Shown here: piece by piece, positions 1 through 64,000 of the stretch
Layout of the letters: each line of letters begins with the position of its first letter
Numbering within the stretch: the stretch's first letter is position 1
Assembly (NCBI GenBank): GCA_014764515.1
Contig: JACXWD010000007.1
Location: 1-64,000 of the forward strand
DNA from: Candidatus Polarisedimenticola svalbardensis
GTDB taxonomy: Bacteria; Acidobacteriota; Polarisedimenticolia; Polarisedimenticolales; Polarisedimenticolaceae
Length of the DNA: 64,000 bases
Direction of reading: 5' to 3'
Notes under the pieces: generated by a model
Databases searched by the model: none
What the model was told of the DNA's origin: nothing
The model's input: the letters and a program-made list of their open reading frames with translations, nothing else
Position numbers and translations under genes: made by a program

Positions 1-178
1 CCCAGCCGACGGCGGCCGGCGACAGGGTCGCCTCCAGCATCACCGAGATCTGGCCGTAGGTCATGACCCGGCCTGACGGGATGGTGCGGACCAGATCGTA
101 GACCTGCTCAAAAGCCGGTTTCGCTTTCCCACGGACGTCGCCGTGGACCCTTTTACCCCGCGATCGACCTTTGGCCAT
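1..178 (-). CDS. MGMT-family protein (DNA alkyltransferase-like), N-terminal part
   Basis: The gene runs off the left edge; 59 codons are visible from the ATG at 178. A good Shine-Dalgarno (GAAGGAG) lies 6 nt upstream. The visible protein has a basic N-terminus and then the stretch FEQVYDLVRTIPSGRVMTYG (residues about 26-45), the recognisable start of the DNA-binding domain of O6-alkylguanine-DNA alkyltransferases and their catalytically dead ATL relatives. These proteins recognise alkylated guanine in DNA. The PCHR/PWHR active-site motif lies beyond the window, so an active transferase (Ogt type) cannot be told from an ATL sensor. It is divergent from the DUF5916 gene. Confidence 0.8.
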   Translation of the reverse strand, partial: MAKGRSRGKRVHGDVRGKAKPAFEQVYDLVRTIPSGRVMTYGQISVMLEATLSPAAVGW

Positions 179-240
179 GCTGCGCTCCTTCGCCACCGGT
201 TGTATTATCCGCTATCCGGCAACATTTAGAGACCAACACC

Positions 241-2487
241 TTGCGAGTAACCCTTACGACTCTTGCGGTCATCGTCGTCATCCTGGCGTTGGCGCCCGGC
301 GTTGCCCTCGCAGAAGACGACCTGACCCTGCCCCGTCTCGACTCGGCTCCGACCCTTGAGGATTTCCTCTCCATGGAGCCGTCGGCCGGGTTCGCCTCCA
401 TGGCCCGGGTCAACGGCGGCTTCATCCAGAGAGACCCGGTAGACGGCGACCCGGCCAGCCAGCACACCGACGTCTACCTGGGGTACGACGACCTGAACCT
501 GTACGTGGTCTTCGTCGCCTTCGACGACGAGCCGGACAAGATCCGGGCCCATTTGTCCAGGAGGGACAATCTCCACGGCGACGACGCCGTCGAGATCCAG
601 CTAGACACCTTCCTCGACCACCGGCAGGCCTATACCTTCCTGCTCAACCCCCTCGGCGTGCAGTGGGACGCCATATGGAACGAAGGGGGCGACTTCGACC
701 GATCCTGGGATACGGTGTGGCAATCCAGGGGACAGCTCACCGACCAGGGGTACGTGGTCTGGATCTCCATCCCGTTCAAATCACTGCGTTTTCCCGACAC
801 CGGGGAGCAACACTGGGGCTTCCTCCTGGTTCGGGACATCCCGCGGAACAACGAGTCGTCGTTCTACCCGCAGATGACCAAGCGGGTCCAGAGCCGCCTG
901 TCACAGGAAGGCGTGATGGGAGGGATCCGGGGGATATCGCCGGGGCGCAACGCCCAGATCAATCCGTACGCCACCGCCAGGAGTTTCCGGCTGGCCGATG
1001 GAGACAATGCGGTCACCGGCGACTTCATCCGGGACCAGGAGTTCGACGGCGGCCTGGACGCCAAAATGGTGTTCAAGGATGCGATGGTCCTTGATTTCAC
1101 CGCCAATCCGGACTTCAGCCAGGTGGAATCGGATGAGCCCCAGATCACCGTCAACGAACGGTTTGAGCTGTTTTTCCCCGAGAAGAGGCCGTTCTTCCTG
1201 GAGAACGCCGATTACTTCCGCACCCCGATCAACCTGCTGTTCACACGGCGGATCGCGGACCCTCGGGCCGGTGTCCGTCTCACCGGCAAAACCGGCCGCA
1301 ACAACTTCGGACTGCTATTCATCGACGACGAGGCTCCAGGCAAGCTGAACGGCTCCGGCGATATCGCCACCATCGGGACCGTTCGTTACCGGAGGGACCT
1401 GTTCCGCCAGTCCAGCGTCGGGCTCCTGCTCACCGACCGGGAACTGGGCGACGGCTACAACCGGGTGGCCAGTGTGGACACCAGGATGCGCATCGGACCC
1501 AAATGGGTGTTCTCCGGACAGGCGGCGGAGAGCCGGACACGGGACACGTCCGGCCTTAAAACATCCGGCGGGCTCTATGACGTCAAGGTGGACGGCTCCG
1601 GACGGCATTTCGGAAACCACTCCCACATCAGCTGGATCGATCCCGAGTTCCGCACCGACCTGGGGTTCGTCACCCGCACCGGCATCATGAACGCCCACCA
1701 CCGCACCGGCTGGACCTTCTGGCCCGAAGGCGAACGGCTGATCTCGTGGACCCCCGCCGTATTCCTCATGACCATCGAAGACACCGACGGCTTGCGCCTG
1801 GACCACCATGCCGAGGCGGAAATCGATTTCCAGTTCCGGAAACAGACCGAACTGGAGCTGAATTGCAGCACCGGGCGACAACGGCTGCGGCCCGAGGATC
1901 ACAACGAACTTGCCGAGGCCAGGGATTACCCGGTGGACAACTGCCGGGTGGAGTTCGGCACCCGTTTCAGCCCCAGGTTCAGCCTGGACCTGTCCTACAA
2001 CCGGGGCCATGTGGTGAATTTCGCCCCCATCGCCGGCATGGAACCGTTCCCCGCGGACATCGCCGGATGGGAACTGGAGCTGTCGCTGCTGCCGGTTTCC
2101 CCGCTGAGGATCGACCTGACATGGATCACCAGGCAACTGGATGACGCCGCAGGCCCTGCCGAGATCGTGGACAACCGCATCACCCGGATGCGCGTCAACT
2201 GGCAGTTCTCCCGCCGGACCTCCCTGCGGGCCATCGTGCAGTACGACGACATCCGGGCCAACCCGGCCCTGACCTCCCGGGAGTCCGGCGAGAACCTCAA
2301 CGGAGATTTACTGTTCACCTGGCAGGTCAACCCATGGACCGCATTCTACGCCGGCTACAACAGCAACTGGAGCGGCCGGATGTTCGAAGGGGACGGTATC
2401 GACCGGCAACTGGTTCCTGCCCCGGGCCTTAAGCTGAACGACGGACGCCAGCTGTTCCTGAAGTATTCCTACCTGTACCGTTTCTGA
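241..2487 (+). CDS. CBM9-like/DUF5916 outer-membrane beta-barrel protein
   Basis: 748 aa, TTG start followed by a clear signal peptide (hydrophobic run to VALA-ED near residue 24). Residues about 40-210 resemble a CBM9-type carbohydrate-binding fold (a YLGYDDLNLYVVF segment, then GDDAVEIQLDTF). The rest resembles DUF5916, including NPDFSQVESDEPQITVNE and the following FFPEKRPFF block. The long alternating hydrophobic/polar second half ending in Tyr-Arg-Phe suggests an outer-membrane barrel. Family members are cell-surface proteins of unknown substrate, often linked to polysaccharide or peptide handling. Alone on its strand, convergent with the ApaH-like gene, whose stop is immediately adjacent. 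Function beyond surface location is inference. Confidence 0.85.
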   Translation: MRVTLTTLAVIVVILALAPGVALAEDDLTLPRLDSAPTLEDFLSMEPSAGFASMARVNGGFIQRDPVDGDPASQHTDVYLGYDDLNLYVVFVAFDDEPDKIRAHLSRRDNLHGDDAVEIQLDTFLDHRQAYTFLLNPLGVQWDAIWNEGGDFDRSWDTVWQSRGQLTDQGYVVWISIPFKSLRFPDTGEQHWGFLLVRDIPRNNESSFYPQMTKRVQSRLSQEGVMGGIRGISPGRNAQINPYATARSFRLADGDNAVTGDFIRDQEFDGGLDAKMVFKDAMVLDFTANPDFSQVESDEPQITVNERFELFFPEKRPFFLENADYFRTPINLLFTRRIADPRAGVRLTGKTGRNNFGLLFIDDEAPGKLNGSGDIATIGTVRYRRDLFRQSSVGLLLTDRELGDGYNRVASVDTRMRIGPKWVFSGQAAESRTRDTSGLKTSGGLYDVKVDGSGRHFGNHSHISWIDPEFRTDLGFVTRTGIMNAHHRTGWTFWPEGERLISWTPAVFLMTIEDTDGLRLDHHAEAEIDFQFRKQTELELNCSTGRQRLRPEDHNELAEARDYPVDNCRVEFGTRFSPRFSLDLSYNRGHVVNFAPIAGMEPFPADIAGWELELSLLPVSPLRIDLTWITRQLDDAAGPAEIVDNRITRMRVNWQFSRRTSLRAIVQYDDIRANPALTSRESGENLNGDLLFTWQVNPWTAFYAGYNSNWSGRMFEGDGIDRQLVPAPGLKLNDGRQLFLKYSYLYRF

Positions 2488-3213
2488 TCAGCCGGCAAGG
2501 CCGGGAACCTGGACGACACGGTCGGTATCCTGGCACCACGCGGTCAGCCTGCCGCCGTAGACGCATCCGGAGTCCAGCCCGAGAATGGAACCGGTCCGGT
2601 AGTGGCCGCGCATCCCCCAGTGACCGTGAACCACCAGGGTGGATCCCTGGTAGTAGTCGTCCCAGGGCCTGGTGCCCTCGGGGCAGTCGTCCGGAAGGCC
2701 GCTGAACCGGACGTATTCCCCTTCCGGCGTGCAGCAGCGCACGAAGGCGGCGAACATCAGTTCGTCTGACCGGAACGCATCGGGTGATCGGGGAACCTGG
2801 TTCAGCCGGGCGGCAACAGCGGCCAGGTCGGCCCAGTTGGGCCGCAGTCCGCCGTGGACCAGCCACGCTTCACGTGAGCCGTTCCCGGCCGGCAGGTGCA
2901 CCAGCACCGGCAGGTCCCGGATCCAGTCGAAGAGATCACCGGCGTCGGCAGCCGTGTACAGCGGCTCCAGCGCCGGGGATCGCTTTTCACGCAGGCCCGA
3001 CCAGGTCATGAAGGCGCCGACTTCGTGATTGCCGAGAATCGCCCGGCCGCCCAGCTCGCGGATTCGACGGAGCACACCGGCCGGATCGGGGCCCCTGCCG
3101 ATCATGTCGCCGGCGGACCACAATTCATCCTCACCGGGTCTGAAGCCAATGGTTTCCAGCAGGTGGTCCAGCTGCTCCAGGCAGCCGTGGATATCTCCGA
3201 CAATCCAGCGCAT
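2488..3213 (-). CDS. apaH: ApaH-like diadenosine tetraphosphatase / metallophosphoesterase
   Basis: 241 aa, ATG start. The calcineurin-type motifs are in order: GDIHGC (residues 6-11), GDMIGRGPDP (about 35-44), GNHE (about 60-63), VHGG (about 113) and VHGHWG (about 190). The segment FRPGEDELW before the second motif and the C-terminal LDSGCVYGGRL match symmetrical bis(5'-nucleosyl)-tetraphosphatase, which hydrolyses Ap4A to two ADP in the cytoplasm. It is shorter than the E. coli enzyme (about 280 aa), so a broader PPP-family phosphoesterase remains possible. Monocistronic; convergent with the DUF5916 gene and divergent from the small secreted protein at 3294. Confidence 0.82.
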   Translation of the reverse strand: MRWIVGDIHGCLEQLDHLLETIGFRPGEDELWSAGDMIGRGPDPAGVLRRIRELGGRAILGNHEVGAFMTWSGLREKRSPALEPLYTAADAGDLFDWIRDLPVLVHLPAGNGSREAWLVHGGLRPNWADLAAVAARLNQVPRSPDAFRSDELMFAAFVRCCTPEGEYVRFSGLPDDCPEGTRPWDDYYQGSTLVVHGHWGMRGHYRTGSILGLDSGCVYGGRLTAWCQDTDRVVQVPGLAG

Positions 3214-3293
3214 TACCGGCCCCTCCTGAAGCGGGAAGCGGTAGATTAGCAGACCCGCATGCTTCGAGCGGCGCCGGAGACTACAATAGACGG

Positions 3294-3845
3294 ATGAAAA
3301 CTAAGACAATCCTGCTGTTTCTTGTAGCGGCGTTGCTGATTACGCCTGCCCTGGCCGGGGATGGCATGGTGACGGTCACCATCGATCGCGGCGCGGTCTC
3401 CGGCCTGGTGCGAGCCGGCCTGCCCCGGGTCAACCAGATCACCCTGCCGGCCCTGGGAGAGATCCGGCTCATGCTGATTCCGCCGGACGAAGTCAGCTTT
3501 GAAGGCGGCGCCATCGTGGCACGTATCGGTTACTACCTGGCGCCGTCCGGCCTGGAAGGGGCGTTGATAACCAAGTACGCGCCGGTGGCCAACAAGGACG
3601 GCTCGATCTCCCTGCGGGCGAAATCCGTGGTGCCCGAGGGGAAATATGCGGTGCCGGTGGACCTGGCCGGGTTCCTGCCCGAGGTTCGCCTGCCGGAACA
3701 GTTCCGCTGGATAGCAGGCGATATCAGCACCCAGGCGGTGGACATGACCGCAGGGCTCAACGCCATCGAGGTTCAGCCGGAGAAACTGGTGATCCGTCTC
3801 GACCTGACCAGCCAGACATTCAAGAAGGCTGCTTCGAACCCTTAG
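3294..3845 (+). CDS. Secreted protein of unknown function
   Basis: 183 aa with a typical signal peptide (MKTKTILLFLVAALL then TPALA-GD, cleavage near residue 22). The mature part is beta-rich, without cysteines, and has no motif I recognise. Residues about 36-58 (GLPRVNQITLPALGEIRLML) and the C-terminal IRLDLTSQTF look like strands of a small beta-sandwich. Its last 26 bases overlap the 3' end of typA on the opposite strand. No operon partner. I do not assign a function; periplasmic or surface location is inferred from the signal peptide only. Confidence 0.7.
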   Translation: MKTKTILLFLVAALLITPALAGDGMVTVTIDRGAVSGLVRAGLPRVNQITLPALGEIRLMLIPPDEVSFEGGAIVARIGYYLAPSGLEGALITKYAPVANKDGSISLRAKSVVPEGKYAVPVDLAGFLPEVRLPEQFRWIAGDISTQAVDMTAGLNAIEVQPEKLVIRLDLTSQTFKKAASNP

Positions 3846-5661
3846 CTTCCCGTTTCCTGGCCTGCTCCCGCTGCTGGGCGTGCATGACCGTCTTCCGCAG
3901 CCGGATCGCTCCCGGGGTGATCTCCACCAGCTCGTCCTCGGCGATGAACTCGATAGCCTGATCCAGGTCCAGGGTTCGAGGCGGGCGCAGGGTGACCAGG
4001 ACGTCGGAAGTGCTGCTGCGCATGTTGGTCAGCTTCTTTTCCCGGACGATGTTCACGTCCAAATCCCCGACCCGGTTCCGCTCGCCGACAACCATCCCTT
4101 CATACACTTCGGTGGTCGGCGGCACGAACAGGAAGCCGCGCTCTTCCAGGCCGAAGCTGGCGTAGGCGGTGACCTTGCCTTTGCGATCCGCCACAAGGGC
4201 GCCGCTGGTGCGCTGGGGGATCGGGCCGGCCCAGGAGTCGTAGCCGTCCATCAGGGAGTTCATCACACCGGTGCCCTTGGTATCGGTGAGCAGCTCGCCG
4301 CGGTAACCGATCAGGCCCCGGGACGGGATACGGAACTCCAGGTTCACCCGGCCGGTGCCGTGGTTGGTCAGGTTGATCATCCGGCCTTTCCGGATGGACA
4401 GCTTTTCGGTTGCCACACCGACGAACTCTTCCGGCACATCCAGGTAGAGGTGCTCCATCGGCTCCTGCTTCACCCCGTCGCGCACCCGGGTCAGAACCTG
4501 GGGGCGGGACACCACGAATTCGTAGCCTTCGCGGCGCATGGTTTCAATGAGGATCGCCATCTGCAGCTCGCCCCGGCCCCGGACCTCGAAAGCGTCGGTG
4601 CGGTCGGTCTCCCCCACCGAGAGGGCGACGTTACCGAGGGACTCCCGCTCCAGCCGTTCCATGATCTGCCTTGAGGTCAGGTACTTGCCGTCTCTTCCCG
4701 AGAACGGGCCGTCGTTGACCATGAACAGCATGGATACCGTCGGTTCGTCCACGTGGATCCGCGGGAGCGGCGCAGGTTTGTCCAGGTCGGTGATCGTGTC
4801 GCCGATAACCACATCGTCCACACCGGCGATGCAGACGATCTCACCGGCCTCCACCGTTTCCATACGCTTGCGCCCCAGCCCCTCATACGTGTACAGCGAG
4901 GAGAACTTCACCGTCCGGTTCACACCGGCCCGCTGGCACAGTGTGTACGATTTGCCGGCGGAGAGGGTGCCCTGGAACAACCGCCCCAGGGCGAGCTGGC
5001 CGACATACGGGTCGTAGTCCAGGTTCGTGATGAGCAGTTGGGGGACCGCTTCGTCATCCGCCTTCGGCCCCGGCACCGAATCCACCACCGTCTCGAACAG
5101 CGGCAACAGGTTGGTGGAGCCGTCCTCCAGATCCCGGTGGGCGATGCCCTCCCTGGCGTTGGTGTACAGGATCGGGAATTCCAGTTGACTCTCGTCGGCA
5201 TCCAGATCGATGAACAGGTCGTAGACCTCGTTGACCACTTCCTGGATACGTTCGTCCTTGCGATCGATTTTATTCACCACCAGCAGGATCGGCAGACGGG
5301 CTTCCAGCGCCTTTCGCAATACGAACCGGGTTTGGGGCAACGGCCCTTCGCTGGAGTCCACCAGCAGCAGGGCGCCGTCCACCATGTGCAGGGCCCTTTC
5401 CACTTCACCACCGAAATCGGCGTGACCCGGCGTATCCACGATATTGATCTTGATGTCACGGAACCGGATGGCCGTATTCTTGGCCAGGATGGTGATCCCC
5501 CGTTCCCGTTCCAGGTCCATGTTGTCCATGATGCGATCGTCGGTCACCTGGCGTTCGTGGAACGTACCGCTCTGCCTCAGGAGGCCGTCCACAAGTGTGG
5601 TCTTGCCATGGTCGACATGGGCGATAATCGCAATATTCCGAATATTTTCCTTCGATTCCAT
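3820..5661 (-). CDS. typA: Ribosome-associated GTPase TypA/BipA
   Basis: 613 aa. The frame is open 75 codons further upstream, but the ATG at 5661 (MESKENIRNIAIIAHVDHGK) is chosen because it matches the family N-terminus and is preceded by GAAGGA at proper spacing. G-domain motifs are complete: AHVDHGKTT (residues 14-22), the RGITI effector loop, DTPGHADF and NKID. EF-G-like domains and the BipA-specific C-terminus (GRMINLTNHGTGR, then GLIGYRGELLTDTKGTG) follow. TypA binds the 70S ribosome and helps large-subunit assembly and stress adaptation. Length is normal for the family. Its 3' end overlaps the convergent gene at 3294 by 26 bases. Confidence 0.96.
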   Translation of the reverse strand: MESKENIRNIAIIAHVDHGKTTLVDGLLRQSGTFHERQVTDDRIMDNMDLERERGITILAKNTAIRFRDIKINIVDTPGHADFGGEVERALHMVDGALLLVDSSEGPLPQTRFVLRKALEARLPILLVVNKIDRKDERIQEVVNEVYDLFIDLDADESQLEFPILYTNAREGIAHRDLEDGSTNLLPLFETVVDSVPGPKADDEAVPQLLITNLDYDPYVGQLALGRLFQGTLSAGKSYTLCQRAGVNRTVKFSSLYTYEGLGRKRMETVEAGEIVCIAGVDDVVIGDTITDLDKPAPLPRIHVDEPTVSMLFMVNDGPFSGRDGKYLTSRQIMERLERESLGNVALSVGETDRTDAFEVRGRGELQMAILIETMRREGYEFVVSRPQVLTRVRDGVKQEPMEHLYLDVPEEFVGVATEKLSIRKGRMINLTNHGTGRVNLEFRIPSRGLIGYRGELLTDTKGTGVMNSLMDGYDSWAGPIPQRTSGALVADRKGKVTAYASFGLEERGFLFVPPTTEVYEGMVVGERNRVGDLDVNIVREKKLTNMRSSTSDVLVTLRPPRTLDLDQAIEFIAEDELVEITPGAIRLRKTVMHAQQREQARKREAKGSKQPS

Positions 5662-5815
5662 CGGTCCTTCTCCCACAGCGCCATATCCCGTCCGGCGATC
5701 TGCCGGGACAGGAGTAGCGGACATCCCCTGAAACCACAAGACCGGCCGGTTCTCTGGTAGACTCGTGCGGCCCGGGAAGGGGCGCATAAACGAGATTTCA
5801 GCAGGAGGTCCGCTC

Positions 5816-6388
5816 ATGAAAATCTTGAAATGGCTGGCAATAATTATCGCGGTACTGGTTGTTCTGTTCGTCCTGATCGGCTTCACCCTGCCGAAGGATT
5901 ACACCGTGGAACGCAGCGTGGTGATCAAGGCTGAACCTGCGGCGGTCCACACCCTGGTCGGCGAGCTGAAGGCCTGGGACCAGTGGACCCCGTGGCTCGA
6001 GGCGGACCCGACTATCGAAACAACCTTTGGTGCAACGACAACCGGCGTCGGAGCCCGTCAGAGCTGGACCGGAGAATCGGGCAGCGGTCAGCTGACCTTC
6101 ACCCAGTGTTCCCCGGACACCGGCGTGCTCTACGACATGTCCTTCAACGACGGTAAATACGTCAGCATCGGCGCCCTGGACTACAAGGCGGCGGACGGCG
6201 GGACCGAGGTGACCTGGCGCATGGCCGGCGAGATGGGCGGCAACCCGATCAGCCGGTACTTCGGCGCCATGATGGACGCCATGGTCGGGCCCATGTTCGA
6301 GAAGGGGTTGAACAAGCTCAAGACCGCGGCCGAATCGCTCCCTCCCATGGAAGCGGAAACCGCTGTCGAGGAAGAGCCTGCCGCGTGA
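5816..6388 (+). CDS. SRPBCC-family protein with N-terminal membrane anchor
   Basis: 190 aa from the ATG at 5816, which has a strong AGGAGG 7 nt upstream. Residues 4-25 form one transmembrane helix (LKWLAIIIAVLVVLFVLIGF). The rest is a START/Bet v1-like SRPBCC (polyketide cyclase/dehydrase) domain with the common opening VERSVVIKAEP and the WDQWTPW motif. Such domains bind hydrophobic ligands. The acidic, Ala-rich tail after residue 175 looks disordered. Its stop overlaps the GTG start of the aminotransferase by 4 bases (GTGA), so the two are probably co-transcribed and translationally coupled. Confidence 0.85.
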   Translation: MKILKWLAIIIAVLVVLFVLIGFTLPKDYTVERSVVIKAEPAAVHTLVGELKAWDQWTPWLEADPTIETTFGATTTGVGARQSWTGESGSGQLTFTQCSPDTGVLYDMSFNDGKYVSIGALDYKAADGGTEVTWRMAGEMGGNPISRYFGAMMDAMVGPMFEKGLNKLKTAAESLPPMEAETAVEEEPAA

Positions 6389-7584
6389 CCACCGGCTCGG
6401 AATACGCCCGGCACTGGACGCTGGACCCGGATGTGGTGTTCCTGAACCACGGCTCGTTCGGGGCGTGCCCGTCCCACCTGCTGGAATACCAGTCGGAGCT
6501 CATCGCCCGCATGGAGCGGGAGCCGATGCGGTTCTTCGTCATGGAGCTTCCCGGCCTGCTGGAAGAAGCGCTGGCAGAGCTGGGCCGGTTCATCGGCGCC
6601 GATCCGGCCGGCCTGACCTTCGTGAACAATGCCAGCTCCGCCGTCTCGGCTGTACTGCGTTCCATACCGTTCCAGGCCGGCGACCGGCTGCTGATCACCG
6701 ATCACGCCTATCCGGCCTGTCGCAACGCCCTGGATTTCGTGGCGGAGAGAACCGGCCTCGAGGTGGTGGTGGCCCAGGTGCCATTCCCGGCGTCAAGTCA
6801 CGACCAGGTGTTCGACGCCATCATGGAAGCCTGGCGGCCAGGCACCCGTCTGGCTCTCCTGGATCACATCACCAGCCCGACCGGCCTGCTGTTCCCGATC
6901 CGGCGGCTGGTGGAATCGCTGCAGGGCCGGGGCACCGACGTCCTGGTGGACGGCGCCCATGCCCCGGGGATGGTGGACCTCCATCTGGACCGGCTGGGTG
7001 CTGCGTACTACACGGGAAATTGCCACAAGTGGATGTGCACACCGAAGGGGTCGGCATTCCTGTACGTCAGGTCCGACCGGCTGGATACAGTGCGCCCGCT
7101 GACAATCAGCCACGGCGCCACCGCGCCTACAGACGCCAACAGCCGGTTCCGCAACGAGTTCGACTGGACCGGCACCGACGACCCGACACCCTGGCTGACA
7201 GTGCCTGAATCGATCCGCTATTTCCGGGACCTGGTTCCCGGCGGCTGGCCGTCTCTGCGGGATCGCAACCGGGAACTGCTGACTCGGGCGGTGGAGGCGA
7301 TGACCACAACCGCCGGCCTCACCGGACCCGGCCCGGCGGACATGCTGCTGAACCTGGCGGCATTCCCGCTGCCTGACGATCCCCGGGCCGACGACAAGGA
7401 CGCGTTCGGGTTCAGCGCCATCCGCAGGAAACTGCTGCACGACTACCGGATTCAGATCCCGGTCTGGACCTGGCCCCAGGTGCCGGGAAGGGTCCTGCGG
7501 TTGTCGGTGCAGCTCTACAACGACCTGTCCCAGTACCGCTACCTTGCGAAGGCGGTGAAAGAACTCCTGGAGGCCGAGGGGTGA
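6385..7584 (+). CDS. Class V aminotransferase, isopenicillin-N epimerase-like
   Basis: 399 aa, GTG start overlapping the previous stop. PLP fold-type I, class V: LNHGSFGACP near residue 20, a VDGAHAPG aspartate motif, and NCHKWMCTPKG, where Lys215 should form the Schiff base. This combination is typical of the isopenicillin-N epimerase-like branch of the cysteine desulfurase superfamily; cyst(e)ine lyase-type activity is also seen in this branch. No desulfurase active-site cysteine loop is evident. The substrate is unknown, and no beta-lactam biosynthesis genes are nearby. Coupled to the SRPBCC gene upstream. Confidence 0.87.
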   Translation: MTTGSEYARHWTLDPDVVFLNHGSFGACPSHLLEYQSELIARMEREPMRFFVMELPGLLEEALAELGRFIGADPAGLTFVNNASSAVSAVLRSIPFQAGDRLLITDHAYPACRNALDFVAERTGLEVVVAQVPFPASSHDQVFDAIMEAWRPGTRLALLDHITSPTGLLFPIRRLVESLQGRGTDVLVDGAHAPGMVDLHLDRLGAAYYTGNCHKWMCTPKGSAFLYVRSDRLDTVRPLTISHGATAPTDANSRFRNEFDWTGTDDPTPWLTVPESIRYFRDLVPGGWPSLRDRNRELLTRAVEAMTTTAGLTGPGPADMLLNLAAFPLPDDPRADDKDAFGFSAIRRKLLHDYRIQIPVWTWPQVPGRVLRLSVQLYNDLSQYRYLAKAVKELLEAEG

Positions 7585-7594
7585 ATCTCCAGCA

Positions 7595-8500
7595 CTAACT
7601 GCTGGGGATGAACACCGGCAGAACGACTTCCGCCGTCGCCGGGCCGGAGCGGACCTCAATGGTCAGCATCGCCCTGCCGGCTTTCGTCAGCGGCACCATC
7701 GGGCCGGCCAGGCCGATCCCCCGGTCGTCGGTAAGCCCCTGGTGGATCAGTTGGAAGTCGTCCACTTCTTCCGAATACAGGATACGAATTTCGGCACCGG
7801 CGATCGGACGGCAGGTTCGTGTACCCCGGGCCAGGATCATGAGGTTGGCGTCGTGGCCGGCCATCACCGGTTCCACATCCGAGACCACCAGGTCGATCGG
7901 TTCGGAAGCAGGCCCCGGCTCGGCCTCTTCCAGCCAGGCCTCGTGGGACGGTGCGACGGGAATCGCAGCGCTGGCGGCGTGGTCGCCGACGCCGGCGGTC
8001 ATGTGCAGGGACATGTTGGTTCCAGTCGCCTCGGGGACCTGCAGTTCAGCAAGGTGGAACCCTTTGCCGTCGGTCTGCCCCGCGTATAGATCGGTCTCCA
8101 CACCCGCATGATCCCGGAAACGGATCCTGATATCCTCCCCGGCCTTCGGCTGGAACGACCTGGCCCCGCGCAGAAGGATCAACAGGCTCACCGGCCGGCC
8201 GACCCGGGGGAGTTCCAGGGGGCTGACAACCAGGGCCGGCTGCTCCGGCGCCGGAGCGGTCACCGCATCCACCTTGATACGGCCGCGAATGATCGCCTGG
8301 ATCGCCGTTCGATGCTGGTGGAGCAGCCGCTCGCGGATCTCTTCATCCTGCTCGGCGACAAGTTCGGGATGGCTGCGCTGGATGTTCTTCAAGATGCGGC
8401 CTGCGTTGTAGACCAGTGTCTGGATCGTGACCGGCGCCCCTCCCAGATCCTCGGTCTGGACATGGAGAACCGACTCTCCCTGGCGGACGTCGGTATTCAT
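7595..8500 (-). CDS. Conserved protein of unknown function with VQTEDxG N-terminus
   Basis: 301 aa from the ATG at 8500; TTG at 8533 and ATG at 8512 in the same frame are alternatives. GGGGAG lies 12 nt before 8500 and directly abuts 8512, so the start is uncertain. The N-terminal segment (QGESVLHVQTEDLGGAPVTI, then LVYNAGRILKN) resembles an uncharacterised family found in myxobacteria-like and acidobacteria-like genomes. The rest looks like two or three beta-sandwich repeats (ILLRGARSFQPKAGEDIRI compared with ILARGTRTCRPIAGAEIRI), a clear internal duplication around residues 115 and 220. No signal peptide. It is divergent from the chemosensory cluster and may share its regulation. Function unknown. 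Confidence 0.7.
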   Translation of the reverse strand: MNTDVRQGESVLHVQTEDLGGAPVTIQTLVYNAGRILKNIQRSHPELVAEQDEEIRERLLHQHRTAIQAIIRGRIKVDAVTAPAPEQPALVVSPLELPRVGRPVSLLILLRGARSFQPKAGEDIRIRFRDHAGVETDLYAGQTDGKGFHLAELQVPEATGTNMSLHMTAGVGDHAASAAIPVAPSHEAWLEEAEPGPASEPIDLVVSDVEPVMAGHDANLMILARGTRTCRPIAGAEIRILYSEEVDDFQLIHQGLTDDRGIGLAGPMVPLTKAGRAMLTIEVRSGPATAEVVLPVFIPSS

Positions 8501-8598
8501 TCCGGTAACCATCTCCCCACGAATATAAAACAAATTTCAATCCCTTACATCCCTGAATACCTTAAATTCCAGACTATTTTCCGGTTATAGGCATTGGT

Positions 8599-8639
8599 GA
8601 AATTACGAAACTTGCATATGTAATTTCGATTCCTATATT
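8599..8639 (+). promoter_or_regulatory. Predicted promoter of the chemosensory operon with overlapping inverted repeat
   Basis: TTGCAT at 8612-8617 and TATATT at 8634-8639 are separated by 16 nt and would start transcription about 30-35 nt before the GAF gene. An 8-bp inverted repeat, GAAATTAC at 8599-8606 and GTAATTTC at 8620-8627, straddles the -35 box. Its placement is what a repressor or activator site would show. The surrounding 145-bp divergent spacer is clearly AT-richer than the rest of the window. Confidence 0.45.
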
Positions 8640-8678
8640 CGCCCTTCGAAGCTGTTTTTCAGCCCGAGGAGCGCATTT

Positions 8679-9518
8679 ATGAGCAATGAGAGGTCGGACC
8701 GGTCGGTCCCGACTGAGGCGGTGGGCAAAGTCCTTGAGGCGGCCACCGCCGAACGGAAGGCTCTCCGGGTTCTGCTCCGGGAGCACCGGGACCTGCAGGT
8801 ACAGAACTTGGAGCTGGTTCAGCAACTGGTGGAGAAGCCGGATCCGGCTCAAGAAGGCGCCTCCAAAACGGACGCCATCCGGTTCGGCCTGATGGAAGCG
8901 GAGAACTCCGAGCTGACCACCAACTACCAGAAGCTGCTGCAGGAAAACAACAACCTGTTCAAACTGTACATCGCCTCTCACCGGCTGCACTCCACCCTGG
9001 CCCTGGGCGAGGTTCTGGACGTGATCTCGGAGATTATCCTGAACCTGGTGGGAGCCGACGCCTACTCGATCCAGTTCTTCGATGAGCCGTCGGGGCAACT
9101 GCTCCCGGTGGTGGTCCGCGGCATCGAGAGGGACGCCGTCAAGCCGGTCAAAATCGGCGAAGGGATTATCGGCAGCGCCGTTACATCACACCAGAGTTAC
9201 TCGCTGAACGCGGTTTCCCCAGGTGATCCTCCGGACGCCGACCACCCGCTGGCGGTCATCCCGCTGCGAACCAATCAGTCCCTGGTCGGTGCCGTAGCGT
9301 TGTACCGGCTGCTGTCTCACAAACCGGAACTCCGGGATGTGGATTTCCAGCTTTTCGACTATATGGCCACCCACGCCGCCATGGCCCTGAACTCCGCCCA
9401 GTTGTACACCGCCTCGGAACGCAAGGTCTCAAAGATGAAGGAGTTCCTGAACCTGATGCAGCCTCCCGCAGCGAAGCCCGGAACCGGCGAGAACCCGACC
9501 GGCGGGAGCGCGCGCTGA
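8679..9518 (+). CDS. GAF-domain protein opening the chemosensory cluster
   Basis: 279 aa, ATG start after a GAGGAG-type ribosome site. Residues about 15-95 are predicted coiled coil (many Leu/Glu heptads, such as LLREHRDLQVQNLELVQQL). Residues about 100-255 form a GAF domain (ALGEVLDVISEIILNLVGAD, then PLAVIPLRTNQSLVGAVALY and AALN). There is no kinase, cyclase or output domain, so it is probably a cytoplasmic ligand- or redox-sensing adaptor feeding the CheA pathway. It is first in the operon: its stop is one base before the ATG of the DUF4388 gene. Confidence 0.82.
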   Translation: MSNERSDRSVPTEAVGKVLEAATAERKALRVLLREHRDLQVQNLELVQQLVEKPDPAQEGASKTDAIRFGLMEAENSELTTNYQKLLQENNNLFKLYIASHRLHSTLALGEVLDVISEIILNLVGADAYSIQFFDEPSGQLLPVVVRGIERDAVKPVKIGEGIIGSAVTSHQSYSLNAVSPGDPPDADHPLAVIPLRTNQSLVGAVALYRLLSHKPELRDVDFQLFDYMATHAAMALNSAQLYTASERKVSKMKEFLNLMQPPAAKPGTGENPTGGSAR

Positions 9519-9519
9519 T

Positions 9520-10002
9520 ATGGCATGTGAACTCTCAGGACGGATTCAGGATATCCCGGTGCGGAAACTCCTGAAGTGGATCTGGCACTCCACCCGTACC
9601 GGCCTGCTTCTGCTTAAAGAGGGCCTCCTGGACGGGGCGGTTGAATTTCTGGACGGTGAAATCGTCTCTGCAAGGAGCGGCGCCGGATTCCCCGATATCG
9701 GAACGATCCTTCTTGAGAACAAGGTCATCAACATCGAACAACTGCTGCAGGCCGCAGACCGGCAGCGCCGGGCCGAACGCCCCGCCCCGTTGGGGAGAAC
9801 CCTAATGGAGATGGGGTGTGCCGAGGAGACCGACATCCAGAAAGCGATGCGGCTGCAGGTGGATCAGGTCATCGAGTCCCTTCTCGCCCTCAACAAGGGC
9901 TGTTTCGAGTTTCACGCCGCCCGGACCAGCAGGGACGACATCACACAGAACGTGTCGGAAGTTATCAGGGAAGCCGATGTGCGGAGGATGTTCACCTCAT
10001 GA
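9520..10002 (+). CDS. DUF4388 (PATAN-like) protein
   Basis: 160 aa. The N-terminus (LSGRIQDIPVRKLLKWIWHS, then TGLLLLKEG and VEFLDGEIVSARSG) is a typical DUF4388/PATAN domain, a small module common beside response regulators and chemosensory proteins in delta-proteobacteria-like genomes and proposed to mediate protein contacts. The second half (residues 65-155) is helical and resembles the C-terminal extension of this family. ATG start one base after the GAF stop; its TGA overlaps the ATG of cheY (ATGA). The position implies an adaptor role with CheY/CheA. Confidence 0.82.
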   Translation: MACELSGRIQDIPVRKLLKWIWHSTRTGLLLLKEGLLDGAVEFLDGEIVSARSGAGFPDIGTILLENKVINIEQLLQAADRQRRAERPAPLGRTLMEMGCAEETDIQKAMRLQVDQVIESLLALNKGCFEFHAARTSRDDITQNVSEVIREADVRRMFTS

Positions 10003-10415
10003 GCAATACGGAGAGAAATATGTCGCAGAAAATTCTGGTGGTAGACGACTCCTCGTTCATGCACAGCATGTACGACATGGTCCTGCGCAGTTGCAGCAAC
10101 TGCGAAATCGTTCATGCCATGAACGGGCAGGAAGCACTGGACGCACTGGGCCAGTGCAGCGAGTTCAACCTGATCATCCTGGACATCAACATGCCCGAGA
10201 TGAGCGGGCTTGAGTTCATGGAGAAGTACAAGTCCAGCGGCCTGCCGGCCTCGGTGCCGATCATCATCGCCAGCACCGAGGGCACGGAGAACGACACCCA
10301 GCGCGGGCTGGACGCCGGCGCCATGGCGTACCTCAAGAAACCGTTCCAGCCCAGCGACCTGCAGGAACTGGTAAACGGTGTATTGGGAAGCGGCAGGGAC
10401 CAGAAAGCCGTCTGA
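9999..10415 (+). CDS. cheY: CheY-like single-domain response regulator
   Basis: 138 aa from the ATG at 9999, coupled to the previous gene by ATGA; the ATG at 10020 (MSQKILVVDD) is an alternative giving 131 aa. Receiver fold only: acidic pair D16/D17, phospho-acceptor D62 (LIILDINMPEMSG), T93 (ASTEG) and K114 (YLKKPF). It is expected to take phosphate from the adjacent CheA and act as the diffusible output. Two bases separate it from cheA. Confidence 0.93.
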   Translation: MSNTERNMSQKILVVDDSSFMHSMYDMVLRSCSNCEIVHAMNGQEALDALGQCSEFNLIILDINMPEMSGLEFMEKYKSSGLPASVPIIIASTEGTENDTQRGLDAGAMAYLKKPFQPSDLQELVNGVLGSGRDQKAV

Positions 10416-10417
10416 CC

Positions 10418-12073
10418 ATGAACGACGACTTCGTCAAGGCGCTGATCCACGACTTCGTGGAAGAGGCCAGACCGATGACCGAAAGGCTCGGGGATGCGTT
10501 CCTGCGCATGGAGCGTTGCTGGTCGGAAGGCGCCGGAACCGGAGACATCCTTCCCCAGGTCAAGTCGGACCTGCACACTCTCAAGGGCAACTCGGGGCTG
10601 ATGGGGCTGACCGCGATTCAGTCCCTGACCCATGCCATGGAAGATCTGTGCGGCATCCTCACGGTGGATGAGACAGCGGCCGGTCCCGAAGTCGCCGACA
10701 TCCTCCTTGAAGGTGGCGACCTCCTGGGTGAGATGGTCGACCTGTCGGAGCAGGGAGAGCTGAAGGATGACCATGCCTCGGCCATCCTCAAACGCCTCGA
10801 AAGCGCAATTTCCGGACTGAAAAACGGGACCACGGTTCCCCGCCCGGCCAGGAAGGTTACCGAGACCGGGGAACGGCTCAGCGTCAAGTCCGACGATCTG
10901 GTCCGGATCGATTTCCGCAAGCTGGACAGTCTGCTGGAGATGGTTGGCGAGGCCATGGTCTCCCGATCGATGCTGGCGAATGCCCACAACCGGCTGCCGG
11001 GCGTCGGGGAGAGCGGCAGCGATCCGGATCGGGCGATGCAGCTTCTGGAACGATCGCTCCAAGGGTTGCAGGAAGGGCTGGTGCAAACCCGTTTGCTTCC
11101 GGTTTCCACCGTATTCCGACGCTTCGTGCGCCATGTCCGCGACCAGGCCCGCAAGGAGGGCAAAGCGGTCCGACTCGAAACGACCGGCGCCGACACCACC
11201 CTGGACAAAACGATCATCGACCGTCTGGCGGAACCGATCCTGCATCTGGTCCGCAACGCCGTGGCCCATGGTGTGGAGACCGGAGCCGAACGTCTCAAGG
11301 CGGGAAAATCGGAAGAGGGCACCGTGACCCTGTCGGCGGAGCAACTGTCGGACCGGGTACTTATCGCCGTCTCCGATGACGGCCGGGGCCTGGATGTGAA
11401 GAGAATCACCAGCCGTGCCGAGGCTCTGGGTTACGACACCGAAAACATGGAACGCCAGGAACTGCTGCGGCTCATCTTCGAGCCCGGCTTTTCCACCGTG
11501 GAAGGGGTGTCCACCCTGGCCGGCCGGGGTGTCGGCCTGGACGTGGTGGCCGCTTCCATCGAGGCACTGGGAGGGGCGGTCAACGTGGACAGCCAGCCGG
11601 GGCATGGCGTCACCTTCCGCCTGGACCTCCCGTTGACCCTGGCAGTGGTCAAGGCGCTGTTCGTGGACGTGGCCGACGAGCTGTACGCCATCCCCCTGAG
11701 CTACGTTCTCGAAAGCTTCCGGCTGGACCCGGCAACTACCCACACGGTGGATCACCGCACGGTTGTTTCCTGGCGAAACGAATGGATCCCCCTGGTGGAC
11801 GGCAGCAACCTGCTGGGCGCGGCAACGGACCGCAACGCGCCGTACTGCGTGGTGATCGCTTCCGGCGCAAGAAAATGCGGATTCCTCGTGCAGTCGATTC
11901 GCAGCCGCCGTGACGTCGTGGTCAAGGGACTGGACAACATCCTGGGGCAGCAGAAATTCATCTCCGGCGTCACGACACTGGGTGACGGCCGGGTGGTTTT
12001 CATCCTGGACGTGGCGGCCCTGACCAGCGCCAGGTTCGACGGCGCACATGCCGCAGAGGGAGCCGATGCTTAA
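10418..12073 (+). CDS. cheA: Chemotaxis-type histidine kinase CheA
   Basis: 551 aa. HPt domain at residues 1-110 with the phosphorylatable His53 (LHTLKGNSG), a short linker, the dimerisation helices starting near residue 165 (VRIDFRKLDSLLEMVGEAMV), the HATPase domain (LVRNAVAHGVE; DDGRGLD; GRGVGLDVV) and a C-terminal CheW-like domain (about 405-545). There is no recognisable P2 (CheY/CheB-binding) domain, which explains the short length compared with enteric CheA (about 650 aa). The kinase is predicted to be fully active. It overlaps cheW by 8 bases. Confidence 0.95.
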   Translation: MNDDFVKALIHDFVEEARPMTERLGDAFLRMERCWSEGAGTGDILPQVKSDLHTLKGNSGLMGLTAIQSLTHAMEDLCGILTVDETAAGPEVADILLEGGDLLGEMVDLSEQGELKDDHASAILKRLESAISGLKNGTTVPRPARKVTETGERLSVKSDDLVRIDFRKLDSLLEMVGEAMVSRSMLANAHNRLPGVGESGSDPDRAMQLLERSLQGLQEGLVQTRLLPVSTVFRRFVRHVRDQARKEGKAVRLETTGADTTLDKTIIDRLAEPILHLVRNAVAHGVETGAERLKAGKSEEGTVTLSAEQLSDRVLIAVSDDGRGLDVKRITSRAEALGYDTENMERQELLRLIFEPGFSTVEGVSTLAGRGVGLDVVAASIEALGGAVNVDSQPGHGVTFRLDLPLTLAVVKALFVDVADELYAIPLSYVLESFRLDPATTHTVDHRTVVSWRNEWIPLVDGSNLLGAATDRNAPYCVVIASGARKCGFLVQSIRSRRDVVVKGLDNILGQQKFISGVTTLGDGRVVFILDVAALTSARFDGAHAAEGADA

Positions 12074-12539
12074 AACGAATACGAGAACGACGGAGGGTAC
12101 GGCGGTCCAGAACGGCGATCAGCACCTGGTGGTGATGACCATCGATAACGAAGAATACGGGGTTCCCATCCATAGCGTCCGCGAGATCCTTCGGATGATG
12201 CCGGTGGGCCGGGTGCCTGGTGCGCCGGAGCATGTCCGCGGAGTCATCAACGTCAGGGGCCAGGTCATGGCGGTAGTGGAGGCCCGGACCCTCCTGGGAC
12301 TGCCGGCCCTGGACCCGACGCAGACGTCAAGAATCCTGGTGGTGGAGATCGGTGATCGTGTCACCGGCCTCCTCGTAGACTCGGTCTCCCAGGTTCTTCG
12401 CATACCTGAATCGAACATAACTTCCGGAGGCGAGGTCATGACGGCCGCCGCCGAGTACATCCGGGGGATGGCCCGCTGGGAAGATCGGATGATCATCCTG
12501 CTGGACCTGGACAAGGCGCTTGCACAGGAAGCGGCGTGA
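12066..12539 (+). CDS. cheW: Chemotaxis coupling protein CheW
   Basis: 157 aa from the ATG at 12066 (AGAGGGA just upstream), overlapping the end of cheA. A complete CheW fold: YGVPIHSVREILR (about residues 30-42), VPGAPEHVRGVINVRGQV (about 52-69), then GLLVDSVSQVL. It should bridge the MCP downstream and CheA in a signalling array. Confidence 0.94.
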   Translation: MLKTNTRTTEGTAVQNGDQHLVVMTIDNEEYGVPIHSVREILRMMPVGRVPGAPEHVRGVINVRGQVMAVVEARTLLGLPALDPTQTSRILVVEIGDRVTGLLVDSVSQVLRIPESNITSGGEVMTAAAEYIRGMARWEDRMIILLDLDKALAQEAA

Positions 12540-12561
12540 ACGGGGTGGAGGAGTCGAGAAA

Positions 12562-13005
12562 ATGAGCAGGAGCATGAAATATCTGGCCATGGCGATTCTG
12601 GCCGGCACGCTGTTTGCCGTGCCGGCGTTCGCCGGAGATTCGTTCGTCGTGGTGGTCCACAAGGATAATCCGGTGGACAGCCTGGACCGCAAGGAGATCT
12701 CCGATCTTTTCCTCAGGGTCAGCTCCCACTTCACAACCGGTGGGGAAGCGGTGCCGATCGACCTGGGCGAGAGCTCCTCGACCAGAATCGCTTTCAGCAA
12801 GGCGGTGCACAATCGCAGCATCAAGGCGGTGAAGTGGTACTGGCAGAAACGGCGCTTCGCCGTCGGCGGCAACGCACCGGGAATGGCTACCAGCGAGGCC
12901 AACCTGTTGCGATTCGTAGCGACCAACGAACGTGGAATCGGTTATGTCTCAACGAATACGGACATTGAAGCGTTCCCGGTCAAGATCATCACGATTACCG
13001 ACTGA
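12562..13005 (+). CDS. PstS-like periplasmic substrate-binding-type protein
   Basis: 147 aa from the ATG at 12562 (GGAGGAG upstream). Signal peptide MSRSMKYLAMAILAGTLF then PAFA-GD, cleavage about residue 27. The mature part (VVVVHKDNPVDSLDRKEISD, then SKAVHNRSIKAVKWYWQKRR and RFVATNERGIGYVS) resembles one half of phosphate-ABC-transporter PstS-like domains, far shorter than a transporter binding protein (about 320 aa). Similar short proteins occur beside MCPs. With the MCP directly downstream, I infer a periplasmic ligand-binding or co-receptor role; direct phosphate binding is not shown. Confidence 0.75.
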   Translation: MSRSMKYLAMAILAGTLFAVPAFAGDSFVVVVHKDNPVDSLDRKEISDLFLRVSSHFTTGGEAVPIDLGESSSTRIAFSKAVHNRSIKAVKWYWQKRRFAVGGNAPGMATSEANLLRFVATNERGIGYVSTNTDIEAFPVKIITITD

Positions 13006-13032
13006 CAGATCCAGGAAGCCTGGAGGGGCACC

Positions 13033-15000
13033 ATGAAGCTGTTGAACAATATGTCACTTTCGTTCCGGGCCAAGATCTTCCTGCTGCCCCTGATGGCGGC
13101 GGTTGCGTTTCTCATGATCGGCCTGGTATTCCACTCCCTGACCCAGCGCAGCGAGTCCCGCCTGACGGAGCTCGACCGGGGCTACATCCCGGCAGTGGAT
13201 CTGTACCGAGCCCTGGACACCAACGTCAAGGATGTCTACGAGGCACTGGAAGATGCGGCTATGAGCGAGGACGAGATGCTCCTGGAGCCTGTGGCCGGCC
13301 TGAGCGAGGATTTCCATGGAGCCCTCGGAACCGCAGCCGGGAATACGATCCTGGACCAGGATCGCCTGGCAGGTATCGCCGTGGATTATGCCAGCTACAT
13401 CGCCGCCGGCGAGAAAGCGGTGCGAAGCCTCCTGGGCAACACCGATGCGTCGGACGCCAACATGCACCTCGAGCGGATGCGGACGGCACACGCATCGGTT
13501 TCCGCGGCAATCTACGGACAGCTCAAATACTACGAATCCGAGAAGGAAACGGCCTTCGGAGCCGCCATCGACGATTTCAAATCCTCCCAATGGGTCAGCA
13601 TCCTGATCACCGGGCTGGCCATTGTGCTCCTGGGTGTCATGACGGCCTGGACATCACGAGGGATGATCCTGTCGTTCTCCCGATTCTCCAAGGCGTTCAC
13701 CCGAATGGCCGACGGCGATTTCTCAATCCGCGTCCGAACCGATCAGGCCGACGAATTCGGCCGGCTCGGACAGCAGATGAACAACATGATGGATTACCTG
13801 GAAGAGATGACCCGGACGGCGGCAGCCATAGCAAACGGGGATCTGTCGGTGCATGTCCAGCCCCGGTCGGACTCCGACAGCTTCGGCAAGGCGTTCCGGG
13901 TCATGGCGGAAACCCTGCGGACCGTCCTGGAGCGGATCCTGAATTCCTCCCGGGAACTGGCCGCCTCGGCCTCGAAAATTTCTTCTTCCAGCGAGCAGAT
14001 CATGCAGGGCGCCCGCACCCAGACAAGCTCCACCGACGAAACTTCAACCACCATGGTGGAAATGGCGACCCAGATCCAGCAGCTGGCGCGGTTCTCCGAG
14101 GACCTGTCGGCCAACGTGGACGAAACGTCCGCATCCATCGAGGAAATGAACGTCACGCTGGCACACACGGCAACCAACGCAGCTGAACTTGCAGGCTCGG
14201 TGCAGGAAACACGCAACACCATGGGTTCCATGGTGGAGAGCATGGTCGGCATCGCCGGCAGCATCCAGTCGGTGGACAAGGTCTCCAAGAAAGCGGTGGA
14301 TGATGCCCGCAGCGGGTCCACCGAACTCCAATCTTCCATCAACTCCATCGCCGATCGTGCCCTGGCCATTGAACGAATCGTAACGGTGATCGAGAGCATC
14401 GCCGATCAGACCAACCTCCTTTCGCTGAATGCAGCCATTGAGGCCGCCCGGGCCGGCGAGGCCGGCAAGGGTTTCTCCGTTGTGGCCGACGAGGTCAAAC
14501 GACTGGCGGAACGCTCGGCGGTGGCGACCCAGGAGATTTCCGGAATCATGAAGAGCGTTCAGCAGGAGACCGCGGCGGCGATCCGTTTGAACCAGAGTGT
14601 CCTGCAGGCGATCGTCGATTCCATCGAAGGAACATCCGGACTGATCGGGGAAGCCAGCAAAACGGCCGAAGGACAGGCGGACCATGCCAAGGGTGTCCTC
14701 ATCGCGACCCGTCGCGTGGCCGAACTGGCCACCCAGATCGAAACTTCGGCCCGGGAGAACGCTTCCGGCGCCAGCGAGATCACCAAGGCGGCCCAGACCA
14801 TGAACAACTTCGTGAGAGAAATTGCGGCAAGCACGTCGGAGCAGACCCGGGGCGGCGAGATGATCGTCCAGGCCATCGACTCCATTGCCCAGATCTCAAG
14901 GGAAAACACGCGAGCCGTGGAGCAGCTCACCGGCACGGCAAAAATACTGGCCGATGAATCGGTCGATCTGCAGCAGCAGGTCGAAACCTTCAAGATCTGA
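13033..15000 (+). CDS. Methyl-accepting chemotaxis protein
   Basis: 655 aa. TM1 at about 14-36, a helical periplasmic domain of about 150 aa resembling four-helix-bundle sensors ([20 protein letters not shown]), TM2 at about 190-210, a HAMP domain (about 215-265), a second HAMP-like unit ([20 protein letters not shown], about 270-300), then the methyl-accepting coiled coil with the tip around [20 protein letters not shown] (about 455-475). Unlike enteric Tsr it has no C-terminal CheR-tethering pentapeptide; it ends ...QVETFKI. The only receptor in the cluster, so presumably the main input for this CheA. Confidence 0.93.
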
Positions 15001-15008
15001 CCGCCGAC

Positions 15009-16955
15009 ATGAACCAGATCCAATCGGTTGCCAACAGCATCCGAAACCGACTGTGCCTCCTGGAAGACCAGGTCCGTACCGGGGACACGCGGGAGGCTAT
15101 CCTCAAAGGCCTTGAGGACGATATCCGCTGCGTAAGGGAAAGGGCGGTGGCCCTGGCGGTCCGCCATCTGGAACCGGAGACCCTGGGAGAGCTGCTGGCC
15201 GACGAGGCCAACGCCACGTTGCGAAGCTCGGCTCTATCCGCCCTGGAGCGCCAGGGACCGTACGCCCTCAACTTCCTGGAGAAGGTGACCCGGGGCAGCG
15301 ACGCCGACCTTGCCATGTTCGCCGTCCAGGCCCTGGCCCGCATCGGAGCCCCCAGAACGATTCCCCTGTTGCTGGCCCTCCTGGATCATTCGGAGGAAAA
15401 CGTCGGCCTTGCGGCAATCGAGGCCCTGGGAGAGATGCAAGCCGATGATGCGGTTCCCCGGCTCCTTGAACATCTCGACGGAAGCGTCTGGAAGCAGTTC
15501 GCCATCATTCGAGCTCTGGGCCTCATCGGAGACACCCGGGCGCTGGACGCCCTGCTGACCCTTCGCTCCCATCCGATGCTGATGGAACCGGTGGTGGAAG
15601 CCCTCGGAAACATCGGTTCGGATCGAGCGCTGCCACCCCTGGCGGAACTCCTGGTTGACCGGAACGCGTCAATGATCCGAGGCAAGATCCTGGTATCGAT
15701 CCACCAGATTCTGAAAAGGAACCTGGCGGTACGGCTGTCCCTGCCTGCCGGGGCCGACACGGCGCCGCTCTACGACTGGCTGAAAGAAACCACAGGGTCC
15801 GGAGATAGCGAACTGGCCGAAGCTGCCATATCCGCCATCCTTTCTTTACGGTTGACCGATCTGTATCCGGACATCCTGAAGGTGGCGCACAGCCACGGGG
15901 ACCAGCCGTGGATCGCCGACTGCCTCCGGCGCCACAAAACGGAGATCTCGGCGGCGCTGCCGGAGATCCTTCGAACATCCGACGTCCAGGTCCGTTGCAC
16001 CGTTCTCGAAAGCGGGGCATTTCGCGGAGAGACACTCCCGGCGGTCACGGACCTTCTCACACACCCGGACAGTCGCATCGCCAAGGCGGCGTGTGTGGCC
16101 CTGGGCAAAGCCCATGCCACAACGACCGTTCCTCGGCTCATGGACCTCCTCAGGAGCGGCTCTTCAGAGATGAAGGCGGCGGCGGCGGAAGCACTCTCCA
16201 GAATGCCACCGTCCTCTCTCGGGGATCTCAGGACCGACCTGGATTCGTCCTGCGAAACCGCCCACATCACCGCCGCCCTCGATGTGGTCGGCCGCGCCCG
16301 GTGCGAGTCCCTGGCCCGCCCGGTGCAACGCCTTCTCCGCGACCGGCGGGCCCCTGTCCGGGAAGCCGCCATGCGGGCCATCGGGTTGATGGACTCCGCC
16401 CTAGCAGAGGAACTTCTGGGTCTTTATGACGACCCGGATCCCAACGTCGCCATGGCCGCCATCGAGGCTTCAGTGGACCTGCAGGATGGGACGGCGGTCC
16501 CGCCTCTTATCGCCATCACCCGCAAGCCGGGGCCGGTTCGCTTCCGGGCCATCCGGGCACTGGGCCGACTGGGCGACAAGGCTGCCGCACAGCCGCTGCG
16601 TGAATGCTACAACTCGGCGGCCACTCATGAGAAGCTCGAGATCGTCGAGGCGCTGGTTCGAATTCATCCGAGTTGGATCATCCCGTACCTGAAGCAGGTG
16701 TATTACAAGGCCGAACTGGATCTGCGGCGGGTTGCGGCCCGGGGGATGGTACGAACTCCCGATGCACTTTCGCTGGAAGACCTGGCAGGTATGGCGTCGG
16801 ACCAGGACTGGAGCATTCGGGGAATCGCCGCAGGCGAATTAGCCGGCCCGTACGGCGACCGGGGACAGGAACTGCTCATGAAGCTGGTCCGGGATGACGA
16901 ACCGATCGTTGCCGGTATCGCCCGCCGATCCATGGGGAGTTGCAATGAGAATTGA
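15009..16955 (+). CDS. HEAT-repeat protein in chemosensory cluster
   Basis: 648 aa made almost wholly of HEAT/PBS-lyase-like repeats of about 31 aa (units such as LFAVQALARIGAPRTIPLLL, GLAAIEALGEMQADDAVPRL and VEALGNIGSDRALPPLAELL). No signal peptide or membrane segment. Such alpha-solenoids are protein-interaction scaffolds and occur in some alternative chemosensory clusters. It lies between the MCP (8-nt gap) and cheR (11-nt overlap), so it is translated as part of the operon. The partner is unknown. Confidence 0.85.
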   Translation: MNQIQSVANSIRNRLCLLEDQVRTGDTREAILKGLEDDIRCVRERAVALAVRHLEPETLGELLADEANATLRSSALSALERQGPYALNFLEKVTRGSDADLAMFAVQALARIGAPRTIPLLLALLDHSEENVGLAAIEALGEMQADDAVPRLLEHLDGSVWKQFAIIRALGLIGDTRALDALLTLRSHPMLMEPVVEALGNIGSDRALPPLAELLVDRNASMIRGKILVSIHQILKRNLAVRLSLPAGADTAPLYDWLKETTGSGDSELAEAAISAILSLRLTDLYPDILKVAHSHGDQPWIADCLRRHKTEISAALPEILRTSDVQVRCTVLESGAFRGETLPAVTDLLTHPDSRIAKAACVALGKAHATTTVPRLMDLLRSGSSEMKAAAAEALSRMPPSSLGDLRTDLDSSCETAHITAALDVVGRARCESLARPVQRLLRDRRAPVREAAMRAIGLMDSALAEELLGLYDDPDPNVAMAAIEASVDLQDGTAVPPLIAITRKPGPVRFRAIRALGRLGDKAAAQPLRECYNSAATHEKLEIVEALVRIHPSWIIPYLKQVYYKAELDLRRVAARGMVRTPDALSLEDLAGMASDQDWSIRGIAAGELAGPYGDRGQELLMKLVRDDEPIVAGIARRSMGSCNEN

Positions 16956-17817
16956 AACCGCCGGCGAGCTGCTTTGCCCCGATGAGATCGAATTCAAGCT
17001 GGTGAGCGACCTGATCAAGTCACGGTTCGGGCTGGTGTTTGACCTCGGCCGCACCGGCATCCTGAAGAACCAGCTCGCCTCCAGGATCAACGAGCTGAGC
17101 CTGATAACGTACACCGATTACTACCACTACCTGTCCTACCACCCGGACCGGACCCCGGAACTGGAAGAACTGGCCCGTCAGATAACCAATGGCGAATCGT
17201 ACTTTTTCCGCGAGCACCACCACTTCGAAATACTCCGGGATCATATCCTGCCCCGGCACCATGCCCGGTCTCCGCAAGATCCCCTGCGGGTCCTGTCGGC
17301 AGGCTGCTCCGCCGGACAGGAGGCCTACTCCATCGCCATCACCCTGCAGGAGGCTGCCACCGGCACCGGGGCCGGCGGCTGGAAGGTCGATGCGTGTGAC
17401 ATCCACCCGGGCCGCCTGGACCAGGCTCGCTCGGCCCGCTACGGGGAAGCATCCCTGCGGACCTGCCGGAATGCCGACCGCAGGATTTATTTCGAAGAGG
17501 ACGGCAATCGCTACCGTGTGCGATCCGAGTACCGCAACAAGGTCCGATTCTTCCCGGCCAACCTGACCGATCCGGCGGTTGCGGACTGGGGCCGGTATAA
17601 TGTCATCTTCTGCCGGAACGTTCTGATCTATTTCAGCGACGACGCCTTCCACGAAGCTATTGACCAGTTCACCCGATGCCTGCTGCCCGGTGGGTACCTG
17701 TTCCTCGGACATTCCGAGTCCCTGATCAATCGCCGGGACGATTTTGAGCCGGTCTCCCTGGGAGGCCATATCGTCTACCGCAAGAAGGCGGCGGGACCAT
17801 CGTCCGCGTATTCATAG
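16945..17817 (+). CDS. cheR: Chemotaxis protein methyltransferase CheR
   Basis: 290 aa from the ATG at 16945 inside the end of the HEAT gene (GGGGAG upstream; the longer in-frame ORF start is unlikely). N-terminal CheR domain, the conserved NGESYFFREHHHFEIL stretch (about residues 80-95), SAM-binding LSAGCSAGQEAYSIA (about 115-129) and YNVIFCRNVLIYF (about 218-230). Methylates glutamates of the MCP using S-adenosylmethionine. Its 3' end overlaps the predicted start of cheB by about 19 bases. Confidence 0.94.
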   Translation: MRIETAGELLCPDEIEFKLVSDLIKSRFGLVFDLGRTGILKNQLASRINELSLITYTDYYHYLSYHPDRTPELEELARQITNGESYFFREHHHFEILRDHILPRHHARSPQDPLRVLSAGCSAGQEAYSIAITLQEAATGTGAGGWKVDACDIHPGRLDQARSARYGEASLRTCRNADRRIYFEEDGNRYRVRSEYRNKVRFFPANLTDPAVADWGRYNVIFCRNVLIYFSDDAFHEAIDQFTRCLLPGGYLFLGHSESLINRRDDFEPVSLGGHIVYRKKAAGPSSAYS

Positions 17818-18815
17818 TCGATGACGCACCGTTCATCCGGAAGGCGCTCAACCGGGTGCTGTCGTCGGATCCGGAAGTCACGGTTGTCGGCCAGGCGGCC
17901 AGGGGTGAGGAAGCTCTGGAGATGATACCGCTCTGCCGCCCGGACCTGGTCACCCTGGACATCGACCTACCCGGTATCGACGGCATCTCCACCTTGATCG
18001 AACTGCGCCGGATGCTGCCCCAACTGCCTGTAATCATGATGTCCGCCCTGGCCAGGGAGGGAGCCGAAATCACCCTGAACGCCCTGTCCGCCGGGGCGGT
18101 GGATTTCATCGACAAGACGCAGCTGAACATGATGGATTTCCACCAGCTTTCCGCCCAGCTGCTGGAGAAGGTCAGGATCTGGGGCAACGGCGGCGGCGTC
18201 AGGCCCAGAAACGGCAACAACGGCAGCGGGATGGCGACGACGGAACTCGATGTGGACTGGAGCCGCTATGATCTCTGTGTCATCGGCGCATCCACTGGGG
18301 GCCCCGCCGCCCTTGAAATGATCCTGACTGCCGCCCACGCCGATTTCCCGGCGCCGATTGTCATCGTCCAGCACATGCCGGCCGGGTTCACCCGGCCGTT
18401 CGCCGAACGACTGGACGGCATGAGCGCACTCACCGTCCGGGAAGCGACCCACGGTGCGGAACTGGTTCCCGGCCAGGTCCTGATCGCCCGGTCCGGGCAG
18501 CATCTCAAGGTCGACAAGGACAGGACCGTGCGGCTGTCCCGGCAGCCGGCGGACACATCCCACCGGCCGAGCATCGACGTCACTATGTATTCGGCGGCCT
18601 GTTCCCTCCCGGGAAGACGGCTGGCCGGCATCCTGCTGACCGGCATGGGTGACGACGGCGCCGAAGGCATGTACGCCATCCATCGCAACGGTGGCCTGAC
18701 GTTGGCCGAACACGAAGACACCTGTATCGTTCCGGGCATGCCGATCATGGCCTGCAAGCGCGGCGGCGTGGAGCATTCCCTGCCGCTCCCCGCCATCGCC
18801 TACCTGTTCTCCTGA
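17799..18815 (+). CDS. cheB: Protein-glutamate methylesterase CheB, predicted non-canonical start codon
   Basis: The receiver domain needs the sequence VRVFIVDDAPFIRKALNRVL, but no ATG, GTG or TTG occurs in this frame between the upstream stop (17745) and GTG at 17856, which lies after the acidic pair. I place the start at ATC 17799, preceded by AAGAAGG about 9 nt upstream inside cheR, giving 338 aa. With that numbering: D8/D9, phospho-acceptor D54 (LVTLDIDLPG), then the methylesterase domain with S165 (IGASTGG), H192 (VQHMP) and D285/D286 (GMGDDGAEGM). It removes methyl groups from the MCP. A CheR-CheB frameshift fusion or a sequencing error is the alternative. Confidence 0.85.
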   Translation: MVRVFIVDDAPFIRKALNRVLSSDPEVTVVGQAARGEEALEMIPLCRPDLVTLDIDLPGIDGISTLIELRRMLPQLPVIMMSALAREGAEITLNALSAGAVDFIDKTQLNMMDFHQLSAQLLEKVRIWGNGGGVRPRNGNNGSGMATTELDVDWSRYDLCVIGASTGGPAALEMILTAAHADFPAPIVIVQHMPAGFTRPFAERLDGMSALTVREATHGAELVPGQVLIARSGQHLKVDKDRTVRLSRQPADTSHRPSIDVTMYSAACSLPGRRLAGILLTGMGDDGAEGMYAIHRNGGLTLAEHEDTCIVPGMPIMACKRGGVEHSLPLPAIAYLFS

Positions 18816-18859
18816 TCCGCCTCCCTGTGATATAAGCGAATTTTTCACCGGAGGCTCTC

Positions 18860-19477
18860 TTGAACCGATCGGAGCGCTGCCCGTGGCCCGGCGACGACCC
18901 GTTGTATGTGGCCTACCATGACACCGAATGGGGCGTTCCGGTCCGGGATGACCGCGCACTGTTCGAAAAGCTCCTGCTGGACGGGTTCCAGGCCGGGCTG
19001 TCCTGGATCACTATCCTGAAGAAGCGGGAACGCTACATCGTGGTCTACGACGGCTTCCAGCCGGAGAAGATCGCCCGCTACACACAGAAAAAGCTGGATC
19101 GCCTCATGGCCGACCCCGGCATCGTCCGCAACCGCGCCAAGATAGAGGGCAGCGTTCAGAACGCCCGGGCGTTTCTGGCCATCATGGAGGAGACCGGCAG
19201 CTTTTCCGATTACCTGTGGAGTTTCACCGGCGGCAGAACCCGGGTGAACCGGTTCCGCAGCATGGCCGAAATGCCGGCCCAGACCGCTGCGAGCTCGGCC
19301 ATGTCAAAGGAACTGAAAAGTCGTGGGTTCAAGTTCGTCGGGCCGACCATCTGCTACGCGTTCATGCAGGCTGTTGGGATGGTCAACGACCACCTGACCG
19401 GCTGTTACCGCTACCGGGAAATCAACCGGCTTTCGCCAGCATCCTCCCGATCTCCTTCAACAGGACATCGGAAGTAA
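18860..19477 (+). CDS. tag: DNA-3-methyladenine glycosylase I
   Basis: 205 aa, TTG start with CCGGAGG 5 nt upstream. N-terminal RCPW and YHDTEWG (Cys6 and a conserved His), the LLLDGFQAGLSWITIL helix motif, GPTICYAFMQAVGMVNDH and the final HLTGCYRY. The four zinc-snap ligands of E. coli Tag (Cys, His near the N-terminus; His, Cys near the C-terminus) all have counterparts. Excises 3-methyladenine from alkylated DNA. Its 3' end overlaps the receiver gene on the other strand by 56 bases. Confidence 0.94.
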   Translation: MNRSERCPWPGDDPLYVAYHDTEWGVPVRDDRALFEKLLLDGFQAGLSWITILKKRERYIVVYDGFQPEKIARYTQKKLDRLMADPGIVRNRAKIEGSVQNARAFLAIMEETGSFSDYLWSFTGGRTRVNRFRSMAEMPAQTAASSAMSKELKSRGFKFVGPTICYAFMQAVGMVNDHLTGCYRYREINRLSPASSRSPSTGHRK

Positions 19478-19841
19478 ACGGCTTGGGGAGGTAAGATTCC
19501 CCATCGCCCAGCTCTTCAAGATCCAGCGCCTCGAAGGCATACCCGGACATGTACAGCACCGGGAGGTCGGGGCGGCTGCGGCGCAACTCCACGGCCAGTT
19601 CGGCTCCACCCAGTCCCGGCATGACCACATCGGTGAGCAACAGATCGAGCTCATCCATGTTTCGCGTAGCGACTTCCAGCGCCTCGGTGCCGCTGGCGGC
19701 CATCAGGACCTTGTACCCTCGCGCTTCGAGGATCCGGCATGTGAGCTTGCGGATGAAGTCTTCATCCTCCGCCAGGAGGATGGTGCCGCTGCTCTGGTCG
19801 ATGGTTTCCTCCACCGCTCTCCCCTCCGCTTCCAACTCCAC
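19422..19841 (-). CDS. Stand-alone response regulator receiver protein
   Basis: 139 aa, GTG start at 19841 (the in-frame GTG at residue 10 is an alternative). Receiver domain only: E25/D26 acidic pair, phospho-acceptor D71 (LLLTDVVMPGLGG), the YMSGYAFE segment and LPKPF with the conserved lysine. The pattern is that of receiver domains normally found attached to hybrid histidine kinases. No kinase partner is adjacent. The last 56 bases lie antisense to the 3' end of tag, an unusually long convergent overlap. Confidence 0.85.
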   Translation of the reverse strand: MELEAEGRAVEETIDQSSGTILLAEDEDFIRKLTCRILEARGYKVLMAASGTEALEVATRNMDELDLLLTDVVMPGLGGAELAVELRRSRPDLPVLYMSGYAFEALDLEELGDGESYLPKPFTSDVLLKEIGRMLAKAG

Positions 19842-19954
19842 CGATTTTACACCAGCACTTCCATACCGGCGCAGATCATTTCAGTGACGATCAGGGACAT
19901 GCTACTTTAGTATTCGTCTGGCTTGAACTATCCGGCCGGGCATATACTGGGCTC

Positions 19955-20356
19955 ATGAAAATAATGATCGGCGCGACGGCACTCTTTCTTTGCTGCCCGG
20001 CCGTACCGGCGGCGGACGCCACCGACGTGGCCGAGGGTCGCTATCTCTTCCGGATCTACTGCACCGCTTGCCACGGAGGCGCCGCCGGAGGTGACGGGCC
20101 GGCGGCCGCCGAGCTCAAGAGCAGTCCCACGGACCTGACCCTCCTGTCCAGGAACAACGACGGTGAGTTCCCGCGGGAACAGGTGGCTCGCACGATTGCG
20201 GGACTTGCGCGCAGCCCCGGTCACGAGGCGAGTGAAATGCCGTTGTGGGGCCTCAGTTTGATAGAGACCGGCAGTGACACCGACCAGCGCGCCGTAGTCG
20301 ACGACAAGATCCGGCGACTGGTCCGTTACCTGGAGTCGATTCAGAATCTGAAATAG
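19955..20356 (+). CDS. Periplasmic monoheme cytochrome c
   Basis: 133 aa. Signal peptide to about residue 21 (PAVPA-AD). One heme-attachment motif CTACH (about residues 36-40) in the context GRYLFRIYCTACHGG, and a likely axial methionine in MPLWG (about residue 94). This is the class I cytochrome c/CccA-like fold. Role: periplasmic electron carrier; no oxidase or reductase partner is nearby. The last 16 bases overlap the convergent MBOAT gene. Confidence 0.88.
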   Translation: MKIMIGATALFLCCPAVPAADATDVAEGRYLFRIYCTACHGGAAGGDGPAAAELKSSPTDLTLLSRNNDGEFPREQVARTIAGLARSPGHEASEMPLWGLSLIETGSDTDQRAVVDDKIRRLVRYLESIQNLK

Positions 20357-21759
20357 ATGAACGGCCGGGGCCCGTCCAAGTTGAACACCATGATCAGCAC
20401 CACGGCGGCGGCGTAGATCGCACCCTTGAGAACCACAGGCGTCGCCTGGAACCGCTCCGGTATCGAGGCGATCTCATTGATCCACTGCGCCGCCCAGCCG
20501 AACAGGATAACGCCGGCGCATGCCAGCATGCCGACGGTGACCCGGTCCACCGGCTCGAACCGGATCAGGGCGGTGAGGTAGTGGCCCAGGGCGGTCATGT
20601 CTTCGCAGCGGAACACCAGCCACGTCAGGACTACGGCGTGGAAAACCATGATTCGCTTCAGGAACAGGGACCCTCTAGAACGGTACGAGGCGGTGGTTAC
20701 CGCCGCCGACCCGACCATCTTCTCCACCGCCAGGTAGCCGCCGTGGAGGAACCCCCACAGCACGAAATGCCAGGCGGCGCCGTGCCACAGTCCGCCAAGC
20801 AGCATGGTCAACATCAGGTTGCGGTAGGTCCCGAAGCGGGTCTTCATCCGGTTTCCGCCAAGGGGGATATACAGGTAATCCCGCAGCCAGGACGACAGGG
20901 AAATATGCCAGCGTTTCCAGAAATCGCTGAAACTGACCGCCATGTACGGTCGCCGGAAGTTGTCCGGCAGATCGTAACCCATCAGGCTGGAGCACCCGAT
21001 GGCGATGTCGGAGTAGCCGCTGAAATCAAAGTAGATCTGGAAGGTGAACGCATATAGTCCAAGCCAGGCCTGGAATGCCGACGCTCCCTCGGGTGAGTTG
21101 AACATCGGATCCGCGTAACGGCCCAACAGGTCTCCCAGAACGATCTTCTTGATCAGGCCCATGACGATCAGAACCAGCGCCGATTCGAAACGGGCCGGGG
21201 TCATGGCCGGCTTTTTCGGCACCTGGGGCAGGAAATGGGATGCCCGCATGATCGGGCCTGCGATGAGCTGGGGAAAATACGCCACGTAGAAAGCGAAACG
21301 GGACCAGGATCGCTCAGCAGGTATGTGACGCCGGTAGACGTCGATGGTGTAGCTCATGCTCTGGAACGTGTAGAACGAGATACCTACCGGCAGGATGATG
21401 TTCAGGTCGGTCCAGGACAGCCGGAGACCGACCACCGCCGCCAGGTCCACCACCGTCTCGGCGAAGAACCCGTAATACTTGAAGAAACCGAGGATTCCCA
21501 GGTTGGTGGCCACGGACAGTAGAAGGAACCACCTGCGGGTGGCGGGCGATCGGCTGCTGTCGATCCTGATCCCGGCAATGTAGTCGATTTGTGTGGAGAT
21601 GAGGATCAGAACGATCAACCAGTGATTGTTGGAGACGTAGAAATAGTAGCTGGCCAGAAGCAGGATCCAGATCCGCAGCTTCGGAAATCCGACCAGGGTC
21701 CAGCACAGTGCCAGGGCGGCCAGGTAGAAAACAAAGTATTCGAAGGAGTTGAAAAGCAC
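20341..21759 (-). CDS. MBOAT-family O-acyltransferase (AlgI/DltB-like)
   Basis: 472 aa, GTG start three bases after the SGNH gene stop. About 10-12 membrane helices. Signature residues are present: the RPYMAVSFSDFWKRWHISLS block with the WRRWH-type motif (about residues 270-290) and MLLGGLWHGAAWHFVLWG (about 325-342), which contains the catalytic histidine (WHG). The N-terminus MLFNSFEYFVFYLAAL is typical of AlgI-type proteins. They move acyl groups across the inner membrane for O-acetylation of exopolysaccharide or wall polymers. Paired with the SGNH protein upstream as in AlgI/AlgJ or PatA/PatB systems. Confidence 0.93.
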   Translation of the reverse strand: MLFNSFEYFVFYLAALALCWTLVGFPKLRIWILLLASYYFYVSNNHWLIVLILISTQIDYIAGIRIDSSRSPATRRWFLLLSVATNLGILGFFKYYGFFAETVVDLAAVVGLRLSWTDLNIILPVGISFYTFQSMSYTIDVYRRHIPAERSWSRFAFYVAYFPQLIAGPIMRASHFLPQVPKKPAMTPARFESALVLIVMGLIKKIVLGDLLGRYADPMFNSPEGASAFQAWLGLYAFTFQIYFDFSGYSDIAIGCSSLMGYDLPDNFRRPYMAVSFSDFWKRWHISLSSWLRDYLYIPLGGNRMKTRFGTYRNLMLTMLLGGLWHGAAWHFVLWGFLHGGYLAVEKMVGSAAVTTASYRSRGSLFLKRIMVFHAVVLTWLVFRCEDMTALGHYLTALIRFEPVDRVTVGMLACAGVILFGWAAQWINEIASIPERFQATPVVLKGAIYAAAVVLIMVFNLDGPRPFIYFRF

Positions 21760-21762
21760 GGC

Positions 21763-22896
21763 TCAGTCCGTCCCGTCGGACCGGCTCAGGACCGGTCGCA
21801 ATCTATCGGCCAGGAGCCGGGAGTACTTTCGGATGCCGCTCTGGTTGAGATGATTGAAATCGAAGTAGTCCGCATCGGACAGCAGATCGAAATCGACCCG
21901 CACATAGGGAAACCCGCGGGCGGTCACTTCCCGCTCAACCGTTTCCCGCATGAACCGCCGCAAAGCTTCCTGCCGCTCCGTCGTCAGGTAGACGTAAGGC
22001 GCCTCTTCCACCTCATTCACGACAAGCCGGACGTCATGTGCGCGGCACAGGTCCAGGATTGCCAGGAAAGTGTTCCAGTACTCGTCCGCCGGCAGAAATT
22101 CATCCAGGCCGCCTTCCTGGCCATCTTTCAGACTCCTGGCGTTCTCCCTCTGCTTTTCCCTGAAGTAGCCCGGGGCCAGCTCCACCCGCTCGTAGGCGCC
22201 GTTGGTTTTGGACACCGCCACCGAGGTCACGCTGCCGTCGTCGAAGAGTAGTTCGAGGGATCCTGTGCCGGGATCGTCCCGGAGTCGTTTCATGATGTCC
22301 GACAGACCGTCCGGTCGCAGCGTTCCGGCTCCGGCCTCGACGGCAGTGTCCAGCACCGGGCGCTCCAGGGCATGGTCTACCCGCTCCCGAAGCCGGGGCA
22401 TCCACCCCAGAACCGTAGTGGACGGTCCGAAGAAAACCAGGTTGTCCTTCAGACTGTCCAGGCTGTAGCCAAGGGAGAGGTATTGGGGGATGCGGGCCAG
22501 ACAGACCGGGTAGGCGGCATGGATCCGTTCCGCCACCGGCTGGAAGTTCTGATGGCCCACCGACCAGACCACGGTGGTTGTCGGCGGCATGGTCTCGATC
22601 AGGTCCTGGAACTGGGCGTACTGGGTCGGCAGCCAGTTGGCCCAATGGGCCAGGTTGGTGGATCGGACGCCCAGGAGCGGGTCCAGGAGATCCGGATGCA
22701 TGGCGCAGTAGGTTCTGCTGTCGCCGACGAACACCATGTCGAACCGGGACCTGTCCAGCTCGTAGGCGCTCATCTTCTGAACGAGGCTGCCGGTTGGAGA
22801 GGGAGGACCGTCGGTCTTGATCAGGAAGAGGCCAAGGTTGATCAACAGCCAGCCGGCTGCAAACCCGGCCAGGTATCGAAGGATCAGGGGTCGCAT
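21763..22896 (-). CDS. Membrane-anchored SGNH-like protein, partner of MBOAT
   Basis: 377 aa, ATG start. One N-terminal transmembrane segment (LAGFAAGWLLINLGLFLI). SGNH-like elements: VFVGDSRTYCAMHP (about residues 56-69) with the GDS serine, and a C-terminal FDFNHLNQSG (about 350) giving the Asp/His pair. This layout fits AlgJ/AlgX- or DUF1574-like extracytoplasmic acetyltransferases working with an MBOAT protein. Both genes are read in the same direction with a 3-nt gap. The accepting polymer is unknown; no polysaccharide synthase genes are in this window. Confidence 0.75.
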   Translation of the reverse strand: MRPLILRYLAGFAAGWLLINLGLFLIKTDGPPSPTGSLVQKMSAYELDRSRFDMVFVGDSRTYCAMHPDLLDPLLGVRSTNLAHWANWLPTQYAQFQDLIETMPPTTTVVWSVGHQNFQPVAERIHAAYPVCLARIPQYLSLGYSLDSLKDNLVFFGPSTTVLGWMPRLRERVDHALERPVLDTAVEAGAGTLRPDGLSDIMKRLRDDPGTGSLELLFDDGSVTSVAVSKTNGAYERVELAPGYFREKQRENARSLKDGQEGGLDEFLPADEYWNTFLAILDLCRAHDVRLVVNEVEEAPYVYLTTERQEALRRFMRETVEREVTARGFPYVRVDFDLLSDADYFDFNHLNQSGIRKYSRLLADRLRPVLSRSDGTD

Positions 22897-22925
22897 CCCG
22901 GAGAGTCTACCGGAAATCCTACTTT

Positions 22926-22964
22926 GGGGACAGGCACCTTAACTCGGTTTTGGTGCCTGTCCCC
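22926..22964. repeat. GGGGACA-family inverted repeat, copy 1
   Basis: Perfect 13-bp arms GGGGACAGGCACC (22926-22938) and GGTGCCTGTCCCC (22952-22964) around a 13-nt loop. It lies in the 74-bp spacer between the TonB receptor stop and the SGNH gene start. As RNA it would fold on either strand and could act as a 3'-end stabiliser or weak terminator. The core matches repeats at 35133, 44114 and 51177, so it belongs to a dispersed REP-like family. Confidence 0.85.
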
Positions 22965-22970
22965 GTTTTG

Positions 22971-25178
<2,208 letters not shown>

Positions 25179-25257
25179 GGATAACCCCCCTTAAGGGAAA
25201 ACTGGCAGTCCCCCGGTTCCCATGATTCATGCGAACCACACCACCAAATCCACCTGA

Positions 25258-25266
25258 ATCATAGCA
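25258..25266 (-). promoter_or_regulatory. Possible extended -10 promoter of the TonB receptor gene
   Basis: On the minus strand the spacer contains TGCTATGAT, an extended -10 element, about 80 nt before the GTG start of the receptor. No good -35 hexamer stands at 17 nt. Nearby, a CCCTTAAGGG palindrome overlaps the ribosome-binding region (around 25187-25196). No Fur-box-like 19-mer could be recognised. Confidence 0.3.
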
Positions 25267-25320
25267 AACGGAATCAAAGGATTCCGGACCGGTTTGGGAA
25301 CTTTTCCGGCCGCACCAGGA

Positions 25321-26055
25321 TCAGCGCACTGCCGACCCCGGAACCACCTCGATCAGGCCATCTCCGGACCGGACCTGGCACTTGGTGCCGCCGTCGTAAT
25401 CCGGGGCCCGCAGCATCAGTACCGCCGGCTGTCCGAAGGCTGTGCAGGCCGACTCCGACGATTCGTCCACACCCCGCCACAACCGGATAAAGCGGTTGTT
25501 TTCCCACTCGTGGCCGAGGGTTGTCAGCTCGGTATGGCCGGGGTGTACGGTGACGCCGGGATCCAGCGTCATCAGCCGCTCCATGATGGAGTGCCGCAAG
25601 TCGTTGAACGTCGTGTGGCCAGGCGCCCGGGTTCCACCAACGCTCCCTTTGAACAACGTGTCCCCCGGAAACAGCGCCTCCCCGTTCACAAGGTAGGAGG
25701 CCTGACCCACGGTGTGGCCCGGTGTGTGGATGACGCGGATGGTGAGCGCACCACTCTCAACGGTCTCGTTATGCCCCAACGTCTGATCCAGCCTGTCGAA
25801 CAACGCCGCTTCCGCCTCGTGACCGCATACCGGGATGTGGAACCTGGAACGGAACAGGTCGTTCCCCAGCACGTGGTCTACGTGGTGATGGGTGCACAGG
25901 ATGTGGGTCGGCGTCAGGTCGAGGGCCTCGATCCTGTCGAGAATCGGCGGTGCAGGCCCCCCGGTATCCACGATGACGGCGGAACCGCCCGGCCGGTCGG
26001 CCACCAGCCAGGTGTTGGACAGGTAGGAGGCATGCATCGATTTTTCGATGATCAT
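25321..26055 (-). CDS. MBL-fold metal-dependent hydrolase (glyoxalase II-like)
   Basis: 244 aa from the ATG at 26055, which overlaps the stop of the ABC-F gene (TGATG); the longer ORF start is rejected because it lies within that gene. Metallo-beta-lactamase motif THHHVDH (residues 55-61), then HTPGHTVGQASY with a further ligand His, PGDTLFKGSVG with the bridging Asp, and HPGHTELTTLGHE. This is the glyoxalase II/YcbL-like branch, which hydrolyses thioesters such as S-lactoylglutathione. The exact substrate is not known. Coupled to the ABC-F gene. Confidence 0.9.
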   Translation of the reverse strand: MIIEKSMHASYLSNTWLVADRPGGSAVIVDTGGPAPPILDRIEALDLTPTHILCTHHHVDHVLGNDLFRSRFHIPVCGHEAEAALFDRLDQTLGHNETVESGALTIRVIHTPGHTVGQASYLVNGEALFPGDTLFKGSVGGTRAPGHTTFNDLRHSIMERLMTLDPGVTVHPGHTELTTLGHEWENNRFIRLWRGVDESSESACTAFGQPAVLMLRAPDYDGGTKCQVRSGDGLIEVVPGSAVR

Positions 26056-27701
26056 CAGTCGCCCCCGCGCTTTTCGCGACGGGCCTTGCGCACCGCAGCT
26101 TCCACATCCAGGTGGTCGTCGCCGCAACGCTGGATGTATTCGTCGTATGTGCCACGGAAATCCTGGATGCCGTCATGGCGGATCTCCAGGATCCGGGTGG
26201 CGACCTTCGAGACGAACCAGCGGTCATGGGAAACCACCACCATGCTGCCGTCGTACTTTGTAAGCCCGGTGGCCAGGGATTCGATCCCCTCCAGGTCCAG
26301 GTGGTTGGTCGGCTCGTCCAGAACCAGGACGTTCGGCTGTCTCAGGCCGATCTTGGCGAAGATCAGCCGGGCCTTCTCGCCACCGGACAGGGCGCCGATC
26401 TTCTTTTCGACTTCATCCTTCTGGAACAGCACCTCCGCCAGCTTGCCTCTAACGAATCCGACGTTCTCGCCGGGGGCATAGTTCCACAGCCAGCTCTGCA
26501 TCGTCTCTTTCTCGTGCCCTTCCAGTTCACTGTGATCCTGGGGAAAGTAGCCGATGTGGGTCTCGTAGCCCCACTCCACGTCTCCGGCGTCGGAGGCCAG
26601 CTCACCCACCATGATTTTCAGCAGGGTCGATTTCCCGATTCCGTTGGGGCCCAGAATCGCAAGTCGATCGTCCCGCTCGAGCTTCAGATCCACATTGTTA
26701 AGGACCTGGTTGTCGCCGAACGCCTTGCTGATGCCGGTGGCCTCCACCACCACCCGGCCGCTGTGACGGCAGCGTACGAACTTGAATCTAGGATATCGCC
26801 GGGATGAGCGGGGCAGGTCATCGATGACGATTTTATCGATGATCTTGGCCTTGCTCTTGGCCTGCCGTGCCTTGGTCGGCTTGGCCTTGAACCGTTCCAC
26901 GAACCGCTTGTGATCGTCGATCTCCTTTTCCCGCTTTTCGATTTCCGTTTCCTTGCGTTCCCGGTTCTCCACCTTCTGCCGCAGGAAATCGTTGTAATTC
27001 CCCCGGTACAGGGTGACCTGCTGGTAGTCCACATCCACGATGTGGCTGCAGATGTTGTTCAGGAAACGGTGGTCGTGGGAAACCACCAGCACACATCCTT
27101 TGAAGTCCGAAATAAATTTTTCCAGCCAGCGGATCGAGAGGATATCGAGATGGTTGGTCGGCTCGTCCAGGAGCAGGAGATCCGGACCGGCGGCCAGGGT
27201 CTGGGCCAGCAGCACCCGGAGCTTGAAGCCGCCTGAAAGAACCGAAAGCGGTTCACGATGCTGTGCGGTGGGTATGTTCAACCCTTCCAGGATCTCCCCC
27301 GCCCTGGACTCCATGGCGTAACCGTCATACTGGTGGATACGATCTTCCAGGTCCCCATAGCGATCAGCATCGAACTCCGACCCGGTGTCCGCCAGCATCG
27401 CCTCTTTTTCCTGCATGACCTTCCAGAGCTTTTCATGACCCATCATGACCACGTCCAGGATCGGGACGCTTTCATACTGGTAGTGGTCCTGCTTCAGCAC
27501 ACCGACCACCGCCTTCTTGGGGATGGCGATAGTTCCTGCAGACGCTTCCTCCTCCCCGGTGAGAAGGCGCAGAAGTGTGGACTTGCCCGAACCATTGGCG
27601 CCGACAATGCCGTAGCGGCAACCGGGATTGAACTGCACCGACGCCCCGGTGAAAAGGGTCTGGGAGCCGTAATGCTTGGCAAGATCGGTAATGGAGACCA
27701 T
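26055..27701 (-). CDS. ABC-F family ATPase, YbiT-like
   Basis: 548 aa with two ATP-binding cassettes and no membrane segments. Walker A motifs GANGSGKST (about residue 34) and GPNGIGKST (about 352); signatures LSGGFKLR and LSGGEKAR; Walker B with LLLDEPTNHLD and LVLDEPTNHLD. The inter-cassette linker is Lys/Arg-rich (KAKPTKARQAKSKAK). The closest pattern is E. coli YbiT. ABC-F proteins bind the ribosomal E site and modulate translation or antibiotic action. The charged C-terminal tail (RKARREKRGGD) is short. First of a two-gene unit with the MBL hydrolase. Confidence 0.93.
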   Translation of the reverse strand: MVSITDLAKHYGSQTLFTGASVQFNPGCRYGIVGANGSGKSTLLRLLTGEEEASAGTIAIPKKAVVGVLKQDHYQYESVPILDVVMMGHEKLWKVMQEKEAMLADTGSEFDADRYGDLEDRIHQYDGYAMESRAGEILEGLNIPTAQHREPLSVLSGGFKLRVLLAQTLAAGPDLLLLDEPTNHLDILSIRWLEKFISDFKGCVLVVSHDHRFLNNICSHIVDVDYQQVTLYRGNYNDFLRQKVENRERKETEIEKREKEIDDHKRFVERFKAKPTKARQAKSKAKIIDKIVIDDLPRSSRRYPRFKFVRCRHSGRVVVEATGISKAFGDNQVLNNVDLKLERDDRLAILGPNGIGKSTLLKIMVGELASDAGDVEWGYETHIGYFPQDHSELEGHEKETMQSWLWNYAPGENVGFVRGKLAEVLFQKDEVEKKIGALSGGEKARLIFAKIGLRQPNVLVLDEPTNHLDLEGIESLATGLTKYDGSMVVVSHDRWFVSKVATRILEIRHDGIQDFRGTYDEYIQRCGDDHLDVEAAVRKARREKRGGD

Positions 27702-27739
27702 GATCGGGACAAGGTAGCAGGGAGCCGGGACAGGGTCGA

Positions 27740-28876
27740 CTATTCCTCGTCGGAGGAGGCGGCCCCTTCCGTGTTGATCACCATAACCACCGAGGCGGTG
27801 GAAAGGCGCGCACGCTCCCTTACAAACGGCATGGCCGGGTTGGAGCAGATCTCCAGCAGTCCGCCGAACCCGGCCGCCCCGGCTTCTCCGGCGTCGATAC
27901 CCAGCGCACGCAGTTCGCCGGCGGCCTGGGCGGCCCGGTCATCTTCGATAGCAACGATCCCGTCCAGACCGCCGCGGATCCAGGGCCAGGCAGGCGAAGA
28001 CAGCAACCCGCAGTTCAACCCGGTCATCACCGACTTGTGAGGTCCGGGAACCATCTCCGGGCGGCCGGCCTTGAGGGAGGCCAGCGCGGTAGCCGCCGAA
28101 ACCGGCTCCACTCCCAGCATCCGCGGCATGGAGGAACCGCTCAGTGCGAAATAGTGCCGCACCGCAGCGGTTGCCAGGGACCCGACACCGACCTGCACCA
28201 GGACCAGGTCGGGCCGGCCGATGCCGAGTTCCAGCATCTGCTCCCCGGCCTCCTGAAAGAGGGTGTCGTAACCGTCTACGATCCAGGAAGGAACCTCTTC
28301 ATAGAGGTCCCATCCGGTGTCCTGGACCAGCAGTGAGCCGGCCTCGTCCTCGGCACAGGCGGCGGCGGCGGCCACCGCATCGTCGTAGTCGCCGTTCACT
28401 ACCACGACCTCGGCGCCGTGGGAACGGATCGCGTCAACCCGGGATGCCTTGATGTGATGGGGCACAAACACCCTGGCCCACAGACCCAGACGTTCCGCCA
28501 TGCTGGCCACCGCCCGTCCATGGTTGCCGTCGGTGGCGGTCACCAGTTCAAGCGGGCGGAGTGGTTCCAGGAGGGCGTACAGTTCCTCCAGCCCTTCCCA
28601 GCTTCCCATGCCCAGGCCGAGCTTGCGGCTCAACAGGGTGTACACCGCCCACGAAGCACCCAGGATCTTGAACGACGGCAGGCCGAGCCGGTCCGACTCA
28701 TCCTTCATCAGCAGTTCGCCGATACCGAGACGGCCGGCCAGCGCTTTCAGACGATAAAGCGGGGTGACCTCGTACTCCGGCAGGCGCCGGTGGAAGATGA
28801 GGGGCTCCATGGAGCGCTGTACCGACGGCAGTACCCGGGGCGAGGTCGGGTTCGGGAATAATGTGGGACCTGCCAT
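27740..28876 (-). CDS. PLP-dependent diaminopropionate ammonia-lyase-like enzyme
   Basis: 378 aa, fold-type II PLP enzyme. LIFHRRLPEYEVTPL (about residues 26-40) and KDESDRLGLPSFKILGASWA (58-77) are characteristic of diaminopropionate ammonia-lyase (DpaL/YgeX), with Lys70 as the PLP lysine. ATDGNHGRAVA and a Gly-rich phosphate loop (VGVGSLATAAV) follow. It would convert 2,3-diaminopropionate (and possibly serine) to pyruvate and ammonia. Slightly shorter than E. coli YgeX (about 400 aa). No purine/xanthine catabolic genes of the ygeX type adjoin it, so a related threonine/serine-type lyase cannot be ruled out. Confidence 0.82.
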   Translation of the reverse strand: MAGPTLFPNPTSPRVLPSVQRSMEPLIFHRRLPEYEVTPLYRLKALAGRLGIGELLMKDESDRLGLPSFKILGASWAVYTLLSRKLGLGMGSWEGLEELYALLEPLRPLELVTATDGNHGRAVASMAERLGLWARVFVPHHIKASRVDAIRSHGAEVVVVNGDYDDAVAAAAACAEDEAGSLLVQDTGWDLYEEVPSWIVDGYDTLFQEAGEQMLELGIGRPDLVLVQVGVGSLATAAVRHYFALSGSSMPRMLGVEPVSAATALASLKAGRPEMVPGPHKSVMTGLNCGLLSSPAWPWIRGGLDGIVAIEDDRAAQAAGELRALGIDAGEAGAAGFGGLLEICSNPAMPFVRERARLSTASVVMVINTEGAASSDEE

Positions 28877-28898
28877 GGCCGGACCATTGTAGCCCGGT

Positions 28899-29492
28899 TC
28901 AGCCTGCCGACAGACCTTTCAGGGCAAAATCGATGATCCGGCCGGCATCGGAGGTCAGGCGATAGTTGCGGTCGCTGAGCACCCAGTTGGTGGCCGCTTC
29001 GTCGAGGATGCCGAACAACGCCTTGGTGGCGAACCAGACGTCCAGGTCCCGGCGAACGGTGCCTTCCTCCTTGCCCTGCTCCAGGATGGCGGCGACCCGG
29101 TTGAAATATTCCCGCAACTGCCTGCTGCGACTGTAGACGTCCATGAATCGTGCCGAATGCCGGAGCTCGATCTGGAACACGGTGGCCAGTTCACGGTCAC
29201 GGCCCAGATTGGTGAGATGCAGTTCCACGATCCGCTGCAACCGCTCGAGAGCGGTCTCGGCGCCGGCCATGTCTTCCTTCCCCAGCGCCAGGAACTGTTC
29301 CATGGAGTCCTCGAAGATGGCGTCCAGGATCTTTTCCTTGGATTCGAAGTAGGTGTACACGGTGCCGGTGGCCACGTTGGCCGTTTTTGCAATGTCCCCG
29401 ATCCGGGTGCGGTAAAAACCGTCCCCGGCGAACAACCGGACAGCCGCGGCCAGGATCCGGCTGCGTTTCTCTTCTTTTCGGGCCGGCTCCAT
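28899..29492 (-). CDS. TetR-family regulator, FadR (Bacillus)-like
   Basis: 197 aa from the ATG at 29492 (GGAGG 5 nt upstream; an adjacent TTG would add one residue). HTH TRIGDIAKTANVATGTVYTY (about residues 29-48) is typical of TetR proteins, and the ligand domain resembles that of Bacillus FadR, which is released from DNA by long-chain acyl-CoA. It is divergent from a fadN-fadA-fadE operon, the same linkage as in the FadR regulon. Putative operators lie just downstream of both predicted promoters. It is therefore the likely acyl-CoA-responsive repressor of fatty-acid degradation; this is strong inference, not proof. Confidence 0.87.
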   Translation of the reverse strand: MEPARKEEKRSRILAAAVRLFAGDGFYRTRIGDIAKTANVATGTVYTYFESKEKILDAIFEDSMEQFLALGKEDMAGAETALERLQRIVELHLTNLGRDRELATVFQIELRHSARFMDVYSRSRQLREYFNRVAAILEQGKEEGTVRRDLDVWFATKALFGILDEAATNWVLSDRNYRLTSDAGRIIDFALKGLSAG

Positions 29493-29504
29493 CAAAGCCT
29501 CCAG

Positions 29505-29521
29505 AATGAACTTAGTTCATT
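29505..29521. promoter_or_regulatory. Putative FadR-type operator, regulator side
   Basis: AATGAACTTAGTTCATT is a 17-bp palindrome with perfect 8-bp arms around one central base. It sits between the predicted minus-strand promoter at 29530-29558 and the start codon of the TetR gene, about 15 bp upstream of that start. Position and symmetry fit an autoregulatory operator. Confidence 0.65.
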
Positions 29522-29529
29522 TCACTGCA

Positions 29530-29558
29530 AGTTTACGGTGGTTGAAGGCGAATCGCAA
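29530..29558 (-). promoter_or_regulatory. Predicted promoter of the TetR regulator gene
   Basis: Read on the minus strand, TTGCGA (29558-29553) and TAAACT (29535-29530) are spaced by exactly 17 nt. Four of six bases match the sigma-70 consensus in each hexamer. The palindrome at 29505-29521 falls just past the expected transcription start. Confidence 0.5.
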
Positions 29559-29622
29559 GCTTTGGAATAATATTATCATCTCCTTTTGTTCTATATATTT
29601 ACCAAAGATGTCCACCATTTGC

Positions 29623-29651
29623 TTGACTCGGAAACACAATGAGCGCACACT
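29623..29651 (+). promoter_or_regulatory. Predicted promoter of the fadN-fadA-fadE operon
   Basis: TTGACT at 29623-29628 (five of six consensus bases) and CACACT at 29646-29651 (weak) are 17 nt apart, in an AT-rich spacer unlike the coding DNA around it. The second operator candidate (29660-29672) lies at about +3 to +15. Confidence 0.45.
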
Positions 29652-29659
29652 TAACTTAT

Positions 29660-29672
29660 TGAACATTATTCA
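29660..29672. promoter_or_regulatory. Putative second FadR-type operator, fadN side
   Basis: TGAACATTATTCA keeps the TGAA/TTCA arms of the palindrome at 29505-29521 and matches its 13-bp core at 10 positions. It lies between the predicted fadN promoter and the fadN start codon, where a bound repressor would block transcription. Confidence 0.5.
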
Positions 29673-29714
29673 TTTCCGGCGCCGTCCCGGCACCGGCACG
29701 GAAGAGGAATGGCC

Positions 29715-32075
29715 ATGGCGCGAAAGATCGAGAAGGTTGCAGTGCTCGGAAGCGGCGTAATGGGCAGCGCCATCGCCGCCCACCTGGCCAACGCGGGGAT
29801 CCCTTCCGTCGTCCTGGATATCGTCCCCAAGGACCCTGAGGCGGACCGCAACCAGATTGTCGACGGTGCAATCCGGGCCGCCCTGAAGGCGAAGCCGGCG
29901 CCGTTCTTCCACAAGCGGTTGGCCGGCATGATCACAACCGGCAACTTCGATGATGACTGGGAACTGGTCCGTGATGCGGACTGGATCATCGAAGTGGTCA
30001 AGGAAGATCTCGCGATCAAGAAGATGGTCCTGGCCAGGGCGGCGGAATTCCGCAAGGCCGGATCGGTGATCAGCTCCAACACTTCCGGGCTCTCCGCCGC
30101 AGCGATGTGCGATGGCCTGGACGATGATTTCCGAAAACATTTCCTGGTGACCCACTTCTTCAACCCGCCCCGGTACCTCCACCTGCTGGAAATCATCCCC
30201 GGCCCGGACTCCGATCCGGCGGTCCTTGACGAGATCGCCGAGTTCGTCGATCTGCGCCTGGGCAAAGGGGTAGTTCACGGACGGGATACGCCGAACTTCG
30301 TCGCCAACCGGGTCGGTGTATTCGGCATGCTGGACGCGATCAAGGCGATGGAAGAGCTGGGGCTGACGGTTGAGGATGTGGATGCTCTCACCGGCCCCCT
30401 GGTCGGCCACCCCAAGAGCGCCAGTTTCCGCACCGCCGACCTGGTCGGCCTGGACACCTTCGTCGCCGTGGCCGGCAATGTCTACAACGGCTGTCCCGAC
30501 GATGAGAATCGTCTTTCGTTCGAGACGCCGGAAGTCCTTGAAAAGATGCTGGCGAAAGGACTCCTGGGCGGCAAGTCCGGTGGAGGGTTCTACCGCAAGA
30601 AAAAGACCGCCGAAGGTAAGCAGATCCTCACTCTGGATCTCGCAACCATGGAATACCGGGAGCGGATCAAGCCGAAGTTCCCGGAGGTGGACGCGATCCG
30701 GGAAGCGCCGCTGTCCGAACGGCTCAAGGGTCTGGCATTCGGGAAAGGCAAGGCTGCCGAGTTCACCTGGCGGACATTGAGTCGGTTGTTTTCCTACTGT
30801 GCGTTCCGGGTCGGCGAGATCTGCGATACGCCCAAGCCGATAGACGACGGGATGCGCTGGGGATTCGGCTGGAAGAAAGGGCCGTTTGAGATCTGGGATC
30901 TCCTGGGTGTCTCGAAGGTCGCCGAGCGGATGAAAGCCGACGGAGTCCGGCTGCCGGACTGGATCACTCCCCTTCTGGAAAGAGACGACCCTTCCTTCTA
31001 CACCCTGGTGAACGGCGTTCCGGCGATCTGGGATCCGGCCGCAGGCGACTACCGGGCCGAACCGCCGGACCCGGGCAAGATCTCGCTGGCGGTACTCAAG
31101 AAGAGTAGCGGCGTGGTGCAGTCCAACGCCGGCGCCAGCCTGTTGGACCTGGGTGACGGCATCGCCGGCCTGGAGTTCCATTCCAGGATGAACTCCCTGG
31201 GAGGCGACATTATCGGCATGGTCGGCAAAGCCCTGGCGATCGTGGACGAGAAGTTCGACGGCCTGGTTGTAGGCAACCAGGGGACCAACTTCTCCGTTGG
31301 CGCCAACCTGATGATGATCCTCATGGCGGCCCAGGAACAGAACTGGGAAGACCTGGACCTGATGATTCGGGCGTTCCAGCGAGCCACCATGGGCATGAAA
31401 TATGCCGGAAAACCGGTGGTGGTGGCGCCGTTCGGCATGGCCCTGGGCGGCGGGGCCGAGTTCACACTCCACGGCCAGCGCACCCGGGCTTCCGCCGAGA
31501 CCTACATCGGACTGGTGGAGCTGGGAGCCGGCGTCGTGCCGGCCGGCGGCGGTTGCAAGGAACTCTACCTCAGGAATCTGGAGCGCTGGACCGGCACTAC
31601 AGGCCTCCTGACCCCGGTGCAGCAGACCTTCGAAACCATCGGCATGGCCAAGGTGGCCACAAGCGCGGTAGAAGCCAGGGACCTGGGGTTCCTGAGGGAG
31701 AGCGACCCGATCACCATGAACCCGTACCGGTTGATCAGCGACGCCAAGGCGACGGCTCTCTCCATGGTCCGGGAAGGTTTCAGGGCCGGTGCGCCCCGGA
31801 CCGACATCCCGGTGATGGGACGGGCCGGCAAGGCCGCCATCGAAGTCGCCATCTACAACATGGAAGAAGGCCGCTTCATCAGCAGCCACGACCGCAAGAT
31901 CGCACGGAAGCTGGGACACATCCTTTGCGGCGGTGACCTGACCGGAACCCAGCGCGTCAGCGAACAGTACCTCCTGGACCTTGAGCGGGAGGCCTTCCTT
32001 TCGCTCCTGGGCGAGAGAAAAACCCTGGAGCGGATCCAGAGCCTGCTCAAAACCGGCAAGCCCCTGAGGAACTAG
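29715..32075 (+). CDS. fadN: Fatty acid beta-oxidation protein FadN: 3-hydroxyacyl-CoA dehydrogenase/enoyl-CoA hydratase
   Basis: 786 aa from the ATG at 29715 (GAAGAGGA 6 nt upstream; ATG 29709 abuts that site and is less likely). N-terminal NAD-binding domain with VLGSGVMGSAIAAHLANAG (about residues 8-26), dehydrogenase C-terminal domains, then a crotonase domain in the last third (VGNQGTNFSVGANLMMI and FGMALGGGAEF). The dehydrogenase-first order and length match Bacillus FadN (789 aa), not E. coli FadB. It catalyses hydration and NAD-dependent oxidation of acyl-CoA intermediates. First gene of fadN-fadA-fadE. Confidence 0.94.
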   Translation: MARKIEKVAVLGSGVMGSAIAAHLANAGIPSVVLDIVPKDPEADRNQIVDGAIRAALKAKPAPFFHKRLAGMITTGNFDDDWELVRDADWIIEVVKEDLAIKKMVLARAAEFRKAGSVISSNTSGLSAAAMCDGLDDDFRKHFLVTHFFNPPRYLHLLEIIPGPDSDPAVLDEIAEFVDLRLGKGVVHGRDTPNFVANRVGVFGMLDAIKAMEELGLTVEDVDALTGPLVGHPKSASFRTADLVGLDTFVAVAGNVYNGCPDDENRLSFETPEVLEKMLAKGLLGGKSGGGFYRKKKTAEGKQILTLDLATMEYRERIKPKFPEVDAIREAPLSERLKGLAFGKGKAAEFTWRTLSRLFSYCAFRVGEICDTPKPIDDGMRWGFGWKKGPFEIWDLLGVSKVAERMKADGVRLPDWITPLLERDDPSFYTLVNGVPAIWDPAAGDYRAEPPDPGKISLAVLKKSSGVVQSNAGASLLDLGDGIAGLEFHSRMNSLGGDIIGMVGKALAIVDEKFDGLVVGNQGTNFSVGANLMMILMAAQEQNWEDLDLMIRAFQRATMGMKYAGKPVVVAPFGMALGGGAEFTLHGQRTRASAETYIGLVELGAGVVPAGGGCKELYLRNLERWTGTTGLLTPVQQTFETIGMAKVATSAVEARDLGFLRESDPITMNPYRLISDAKATALSMVREGFRAGAPRTDIPVMGRAGKAAIEVAIYNMEEGRFISSHDRKIARKLGHILCGGDLTGTQRVSEQYLLDLEREAFLSLLGERKTLERIQSLLKTGKPLRN

Positions 32076-32078
32076 ACC

Positions 32079-33266
32079 ATGACCATGCAGCAAGCTTATA
32101 TCGTGGCAGCGAAACGCACCGCCGTCGGCCGTGCAAAAAAAGGGAGTCTGGCGGAAACCCGCCCCGACGACATGGCGGTGGCGGTGGTGAACGATCTGCT
32201 GGCGTCCGGCGGCATCGACCCGGGCCTGGTGGACGACGTCATCCTCGGATGCGCTTTCCCGGAAGGCGAACAGGGCATGAATTTCGCCCGCCAGGTGGTG
32301 CTGTTGTCCGGCCTGCCGGCCACCACCAGCGCCATGACCATCAACCGGTTCTGTTCCTCCGGCCTGGAGGCGATCCATCTTGCGGCATTGAAGGTAGGGT
32401 CGGGAACCGCCGGCTGCGTCATCGCCGGCGGCGCCGAGACCATGACCATGATCCCGATGGGAGGCAACGGGTTCGCTCCGAATCCGGCCCTGACGGAAGA
32501 GCGGGTCGGAGCCTACCTGGGCATGGGGCTGACCGCCGAACGGGTGGCCCAGGAAGACGGCATCTCCCGGGAAGACCAGGACGCCTTCGCCCTGGACAGC
32601 AACCTCAAGGCTGTTGCCGCCATCGAAGGAGGCCGGTTCGAAGAACAGATCAGCGCCCTGACGATCCGCAAGACGGTTCCGTCGGGCAAGGGCTGGAAAA
32701 CGGTGACGACGGAAACCGAGTTCAAGGTGGATGAAGGCCCCCGGGCCGACACCAGCCTGGCGGCCCTGGCCAAATTGAAACCGGCCTTCCTCGCCGGCGG
32801 CACGGTGACCGCCGGAAACTCCAGCCAGATGAGTGACGGCGCCGCCGCCGTCATGGTCGCCTCGGAATCGTTCGTCAAGGAACATGGCCTCAAGCCGCTG
32901 GCCCGGTTCGCAGGCTACGCCACCGCCGGCCTGGATCCTGAAGTGATGGGACTGGGGCCGGTGTACGCCGTGCCGAAGCTGTTGAAGGCGACCGGCGTGG
33001 CCCTGGCGGATATCGACGTCATCGAACTGAACGAGGCGTTCGCAGCCCAGGGCTTGGCCGTGATGAAGCGCCTGGAACTCGACCCGTCCCGGGTCAACGT
33101 CAACGGTGGCGCCATCGCCCTTGGCCACCCGCTGGGTTGCACCGGGGCCAAGTTGACCACCCAGGCGATCCACGAACTGGCGCGGATCAAAGGCCGTTAC
33201 GCAATGGTAACCATGTGCGTCGGTGGCGGCATGGGCGCCGCTGGACTCCTGGAGCTGGCCGACTAG
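32079..33266 (+). CDS. fadA: Acetyl-CoA acyltransferase (3-ketoacyl-CoA thiolase) FadA
   Basis: 395 aa; ATG at 32079 with GAGGA 8 nt upstream, three bases after the fadN stop. Thiolase active site complete: nucleophile Cys92 ([12 protein letters not shown]), catalytic His in [15 protein letters not shown] (about residue 350) and the second Cys in [12 protein letters not shown] (about 381). Cleaves 3-ketoacyl-CoA with CoA to acetyl-CoA and a shortened acyl-CoA. Length matches Bacillus FadA (391 aa). Confidence 0.96.
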
Positions 33267-33286
33267 ATTTATTAACAGGAAACAAG

Positions 33287-33302
33287 CCGGCCCAAAGGCC
33301 GG
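33287..33302 (+). other. Intercistronic hairpin between fadA and fadE
   Basis: CCGGCC-CAAA-GGCCGG, a perfect 6-bp GC stem with a 4-nt loop in the 51-nt gap between fadA and fadE. No U-tract follows, so it is more likely an mRNA stability or processing element than a terminator. Confidence 0.45.
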
Positions 33303-33317
33303 AAAGCGAGGCAGGAC

Positions 33318-35126
33318 ATGGCGACGGAAGAAAAGGAAATGAAAGTGACCCGGGGCTGCAACTTCCTGGTGGACGAGGCATCCCTTGACGACGTCTTCAT
33401 CCCCGAAGAGTTCGATGAAGAGCAGCAGATGGTCGGTCAGCTCGCCAGGGACTTTTACGACGGCAGCGTCGCCCCGGTCAATGACGAAATCGAAGCGTTG
33501 GCCGATGGGGTCACGGTGAATCTCCTAAAAGAGGCCGGCGAGCTGGGCCTCTTGAGCGTGGACCTGCCGGAGCGCTTCGGCGGTTTCGCCCAGACCAAGG
33601 CTGTGAGCATGCTTGTGGCGGAAAGCCTGTGCAAGAACGCCTCGTTCAACACAGCGTTCAGCTGCCATACCGGGATCGGGTCGTTGCCGATCGTTTATTT
33701 CGGCACCGAGGAGCAAAAGCAGAAATTCCTCCCGGGCCTGGCCACCGGCGAGATCATCGGCGCCTACGCCCTGACCGAGGCCGGCAGCGGCAGCGACGCC
33801 CTGGCCGCCCGGACCACGGCGGTACTCAACGACGAAGGCACTGAATACGTCCTCAACGGCGAGAAGCTGTTCATTACCAACGGCAACTTCGCCGACCTGT
33901 TCATCGTGTTCGCCAAGGTGGACGGAGAACAGTTCACTGCGTTCATCATCGAGAAGAACAACGAAGGCCTGTCCCTGGGCGCCGAAGAGAAGAAGATGGG
34001 GATCAAGGGCTCCTCAACGACCTCGGTGATCCTGCAGGACGCGAAAGTTCCGGTCGAGAACGTCCTGGGCGAGATCGGCAATGGCGCCAGGATCGCCTTC
34101 AACATCCTGAACGTCGGCCGGTTCAAGCTGGCCGCCGCTGTTACCGGCGGTGGGATCGCCGCCATGAAGGAAACGGTGGAGTACGCCAAGGGCAGGCAGC
34201 AGTTCGGCCGGCCTATCGCAGAATTCGGGATGGTGCAGCATAAAATCGCCGAATCCCTCAGTCGTCTTTATGCGGCCCGATCCGCGATCTACCGCACCGC
34301 CGGTTATATCGACCAGAACATCGCCACCATCGACGTCACCGACCCGGAACGGGACAGCAAGGTCATCGATTCCGCCATCCGGGAGTACATGGTGGAGTGT
34401 TCCATCCTGAAGGTGTTCTGTTCCGAGGCCCTGGATTACACCGTGGACGAAGTTGTCCAGATTTACGGTGGGTACGGCTATACCCAGGAGTACGGTGCAG
34501 AGCGGTACTACCGGGACAGTCGCATCAACCGGATATTTGAAGGGACCAACGAGATCAACCGGATCGTGGTCGGCGGCGAGGTCATGAAGCGGGCCGCCAA
34601 AAACTCGATCCCCCTGTTCGCCCGGGCCAAGGCTCTGCTGGACGAGTTGACCGGGTTCCCGGATCTTGGTGACGATGACGACACCTCGTTCCTGGCAAAT
34701 GAAAGGAAGCTGGTAAACCAGGCTCGGAAGATCGTGTACCTGGCAGCCGGCACCATGGGCCAGACCCTGGGCATGAAGCTGCAGGACGTCTGGGGCCATG
34801 AGGAGCTCCTGGGGCTGCTTGCCGATCTGATCATGGAAACGTACGCCATGGACTCGGCCGTGCTCCGGACGATGAAGCTCAAGGAACGGGGCGCCCCTGA
34901 CGTGGACACCTTCCATTCCGCCCTTACCCGGTTGTACTGCAACGAAGCGATGGCCAGGATGGAGATCACCGCCAGGACCCTGCTTTCGGCCATCGTGGAA
35001 GGAGACGACCTGAGCATGGCGCTGTCGGGCCTGCGGCGCACCGCCAAGTACGCACCGGCCAACACCGTCGCGCTCCGCCGGGAAATCGCCGAATACGCCG
35101 CGTCCCACGACGACTGGGGACTCTAG
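33318..35126 (+). CDS. fadE: Acyl-CoA dehydrogenase FadE-like
   Basis: 602 aa, ATG after GCGAGG. Acyl-CoA dehydrogenase fold: ALTEAGSGSDALAA (about residues 152-165), KLFITNGNFADLFIVFAKV, then the flavin domain GRQQFGRPIAEFGMVQHKI (about 293-311), VDEVVQIYGGYGYTQEYGAE with the usual catalytic-Glu region, and FEGTNEINR. The C-terminal extension of about 180 aa is typical of the long FadE/VLCAD-like group and of Bacillus FadE (594 aa). Introduces the trans-2 double bond using FAD; electrons would go to ETF, which is not encoded here. Confidence 0.94.
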   Translation: MATEEKEMKVTRGCNFLVDEASLDDVFIPEEFDEEQQMVGQLARDFYDGSVAPVNDEIEALADGVTVNLLKEAGELGLLSVDLPERFGGFAQTKAVSMLVAESLCKNASFNTAFSCHTGIGSLPIVYFGTEEQKQKFLPGLATGEIIGAYALTEAGSGSDALAARTTAVLNDEGTEYVLNGEKLFITNGNFADLFIVFAKVDGEQFTAFIIEKNNEGLSLGAEEKKMGIKGSSTTSVILQDAKVPVENVLGEIGNGARIAFNILNVGRFKLAAAVTGGGIAAMKETVEYAKGRQQFGRPIAEFGMVQHKIAESLSRLYAARSAIYRTAGYIDQNIATIDVTDPERDSKVIDSAIREYMVECSILKVFCSEALDYTVDEVVQIYGGYGYTQEYGAERYYRDSRINRIFEGTNEINRIVVGGEVMKRAAKNSIPLFARAKALLDELTGFPDLGDDDDTSFLANERKLVNQARKIVYLAAGTMGQTLGMKLQDVWGHEELLGLLADLIMETYAMDSAVLRTMKLKERGAPDVDTFHSALTRLYCNEAMARMEITARTLLSAIVEGDDLSMALSGLRRTAKYAPANTVALRREIAEYAASHDDWGL

Positions 35127-35132
35127 AGAAAC

Positions 35133-35234
35133 GGGGACATTGCACGTTATCTTTCAATAGTTATCGGACAGGCCGCTATAATCAGGCGGGAACCTGATCC
35201 AGAGAACTATTGAAAGATAATGTGCCATGTCCCC
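35133..35234. repeat. GGGGACA-family long inverted repeat, copy 2, spanning a start codon
   Basis: Two 30-nt arms (35133-35162 and 35205-35234) are inverted repeats matching at 28 of 30 positions, separated by 42 nt. The outer ends are GGGGACAT/ATGTCCCC; the inner 16 bp (TTATCTTTCAATAGTT) match perfectly. The right arm contains the ATG of the downstream permease. The loop contains TATAAT at 35177-35182. It lies 7 nt after the fadE stop and may also end that transcript. Confidence 0.9.
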
Positions 35235-36555
35235 ATTTATTGAGAGCTGGTTCCACGTTCGGGAGAGCGGCAGCAGCCTGCGAACCGAGGTTCTCGGCGG
35301 CCTGACCACCTTCCTCACCATGGTCTACATCGTGTTCGTGAACCCGGCGGTTCTTTCCGGCGCCGGCATGGACTTTGGCGCCGTCATGGTCGCCACCTGC
35401 CTGGCCGCCGGCATCGCCACCTGGACCATGGGGCTGGCGGCCAACTACCCGATCGCCATGGCGCCGGGCATGGGCGAGAACTTCTTCTTCCTCACGGTTG
35501 TAGTCGGCATGCAGGTGCCCTGGCGCATCGCCCTGGCTGCGGTGTTCGTTTCCGGCATCGTATTCGTCTTCATGAACCTTTTCCGTCTCCGGGAGATGCT
35601 GATCAACGCCGTCCCGACCTGTCTCAAGCACTCCATCGCCGCCGGCATCGGCCTGTTCATCGCCCTGATAGGGTTGAGGAACGGCGGGATCCTTCTCAAC
35701 GATGCCGGGCAGGGCCATTTCGTCATGGGTGACCTGACCCACCCTGCCACCCTCATCGCTCTGGTCGGTCTCACCCTTACGGTTGCAGCCATGGCCCGGG
35801 GCATCCAGGGAGCGGTACTGCTTGGAATCCTGTTCACAACCGCCCTGGCCTGGGGAGCCGGCCTGGTGGAGTGGCAGGGCCTGGTTTCGATGCCGCCCTC
35901 CCTGGCGCCGACCTTCCTGCAGCTGGACCTGTCGGGCCTGCTCACCCTGGAGATGCTGCCGGTGATCTTCATATTCCTGTTCATGGCGGTCTTCGACGCC
36001 GTGGGCACGCTGATCGGAATCGGCGAGCAGGGCGGATTCATGAAGGACGGCAAACTGCCACGGGCGGGGCGGGCTTTGACCGCCGACGCTACCGGCACGG
36101 TGGTCGGCTCCCTGCTGGGCACACCCACAGTCACCGCCTACATCGAGTCGGCCACAGGAGTGCAGGCCGGCGCCCGCACCGGCCTGGCCAACATGGTCAC
36201 CGGCACGCTGTTCTTCCTGGCGCTGTTCTTCTCGCCCCTGGCCAGGATGATCGGTGGCGGCATCGAGGTCGAGCCGGGTGTTTTCGTGAACCCGATGACG
36301 GCGCCGGCGCTGATCATCGTCGGCAGCCTCATGGCCCGCAGCGTTGCGAAAATCCCGTGGGAAGACATGACCGAGTCGTTCCCGGCATTCCTGGTGCTGG
36401 CCGGCATCCCGCTGTTCTGGTCCATCGCCGACGGTATCGCTTTCGGGTTCATCGCCTACCCGCTGCTGAAACTGCTTACCGGCCGGTACCGGGAGGTCTC
36501 GGCCCTGGTCTACATCGTCGGCGGCCTGCTGGCCCTGCGGTATATCTTCCTGTGA
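35227..36555 (+). CDS. NCS2-family nucleobase permease (AzgA/GhxP-like)
   Basis: 442 aa, strongly hydrophobic with about 12-14 membrane helices. The N-terminus ESGSSLRTEVLGGLTTFLTM followed by VYIVFVNPAVL is the AzgA hallmark, and MFFFGTLIG-like (FDAVGTLIGIGEQGG) and GTPTVTAYIESATGV motifs are present. These proteins import adenine, guanine or hypoxanthine with protons. The ATG start gives the family-typical N-terminal length but lies inside the right arm of an inverted repeat, with no clear Shine-Dalgarno. The stop overlaps the methyltransferase start by one base (TGATG). Confidence 0.9.
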   Translation: MSPFIESWFHVRESGSSLRTEVLGGLTTFLTMVYIVFVNPAVLSGAGMDFGAVMVATCLAAGIATWTMGLAANYPIAMAPGMGENFFFLTVVVGMQVPWRIALAAVFVSGIVFVFMNLFRLREMLINAVPTCLKHSIAAGIGLFIALIGLRNGGILLNDAGQGHFVMGDLTHPATLIALVGLTLTVAAMARGIQGAVLLGILFTTALAWGAGLVEWQGLVSMPPSLAPTFLQLDLSGLLTLEMLPVIFIFLFMAVFDAVGTLIGIGEQGGFMKDGKLPRAGRALTADATGTVVGSLLGTPTVTAYIESATGVQAGARTGLANMVTGTLFFLALFFSPLARMIGGGIEVEPGVFVNPMTAPALIIVGSLMARSVAKIPWEDMTESFPAFLVLAGIPLFWSIADGIAFGFIAYPLLKLLTGRYREVSALVYIVGGLLALRYIFL

Positions 36556-37220
36556 TGCACGACGGCGACCGCACCTATCGCTGCCCCCGGCCTGACTGCC
36601 GCCGGCTGTTCACCGACCAGGCGGCGGTGCCGGGCAGGATCATCCACTGCCCGGACTGCAACCGGGCGATGAACGCACGGCCTGCCAGCATGGACCGAAC
36701 CCTCGAAGACAGGGAACGGAACAGTACCGGCGGAGAAGGGGCCGGCATCCCCCGGTTGCCCCTTGCGGTGCTGGTGGACAATGTCCGCTCGCTCTGGAAC
36801 GTCGGGTCCATTTTCAGATCTTCCGATGCCTGCGGCGTTGGCCTGGTGGTGCTGGCAGGAATCACAGGCGCACCACCTCGGGACGCTGTTGCGAAAACCG
36901 CACTGGGAGCGGAGCAGGCTGTGAGGTGGCGTTACCGGGCCGAGGCTCTCGCCGCCCTGGAACAGATCCTGGAGGAAGGGTACACGCCGGTCGCTCTTGA
37001 AACCGGTGCCGGAGGAAGTTCCCTGCAGAACTACCGGTGGCCGGAGCGGCCCTGCCTGATCGTCGGGAATGAGATCCGGGGGATCTCCCCGGAGGTGCTG
37101 GACGCCTGCACCGGGAGCGTTTCCATTCCGATGCGGGGGGTCAAGGACAGCCTGAACGTAGCTGTTGCGTTCGGTATTGCCGTACATCACGCCGCCGGCC
37201 AACTGGCGGGCCGGGACTAG
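36555..37220 (+). CDS. TrmH/SpoU-family RNA methyltransferase with N-terminal zinc-ribbon-like motif
   Basis: 221 aa from the ATG at 36555. Residues 8-37 hold two cysteine pairs (CPRPDC and CPDC), a probable zinc ribbon for RNA binding. Then all three SPOUT motifs: NVRSLWNVGSIFRSSDACGV (about 80-99), CLIVGNEIRGISPE (about 173) and IPMRGVKDSLNVAVAFGIAV (about 195-214). 2'-O-methylates ribose in tRNA or rRNA using SAM; the target is not deducible. Translationally coupled to the permease; the last 4 bases overlap the convergent DUF4388 gene. Confidence 0.9.
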   Translation: MHDGDRTYRCPRPDCRRLFTDQAAVPGRIIHCPDCNRAMNARPASMDRTLEDRERNSTGGEGAGIPRLPLAVLVDNVRSLWNVGSIFRSSDACGVGLVVLAGITGAPPRDAVAKTALGAEQAVRWRYRAEALAALEQILEEGYTPVALETGAGGSSLQNYRWPERPCLIVGNEIRGISPEVLDACTGSVSIPMRGVKDSLNVAVAFGIAVHHAAGQLAGRD

Positions 37221-37597
37221 ATCGCTTCAGCCTGTCCGAAATAGCCTGCTGCGGCCTCGTCCATTTGCTTCATGCTCTTCATGAGGAGATGCATGGCGTC
37301 GTGGTCCATCTTGAGACGATAGGCCACCATCCCATGTGCGATCAGGAAGGTGCCGCTGGTCCAGCCCACCATCGCCATGAACGCCTGTTCTCCGCTGCTT
37401 TCGTTGGTCCGTGCATGACGAAGCCGGCCGTCTACGAACCATGCTTCTCCACGGAACTCTCCATCGGTGATGCGAATGCAACCGGTCTTCCCGCCCAGGG
37501 CCATGAGCTGGGTCAGTTCGGCGAAGCTCAGATCTTCCAGGTTGCCGGTTGTCCGGCTCTGGGGCCGTTTCCTGCGAACTATACTGAGTGTCACCAT
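37217..37597 (-). CDS. DUF4388 domain protein
   Basis: 126 aa, ATG start. GNLEDLSFAELTQLMALGGK then TGCIRI, GEAWFVDGRLRHARTNESSG and MVGWTSGTFLIAHG make a clear DUF4388/PATAN module, the second in this window after the one at 9520. Single-gene unit, basic N-terminus, no signal peptide. Partner unknown; such proteins often act with two-component or gliding/chemosensory systems. Confidence 0.78.
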   Translation of the reverse strand: MVTLSIVRRKRPQSRTTGNLEDLSFAELTQLMALGGKTGCIRITDGEFRGEAWFVDGRLRHARTNESSGEQAFMAMVGWTSGTFLIAHGMVAYRLKMDHDAMHLLMKSMKQMDEAAAGYFGQAEAI

Positions 37598-37778
37598 CGC
37601 AACTCCCGCCTTCCTGATAATTCCCTATGCCTGTTGTATACAGATGTACAGGCAGGTCGACGGTTATCAATAGTCGCTTTTGTAAGGCCGGCGCCGTATT
37701 CCGGGTTTGCAGGATTATCCTGTGACCGGTGGGACCAGTCGTTGTAGTCTATCGACTTCCGACTACCTGGAGCCTGCC

Positions 37779-40736
37779 ATGCGTCAATCCACGCCAACCA
37801 TCCTGCTCGCCGCCCTCCTCATCGCTGCGCCGGCTGGCGCCGCCGGCCTGAACCAGGGCCTGGCTCCGGTATCCGTTTCCGAACTGCTGCCCTGGGCGAC
37901 CCTGGATCCCTCGATCCCGACCCAGGCGGCGGTAACCGGCGTGGAACCTGGGGAGCGCCCTCTCCGGCCGGAAGAAGCGCTGGAATATTTCCGCCGGCTG
38001 GCCGATCACTCGGAGAGGGCACGGCTGATCGAGTACGCCCGGAGTTACGAGGGCAGACCACTGGTGATCCTGGCGGTGGGCGACGAAAAGGCGATAGCCG
38101 ATCTCGACAACTTCAAACAGCAGCATGCCGACCTGCTGGACCCGCGGAAAGGCAAGGACGAGGACGCGGCCGGCCGGCCGGCGGTGGCCTGGATGGCCTA
38201 CGGTATCCACGGGGACGAATTGAGCAGTACCGACGCCGCCGCCACGCTGGCCTACTGGCTGGTGGCCGGCGAGGACGAGCGGGCCCGCACGCTCCGGGAA
38301 AAACTGGTCATCCTCATCGATCCCTGCGAGAACCCGGACGGCAGGGCCAGGTACCTGGCCCAGACCATGTCCTTCGCCCATCGAACCGCCAACCCGGACC
38401 AGGACGACCTCTCCCACGCAGCGGTCTGGCCCTGGGGTCGGGGCAACCATTACCTGTTCGACCTGAACCGGGACTGGTTTACCCAGGTCCACCCGGAGAG
38501 CGCCCGGTCCACCGTCATCGCCGGCTGGCTTCCCCAACTGCTGGTGGACAGCCATGAGATGGGCGACAACGCCACCTACCTGTTCCCACCGCCGCGGCAC
38601 CCGTTCAACCCCCACCTTCCGGAAAACGCACGCCGCTGGGAGCGGGTGTTTTCCGACGACCAGGCGGAGGCTCTGGACAACAGGGGCTATCCGTACTTCA
38701 CGGGCGAATGGAACGAGGAGTTTTTCCCCGGGTACGGCTCGTCCTGGGCCGCCTACCACGGCTCCATCGGTATTCTCTACGAGATGTCCGGGACTTCCGG
38801 GACCGTGGTGCGCAAGCGGGGCGGCACACTCAGGACCTTCGTCCAGGCTGTAGAGCACCAGCTGACGTCATCGGTGGCCAACCTGGAATCCCTGGCCGTC
38901 AACAGCGAAGCTGTGCTGAAAGATCAGATCGCAGCCCGCCGGGAAGCGGTCAAGGCCGGATCCAGCGGCAACCGCCGTGCCTGGATTCTGGTCCCCGACC
39001 GGCGCCACCCGGAGCGGCTGGGAAAACTGGCGGCGCTGATAACAAGACAGGGTATCGAGGTCCAGGCGCTGACCGGCGAAGCAGTGAAACTTTCCGGCGC
39101 CCGGGACGCCCGGACCGGCGCCGGTTCGGACCTTCAACTGACCGCCGGAACCCTGATGGTCCGTCTGGACCAGCCTGGCGGCAGGCTGGCCCGGGCGATC
39201 CTGGATCCCCACGTGCCGATGGAATCGGTTTTCCTGAGTGAAGAGCGGGAATATCTCGAGAAAGGCAAGGGCAGCAGACTGTATGAAACCACCGCCTGGT
39301 CTCTGATCCTGGGACATGGCGTACCGGCCTACTGGACCGGCGCCGTCCCGGGTGGCAGTTGGCAGGTCTGGGAACCGGCAGAAGGTGCGGCTGTCGCCGG
39401 CAGGATCGCCTCTGCCTATCACTCGGTGATCCTGGATGGAGATCCGGACCGGTCCCCCGCCGTCCTGTCCTTCCTTCTCCAGAACGGAGTGGTCGTCCGG
39501 ATCGCCGACAGGCCGTTCACCGTGGGAGGACGGCAGTTCCAGGCTGGAGCGATGGTCGCCCGCCGGGAAGGGAACATCGACGGCCTGACCAACGTGCTGA
39601 ACCAGGCGGGAGAACGATTCCTGGTGGAACTGTTCCCGGTGACCACCTCCCGCTCGGAAGCCGGACCGGATCTGGGAGGCTCCCACTTCCCTGTTCTGGT
39701 TCCGCCTCGAGTTGGCGTTCTCACAGGTATGCCGGTCTCCCCTTCCGCCTACGGCTCCATCTGGCACCTGCTGGACCAGGACCTGGACCTGCGGTTCTCC
39801 AGCCTGGATGTGGGACGGTTCGGCGCCACCGATCTTTCCCGGTACAACGTTCTGGTCTTCCCTCCGGTGATGGGAGGAACCGGGATGTACCGCCAGTTGC
39901 TGGGAACGCAGGGTGTCAGCCGGCTCAAAAGTTGGGTCGAAGCCGGTGGAACCGCCATCGGCATCGGTGGCGGCGCCCGCATGCTGGCGGATGTTGAAAC
40001 CGGCCTGACCCGGGCACGGTTCCGATCCCAGAGCCTTGAAAATTTCCCGCCGCCGGTGTTCAGCATCCCGGCTTCCGCAGCCGAGGCTGCAGGCAGGCCG
40101 ACCGCCCTGGGCCTGCGTGTGCAGACGAGTTCGGACAAGGACAAGGACAAGGACAAGGATGCGCCTGCCGCCCCAACCGGCTCACCGTACGACGTTGCTC
40201 CGATCCTGGGATCCGGAGCCAGGCCGTTCGCCGCAGGTGTGGACCTGGGAACCGAACTGGCCGGAGAGCCTGTTGCGATGAAGGACTGGGTTCAGGAGAC
40301 CCTCGCTCCCGGGAAAAAGAACCCGGACAAGGAAGACCTGGAGAAGGCGGACCGTCGGCTGCGGCTGTTCATGCCCCAGGGCGTCCTGCTGCGCTCCGAC
40401 CTGGATCCCGAATTCTGGATGAACTTCGGCATGGACCGCTCCATCACCGTCTGGTTCGGAAGGAACGACAGCCTGATCGCCTCCCCGCCGGTCACCGTGG
40501 CGGCCCGGTTCCCCGCCATCGACCGCCTGCATCTGGGCGGCCTCCTGTGGCCCGAGGCGGCGGCACGGATGGCCCGGACCGGCTATGCCACCCGGGAGAG
40601 CCTGGGAAGGGGCCAGATCATCCTGTTCGCCGACCATCCGGCCTATCGCCGCTGGATGCGGGAAACCGAACGGATGTTGTCCAACGCCATCCTGTACGGT
40701 CCAGGACTGGGTACGCGGTGGTCGTCACCGTGGTAA
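37779..40736 (+). CDS. Secreted M14-family zinc carboxypeptidase
   Basis: 985 aa from the ATG at 37779 (CTGGAG upstream). Signal peptide to about residue 21 (PAGA-AG). The peptidase domain is N-terminal: GIHGDELSS gives zinc ligands H144 and E147; the third ligand is probably H259 in LLVDSHEMGDN; YEMSGTSGTVVRKRG contains a candidate catalytic Glu. The long C-terminal half has a Rossmann-like stretch (NVLVFPPVMGGT). An Asp-Lys repeat (about residues 786-795) forms a charged linker. A periplasmic or extracellular exopeptidase is expected. Its end overlaps the VWA gene by 12 bases. Confidence 0.88.
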   Translation: MRQSTPTILLAALLIAAPAGAAGLNQGLAPVSVSELLPWATLDPSIPTQAAVTGVEPGERPLRPEEALEYFRRLADHSERARLIEYARSYEGRPLVILAVGDEKAIADLDNFKQQHADLLDPRKGKDEDAAGRPAVAWMAYGIHGDELSSTDAAATLAYWLVAGEDERARTLREKLVILIDPCENPDGRARYLAQTMSFAHRTANPDQDDLSHAAVWPWGRGNHYLFDLNRDWFTQVHPESARSTVIAGWLPQLLVDSHEMGDNATYLFPPPRHPFNPHLPENARRWERVFSDDQAEALDNRGYPYFTGEWNEEFFPGYGSSWAAYHGSIGILYEMSGTSGTVVRKRGGTLRTFVQAVEHQLTSSVANLESLAVNSEAVLKDQIAARREAVKAGSSGNRRAWILVPDRRHPERLGKLAALITRQGIEVQALTGEAVKLSGARDARTGAGSDLQLTAGTLMVRLDQPGGRLARAILDPHVPMESVFLSEEREYLEKGKGSRLYETTAWSLILGHGVPAYWTGAVPGGSWQVWEPAEGAAVAGRIASAYHSVILDGDPDRSPAVLSFLLQNGVVVRIADRPFTVGGRQFQAGAMVARREGNIDGLTNVLNQAGERFLVELFPVTTSRSEAGPDLGGSHFPVLVPPRVGVLTGMPVSPSAYGSIWHLLDQDLDLRFSSLDVGRFGATDLSRYNVLVFPPVMGGTGMYRQLLGTQGVSRLKSWVEAGGTAIGIGGGARMLADVETGLTRARFRSQSLENFPPPVFSIPASAAEAAGRPTALGLRVQTSSDKDKDKDKDAPAAPTGSPYDVAPILGSGARPFAAGVDLGTELAGEPVAMKDWVQETLAPGKKNPDKEDLEKADRRLRLFMPQGVLLRSDLDPEFWMNFGMDRSITVWFGRNDSLIASPPVTVAARFPAIDRLHLGGLLWPEAAARMARTGYATRESLGRGQIILFADHPAYRRWMRETERMLSNAILYGPGLGTRWSSPW

Positions 40737-42113
40737 GCCGGCCGCTACCGGCGGCACGGTCACGGCGGTAACCGATGCGGACGGCCCGGCCTGTGCCGGG
40801 TCGTTCAGGACCACGATCAGCTCGTACTCCCCTGGCGCCAGTTTTAAGGTCCCGGCCCAATCCAGCGACCGGCCGGCGGCAAGATCCTCCCTGTACACCT
40901 TCACCGCCCGGCGGTTCCGGGTCACCAGGATCGCTACTGTCCCATCCCCGACCGGGGGCGGCCCCTGGGCTTCGAGCCGCACCTTCCAGCTCCTTTCGCC
41001 CCTTGGCTTCAACAGCTTCAGGCCGGCGGTGATCCGGGGATCCATGTACCGCTCCGGATTCAACTCCGCGGCGGTCACGGAAGCATCCCTGAGGTCTTCT
41101 ACGGGCCATTCCCGGAGACGTTCCGGGTGGCGGGCCGACAGGCCGTTGCCCCGAACCCGGATGACGATGTTGCGGGTATTCTCTACACCGTTGCGGCCGG
41201 TCTCCTTCAGGTAGAACCCCAGGGTGTAGCGGCATTCCAGATCCCGCCGTGCACGTGCGTACCCCAGGGTGAGGTCGTTGGTCAAACGTGTGAACCGGCC
41301 GCCGGTTTCGTTGGCCAGCCGGGCCAGAGCCCGCGACCCCCCTGTCGGCTCGGTCTTCCTGCCCTGCTGCGGCGGCTCCAGGCCCCGGGCATAAACCGGA
41401 TAGATCGCCGACCGGCTTTCCGCCGCACGGTGGGCCACGTCCAGGAACCACAGGTCGTTGTCGTCGGCGCGGCCCAGGAAAGAGGAGAACAGAACCACAG
41501 CTTTGGCTCCTTCATATTCGGCCAGAACACTCATGAGGCGAGAAAGGTCCCGGAAATACCCGCGCTCGGTCAGCGGGCGGTACGGCGGGTCGAAAAGCTT
41601 CGCCCAGATGGTGACGTCCTGTTCCATGCTGTCCAGGGCCAGGGTGAGTGTTGCCCGGTCGGATGTGAACGGCGCCAGGATCCTCAACCCGTCGGTAAGA
41701 ACCGCCACCATCATTTCATTCGCCGTCCCGACCTCTCCGGCGACAATCTCACGGGCGCCGGCCAGGGCGTCCAGCCGGTCTCCCATATCCATGTGGTAAT
41801 GGTCGAAAAGGAGCACCACCCGGGCCGGTCGGCTCGACGGCAGAGAGAACGGATCCGTACCGCTGCTCCGGGGCAACCGGTCCGGCGTGGCCCCGGTGGC
41901 GCAGGCTGCGTCCATCGTGTCGATGTCAACCGGCCGGTTCTGGACCAGCAGGGTAAAATCATCCTGCGAAAGTCCCGGCACCGTCCGGCCGGAACGATCA
42001 GTCACCAGCACGTCCACCAGCACCAGGCGGACACTGACCTGTTCTTCCTGTTCCAGGTCCACCGGAGTCTCGGCGGACAACCGGCCTGCGGTCAGGGCCA
42101 GCACAAGGAACAC
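40725..42113 (-). CDS. VWFA-related protein of the acidobacterial type
   Basis: 462 aa, GTG start, short signal peptide (LVLALTAGRLSA-ET). QVSVRLVLVDVLVTDRSGRT then VPGLSQDDFTLLVQ is the typical N-terminal beta domain of this family. A VWA-like domain follows (VVLLFDHYHMDMGDR, about residues 95-110), but the MIDAS DxSxS motif is absent, so classical metal binding is doubtful. The C-terminal third is beta-rich. Surface or periplasmic adhesion-type role inferred. Last gene of a three-gene operon after the HEAT lipoprotein and nitroreductase. Confidence 0.82.
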   Translation of the reverse strand: MFLVLALTAGRLSAETPVDLEQEEQVSVRLVLVDVLVTDRSGRTVPGLSQDDFTLLVQNRPVDIDTMDAACATGATPDRLPRSSGTDPFSLPSSRPARVVLLFDHYHMDMGDRLDALAGAREIVAGEVGTANEMMVAVLTDGLRILAPFTSDRATLTLALDSMEQDVTIWAKLFDPPYRPLTERGYFRDLSRLMSVLAEYEGAKAVVLFSSFLGRADDNDLWFLDVAHRAAESRSAIYPVYARGLEPPQQGRKTEPTGGSRALARLANETGGRFTRLTNDLTLGYARARRDLECRYTLGFYLKETGRNGVENTRNIVIRVRGNGLSARHPERLREWPVEDLRDASVTAAELNPERYMDPRITAGLKLLKPRGERSWKVRLEAQGPPPVGDGTVAILVTRNRRAVKVYREDLAAGRSLDWAGTLKLAPGEYELIVVLNDPAQAGPSASVTAVTVPPVAAGLPR

Positions 42114-42124
42114 AAACAGGCCGG

Positions 42125-42793
42125 TTACACGAATTCGGCAATCTCCTTCAGGGACTTGCGACGGATGTCCGGCACTTCGACTCCTGCGGCAGGGTAACCG
42201 ACTACCAGCAACAGGAACGGCCGTTCGTTTTCCGGCCTCCCGAGGATGGTGTTGAGGAATTTCATCGGACTGGGAGTGTGGGTCAGCGACACGAGACCGG
42301 CCTGATGCACCGCTGCTATGAGAAGACCGGTGGCGAGACCGACCGACTCCACGGTGTAATAGTGTTTTCTCTTGCCGCCGTCTTCCCCGGTGCCGTACAT
42401 CTCGCCGAAAACGGCGATGAGCGTCGGAGCGGTTTCCAGAAACGGCTTGTCATGGTCGGTCCCCAGAGGTTCCAGTGCCTCCAGCCACTCCTTCGGGGCG
42501 CGATGGCTGTAGAACTCCCGCTCTTCCTCCTCTGCGCCGACCCGGATCCGCCGTCGCATGACAGGATCGGACACCACGACAAACTTCCAGGGCTGCAGGT
42601 TGGCGCCGCTGGGGGCGGTTCCGGCGGCACGGATACAGTTTTCGATGACCTCTCGGGAAACCGGTCGGGAGTCGAACTCCCGTACCGTCCGGCGACGGTC
42701 CAGCTCGCGGTAGAACGTTTCCGACCTGCGCTTCATCTCCGCTTCCGGCAACTCGGCGTAACCGGTGAGTGGGATGAACTTCGCCTGGCTCAC
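42125..42793 (-). CDS. Nitroreductase-family flavoprotein, iodotyrosine deiodinase-like
   Basis: 222 aa, GTG start overlapping the HEAT gene stop (GTGA). FMN-binding nitroreductase fold: [15 protein letters not shown] (about residues 30-44) and [20 protein letters not shown] (about 55-74); this last motif is typical of the IYD/BluB branch. A C-terminal [13 protein letters not shown] segment completes the flavin site. The substrate could be a halotyrosine, a quinone or a nitro compound; bacterial IYD homologues lack a settled role. In an operon with a HEAT lipoprotein and a VWFA-related protein. Confidence 0.9.
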
Positions 42794-44034
42794 TCCGCCG
42801 GGCCCTTGCGGCCACCGATCTCCAGGATTGCGTTGGCGGCGCAGAGCTGGACGTAAGGGTTGTCGTGGGCCAGGAGCGGCTCAACGGAGTCGACAGCAGC
42901 CAGGCTGCCCCAGTTGCCCAGACAGTCCAGCGCGGCCATGATTACGTCAGGATCGGTCCCGGCAAGCTTCTCGACGACCATCGCCTCGAGAGAAGGATCA
43001 CCGTTGTGCTCCAGGCCCAGCAGTGCGGGACGAACCACCGAGGAAGTGGCGTCACCGGCCAGTTTCACCAGTACGCTGCGGCTGACCTCGTCATGCACTT
43101 CGTGAAGCTGGTTGGCGAGAGTCACCCGGACCAGTTCCTTGTCCGCCGTCGCCAACCGGTCCAGCACCGGTCCAGCGGTGGCGGAGTCTCCCAGCTTCAG
43201 GAGGGCGGCGGCGCTGACCACCTGCACCAGTTCGTCCTCATGGGCGGCCAGCTTTTGAAGCCGGGGGATCATTTCCGTGTTCCCCAGTTTCCCAAGGCTC
43301 TCGATGGCGTTCAGAACCAGTCCCTGGGTATTGACGAACCGCTGGACGTACTCGGCCAGAGTCGGATCCCCTGCTTCGCCCATGGCGATGATGGCGTGCT
43401 TCCTGCGGGCCCCCAGTTCCACCGCCAGTCCCTTTTTCAGGATCTCCACCGCCCAGGGCTGTCGGATCTGTCCCAGGATCAGGAACGTTTCATCCCTCAC
43501 CGACTCATCGTCGGACTCCAGCCGACGGTACAACAAGCTTTCCACCAGGTCCTTCTCACCGTGGTTGCCCAGGAAAGCGAGGATCTCCGCATTGGTGGAG
43601 GTGGTTTCCGCTTCTGCGATCCCCTTGAGCCATTCGATGGCCGCAGGATCGTCCAGGTAGGCCAGGGCCAGGGCGGCCACCTGCTTGGCGCCGCCGCGCC
43701 TGTTGGCGAAGGCTGCCTGCAGGGCATCCATCGCTTCCGGGATCGGGCGATCGGCCAGGCCTCGCAAGGCGGCGCTGAAGGTTTCATATCCCTTGGCGCC
43801 CGATTTCTCGATCAGGATCGCACCGGTCTCCGGAGCGGTGGACTGGGTGGCTATCTGGATGCCGTACTGCTCGTAAGCCCGGTCCGCGTCCATCACGGCG
43901 TTGTACACCGCCAGCGCCTCGACGGATTTTTCATCCATAGGGTCGGCACTGCCGCAGCCGACTCCGGCGACCATCAACAGGCCGAGGAACACCGCCCCGC
44001 AGGGATACAAGGCTCTCTTGGACTGACTGATCAT
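42790..44034 (-). CDS. HEAT-repeat lipoprotein
   Basis: 414 aa, ATG start. Lipoprotein signal peptide with lipobox GVGC (cysteine at about residue 27). After a helical region, HEAT/PBS-lyase repeats run from about residue 90 to the end ([20 protein letters not shown]-like units, then [20 protein letters not shown] and [14 protein letters not shown]). It is expected to be anchored in a membrane facing the periplasm and to act as a scaffold. First gene of the operon with the nitroreductase and VWA protein; the 4-nt overlap suggests coupling. Confidence 0.85.
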
Positions 44035-44113
44035 TTTTCCCTCGATTCCGGCATGTTCGTCTCCCCCGGGATCGCCCCGTGGAGTGGCACGCAGTTCGCG
44101 TGGATTATATTAC

Positions 44114-44152
44114 GGGGACAGCAACCGAAACCCGGGTTTCGGGGACACCTTT
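44114..44152. repeat. GGGGACA-family repeat, copy 3
   Basis: A 39-nt element with GGGGACA at both ends of a perfect 18-bp palindrome CCGAAACCCGGGTTTCGG (44125-44142). It lies in the spacer between the divergent HEAT lipoprotein and acpS genes. The element at 51289-51327 is the same sequence in reverse orientation, matching at 38 of 39 positions. Confidence 0.9.
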
Positions 44153-44189
44153 AGGCGATAATGTCGGTTCGGGACAGGAGTATGACCGG

Positions 44190-44579
44190 ATGATCGTAGG
44201 GATCGGAATCGACCTGGTGGAGGTGGCGCGCATCCGCCGGGAGGTGGAGCGGCATGGTGACGGCGTCCTCCTGGAGGTCCTGACCCCGGGGGAACTGGAT
44301 TATTGCCGATCCCTGGCCCGGCCCTACCCGTCCTTGGCCGCCCGATTCGCCGCCAAAGAGGCTCTGTTCAAAGCGCTGGGGAGCGGCAAACGGGACACCA
44401 TGAGCTGGCAGGATCTTACGGTCCGCCGGAACGATCTCGGGAAACCGGATCTGGCCCTTACCGGGGCAACAGCCGAAGCGGTCCGGACGCTGGCGGCAGA
44501 CCGGGTCCATCTCAGCCTGACCCATACCGAAGACCACGCCCTGGCGGCGGTGGTCCTGGAAAAGGCCGAATCGGGCTGA
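44190..44579 (+). CDS. acpS: Holo-[acyl-carrier-protein] synthase
   Basis: 129 aa from the ATG at 44190 (AGGAG 9 nt upstream; the open frame continues upstream into the repeat but lacks family sequence). IGIDLVEVARI (residues 5-15) with metal-binding Asp8, and ARFAAKEALFKALG (about 50-63) with the second metal ligand Glu; LSLTHTEDHALA near the end is also conserved. Transfers 4'-phosphopantetheine from CoA to acyl carrier protein. Normal length. Confidence 0.95.
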   Translation: MIVGIGIDLVEVARIRREVERHGDGVLLEVLTPGELDYCRSLARPYPSLAARFAAKEALFKALGSGKRDTMSWQDLTVRRNDLGKPDLALTGATAEAVRTLAADRVHLSLTHTEDHALAAVVLEKAESG

Positions 44580-44689
44580 TCACCGAGGACTATTTGAGTT
44601 ATTCGTGAAATGCGGCCGGCACATTGCAAAAATGTACCGGTTGCCCTCCCGGAATCAGGCTACATTGGTGGGCATGGAGGATTTCAACC

Positions 44690-45289
44690 ATGCGCACACT
44701 CAAGCTGTCCGGAATCATTCTGCTGGCCCTCGGGCTCTCGCTGATCCTGTCCTGCTCTTCGGATATAACCGGCACGGGTAACGGCAGCCTGCAGGTCTAC
44801 ATCACTGATGCGCCCATCGACTTCACAGGCGTATCGGCGGTGAACGTCACATTCTCGGGGATCGTCCTGTATCCGGAAGATGATGATGGAGCCGGCGAAG
44901 AAGCCGGAAGCATGGATCTTGATATCAGCCCGGCCATCCTGGCCCACGAAGGCACGATCAACCTGCTGGACTATCAGGACGGCGCCGTGATCCTGGTCGG
45001 CGGTGCCGACATACCTGCCGGAACGTACAGCCGGATCCGACTCCTGGTTTCCGAAGTGACCCTGGTGGAGGACGACGACGGTGACCCGGAAACACCGGAG
45101 GTCGTGGAACCGGTCAAGTTGTCATCAGGCAAGATCGACATTCACTTCGGGTTCACCCTGGGAGACGGCGAAGAGGCCGACGTGATCCTGGACTTCGACG
45201 CGGCCGAGTCGGTCCACATCAACGAGACCGGCAACGGGAAGTACATCCTCAGGCCGGTGGTGAACCACATCAGCACCACGATCCTGTAG
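44690..45289 (+). CDS. DUF4382 lipoprotein
   Basis: 199 aa from the ATG at 44690 (GGAGG 9 nt upstream). Lipobox LILSC (cysteine near residue 19). The mature part starts GSLQVYITDAPIDFTGVSAV, followed by VNVTFSGIVLY, the signature of DUF4382, an extracytoplasmic beta-sandwich family of unknown function common in diverse Gram-negatives. It is rich in Asp/Glu. Monocistronic between acpS and the selenoperoxiredoxin. Confidence 0.85.
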   Translation: MRTLKLSGIILLALGLSLILSCSSDITGTGNGSLQVYITDAPIDFTGVSAVNVTFSGIVLYPEDDDGAGEEAGSMDLDISPAILAHEGTINLLDYQDGAVILVGGADIPAGTYSRIRLLVSEVTLVEDDDGDPETPEVVEPVKLSSGKIDIHFGFTLGDGEEADVILDFDAAESVHINETGNGKYILRPVVNHISTTIL

Positions 45290-45389
45290 AGGCCGACGGC
45301 AAAGCTCCGCTCTCTGGATGACCCACGCAGCCGGACGAGGTGGCGTGGGCCCCAAGGAACATTTTGCGGAATAGACTACAATGCCCGCG

Positions 45390-45408
45390 CCGGGACGGTT
45401 GGTCCCGG
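45390..45408 (+). other. 5'-leader hairpin of the peroxiredoxin gene
   Basis: CCGGGAC-GGTTG-GTCCCGG, a perfect 7-bp stem with a 5-nt loop about 36 nt before the start codon and ahead of the AAAGGAGGA ribosome site at 45429-45437. A possible mRNA-stabilising or regulatory structure; no known riboswitch class was recognised. Confidence 0.4.
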
Positions 45409-45443
45409 TACTGCACGGATAACACCACAAAGGAGGAAGCGCG

Positions 45444-46202
45444 ATGATCGCCGAAGGCACCAAGGCGCCCGGGTTCACCCTCAAGGATCACCTTGGGCGG
45501 GAGATTTCCCTGGACAGCCTGACCGGCAAGCACCATGTGATGCTGCTGTTCTACCCTCTCGATTTCACACCGACGTGAAGCAATGAAGTGCCCGAAACGG
45601 AAGCCCTGCTTTCACGTTTCGGAGCAGCCAATACCCAGGTTCTGGGTATCAGTATCGACAGTGTTTTCTGCCATGCCAACTGGGCTGTGAGCATAGGCGG
45701 GATTTCCTTCCCGCTGCTGGCCGATTTCCATCCCAAGGGCGCCGTTGCCTCAAGCTACGGCCTGTACCTTGAAGGCGCCGGAATCACCGATCGGGCCACC
45801 GTGATCATCGACGCCGGCGGTACGGTGCGGCACAGCTCCTCGGTCACACCTGGTGGCCGTCGGGATATCGGCGAACTGGCCGCCCTGTGCGAGAAGGTGG
45901 ACAAGGAATACAGCGGCCCGAAACAGGCCGTGCCGGCTCCAGGTTCCTTCCCCGGCGGATCCACGCTGTTCGTCAAATCATCCTGCGGACACTCCCTGAA
46001 GGCTCTGAACGCCAGGGCGAACTTCCACCTGGAAGGCGCCATCACTCTGAAGAACGTGAGTGAAGACGCCGCCGCCATGGCCGAACTCAAGCAAATCGGT
46101 GGAAAAGACCAGGCGCCCTGCCTGGTGGTGGACGGCAAGCCGATGTATGAAGCGGATGACATCGTCAAGGCGATGGTCGATGTAGTACCGTACTTGAAAT
46201 AA
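45444..46202 (+). CDS. Selenocysteine-containing peroxiredoxin (AhpE-like) fused to a glutaredoxin-like domain
   Basis: 252 aa if the UGA at 45576-45578 is read as selenocysteine (residue 45). ATG 45444 follows a strong AGGAGG. Before the UGA the frame encodes GFTLKDHLGREISLDSLTG and MLLFYPLDFTPT; after it SNEVPETEALL. Thus UGA stands exactly at the peroxidatic position of the peroxiredoxin motif PxxxTxxC. The domain continues FPLLADFHPKGAVASSYG, then AGITDRATVII, close to 1-Cys AhpE-type enzymes. Residues about 168-252 form a glutaredoxin-like domain (C181 in SSCGHS; C226 in APCLVV). It should reduce peroxides in the cytoplasm. Restarting at GTG 45588 would remove the active site. A SECIS-like hairpin follows the UGA. 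Confidence 0.9.
45589..45626 (+). promoter_or_regulatory. SECIS-like hairpin directing selenocysteine insertion
   Basis: Begins 11 nt after the UGA. Lower stem CCGAAACG (45592-45599) with CGTTTCGG (45615-45622); TGC/GCA extends it with one bulged A. Upper stem GAAGC (45600-45604) pairs with GCTTTC (45608-45613), leaving a bulged U and a 3-nt apical loop. Bacterial SECIS elements bound by SelB lie within the coding region just 3' of UGA and have an upper stem with a bulged U near the loop; here the bulge falls on the 3' side. Confidence 0.72.
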
Positions 46203-46230
46203 ATCAACTGATCTCAGTGCAACGAAATGA

Positions 46231-46266
46231 CGCCGCCGTTCGTTATACAGGACGGCGGCGTTTTTC
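46231..46266 (+). terminator. Rho-independent terminator after the peroxiredoxin gene
   Basis: Perfect 10-bp stem ACGCCGCCGT / ACGGCGGCGT with a 12-nt loop, followed by a T-run (TTTTT). It lies 29 nt after the peroxiredoxin stop and shows that this gene is transcribed as its own unit. Confidence 0.9.
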
Positions 46267-46371
46267 GTTCAGTTTCCCCCTGCCGCATCCTGGGGTAACA
46301 TTCAGGGACGCTTTTCCGAGGGGGATGGCCGCCACCGTGTTTTAGCCCGACGGTGGAGTCAAAGGTTGTTC

Positions 46372-49300
46372 ATGATCGATTCGCGGATCTCCCATTTCCG
46401 GATCACCGGAGAACTGGGTCAGGGCGGCATGGGGGTGGTCTACCGTGCGGTAGACGAAAACCTGGGCCGCGAGGTCGCCCTGAAAGTGCTGCGACCCGAT
46501 TTCATCGGCGACGAGGACCGGCGCCAGCGTTTCCTCATGGAAGCCCGCACCGCCGCCAGCCTGAACCACCCCAACATCGCCACCATCCATGAAGTCGACG
46601 AGACCGATGGCCAGATCTTCATCGCCATGGAACTGGTGGAAGGGAAAATGCTCAGCTCGGTGATCGGCGACCAGCCGTTGACGCCGACGGAATCGATCCG
46701 GATGGGGATCGAGATTTCCGAGGGCCTGGCCAAGGCCCACGCCGAACAGATCGTCCACCGGGATCTGAAACCGGAGAATGTCATCGTCACCCCGGACGGT
46801 CATGTCAAGATCCTGGATTTCGGACTGGCCAAGACTTTCCAGCTGCCGGGACAGGCCGCACCCGGCGAGGATCACAGCGCCGACAACACCGTCTCCCTGA
46901 ACATTACCGGTGAGGGACGGATCCTGGGCACCGCCGCCTACATGTCGCCGGAGCAGGCCCGGGGCCGCCAGTTGGATACCCGGTCCGATATTTTCTCCTT
47001 CGGCGTCATGCTGTACGAAATGGTTACCGGCAAAAGCCCGTTCAAGGGCGAGACGGTCACCGACACCCTGTCCTCGATTATTCGCGACTCTCAGCCTCCC
47101 CTGGTGGATTCGGTACCGGAAGCGCCGGCGGAACTGGAGCGGATCTTGGGCAAGTGCCTGGAGAAAAGTCCGGCCGACCGCTACCAGCACACCGACGAAA
47201 TCTCCGTCGATCTTCGCCATCTGAAACGACTCACCGACTCCCATTCCCAGTCCCTTCCGCTGGTGACCCATTCCGGCATAAGTGCAAAGCATGACGGCTG
47301 GAACACGCGGAGAACCTGGCTGATGGGAACACTGGCCGTGGTGGTTCTGGCCGGCGCCCTGATCATCCCCAGGCTGCTCGGCCCATCGGCGCCGACGCCT
47401 GCACTGGTGGTGACGGTGGAGAACTCCCTGGCGGTCCTGCCGTTCGAGAATCTTTCGGACTCTCCGGAATCCGACAGGGTCGGACAGATCCTCCAGGAAT
47501 TGATCATTACCGACCTGTCCGCTTCCGGCTCCCTGAAGGTGTTCAGCAGCCAGCGCCTGTTCGATCTGCAGAAGCAGCTCGGCCGGTTCGACAGCCGAAC
47601 CATCGACCGCTCCCTGGCCACCCAGGTGGCCCAGCTGGCAGGCGCCGGGACCATGCTCACCGGTTCCCTGAGCCGCCTGGGAGATCGCTGGATCATCACC
47701 GGCCAGCTGATCGATCCGGAAGACGGCACGATCCTGAAATCGGAACGGATCGACGGGGATGACCTGTACGCCATGGTGGACATCCTGACCGCCAGCATCC
47801 GCACCGACATGGGGGTGATCCAGGCTTCGAACCTGGGCGGCGACCTTCCGGTCGGCGAAAGGACATCCCAGTCCATGGAGGCGTACAGTTCCTACCTGGC
47901 CGGCGTAGATCACCTGAACAACATGGAATACTTCAAGGCGGTGGAAGAGCTGGAAGAAGCGGTCCGGATCGATCCTGAATTCGGTCAGGCGATCTACAAG
48001 CTGGCCATCGCCCGGTGGTGGAGCGGCAGCCTCATGAAAATGGGGAATGAGTTCCCCGGGGTGGAAGCAGGAATCGCCTTGCAGGAACAGCTGGACAGCG
48101 ACATCAAAATGCCGGAACAGGACCGCGCCCTGGTGGAGGCTTTCATCCCGGTGGTGGAGTACCGCTATGACGATGCGGTGCCGTTGTTCCAGGAACTGGT
48201 GACACGCTATCCCGAAGAAAAAGAAGCGTGGTACGGGCTGGGTGAAGCACTGTTCCACCAGTCCCCGGACCGTGAGAACCGGGACTGGGCGCTGAAATCG
48301 TTTGAAACGGCAGTGCGGCTGGACCCGAAGTTCCGCCTCGCCTACCGCCACATCATCGACGTCTACAGCTCTACCCAGGAATACGACGCCGGGATCCGGA
48401 AGATCCGCAAGTACATACAGCGGGACCCCGGCAACCCGGCGCTGCCGCCGGCGCTGATCGGGATGCTGATCGCAAGGGGTGACCTGGACGAGGCCTCGGA
48501 AGTGGCGGATGCAACCCTGGCCGGACTGGACGATCCTGCGGAACGCCAGTTCCTTCTGCTGACAATCGGAAAGTCGTACAACCACCAACACATGACCGAA
48601 GATGCGCTGGAATCGTTCCGGCAGGGGCTGGCTGAACCGGTGGACGACCATCGGGTCGACCTGCTGCTGGCCAACGCCAACATGCAGGTCCATCTGGGTG
48701 ACTATCGAGCCGCAGGGAAAGCGCTGGACAAGGTTCTGGAATTGAGCCCGGATCACGGTGATGCCTGGACCATGCGTGTGGAACTGGCCGCTTCGGAAGG
48801 TCGGATCCCGGATGTCCTTGACGACGCCCGTGCGAGGGCGATGGAGAACCGGGCCAGCGGCGGCGCCGGTCTGGCCTGGATGCGGGCCGCCATCCTTTCC
48901 GGCAACGATGATGCCATTCAGGAGGTGGGGACCGCTTTCAAGGAGTATCTCGACAATCCGGACCTGCCCGGAGACGCCAGGGTGCGGGCCCTGGCCGAAT
49001 CAGCCGGTGTCCACGAGAACGCCGGCCATGTCATCCAGGCCCGTGAACTGCTGGAGGAAGCCCTGGAACTGGCTGCGGACACCTACCGGCCGAACCTCCT
49101 GAACGAACTGGCCATGATGGAGGTCCAGCACGGGGGCCTTTCTTCGGCGAGACGGCACTACGCGGAACTGGCCTCCACCGGCAAGGAGATACCCGGTTCC
49201 CTCCTGGGGCGGGGCTGGCTGGCGGCCCTTGAAGGAAGACATGAAGACGCGGCGGTGCTGGTTCGCAAACTGACCTCCCAACTCCCCGAGCCTTCCGAAC

Positions 49301-49986
49301 GGGCCCGGTGGGAAGCGGATATCGTTCTGCGGTCCGGACGGTTGGATGAGGCCAGGGTAATCATCGAAAACGCCCTCGACGAGACCCGGACCGAACCGCT
49401 CCGTCGCAGGCTCCTGATCCAGGCCGGGCTGTCCTGGACGGCGGCCGGCCAGGACGAAGGCGCCGGCCGGTTCTTCCGCCAGGCTCTGGAACTGGACAGA
49501 ACCCACCCGTTCCCGGAGGGTGAAGCCTGGATGGCGTTCTGGGAACTGCGGGCCGGCAGGAATCAGGATGCAATCCGGCGTTTGAAAGCCCTGGACCACG
49601 CCAGCGCGGATGGTCCCGACCCGGTCCTGATCCTGGCCGCCGCCGAAGCGGCCATGGGCCAGCCCGCCGCCGCGCGCAAGCGCCTGGAACGGAGTCTGGA
49701 TACTGGACCGGTAACCCGGGAAACCTGGCGGACCCTGGGCCTGGTCTGCGGCCGCCAGGGCGACTGGCAGGCCGCACGGAGTTACGCCGAGAAGGCGTTC
49801 GCCCTGGACGACTCGGCGCCGGTGGCTGCCATCCTGGCCTGGGTGCTGGTAGCCGGTGATCTGGATCGTGTCGAAGGGCTGCGCCTTGCCAGGGAGGCTG
49901 CCGGGAAGCCGGAAGGGTATTTCCAGCAGGTCATGGTGCTCCCCGGTTTCCCGACTCCGGAATCGGTCCTGGCGCTGAGTAACTAG
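46372..49986 (+). CDS. Membrane-spanning Ser/Thr protein kinase with TPR repeats
   Basis: 1204 aa from the ATG at 46372 (AAAGG 6 nt upstream; TTG 46366 is an alternative). Kinase domain residues 8-270: glycine loop GELGQGGMGVVY, Lys38 (ALKVL), HRDLKPEN with Asp131, DFG Asp149, and GTAAYMSPEQARG. One TM helix at about 315-335. The outer part begins with a TolB/FlgO-like module (SLAVLPFENLSDSPESDRVG, about 350-480) and then carries about 15 TPR-type helix pairs to the end. This layout is common in Acidobacteriota. The catalytic residues are intact, so an active kinase is predicted; ligand and targets are unknown. Overlaps tatD by 4 bases at the end. Confidence 0.93.
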   Translation: MIDSRISHFRITGELGQGGMGVVYRAVDENLGREVALKVLRPDFIGDEDRRQRFLMEARTAASLNHPNIATIHEVDETDGQIFIAMELVEGKMLSSVIGDQPLTPTESIRMGIEISEGLAKAHAEQIVHRDLKPENVIVTPDGHVKILDFGLAKTFQLPGQAAPGEDHSADNTVSLNITGEGRILGTAAYMSPEQARGRQLDTRSDIFSFGVMLYEMVTGKSPFKGETVTDTLSSIIRDSQPPLVDSVPEAPAELERILGKCLEKSPADRYQHTDEISVDLRHLKRLTDSHSQSLPLVTHSGISAKHDGWNTRRTWLMGTLAVVVLAGALIIPRLLGPSAPTPALVVTVENSLAVLPFENLSDSPESDRVGQILQELIITDLSASGSLKVFSSQRLFDLQKQLGRFDSRTIDRSLATQVAQLAGAGTMLTGSLSRLGDRWIITGQLIDPEDGTILKSERIDGDDLYAMVDILTASIRTDMGVIQASNLGGDLPVGERTSQSMEAYSSYLAGVDHLNNMEYFKAVEELEEAVRIDPEFGQAIYKLAIARWWSGSLMKMGNEFPGVEAGIALQEQLDSDIKMPEQDRALVEAFIPVVEYRYDDAVPLFQELVTRYPEEKEAWYGLGEALFHQSPDRENRDWALKSFETAVRLDPKFRLAYRHIIDVYSSTQEYDAGIRKIRKYIQRDPGNPALPPALIGMLIARGDLDEASEVADATLAGLDDPAERQFLLLTIGKSYNHQHMTEDALESFRQGLAEPVDDHRVDLLLANANMQVHLGDYRAAGKALDKVLELSPDHGDAWTMRVELAASEGRIPDVLDDARARAMENRASGGAGLAWMRAAILSGNDDAIQEVGTAFKEYLDNPDLPGDARVRALAESAGVHENAGHVIQARELLEEALELAADTYRPNLLNELAMMEVQHGGLSSARRHYAELASTGKEIPGSLLGRGWLAALEGRHEDAAVLVRKLTSQLPEPSERARWEADIVLRSGRLDEARVIIENALDETRTEPLRRRLLIQAGLSWTAAGQDEGAGRFFRQALELDRTHPFPEGEAWMAFWELRAGRNQDAIRRLKALDHASADGPDPVLILAAAEAAMGQPAAARKRLERSLDTGPVTRETWRTLGLVCGRQGDWQAARSYAEKAFALDDSAPVAAILAWVLVAGDLDRVEGLRLAREAAGKPEGYFQQVMVLPGFPTPESVLALSN

Positions 49987-50777
49987 CCGAACAGTGCCCG
50001 GTAGTTCCGGTAGACCTGGTCCCTGGCCTGCTCCACCGTCCAGCCCCTTAGTTCGGCAAGGCACTCCACGGTTCCGACCACATTGGCCGGCTCGTTGCGC
50101 TCACCTCGCACCGGTCCCAGGTACGGCGCGTCGGTTTCAGTGAGGATCCGTTCAGCCGGAAGCGTGCGCAACATCCGGCTGAAGGCTGTGTTGGTTCGCG
50201 CATTGGCCGGGATGGAAAAATACCAGCCGTCGTTCTCGGCCACTTCCTGGGCCAGCCGGGTCTTGCCGCCGAAACAGTGGAAATCGACCTTCGCAGGCCG
50301 ATGATGGCGCAGGATTTCCACGGCCCGCTGTTCCAGTCGCCGGGTATGGATGATCAGCGGCAGGTCGGTTTCCATGGCGATCTCGATAAACGCCTCGAAC
50401 ACCTGTTCCTGCCGGGGAAAGGTCGGCTCCTTGACCCAGTGGCCGTCCAGGCCGCACTCCCCTATTGCCGCCAGGTTGCCGGCAACAGCCTGTTCCCGGA
50501 TAAAGGCGATCTCGCCATCCACATCGAACCGGGGAACTTCAAACGGGAGATCGTCCGGCAGCCGGTCACACACCGCGTTCACCGGATAGATCCCCAGAGC
50601 CGGCCTGACCTGGGGGTACCGTTCTGCCAGCTCCAGGATCTGCCGGTTGGAATCCGGCTCCAGACCGTTCACCACCATGGCGGCGACACCGGCTTCTATC
50701 GAGCGGGCCACTACCTGGTCCAGATCGTCCCGGAACCGGTCGTGGGTCAGATGGGTATGAACGTCCACATAATGCAT
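49983..50777 (-). CDS. tatD: TatD-family metal-dependent hydrolase (DNase)
   Basis: 264 aa, ATG start. VDVHTHLTHDRF (residues 4-15) supplies the HxH metal ligands; IGECGLDGHW (about 112) contains the metal-bridging Glu, PLIIHTRR and FHCFGG contain further His, and TETDAPYLGPVRGERNEP (about 212-229) the final Asp. TatD enzymes are 3'-5' exonucleases acting on DNA damaged by peroxide. Monocistronic; convergent with the kinase gene. Confidence 0.93.
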   Translation of the reverse strand: MHYVDVHTHLTHDRFRDDLDQVVARSIEAGVAAMVVNGLEPDSNRQILELAERYPQVRPALGIYPVNAVCDRLPDDLPFEVPRFDVDGEIAFIREQAVAGNLAAIGECGLDGHWVKEPTFPRQEQVFEAFIEIAMETDLPLIIHTRRLEQRAVEILRHHRPAKVDFHCFGGKTRLAQEVAENDGWYFSIPANARTNTAFSRMLRTLPAERILTETDAPYLGPVRGERNEPANVVGTVECLAELRGWTVEQARDQVYRNYRALFG

Positions 50778-50825
50778 CGCCGGTGAAATTTAGCACGGAG
50801 ACCCCGCTGCCGGTACAATAGTCCC

Positions 50826-51176
50826 ATGGTCCGATTCCTGATGCACTTCGTGGTAGTGGCCCTCGGGCTGGCGGCGGCGACCAAAATCGTCCCCGGGGTC
50901 CAGGTCGATTCGTTGACGACCCTGCTGATTGCGGCCCTCGTTCTGGGGTTCGTCAACGCGGTCATCAGGCCGATCCTGACCTTCCTGACCCTGCCGATCA
51001 CCTGCCTGACCCTGGGACTTTTCTACCTGGTGGTCAACGGCCTGGCTTTCACCCTGGCGGCGTACGTGGTCCCCGGCTTCCATGTCGAATCGTTCGGATA
51101 CGCCATCCTGGGAGCCCTGGTGGTCAGCGTCGTCTCATGGTTCATCGGCCTGTTCGGCGACGACCGCAAGAAATAG
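50826..51176 (+). CDS. Small membrane protein, phage-holin-family (YvlD/DUF360-like)
   Basis: 116 aa with four predicted membrane helices and the family motifs VNAVIRPILTFLTLPITCLT (about residues 40-59) and LGLFYLVVNGLAFTLAAYVV (about 61-80). It is called holin-like by family name only; homologues are chromosomal inner-membrane proteins of unknown function and there is no phage context here. Confidence 0.88.
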   Translation: MVRFLMHFVVVALGLAAATKIVPGVQVDSLTTLLIAALVLGFVNAVIRPILTFLTLPITCLTLGLFYLVVNGLAFTLAAYVVPGFHVESFGYAILGALVVSVVSWFIGLFGDDRKK

Positions 51177-51350
51177 TTTCGGGGACAGCATTGGTTTCCG
51201 AAACGGCCTCATATTCTTAAAACTCCCAGCATGAACAGCCCCCCACTTTCCTCGGTTTCTGCCTGAGCTGCACAGGTATCCCCACCTCAAAGGTGTCCCC
51301 GAAACCGGGGTTTCGGTTGCTGTCCCCGAAATGGTGCCTGTCACCGAAAT
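51177..51350. repeat. GGGGACA-family composite repeat, copy 4
   Basis: The 212-bp spacer before prfC is framed by a perfect 14-bp inverted repeat TTTCGGGGACAGCA (51177-51190) and its complement (51318-51331). Inside, 51289-51327 is the 39-nt element of 44114-44152 in reverse orientation with one mismatch. Just outside, GGTGCCTGTC at 51333-51342 resembles the copy-1 arm. Unlike the other copies it contains about 95 bp of unrelated DNA between the ends. Confidence 0.88.
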
Positions 51351-51365
51351 ACCCTATGATGTGCG

Positions 51366-51378
51366 GTTTGGACCAAAC
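51366..51378. other. Small palindrome before prfC
   Basis: GTTTGG-A-CCAAAC, a 13-nt palindrome 10 nt before the prfC start codon. It could be an operator or a weak leader hairpin masking the ribosome site; it is not part of the GGGGACA repeat. Confidence 0.3.
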
Positions 51379-51388
51379 GGAACGGTAG

Positions 51389-53007
<1,619 letters not shown>

Positions 53008-53008
<1 letters not shown>

Positions 53009-54330
53009 TGAGCCGGCTGAAGCGCTTTGACAGCTGCTGGACCGGCAGGAGCCTGGCCAACGGGATGACGGCGGTCCATGTCCCGGCGCCGGACAGGGAA
53101 TCGTTTTACCTTGAGCTGATGATCCGGGCCGGCTCCAGGCTGGAGCGTCCGGAGACCGCCGGCGCAGCGCACTTCCTGGAGCACATGATGTTCCGGGGTT
53201 CGAAACGATTCCCCGAATTCACCGCTCTGGCCCGTGCGTTTGAGTCGTTAGGCGGCGAATGGAACGCCGCCACCGGCCATGAACATACCGAGTACTCGTA
53301 CCACGGCATTAAGCACAACCGGGTGGAGGCGATGGAGCTGTTCCACGAGTTCCTTCAGAACCCTCGCCTTGTAGACCTTGCGGTCGAACGCAAGGTCATA
53401 CTCCGCGAAATGGAAGGCGACCTCAACGAGCACGGCCACTCCCTGGATACCGGGCAGCATATCGCCGGACTGGTCTGGCCCGGTTCGTCCCTGGAGCAAC
53501 CGATCCTGGGAACCCGGGAGTCTCTCCTTGCCATGGACAGGGAAACCCTGGTCCGTTTCCGGGACCGGCATTACATCCCCGCCAACATGGCGATCTGCGC
53601 CGTCGGAGGCGAACCGGGCGATGAGACCCTGGATCGTCTCGAGGCGCTGTTCGGCAACCACCGCAAGCGGTTTGTCGACGTGGCCCCGGAACCGTTCCCC
53701 CCTTTCCGGACCGGCCGCGGCCCTGCCGTGAAGTGGGTGGAAAACAGTGACAACGAGTACGGGGTTCAGATCAGCTTCCCCACCGAGGGCGAATGGTCGG
53801 ACAAGGCGGCGGCGTACGAAATCATCGGACGGATCCTGGCCGACGGGTTCTGCTCCCGGCTGTGCAGCCGGCTCAGGGAAACACTCGGGCTGGTGTACGA
53901 CATAGAGGCCGACCCGACCCTGCTCCTGTCCACAGGCACGCTGGATATCAGCGCCACCATCCATCCGGATCACGTGGATCGTTTCTTCCCCGAACTTTTC
54001 ACCATCCTGGCGGACCTGGCGGTCAACGGCCCTACCGACGAGGAAATGGAGCGGGTCCTGTTCCGGACCCTGGTGGATATCGACCTTGCGCCAGGGGCGC
54101 CCGGCCAGTTCGGCTCGGACCTGGCGTGGGGCAGCCTGTGCGGGCAGAAGGTCTCGCTGCTGAAGGACCGGGCCGATGTCCAGGCCCTCACACCCCGACG
54201 GATCCGCACCATCTGCCGTGAACTGTTCCATCCCCGGAACGCCGCCATGGTGATCCTGGGCCCTGCTGAAGAAGGCCTGGAAAAACAGGTAGAGAAACAT
54301 CTAGTGGATGGATTGCCGCCTCAATCGTGA
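53008..54330 (+). CDS. M16-family zinc metallopeptidase (processing-peptidase-like)
   Basis: 440 aa. Inverted zinc motif HFLEH (H55, E58, H59) and the downstream ligand Glu in VERKVILREMEGDLNEHGH (about residues 127-145). The second half is the non-catalytic M16 C-terminal domain. No signal peptide, so probably cytoplasmic, unless exported by another route. Homologues process or degrade peptides. Starts at the last base of the prfC stop, so the two are co-translated. Confidence 0.93.
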
Positions 54331-54374
54331 GACAATGGCGGCATGAACCGCTCACAACTCACGGAGGCGGAAAC

Positions 54375-55142
54375 ATGAACACCAGCCGGCAGCCTACCCG
54401 AAACCTTCTCGTCCTCATCCTCGCACCACTTCTGTTGCTCTCCATGGGCGCGTTCCCCGATATCGGATGCACAGGCGGAGGTCCCGCAGTCCGGGGTTCC
54501 GGCAATGTGGTCACCGAAGACCGTGCGGTGGAAGGGTTCCACGGTGTAGAGGTTCGCAATCAGGGCAACCTCACGATTACCTTCGGCTCGGAAGAGAGTC
54601 TGGTGATCGAAGCTGAAGACAACCTTCTGGAGCACCTGGTGGCCGAGGTACGGAACGGCGTGCTGTATTTCGACACCGTACCTTCCGGAACCAACATCCG
54701 AACCCGCAAGCCGATCGTCTACAGGCTCACCGCAGTCAGCCTGAACAACCTCTCCACCAGCAGCGCCGGCAGCATCACCGTCCCGGCCTTGGAAGTGGAC
54801 AGCCTGGTGGTGGATATCAGCAGCGCCGGCAGTGTGGAGATCGAATCTCTCATCGCCCATTCATTGAGGGCCTGCCTGTCCAGCGCCGGCAATCTCCGGA
54901 TAGAGGCCGGCGCCGTCATCGACCAGATCGTTTCGGTTTCCAGCGCCGGAAAATACGACGCCGAAAACATGTCCAGCGAACGTGCGAACCTGAGCCTGTC
55001 CAGTGCCGGCAAGGCGACGGTGCTGGTCAACGAATACCTGGAAGCCGACATCTCCAGCGTGGGAAACCTGTACTACAGCGGTGAAGCGGAGTTGGACGTC
55101 AACACCAGTTCCATGGGCAAGGCGATCCGGCTGGACGACTAG
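54375..55142 (+). CDS. DUF2807 beta-repeat lipoprotein-like protein
   Basis: 255 aa from the ATG at 54375 (CGGAGG upstream). N-terminal hydrophobic segment and a Cys in DIGCTGGG that may be a lipobox-like site, though the context is not ideal. The mature part is a DUF2807 ('head GIN') beta-helix: VRGSGNVVTEDRAVEGFHGV then six to seven repeats of about 22 aa built around SSAG (STSSAGSI, DISSAGSVEI, LSSAGNLRI, VSSAGKYD, LSSAGKAT, DISSVGNL, NTSSMGKA). Surface protein of unknown function. Confidence 0.82.
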   Translation: MNTSRQPTRNLLVLILAPLLLLSMGAFPDIGCTGGGPAVRGSGNVVTEDRAVEGFHGVEVRNQGNLTITFGSEESLVIEAEDNLLEHLVAEVRNGVLYFDTVPSGTNIRTRKPIVYRLTAVSLNNLSTSSAGSITVPALEVDSLVVDISSAGSVEIESLIAHSLRACLSSAGNLRIEAGAVIDQIVSVSSAGKYDAENMSSERANLSLSSAGKATVLVNEYLEADISSVGNLYYSGEAELDVNTSSMGKAIRLDD

Positions 55143-55346
55143 CGGAAGAATTACCGCTTTATTTGCAAAATATCCTTAAGCCGGCCGCCGGATTTCAGGT
55201 CGCCCTTGCCATCGATTTACTCCCTGCATACAACGGGGACATCTTTTTACACCCTGTTGAACCGTTTTACACGCCACCTGCGTACGATCCCGTTGTACAC
55301 ACAACCAGCGCGGGACCGGATTCCGCACTACTCAGGAGGCAGAACC
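55143..55346 (+). other. Spacer before the PDZ-protein gene
   Basis: 204 bp without a credible ORF. A small AGCGG/CCGCT hairpin (55141-55158) followed by TTATTT may weakly terminate the DUF2807 transcript. A single GGGGACAT half-site at 55236-55243 has no inverted partner. The rest is relatively AT-rich and probably holds the promoter of the PDZ gene, but no convincing -35/-10 pair could be fixed. Confidence 0.4.
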
Positions 55347-55826
55347 ATGAAGAAGACGATCGCAATTCTCGCCATACTGGCCGTAGTGGCCCTGACAGCT
55401 CCGGTACTCGCCGGTGAAGGTCACAAGTGCACTGCAGGCACCCAGGAATGCCTGGATAAAATGGCCGCCAAGCTCGCCAGCAAGGGTTGGGTCGGCATCG
55501 AACTGGACAAGACCGACAAGGGCGAACTGGTCATCACCAAAGTGATCAAGCACAGCCCCGCCCAGGAAGCCGGCCTTAAGAAAGGCGACATCCTCGTGGC
55601 CATGAACGGCCTGAGCCTGACCGACGAGTCGGAAGAGAACCAGAAGAAGCTGGAAAAGACCTGGATGACGTTCAAGCCCGGCAACGAAGTCGCCTACGCC
55701 ATCAACCGTGACGGCAAGAAGACCAAAGCGAAAATCACCCTCGGCCAGATGCCCGAGGAGATGGTGGCCAGCTACGTCGGCCGCCACATGCTGGAGCACT
55801 CCACCACGGCAGTCGCCAAGAAGTAA
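55347..55826 (+). CDS. Secreted PDZ-domain protein
   Basis: 159 aa from the ATG at 55347 (CAGGAGG 7 nt upstream; the longer ORF is rejected). Signal peptide MKKTIAILAILAVVALTA then PVLA-GE. Residues about 45-125 are one PDZ domain (WVGIELDKTDKGELVITKVI, then SPAQEAGLKKGDILVAMNG). Two cysteines (CTAGTQEC) near the mature N-terminus could form a disulfide. No protease domain, so a periplasmic binding or adaptor protein. Monocistronic; a terminator follows. Confidence 0.85.
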   Translation: MKKTIAILAILAVVALTAPVLAGEGHKCTAGTQECLDKMAAKLASKGWVGIELDKTDKGELVITKVIKHSPAQEAGLKKGDILVAMNGLSLTDESEENQKKLEKTWMTFKPGNEVAYAINRDGKKTKAKITLGQMPEEMVASYVGRHMLEHSTTAVAKK

Positions 55827-55858
55827 GACGCGACGCACGCGGGGCTATGATAGGGAAG

Positions 55859-55883
55859 GCCGGCGCATCCGCGTCGGCTTTTT
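55859..55883 (+). terminator. Rho-independent terminator after the PDZ gene
   Basis: Stem GCCGGCG / CGTCGGC (one G-U pair) with a 6-nt loop, followed directly by TTTTTCTTT, 33 nt after the PDZ stop. Confidence 0.8.
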
Positions 55884-56088
55884 CTTTGTAAGCCCGCGAC
55901 ATGATGTCGAGATTGATTTGGTCGGAATTGGGGCCTTTTATGCTCTGCTCGCCCCCGTCCCGGGGTCATCCTGGAAATGGGCTTTCCTGGTCCTCAATCC
56001 AGTCGTAGCCGGGGCGTGAATCTCCTAGAATACAGATGGTTAAAAATCAACCCAGCGAAGGCTCCCCCAGGGAGTACGGAGGCCGGCC
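55884..56088 (+). other. Spacer and leader before the glutamate dehydrogenase gene
   Basis: About 200 bp with no coding sequence I can support. TAGAAT at 56026-56031 is the best -10 candidate, 58 nt before the GTG start, but the matching -35 position is poor. The ribosome site TACGGAGG (56075-56082) is strong. Confidence 0.35.
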
Positions 56089-57387
56089 GTGAGCACCACC
56101 GCGCAATCCAAAGCGTTCAACGCGTTCGAAGTCGCCCAGTCTCAGTTCGACGAGGTGGCGGCTCAACTGGACCTCGACTCCACCACGAGAGAACTGCTCA
56201 GGACTCCGATCCGTGAGTATTCCTTCTCCATCCCGATCCGGATGGATGACGGCACAAGGCAGGTGTTCCGGGGCTTCCGGGTGCAGCATAACGACGCCAG
56301 GGGGCCGTCCAAGGGCGGGATCCGGTTCCACCCCCTGGAAACGCTGGATACGGTACGGGCACTTTCAATGTGGATGACGTGGAAATGCGCCATCGTGGAC
56401 ATCCCCCTCGGAGGAGCCAAAGGCGGCGTCATCTGTGACCCGCATAACCTGAGCCTGTTCGAACAGGAGCAGATCTGCCGCGGATGGGTCCGCCAGATCG
56501 CCCGTGATGTCGGACCGGAACTGGATGTGCCGGCTCCTGATGTGATGACGACCGCCCAGCATATGCTCTGGATGCTGGATGAATACGAGACCATCCGCGG
56601 TTCGAGACAACCAGGGTTCATCACCGGCAAACCGGTTGGGATGGGCGGATCCCTCGGTCGGACTGAAGCAACAGGCTACGGCGTTGTGTTCTCCATCCGT
56701 GAGGCCTTGAAAGACCTCGATATCCGGGCTGCTGATACAACGGCATCTGTGCAAGGGTTCGGCAACGTCGCCCGTTACGCCATCGAGCTGTACCAGCAAT
56801 TGGGAGGCAAGGTTATCTGTGTGTCCTGCTGGGATCAGCAGGAGCAGACATCCTACAGTTTCCTCAAAAAGACAGGGATCGACTTCAAGCAATTGCTTTC
56901 CATCACCGACCGGTTCGGTGGAATCGACAAAGCCAAAGCCCAGGACGCCGGCTACGAAGTCCTGGACGGGGATAGCTGGATGAAACAGGATGTGGATATC
57001 CTGATCCCGGCCGCGCTGGAAAACCAGATCACAGCCGACAATGCACATGAAATCGGGAAAGGGGTCAAGATCGTGGCCGAGGGGGCGAACGGCCCGACTA
57101 CGCCGGCCGCCGACCATATACTGAAGGATCGCGACATCTTCCTGATACCGGACCTTCTGGCCAACGCCGGCGGCGTCACATGCAGCTACTTTGAACAGGT
57201 TCAGAGCAACATGAACTATTTCTGGGAAAAGGATGAAGTCCTGGGCAAACTGGATGTCAAGATGACCGCCGCCTTCATCGCCGTCAGCGAAATCGCCCGG
57301 AAGCGGAAATTATTCATGCGCGATGCGGCGTACACCATCGCCATCAGCAGGGTGGCCCAAGCATGTAAAGACCGTGGCTGGGTCTGA
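56089..57387 (+). CDS. gdhA: Glutamate (Leu/Phe/Val-type) dehydrogenase
   Basis: 432 aa, GTG start with GGAGG 6 nt upstream. GPSKGGIRFHPLETLDTVRA (about residues 66-85), MTWKCAIVDIPLGGAKGG (about 94-111) with the catalytic lysines, and VPAPDVMTTAQHMLWMLDEY; C-terminal Rossmann domain with VQGFGNVARYAIELY (about 221). This is the hexameric GDH-I small type; reversible NAD(P)-dependent deamination of glutamate to 2-oxoglutarate. The gene order, followed by two PEP-synthase-like proteins, suggests a unit linking nitrogen and C3 metabolism. Confidence 0.95.
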   Translation: MSTTAQSKAFNAFEVAQSQFDEVAAQLDLDSTTRELLRTPIREYSFSIPIRMDDGTRQVFRGFRVQHNDARGPSKGGIRFHPLETLDTVRALSMWMTWKCAIVDIPLGGAKGGVICDPHNLSLFEQEQICRGWVRQIARDVGPELDVPAPDVMTTAQHMLWMLDEYETIRGSRQPGFITGKPVGMGGSLGRTEATGYGVVFSIREALKDLDIRAADTTASVQGFGNVARYAIELYQQLGGKVICVSCWDQQEQTSYSFLKKTGIDFKQLLSITDRFGGIDKAKAQDAGYEVLDGDSWMKQDVDILIPAALENQITADNAHEIGKGVKIVAEGANGPTTPAADHILKDRDIFLIPDLLANAGGVTCSYFEQVQSNMNYFWEKDEVLGKLDVKMTAAFIAVSEIARKRKLFMRDAAYTIAISRVAQACKDRGWV

Positions 57388-59116
57388 CAACAGGCTGCCA
57401 CGTTTTAACCGGGCCTTTTTCGGCTCCGGAGACCGACTGTCCCGCATCGGCGACGGCGAGATCGGCGGCAAGGCCCAGGGCCTTCGCGCCGCCGAGGACA
57501 TTCTCGGCAAGATGGAGGGTGAAGCCCTCACTGCGAGCATTGCCGTTGGAATCCCCCGGACCGCCGTCCTGACGACGCAGGTGTTCGACCTCTTCCTCGA
57601 AAGGAACGAGCTGGACCCTGCGGACCTGACCGGTCTGCGGGACGGGCGTATTGTTCACGCATTCCTGCAAGCCGATTTCCCGACGGAATTCCTTGGAGAC
57701 TTGCGGGCGCTCGTTGATGAGACACACCAACCCCTGGCGGTGCGGTCATCCAGTCTCCTGGAGGACGCCCTCAACCACCCCTTCGCCGGTGTTTACGGCA
57801 CCAAGATGGTCCCCAACAACCAGCCGGATCCGGGCGAGCGCTTCCGCAAGCTGATCGAGGCGATAAAATTCGTCTACGCAACCACATTTTTCCAGGCTGC
57901 CCGGGACTACGGGCGGACCATCGCCGGCGGCGGGGAGTCCGAAAAGATGGCCGTGGTTCTGCAGGAGGTCGTTGGCACCCGGCAGGATCAAAGGTTTTAC
58001 CCGCATCTGTCCGGCGTTTGTAAGTCGTACAACTACTACCCCTCAGCAAACCAACGCCCCAAAGACGGCATCGTGAGCCTGGCTCTGGGCCTGGGAAAAT
58101 CGATAGTGGACGGTGGTGTGTGCTGGTCCTATTCTCCGGCTCGTCCCAAAGCGCCGCCTCCCTTTGCCTCGGTGGCGGACCGCATGAAAAACAGCCAGGT
58201 GAAATTCTGGGCCGTCAACATGGGCAAGGCGCCGGCCTATGACCCGGTGGCAGAGACCGAGTATCTGGTGCAGCCCGGGCTGACGGAAGCCGAGTACGAC
58301 GGAACACTGCGTTACCTTGCTTCAACTTACGATTCCCGCTCAGACCGCCTCAGCCCCGGCACCGGCTTCCCCGGACCGCGGGTCCTTGACTTCGCCCCCC
58401 TGCTGCAACTCAGCGAGCTTCCACTGAACACGGTCCTGCAAAAACTTATGAAGACTTTCGAAACGGAAACGAGCGCCCCGGTTGAGATCGAATTCGCTGT
58501 GACGATTGAGGGAACCGCCAAGCCCCAGGCCCGCCTCGGCTTCCTGCAGGTTCGGCCCATGGCCGTAGCGGACCAGGTGGTGGAGATTTCTGAACATGAG
58601 ATGGCAGGCCCTGAGGTCCTGGCTTCATCGGAAACGGTCATGGGTAACGGATCCGAAAAGTCAATCCTTGATGTGGTCTACATCCCCCCCGACCGCTTCG
58701 ACCGTGCAGAAAGCCGGAAGATAGTCGCCGAAATTGAATCATTGAACCGCTCACTGATCGCAGACGGCCGGCAGTACCTGCTCATCGGCTTCGGACGCTG
58801 GGGCAGCAGCGACCCGTGGCTCGGCATCCCGGTGGAGTGGGGGCAGATCTCCGGCGCCAGGGGGATTGTCGAAGCAACCCTGGAGGGTTTCAGCGTCGAA
58901 CCGAGCCAGGGATCGCATTTTTTCCACAACCTCTCCAGCTTCGGCGTAACCTATTTCATGATCCATCATGCAGCGCAGCCCGGGATCGACTGGACCTGGC
59001 TGGAAAGTCAACAGGTCGTTACCGAGACGGCCCATGTCAGGCACGTCCGACTTCCCGACCCTCTGGTCGTCCGCGTAGACGGCCGGAGCGCCCGGGGCCT
59101 GATCTTGAAGAGGTAG
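57374..59116 (+). CDS. PEP-synthase/PPDK N-terminal-like ATP-grasp protein A
   Basis: 580 aa from GTG 57374, which overlaps gdhA by 14 nt; ATG 57323 in the same frame is possible but lies deep in gdhA. ATP-grasp pyruvate-kinase-type domain: GDGEIGGKAQGL (about residues 26-37), LAVRSSSLLEDALNHPFAGV (about 120-139), VVLQEVVGTRQ, SLALGLGKSIVDG, and EIEFAVTIEG then FLQVRPM. The phosphohistidine swivel and PEP/pyruvate barrel domains of true PEP synthase are missing. The C-terminal region (LIGFGRWGSSDPW and QGSHFFHNLSSFG) recurs in the next protein. The reaction is unknown; ATP-dependent phosphotransfer is inferred. Confidence 0.85.
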   Translation: MAGSDNRLPRFNRAFFGSGDRLSRIGDGEIGGKAQGLRAAEDILGKMEGEALTASIAVGIPRTAVLTTQVFDLFLERNELDPADLTGLRDGRIVHAFLQADFPTEFLGDLRALVDETHQPLAVRSSSLLEDALNHPFAGVYGTKMVPNNQPDPGERFRKLIEAIKFVYATTFFQAARDYGRTIAGGGESEKMAVVLQEVVGTRQDQRFYPHLSGVCKSYNYYPSANQRPKDGIVSLALGLGKSIVDGGVCWSYSPARPKAPPPFASVADRMKNSQVKFWAVNMGKAPAYDPVAETEYLVQPGLTEAEYDGTLRYLASTYDSRSDRLSPGTGFPGPRVLDFAPLLQLSELPLNTVLQKLMKTFETETSAPVEIEFAVTIEGTAKPQARLGFLQVRPMAVADQVVEISEHEMAGPEVLASSETVMGNGSEKSILDVVYIPPDRFDRAESRKIVAEIESLNRSLIADGRQYLLIGFGRWGSSDPWLGIPVEWGQISGARGIVEATLEGFSVEPSQGSHFFHNLSSFGVTYFMIHHAAQPGIDWTWLESQQVVTETAHVRHVRLPDPLVVRVDGRSARGLILKR

Positions 59117-59122
59117 CAAAGT

Positions 59123-62100
59123 ATGGCGAAGAGAAGCCCGATGTCGTCCTCGCTCCTGGACGCCCTCCACGAGCGCGCCAAGGAGTTGAACTGCCTCTAC
59201 CAGGTGGACGAAATCCTGAACAAGGAGCCTGAGGATCTCGCCAAACTGGCCCAGGAGTTCCTTGCGACCTTGCCGGCCGGGTGGCAGTACCCGGATTCAT
59301 GCCAGGCTCGAATACAGCTGACAGGACAGGAACACGCCACCCCGGGTTATCTGGAATCGCCGTGGAAAATGATGACGCCGATCATCGTCGAAGGAGAAAC
59401 AGTCGGCGAACTGGAACTTTCCTACAAGGAACAGTTCCCGCCTGCCGACGAGGGACCGTTCCTCAAGGAAGAACGCCGTCTCATCAGCGCCATCGCCGAG
59501 CGGGTTGGGCACTGGGTATCCAAACGGAAACTCGAAAGAGCCATGAAGGACCTGGAGGCAATGAACGGGAGCCTTCCTGAACAGGTCCGCAAATGGAACT
59601 TCGTTCTGGGTTTCCTGCGCAGCACGGACCATCGGCTGCTGTTGCGAATCACCCGAAGGCTGATCAACCACCTGTGTGTCCAGGGCATCGAAGAAGCTGA
59701 AGAAATCCTGCAGCAGTTCACCCCGGGCTCTCCATCGCATACCAGAGACGCAGGCGACGATAACCAGCCTCTGGCCCGGACTGTGCTTCAGGACATTGCC
59801 GCACTGACCGATCGAGCGTTCAAAATCGCCGCGCGAGAGCTTACTGATGATGAACTGGTAGGCTGCATCCAGAGCTGGATGCGTGAGGACAAAGCGGGGT
59901 TTCTTTATGAGTCTCTGGAAAACATGGAGACTTCCCTGGCCGACCTGGGTGACGCCATCGTCCGCTACCACTCGCTGAATATGGACGAAAACGAACTTCC
60001 TCTCCCGGTCCGGACCGGCCTGCGGGTAGCGTTGCTCCGGAGGTATTTCAGCGACAAGCTGCAGTTCCTCAACAAAGCCAAAGATGTCGTCCGGGTCGGT
60101 GATTTCTATGAGCTCGTGCAACACACCATCAGCCCTGCCAGGGGACACGGGAAGCTCGGAGGCAAAAGTTCCGGCCTGTTTACGGCCAAAAACATCATCA
60201 AATACGAAGCCGACAGCACCGACCTGCTGAAAGAAATCCGGACACCCAGAACCTGGTACATCGCCTCGGATGCCACACTGCAGTTCATCCGTTACAACAA
60301 CCTCGAGGATATCTACTACCGCAAATACTGCTCCATCGATCAGATCCGGCAGGAGTATCCGAACCTGGTTCAAGTGTTCAAGAACTCGGCATTCCCCCCG
60401 GAGATCGTCAACGGGCTTTCCGCGGTTCTCGACGAGTTCAGTGATGTGCCGATTATCGTGAGAAGTTCCAGCCTGCTGGAAGATCAGTCCGGGGCAGCGT
60501 TCTCCGGGAAGTACAAAAGCCTGTTTCTGGCGAATCTAGGAAGCAAGAAGGAGCGTTTGGCGGCTCTACAGGACGCCATCGCGGAGGTTTACGCCTCCAT
60601 CTTCGGCCCGGATCCGATCGAATACCGGGCGCAGAGAGGGCTGCTGGACGTTCATGAGGAAATGGGGATCATGATCCAGGAGGTGGTCGGGACCAAGGTC
60701 GGCCCCTATTTCCTGCCGGCCTTTTCCGGAGTGGCGCTGTCCAACAACGAGTTCAGATGGTCATCCCGCATCAAACAGGACGATGGCCTGGTCCGGCTGG
60801 TACCGGGGCTGGGGACACGGGCAGTGGACCGTCTCGGCGACGACTACCCGATTCTTGTGGCGCCGGGGCAGCCGGGACTGCGAGTAAATGTCACTCTCGA
60901 CGAGGTCTTGCGCTACTCGCCCAGGTATGCCGACGCCATCAACCTTGAAACCAGGTCATTCGAAACCGTCGATTTCCTGGATCTGATCAAAACCCACGGC
61001 GATGAGTTCCCCATGCTCGCCAAGATCGTTTCGGAGATTACGCCGGACGGGGTTCGTCAGCCGATCGGGTTCAGCACCGACTTCGCCGAGGGCGACTTCG
61101 CCGTTACATTCGAGAGCCTGCTGTCCGGCACACCGTTCATCGCACAGATCCGGACCATGCTGAAGCTGCTTGAGGAGAAGCTGGACACTCCCGTGGACCT
61201 GGAGTTCGCCTCCGACGGCACCCACCTGTACCTGCTGCAGTGCCGGCCGCAAAGCTACTCCAGGTACCAGGCGCCGGCGGCGATACCGCGGGATATCCCC
61301 CGGGAACGAATCCTTTTCAGCGCCGACCGCTACGTGTCAAACGGCTATGTGCCTGACGTGACTCACATCGTATACGTAGACCCGGACGAGTATGCACAAC
61401 TTCAGAATCTGGATGATCTCAAGGAGGTCGGGCGCACGGTCAGCCGGCTCAACACACTGTTGCCGAAGCGCCAGTTCATCCTCATGGGACCGGGACGGTG
61501 GGGAAGCCGTGGCGACATCACGCTGGGGGTGAATGTCACCTATTCCGACATCAACAACACGTCGATGCTGGTGGAGATCGCCCAGGCCAAGGGCGGCTAT
61601 GTTCCGGACCTGTCGTTTGGGACCCATTTTTTCCAGGACCTGGTGGAAGCCGAGATCCGCTACCTGCCGTTGTATCCCGACGAAGACGGAATAATTTTCA
61701 GCGAATCGTTTTTCCGCTGCAAGAAGAACATCCTGGCGGAACTGCTCCCTGAGGCCGAACACCTTTCCCAGGTTGTCAAGGTCATTGATCTACCGCGGGT
61801 CACTGAAGGCAAGATTCTGCGCGTTCTTTTGAACGCAGACCTGGATGAGGCCATCGGCGTGCTGTCCGAACCGACTGCAACCAGGGAGGTCCAGGAATAC
61901 GGCGAGGAAAAACCGGCCGACCCCTTCAAGGGTGTGCACTGGAACTGGCGCATGAGGATGGCGGAAAGGATTGCCGGTGAGCTTGGAGACAAGGAGTTCG
62001 GCATCAAGGCCGCCTACGTGTTCGGCAGCACCAAGAACGCTACCGCAGGCCCCGGCAGCGACCTGGACATGATCCTGCATTTCAACGGCACGAAGGAGCA

Positions 62101-62302
62101 GGAAAAAGACTTGATGATCTGGCTCGATGGCTGGAGCCAGGCGCTGGCCGAGATGAACTACCTGAGAACCGGGTACGTCGCCAAGCGGTTGCTGGACGTG
62201 CACCTCATCACCGATGACGACATCCGTAAACAAAACAGCTACGCGTCGAAGATCGGAGCGGTGACCGACGCGGCGCGGGAGCTGCCGATCAGCAAGCCCT
62301 GA
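59123..62302 (+). CDS. Sensor domain + PEP-synthase-like ATP-grasp + nucleotidyltransferase protein B
   Basis: 1059 aa, ATG, 6 nt after protein A. Residues about 10-140 match a sensor (GAF-like) domain normally attached to histidine kinases: YPDSCQARIQLTGQEHAT, VEGETVGELELSYKEQFPP and DEGPFLKEERRLISAIAERV. Residues about 345-705 form the ATP-grasp domain (GKLGGKSSGLFTAKNI; IIVRSSSLLEDQSGAAFSGK; MIQEVVGTKVGPYFLP; DLEFASDG and LLQCRPQS). The domain shared with protein A follows (LMGPGRWGSRGDI; FGTHFFQDLVEA). Residues about 950-1040 carry a nucleotidyltransferase core AYVFGSTKNATAGPGSDLDM. No swivel or PEP barrel. Function unknown. Confidence 0.87.
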   Translation: MAKRSPMSSSLLDALHERAKELNCLYQVDEILNKEPEDLAKLAQEFLATLPAGWQYPDSCQARIQLTGQEHATPGYLESPWKMMTPIIVEGETVGELELSYKEQFPPADEGPFLKEERRLISAIAERVGHWVSKRKLERAMKDLEAMNGSLPEQVRKWNFVLGFLRSTDHRLLLRITRRLINHLCVQGIEEAEEILQQFTPGSPSHTRDAGDDNQPLARTVLQDIAALTDRAFKIAARELTDDELVGCIQSWMREDKAGFLYESLENMETSLADLGDAIVRYHSLNMDENELPLPVRTGLRVALLRRYFSDKLQFLNKAKDVVRVGDFYELVQHTISPARGHGKLGGKSSGLFTAKNIIKYEADSTDLLKEIRTPRTWYIASDATLQFIRYNNLEDIYYRKYCSIDQIRQEYPNLVQVFKNSAFPPEIVNGLSAVLDEFSDVPIIVRSSSLLEDQSGAAFSGKYKSLFLANLGSKKERLAALQDAIAEVYASIFGPDPIEYRAQRGLLDVHEEMGIMIQEVVGTKVGPYFLPAFSGVALSNNEFRWSSRIKQDDGLVRLVPGLGTRAVDRLGDDYPILVAPGQPGLRVNVTLDEVLRYSPRYADAINLETRSFETVDFLDLIKTHGDEFPMLAKIVSEITPDGVRQPIGFSTDFAEGDFAVTFESLLSGTPFIAQIRTMLKLLEEKLDTPVDLEFASDGTHLYLLQCRPQSYSRYQAPAAIPRDIPRERILFSADRYVSNGYVPDVTHIVYVDPDEYAQLQNLDDLKEVGRTVSRLNTLLPKRQFILMGPGRWGSRGDITLGVNVTYSDINNTSMLVEIAQAKGGYVPDLSFGTHFFQDLVEAEIRYLPLYPDEDGIIFSESFFRCKKNILAELLPEAEHLSQVVKVIDLPRVTEGKILRVLLNADLDEAIGVLSEPTATREVQEYGEEKPADPFKGVHWNWRMRMAERIAGELGDKEFGIKAAYVFGSTKNATAGPGSDLDMILHFNGTKEQEKDLMIWLDGWSQALAEMNYLRTGYVAKRLLDVHLITDDDIRKQNSYASKIGAVTDAARELPISKP

Positions 62303-62322
62303 GAACAACCGGTCCGTCAGGT

Positions 62323-63159
62323 TCAGAGAAGTTCCCGGGTCGCCGTATCGGGGTCGGCCGGGTCGAAACGAACCAGGCTCAGCTCCGGCCCGTCATGGGC
62401 CGCCGAGAAAAGATGTGTTCTCCCGATCCGATCTTTCCAGGACCCGGTGATGCGGGCGGATTCATGAACATGACCGTGGAGGGTAATCCATGGCCGGCGG
62501 CTCCGGATGAACCGCTCCACGGCAATACTACCCACATGGACATCGACAGGGGCGTGGTCCACCATGCGCCCGTCCAGCGCCGCACGGTCCAGCTTGGTGC
62601 GGTAGGGAGGTGTGTGGAAAAGGAAAATGGCGTCCTCCAACTCCTCGCCCCCGGCAAGTTCCTCCAGATCCTCCCGGATCGTCCTGTTCCTGGTTTCCCG
62701 AGGACCCACCTCAACGGTCCGCAATCCCTCCTCCGGCGATACGCAGCCCGGATCGATAAATCTCGAAACGTCGTAGCGTTCCCAATCTTTCAGGTGAAAC
62801 GGCGTCGGCGGCACAAAGGAATAGCCATAAACGGTGTAACTGCCAAAAGGCGTCCGGCGCTGGTTGGCGTACGTCAGCAGGCCCTCAGCCTCCAAATCAA
62901 GATAGCGGCCTTCATCCGACCTGGGATCGTCATTGCCTAGGATGAGAAAGACGTGCGGATAATCGGCATTCAGCCGGTTCTTGAGACCGGAGAGCCCTGC
63001 GGCCATGAGGTCCGGCCCGTTGGCGCCGCCCCGCAGACCGACAAGATCCCCGCCGAGGAAGACCGCCTTGGGACGTTCCTCCTCCACGGCGCGCCAGAGC
63101 TTGCGGTAGCGCTCCTCGCGGCCGTGGAGGTCACTGACGAACAGGCATGTTTGCATCAT
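62323..63159 (-). CDS. Calcineurin-like metallophosphoesterase
   Basis: 278 aa, ATG start. FVSDLHGRE (residues 7-15), FLGGDLVGLRGG (about 34), LGNDDPRSDEG (about 75; Asn-Asp in place of Asn-His-Glu), LFHTPPYRTKLD and TLHGHVHES (about 230-238) are the five motifs of the family. The family includes phosphodiesterases and nucleotidases; the GNDD variant resembles YfcE/MJ-type 'Icc-like' proteins. Substrate unknown. Convergent with protein B, divergent from gnd. Confidence 0.88.
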   Translation of the reverse strand: MMQTCLFVSDLHGREERYRKLWRAVEEERPKAVFLGGDLVGLRGGANGPDLMAAGLSGLKNRLNADYPHVFLILGNDDPRSDEGRYLDLEAEGLLTYANQRRTPFGSYTVYGYSFVPPTPFHLKDWERYDVSRFIDPGCVSPEEGLRTVEVGPRETRNRTIREDLEELAGGEELEDAIFLFHTPPYRTKLDRAALDGRMVDHAPVDVHVGSIAVERFIRSRRPWITLHGHVHESARITGSWKDRIGRTHLFSAAHDGPELSLVRFDPADPDTATRELL

Positions 63160-63193
63160 CGGATTATAGACCGTGAACCGCCTGCTTAGACGG

Positions 63194-63199
63194 TATAAT
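63194..63199 (+). promoter_or_regulatory. -10 element upstream of gnd
   Basis: A perfect TATAAT 50 nt before the gnd start codon in the 89-bp divergent spacer. The -35 position (63170-63176) is a poor match, so an activator or another -35 is possible. Confidence 0.45.
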
Positions 63200-63248
63200 G
63201 CTGCCCTTGCAAGCCCTGTGAGTCACCGCAGGCAGGCTGGGAGAAGCG

Positions 63249-64000
63249 ATGGCGAAAAAGCAGAGTCAAGGATCGGACATAGGTCTTATCGGCCTGGCGG
63301 TGATGGGACAGAACCTGGTCCTGAATATGGCCGATCACGGTTTCAGGGTCTCGGTCTACAACCGCACCACCGCCACCATGGAGGCGTTTGTCGCAGGTCA
63401 CCCGGACACACCGGGAGGACTCTCCGGCTACAAGACGGTGCGCGGGTTCGTGAGCAGCCTGAAACGGCCGCGCAAGGCGGTGATCCTGGTGAAAGCCGGC
63501 TGGCCGGTAGATGCGGTCATCGACCAGCTCACCCCGCTTCTGGACAAGGGCGACGTCATCGTTGACGGCGGCAACTCGTTGTGGAGCGACACGATCCGCC
63601 GGGAGAAATCACTTCGGGAAAGAGGGATCCACTTCGTAGGCTCCGGTGTTTCCGGTGGAGAGGAAGGGGCCCGGTTCGGTCCGTCCCTCATGCCCGGCGG
63701 AAGCCGGGAGGCCTGGAACCTGATCAAGCCGGTCTGGAACGCCATCGCCGCCAAGGTTGACCGCAAGACCGGCAAGCCGCTGCCCGGCGCCCGTCCCGGA
63801 CGGCCGGTAAAGGGTGGAGTGCCCTGCGCCGCCTACATCGGCGAGAACGGCGCCGGACATTACGTCAAGATGGTGCATAACGGCATCGAGTACGGCGACA
63901 TGCAACTAATCTGCGAAGCGTACTTCCTGCTCCGCAACCTGCTGGGGATGAAGCCCGACGAGCTTTCCGAAATCTTTTCCCGCTGGGACCAGGGCGACCT
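63249..64000 (+). CDS. gnd: 6-phosphogluconate dehydrogenase, N-terminal part
   Basis: Starts ATG 63249 after GGGAGAAGC and runs past the right edge; 250 codons are visible. Rossmann motif [20 protein letters not shown] (residues 11-30), then [55 protein letters not shown]; and [20 protein letters not shown], which includes the catalytic Lys and substrate loop. Oxidative decarboxylation of 6-phosphogluconate to ribulose-5-phosphate with NADP. A basic insertion of about 15 aa ([14 protein letters not shown]) precedes the [11 protein letters not shown] motif. Confidence 0.96.

Follow-up and report, generated by a model that had tools for sequence, protein, structure and literature searches.

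The chemosensory gene run and the cheB reading frame

Where does translation of cheB begin in a bacterium whose cheB frame contains no ATG, GTG or TTG ahead of the receiver motif? The question is raised by Candidatus Polarisedimenticola svalbardensis, in a window of 64,000 nucleotides (contig JACXWD010000007.1, positions 1 to 64,000), in which cheB follows a run of chemosensory genes:

10020-17817, + strand: chemosensory run (Pfam)
from 10020, + strand: CheY-like protein (Pfam)
from 10418, + strand: CheA (Pfam)
from 12048, + strand: CheW (Pfam)
12520-13005, + strand: small PBP-like protein (Pfam match below the cut-off)
from 13033, + strand: MCP (Pfam)
15009-16955, + strand: HEAT-repeat protein of 648 aa, between MCP and cheR (Pfam)
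16945-17817, + strand: cheR (Pfam CheR, E = 1.1e-47, and CheR_N; ungapped alignment with the sister species)
17799-18815, + strand: cheB at full length from ATC 17799, 338 codons plus stop (Pfam, NCBIfam, sister-species orthologue)

A GAF-domain protein and a DUF4388 protein (8679-10002) lie directly upstream of the CheY-like gene and perhaps belong to the same array. The PBP-like protein between cheW and the MCP gene may serve the receptor as a ligand-binding partner. The annotated-type start of the HEAT-repeat gene is nearly devoid of a Shine-Dalgarno (SD) sequence (-0.5 kcal/mol), and the end of this gene (stop codon 16953-16955) overlaps the start of cheR (ATG 16945).

After a TGA at 17745-17747, the cheB frame runs open from 17748 to the end of its stop codon at 18815. 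The receiver domain matches Pfam Response_reg (PF00072, E = 1.7e-23) from residue 21 of the stop-to-stop frame, the C-terminal part matches CheB_methylest (PF01339, E = 2.2e-59), and the protein scores 334.9 bits against the NCBIfam model for CheB (NF001965, cut-off 293). D8, D9, D54 and K106, which we take to be the functional residues of the receiver, are present in the alignment with the sister species. The motifs GAST, QHMP and GMGDDG, presumably those of the Ser-His-Asp methylesterase site, were recognized by eye. The original prediction that all required CheB residues stand in frame is thereby borne out, and the predicted product is, judged by these matches, a normal, full-length CheB with receiver and methylesterase.

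As that prediction also held, its start is missing from the usual repertoire: zero ATG, GTG or TTG codons occur in the cheB frame before the acidic pair D8 D9 (17820-17825), and the first canonical codon, GTG 17856, sits 12 codons past D8 (17820-17822). The open frame ahead of the pair amounts to about 24 codons. A gap of this length is by itself not rare by chance; it is notable because a canonical start was found in all 108 other full-length CheBs compared and in neither of the two species of this genus.

ATC 17799 and its Shine-Dalgarno sequence

The elements around the beginning of the gene are the following:

17746-17845, + strand: low-divergence stretch round the start (4 differences in 100 nt from the sister species)
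17782-17788, + strand: Shine-Dalgarno-like AAGAAGG (anti-SD duplex -8.3 kcal/mol)
17799-17801, + strand: proposed cheB start codon ATC, putatively read as fMet (no canonical start upstream; same codon in the sister species)
17856-17858, + strand: GTG, first canonical start, 3' of the acidic pair (anti-SD duplex -5.7 kcal/mol)

Both the AAGAAGG and the ATC, the two elements of the original prediction, lie inside cheR. The ATC is placed 7 codons ahead of the DD pair, a frequent position of the initiator methionine in other CheBs. The only other AUN codon before the pair is ATA 17814, which would leave just M-V-D-D. Started at the ATC, the predicted protein has V-R-V-F-I-V-D-D after residue 1 and a size of about 36 kDa of its own. 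Two marks of a non-canonical start are thus seen at cheB, an absence of in-frame ATG, GTG or TTG where the homologues start and a suitably spaced SD.

In the window itself, this SD is only moderate in strength: among 20-mers drawn at random from the window (2000 draws), 5.5% reach -8.3 kcal/mol. As 16S rRNA was not found in this assembly, duplexes were calculated with the standard anti-SD sequence. Four stretches near the cheB start were folded, and none had significant RNA structure; z was 0.07 and -0.39 in the window, and the sister species gave -1.05 and -1.28. A hairpin GGAC-CAUC-GUCC with the AUC in its loop, which appeared in a short window fold, is absent from the sister species and was dropped.

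Comparison with the sister species

The other species of the genus with a cheB orthologue is represented by an Acidobacteriota metagenome-assembled genome (MAG; G001). Its CheB is 77% identical over 338 residues, and its cheR is 80% identical in nucleotides. A comparison of the codon in close relatives had been suggested: G001 carries the identical ATC at the same codon, and its 26 open codons ahead of DD include no canonical start. The SD-like stretch continues there as a perfect AAGGAGG, ending 7 nt before the ATC (-12.8 kcal/mol, a value reached by 0.2% of the same random 20-mers). Since two separate assemblies of different species share the ATC, the missing canonical start characterizes the genus and does not stem from a mistake in a single assembly.

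No third species with an orthologue was encountered among 60 relatives, the order (10 genomes), the class (41) or a phylum sample (396), and a scan of public contigs returned one close match, CALZKF010000044.1 (an uncultured Acidobacteria MAG), which is not a third species. With an orthologue in two species only, the conservation rests on one comparison. The ATC moreover falls in the 19-nt overlap of the two genes (17799-17817), where cheR also constrains the bases.

Among non-overlapping windows of 100 nt in 12,978 aligned bases (81% overall identity), the low-divergence stretch has the second fewest differences, a descriptive figure, as such windows were chosen as extremes; several others of low divergence lie within the CheY and MCP genes. 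Of the cheR codons that immediately precede the overlap, 16 are amino-acid-identical and one of these differs, synonymously, against 75 of 231 across cheR. The differences between the species in 17748-17817 are too few to assign the low divergence to dual coding. Past the end of cheR (17818-17955), the differences at cheB codon positions 1, 2 and 3 number 6, 2 and 15. This predominance of third-position changes, starting before GTG 17856, is in line with a translated cheB frame.

Rarity of the missing start

Two collections of CheB loci were compared. The first comprises 59 loci: two belong to this genus, 49 are other full-length CheBs and eight (L030-L037) are matched in the methylesterase part only, so that the receiver found may belong to a neighbour. 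The second consists of 59 further full-length CheBs, examined out of 60 fetched. Full-length CheBs without a canonical start number 2 of the 110 checked in the phylum, both from this genus, and in the 108 others such a codon stands at least 6 codons before the aspartate. The commonest distance of the nearest start in the second set is 7 codons (12/59), exactly the place of ATC 17799. Within the same genome, 27 loci were examined out of 43 other receiver matches, and all 25 distinct ones have a canonical start.

A window-wide scan of codon usage for start-less genes ranked cheB only 25th of 127. Eight of the hits, searched in Pfam, gave no family, and six of these eight lie opposite long open reading frames (ORFs) of the other strand; on these grounds, together with the rank of cheB, the scan was treated as uninformative. 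Very long open frames opposite long ORFs, with coding-like codon use and no Pfam match, occur at 29670-33524 and 35185-36609 (both minus strand), among others; they are probably shadow frames of GC-rich genes.

AUC as a probable start codon of infC

The gene of initiation factor IF3, infC, is known for its unusual start codons: ATT in Escherichia coli and ATC in Streptomyces, and it autoregulates through IF3 (PMC5472188). Sought in 21 genomes, infC was found in 20 (L070-L087 and, for the present genome and G001, L088 and L089). An ATC lies six codons before the I/V/L-N motif at 12 of the 20 loci and eight codons before it at two. In the order, 9 of the 10 genomes, both species of the genus included, have the ATC at the expected place behind an SD. 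Eight of the 12 ATC-bearing loci have no canonical codon within 15 codons; in the two genomes of interest, a GTG is present 12 codons upstream of the ATC, which makes infC a strong but not airtight control. The exceptions are G004 (TTG, no ATC), G011 (ATG at 15 codons, no ATC) and G018 (ATG 16 codons before the motif). Elsewhere in the class the infC start varies, being perhaps ATA in G013 and G016 and perhaps ATG in G011 and G018.

Because infC bears ATC in these genomes, their ribosomes very probably start at AUC already. IF3, which restrains such starts, is encoded by this very gene.

Choice between the possible starts

Initiation of cheB at ATC 17799, one of the options originally put forward, is well supported, because the same codon is found in the sister species behind a better SD, because this is a common methionine position in homologous CheBs and because infC carries ATC in both genomes. 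We consider it likely that CheB synthesis begins there. The other option, a CheR-CheB fusion that would arise, besides free CheR, from a programmed -1 frameshift within cheR (17748-17817), finds little support. The cheB frame is indeed -1 to that of cheR and open over the codons before DD in both species, divergence between them is low across the entire interval, and the SD-like stretch inside cheR could stimulate slippage. However, inspection by eye of the cheR codons in 17746-17817 showed no X XXY YYZ slippery heptamer in either species, the cheR stop codon (TAG 17815-17817) is kept in both, no strong stimulatory structure is present, and the ATC with its SD is enough to explain cheB. Frameshifting is accordingly rated as highly unlikely.

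Hardly better placed, and still improbable, is a start at GTG 17856. The CheB made from it would lack beta-1 and the acidic pair, and it would be either the sole product or a short isoform accompanying the one from AUC. This GTG occurs in both species behind a modest SD-like GGAAGG (-5.7 and -6.1 kcal/mol), and a gene caller confined to ATG, GTG and TTG must pick it or a later codon, and would probably truncate CheB past its acidic pocket. Yet the receiver, from 17808 on, aligns with the Pfam domain right from position one, and its beginning is conserved: once cheR has ended, most changes fall at third codon positions. In receivers, the acidic pair is needed for Mg2+ binding; a receiver without D8 and D9 could not bind the ion. 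GTG 17856 is a probable mis-annotated start and a possible start of a short isoform. That an ATG or an indel has been masked by faulty sequencing or assembly can be given almost no credence: both genomes are drafts (180 contigs here, a MAG for G001), but the assemblies of two species agree on the ATC and on both frames.

A last reading accepts the ATC as the start and denies it a regulatory meaning: the codon would have drifted in a gene whose product is needed at low level and would be kept partly by the overlap with cheR. A canonical start would require C to G at 17801, which changes the cheR codon TCG (Ser) to TGG (Trp), and the cheR tail constrains the bases. On the other side, this tail is not constant in the two species (A/E at 17788, A/V at 17806), and another place in the frame could have gained a start, as with the 108 other full-length CheBs. 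Such drift keeps the first half of the best explanation and is compatible with everything seen; we regard it as possible, somewhat short of likely.

Proposed mechanism and known systems

Under initiation at the AUC, fMet would begin CheB at 17799, with the initiator tRNA mispaired at the third base of the codon, and this mispairing would make initiation weak. How poor a mispaired AUC can be is illustrated in vitro, where initiator tRNAs with the anticodon UAU or AAU gave no product from AUC at 1.5 uM IF3 (PMC10158994). The SD just upstream and the ribosomes finishing cheR would assist cheB initiation, and cheB is probably translationally coupled to cheR. In E. coli, coupled expression of cheR and cheB has been argued to contribute to keeping the two in balance (PMC2716512). 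The pair described here is likewise one of adjacent, counteracting enzymes argued to gain from coupling; it differs in that cheB overlaps cheR by 19 nt and lacks a canonical start.

IF3 may further discriminate against the AUC of cheB, as it would against that of infC; the amount of CheB would then be small in proportion to that of CheR, and a shortage of IF3 would raise it. The original prediction of a deliberately weak start, with less CheB for each CheR, is plausible; control by IF3 and the lowered CheB:CheR ratio are offered as a tentative proposal. More broadly, cheB could conceivably have joined infC under IF3 start-codon discrimination, the AUC setting the CheR:CheB ratio and tying receptor adaptation of this chemosensory array to the cell's free IF3 or ribosome state.

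Like infC, cheB would have an AUN start whose third base is mismatched to the initiator tRNA, behind a good SD, and the infC of the same two genomes has the ATC as well. The two differ in that infC feeds back on itself through IF3, whereas cheB belongs to signalling and has no tie to translation; its control by IF3 is a proposal. Another comparison is offered by sigR of Streptomyces, whose GTC start is repressed by IF3; it too belongs to an overlapping regulatory pair of which one gene has a non-canonical start, conserved within one genus, not seen outside it and easily mis-annotated (PMC5472188). It has a strong SD, and an SD is present at the cheB start too. The differences are that sigR uses GTC instead of ATC, that the codon is carried by the upstream gene of the pair, and that the sigR start rests on peptide, mutant and IF3 data, whereas that of cheB is predicted from sequence. 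In the literature searched, a scope that left most subscription journals outside, no case was found that links CheB or chemotaxis to IF3 or to non-canonical starts.

Characterized bacterial genes with a non-canonical start are few (PMC5472188), and one reason is that gene callers expect ATG, GTG or TTG. To this small known set (infC, sigR), cheB is very probably a new addition. The case also points to an easy search for further examples: one looks for members of a family in which the first canonical start comes after an invariant N-terminal motif and then checks a sister species. If control by IF3 is true, cheB would work like infC or sigR. A conserved AUC in an enzyme of chemotactic adaptation, together with an infC that apparently starts at AUC as well, makes this genus a concrete case where IF3 could tune a signalling pair.

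Follow-up and report, generated by a model that had tools for sequence, protein, structure and literature searches.

Peroxiredoxins with selenocysteine (Sec) in a TxxU motif form an established family, as documented in the available parts of three selenoprotein catalogues (PMC13188914, PMC2398784, PMC1794560). A Prx-PP2C-like fusion is described in the accessible portion of the GOS selenoproteome (PMC2398784), and the accessible text of the same three catalogues (PMC13188914, PMC2398784, PMC1794560) contains no fusion of a Sec-peroxiredoxin with a glutaredoxin. The available part of a 2006 list includes three Sec peroxiredoxins in Anaeromyxobacter; since some of these may be of the type described here (Sec-AhpE/Grx), members of the family have probably been counted before, with their architecture unnamed. 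Fusions of a peroxiredoxin with a glutaredoxin were found by a 2009 survey to be limited to Proteobacteria and to the CPYC class of glutaredoxin (PMC2679010). Finally, the glutaredoxin-like protein mycoredoxin-1 acts on the sulfenic acid of Mycobacterium tuberculosis AhpE, reducing it directly or after mycothiolation, according to the available text of a review (Hugo 2014, cited in PMC4360819).

The window analyzed here is a 64,000-nucleotide stretch of a draft genome of Candidatus Polarisedimenticola svalbardensis, which comprises 3.69 Mb in 180 contigs and has an estimated completeness of 100%. Inspection of the frame at 45444-46199, closed by a TAA that extends to 46202, revealed a sole internal stop, the TGA at codon 45 (Table 1). 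A Pfam AhpC-TSA match (residues 5-130, E 6e-32) runs unbroken across this codon, and a Pfam Glutaredoxin match above cut-off follows at residues 174-232 (E 5e-6). Full-length homologues with 52-67% identity are present in other phyla. The only part of the gene retained in a standard ORF list is 45588-46202 (204 aa). The first-pass annotation had described a single UGA with peroxiredoxin sequence on both sides, had placed it at the peroxidatic position, and had foreseen the 204-aa misannotation; all of this held, and TGA is conserved in homologues at the position following PLDFTPT. The adjoining gene (window 46366-49986) encodes a large Ser/Thr kinase whose C-terminal region is TPR-like.

Table 1. 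Coordinates of features at the Sec-AhpE/Grx locus.
Feature	Position in window	Strand	Basis or remark
Shine-Dalgarno sequence AAGGAGG	45430..45436	+	7 nt 5' of ATG, read directly from the sequence
Predicted Sec-AhpE/Grx selenoprotein gene	45444..46202	+	252 residues, TAA stop; open frame with one TGA
AhpE-like peroxiredoxin domain, residues 1-150	45444..45893	+	Pfam AhpC-TSA; AhpE is the best PDB sequence and fold match
UGA codon, predicted selenocysteine 45, peroxidatic position of PLDFTPT-U	45576..45578	+	TGA conserved in the clade
Candidate bacterial SECIS hairpin, bulged stem, apical loop ~26 nt past the UGA	45589..45626	+	RNA fold
Glutaredoxin domain, residues 174-232	45963..46139	+	Pfam Glutaredoxin above cut-off
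Cys181 codon (motif CGHS; CGFS in many homologues)	45984..45986	+	Alignment A1
Terminator-like hairpin, 27 nt past TAA	46229..46262	+	Pattern scan; ~1 such site expected by chance in the region

To place the N-terminal domain, a 19-row alignment of fused proteins was used as a profile against PDB sequences. M. tuberculosis AhpE was the best match (E 1.7e-36), followed by 2-Cys peroxiredoxins (6e-29). A fold search with an AlphaFold model (mean pLDDT 82.5; prediction poor at residues 95-115) likewise returned AhpE (1xxu) as its first match; the Haemophilus influenzae Prx5-Grx hybrid (1nm3) was in the first 20, with full-length coverage and 19% identity. P38, T42, and R117 are invariant in the 19 fused proteins, which have no conserved resolving Cys in residues 1-150, position 45 alone being invariant among the possible redox residues there. 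The proposed assignment to the AhpE-like 1-Cys type, apart from the PrxU type, is therefore borne out, AhpE being the nearest solved relative by both sequence and fold and the NCBIfam PrxU model (NF040737) scoring 69 bits, far below its cut-off of 270.

None of the described systems coincides with the window protein, and none of the NCBIfam models (June 2026) reaches its cut-off on it. The H. influenzae hybrid also has a peroxiredoxin followed by a glutaredoxin in one chain, but its peroxiredoxin part is of the Prx5 type with Cys. The glutaredoxins of the fusions surveyed in 2009 are of the CPYC class, whereas the site in the window family is CGFS/CGHS (PMC2679010). PrxU of Eubacterium acidaminophilum and the 'Prx' of the GOS and prokaryotic lists, as presented in the available parts of those sources, resemble the window protein in their UGA-encoded Sec, peroxidatic PxxxTxxU, and AhpC/TSA fold; the window protein differs from PrxU in being AhpE-like and in its C-terminal glutaredoxin domain. 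M. tuberculosis AhpE shares 35% identity, a single peroxidatic residue, and a glutaredoxin-like reductant (mycoredoxin-1; available part of PMC4360819), but has Cys instead of Sec, a separate partner protein, and a mycothiol system. The C-terminal domain also resembles UXX-star selenoprotein family 1 (distant Grx-like protein 1, NF041114; E 0.026), but its 14.8 bits are far under the 72-bit cut-off, and the Grx-like site has Sec in NF041114 and Cys in the window protein.

The C-terminal glutaredoxin-like domain of the first-pass annotation can be refined to one with a monothiol, CGFS/CGHS-like site. Pfam found the domain in 18 of 19 homologues; the site, as read from the alignment, is CGHS in the window gene, and most homologues have CGFS or CGxS. 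Of all Cys and Sec positions in the 19 fused proteins, U45 and C181 alone are invariant (alignment A1); Cys residues 76, 149, and 226, the last of which follows the cis-Pro, vary. Three arrangements occur in the clade of Sec-containing relatives. AhpE and Grx are fused in 25 rows, including the window gene; Sec-AhpE stands alone in a Planctomycetota/Krumholzibacteriota subclade and in two further Planctomycetota members (L029, L031); and in a SAR324-type subclade (e.g., L033, L034) a CGFS-type glutaredoxin is encoded by its own gene directly downstream of Sec-AhpE. Such a pattern, fused in one group and encoded side by side in another, usually marks two parts that cooperate; the members without a glutaredoxin domain indicate that a fused partner is not obligatory.

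We propose the following mechanism. The UGA would be read as Sec by the SelA, SelB, SelD, and tRNA-Sec of the genome, with the downstream hairpin probably serving as the SECIS element. Sec45 would attack a hydroperoxide and be converted to a selenenic acid, which Cys181 of the fused glutaredoxin domain would reduce directly; alternatively, a low-molecular-weight thiol would first form a mixed selenenyl-sulfide at Sec45, to be reduced by Cys181. The glutaredoxin domain would then be recycled by a small thiol or thioredoxin. Peroxidase chemistry at Sec45 is predicted from its position, and the relay from Sec45 to Cys181 is, in our estimate, moderately probable. Such a relay in cis is the most economical scheme; mycoredoxin-1 reduces AhpE in the same manner in trans. 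Of genes for small-thiol synthesis, the genome has two GCS2 (GshA-like) matches whose role is uncertain; a GshB-like match was discarded as a RimK-type ligase, and a search for BshC in the genome found none.

The strongest alternative accepts the Sec-peroxiredoxin but not the glutaredoxin domain as its reductant: free thiols or thioredoxin would resolve the selenenic acid, and the CGFS-like domain would have another role, such as sensing or the binding of an iron-sulfur cluster. Glutaredoxins of the CGFS type are, as a rule, iron-sulfur proteins and weak reductases, and some members of the Sec clade lack the domain, as noted. Against this stand the invariance of C181 in the 19 fused proteins, the occurrence, in a sister subclade, of both domains as neighboring genes, and the glutaredoxin-like nature of the known AhpE reductant. 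We therefore regard a non-reductant role of the domain as unlikely, though deserving of attention, and retain the relay through Cys181.

To trace the UGA codon, relatives were collected from one genome per species. Of the 80 obtained, the nearest ca. 35 all have TGA at the codon aligned to residue 45, and TGC or TGT is restricted to more distant single-domain proteins. A search of 396 genomes of the phylum yielded nine full-length fused genes, each with a single TGA, and no Cys version in any of these genomes; a tenth gene, in G089, is represented by two partial matches located on separate contigs, of which the N-terminal match has a TGA. In a maximum-likelihood tree of 98 peroxiredoxin domains, all 42 proteins of the Sec clade (support 100/99) have UGA at codon 45, and Cys occurs in the outgroups. 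The first-pass annotation had proposed aligning homologues at this residue. The clade comprises Acidobacteriota, Planctomycetota, Myxococcota, SAR324, Krumholzibacteriota, and one Pseudomonadota MAG. As most records are MAGs, individual taxonomic assignments may be in error. The gene thus has an in-frame UGA, homology on both sides of it, and alignment of this codon to Cys in homologues, as selenoprotein genes do. Separately, one Cys protein (L119, genome G018) sits in a subclade of the phylum whose other members have Sec and may reflect a Sec-to-Cys change, and in two genomes of the same order that have SelB (G001 and G002) only distant Cys-type AhpE proteins without a glutaredoxin domain (L104 and L105) were found.

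These data bear on the view that the UGA is a genuine stop, leaving a pseudogene or a downstream 204-aa product without the active site. While the fragment given by standard ORF calling agrees with it, the invariable presence of UGA at this codon across dozens of species from several phyla, with the protein conserved on both sides, and a good ribosome-binding site 5' of the long frame make it very improbable. A TGC or TGT turned into TGA by sequencing or assembly error is conceivable in a 180-contig draft, but is contradicted by TGA at the equivalent codon in independent assemblies and is hardly credible. Nothing was found in support of a genome-wide reassignment of UGA to an amino acid (code 4 or 25 type), which is just as implausible given the TGA stops and the full Sec system of the genome. 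All three explanations were rejected.

The decoding genes, the search for which had also been proposed, are all present. SelA is encoded at C74:17659-18753 (E 1.8e-122) and SelB on contig C143, which also carries tRNA-Sec with anticodon UCA (C143:84218-84312; 73 bits versus a gathering score of 47, with ARAGORN in agreement). SelD (contig C54, E 2e-109) itself contains a UGA, located at its catalytic position (CAG-U-ASK). SelB was present in all 10 genomes examined of the order. Of 38 long ORFs in the window with little mutual overlap, 19 end in TGA; UGA is therefore no reassigned sense codon. From the conserved UGA and the decoding genes, we infer that the codon is decoded as Sec in vivo.

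The RNA after the window UGA folds to -18.9 kcal/mol. In 50 Sec genes, the downstream RNA was more stable than synonymous shuffles (mean z -1.33, versus -0.4 to -0.7 for control segments from the same genes), while that of 29 Cys relatives had no excess stability over synonymous recodings (mean z -0.26). The difference between Sec and Cys genes gave a Mann-Whitney p of 3e-4, an optimistic value, since it is uncorrected for the phylogenetic relatedness of the sequences. A strict SECIS rule (hairpin <= -5 kcal/mol) was satisfied by 60% of the Sec clade versus 34% of Cys relatives; with few bulges allowed, it found no convincing hairpin in the window gene, and an Rfam search returned nothing relevant. 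RNAalifold found no common structure over 37 aligned downstream regions, and a SECIS can therefore not be claimed from a shared fold. Lack of shared structure is not unusual among bacterial SECIS elements. A hairpin placed by hand (columns 19-26 paired with 30-37) was rejected: it fits a subset, 54% of cells pair family-wide, and a slide by +3 is nearly equal; in one relative (L027), double changes keep two of its pairs. We conclude that a SECIS directly downstream of the UGA is likely, being supported statistically but not proven.

Taken together, we assign a probability of ca. 0.9 to the reading of the gene product as a 1-Cys-type selenoperoxiredoxin of the AhpE lineage joined to a monothiol-type glutaredoxin, with a Sec system of its own genome, a probable SECIS, and, at the lower likelihood given above, C181 as the relay residue.

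Other UGA peroxiredoxins were also observed. A second peroxiredoxin-like gene of the genome (L096, G000:C54:14138-14449, minus strand) has an in-frame UGA (GYW-U-PFC), lies head to head with the Sec-containing selD, and, read through the UGA, matches Pfam AhpC-TSA with E 6e-30. A third (L097, G000:C168:7237-7644, minus strand; FTGG-U-T) has an apparent signal peptide and a Pfam AhpC-TSA match with E 1.5e-27. Since the window gene, SelD, and both of these carry UGA, the genome has at least four predicted selenoproteins. Among the loci L071-L090, which include Chloroflexota ones, single-domain Sec peroxiredoxins with the motif FTGG-U make up a clade of their own in Chloroflexota/Dehalococcoidia.

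We give about even odds to a wider proposal, that of a self-sufficient selenoperoxidase found in several phyla, in which the AhpE part would always be a selenoprotein, the selenenic acid would be resolved in cis by a CGFS-type domain, and truncating annotation would have caused the family to be missed. The CGFS class of glutaredoxins is not known for coupling to peroxidases. The annotation gap is a general one: where UGA is taken as a stop, the active site is lost, and because gene callers halve such genes, the Sec-AhpE/Grx family is easy to miss. With both redox sites in one chain, recycling of a 1-Cys selenoperoxidase becomes directly testable. The family adds a conserved selenoprotein architecture, for which a Cys version was not found, in phyla whose use of selenium is little studied.
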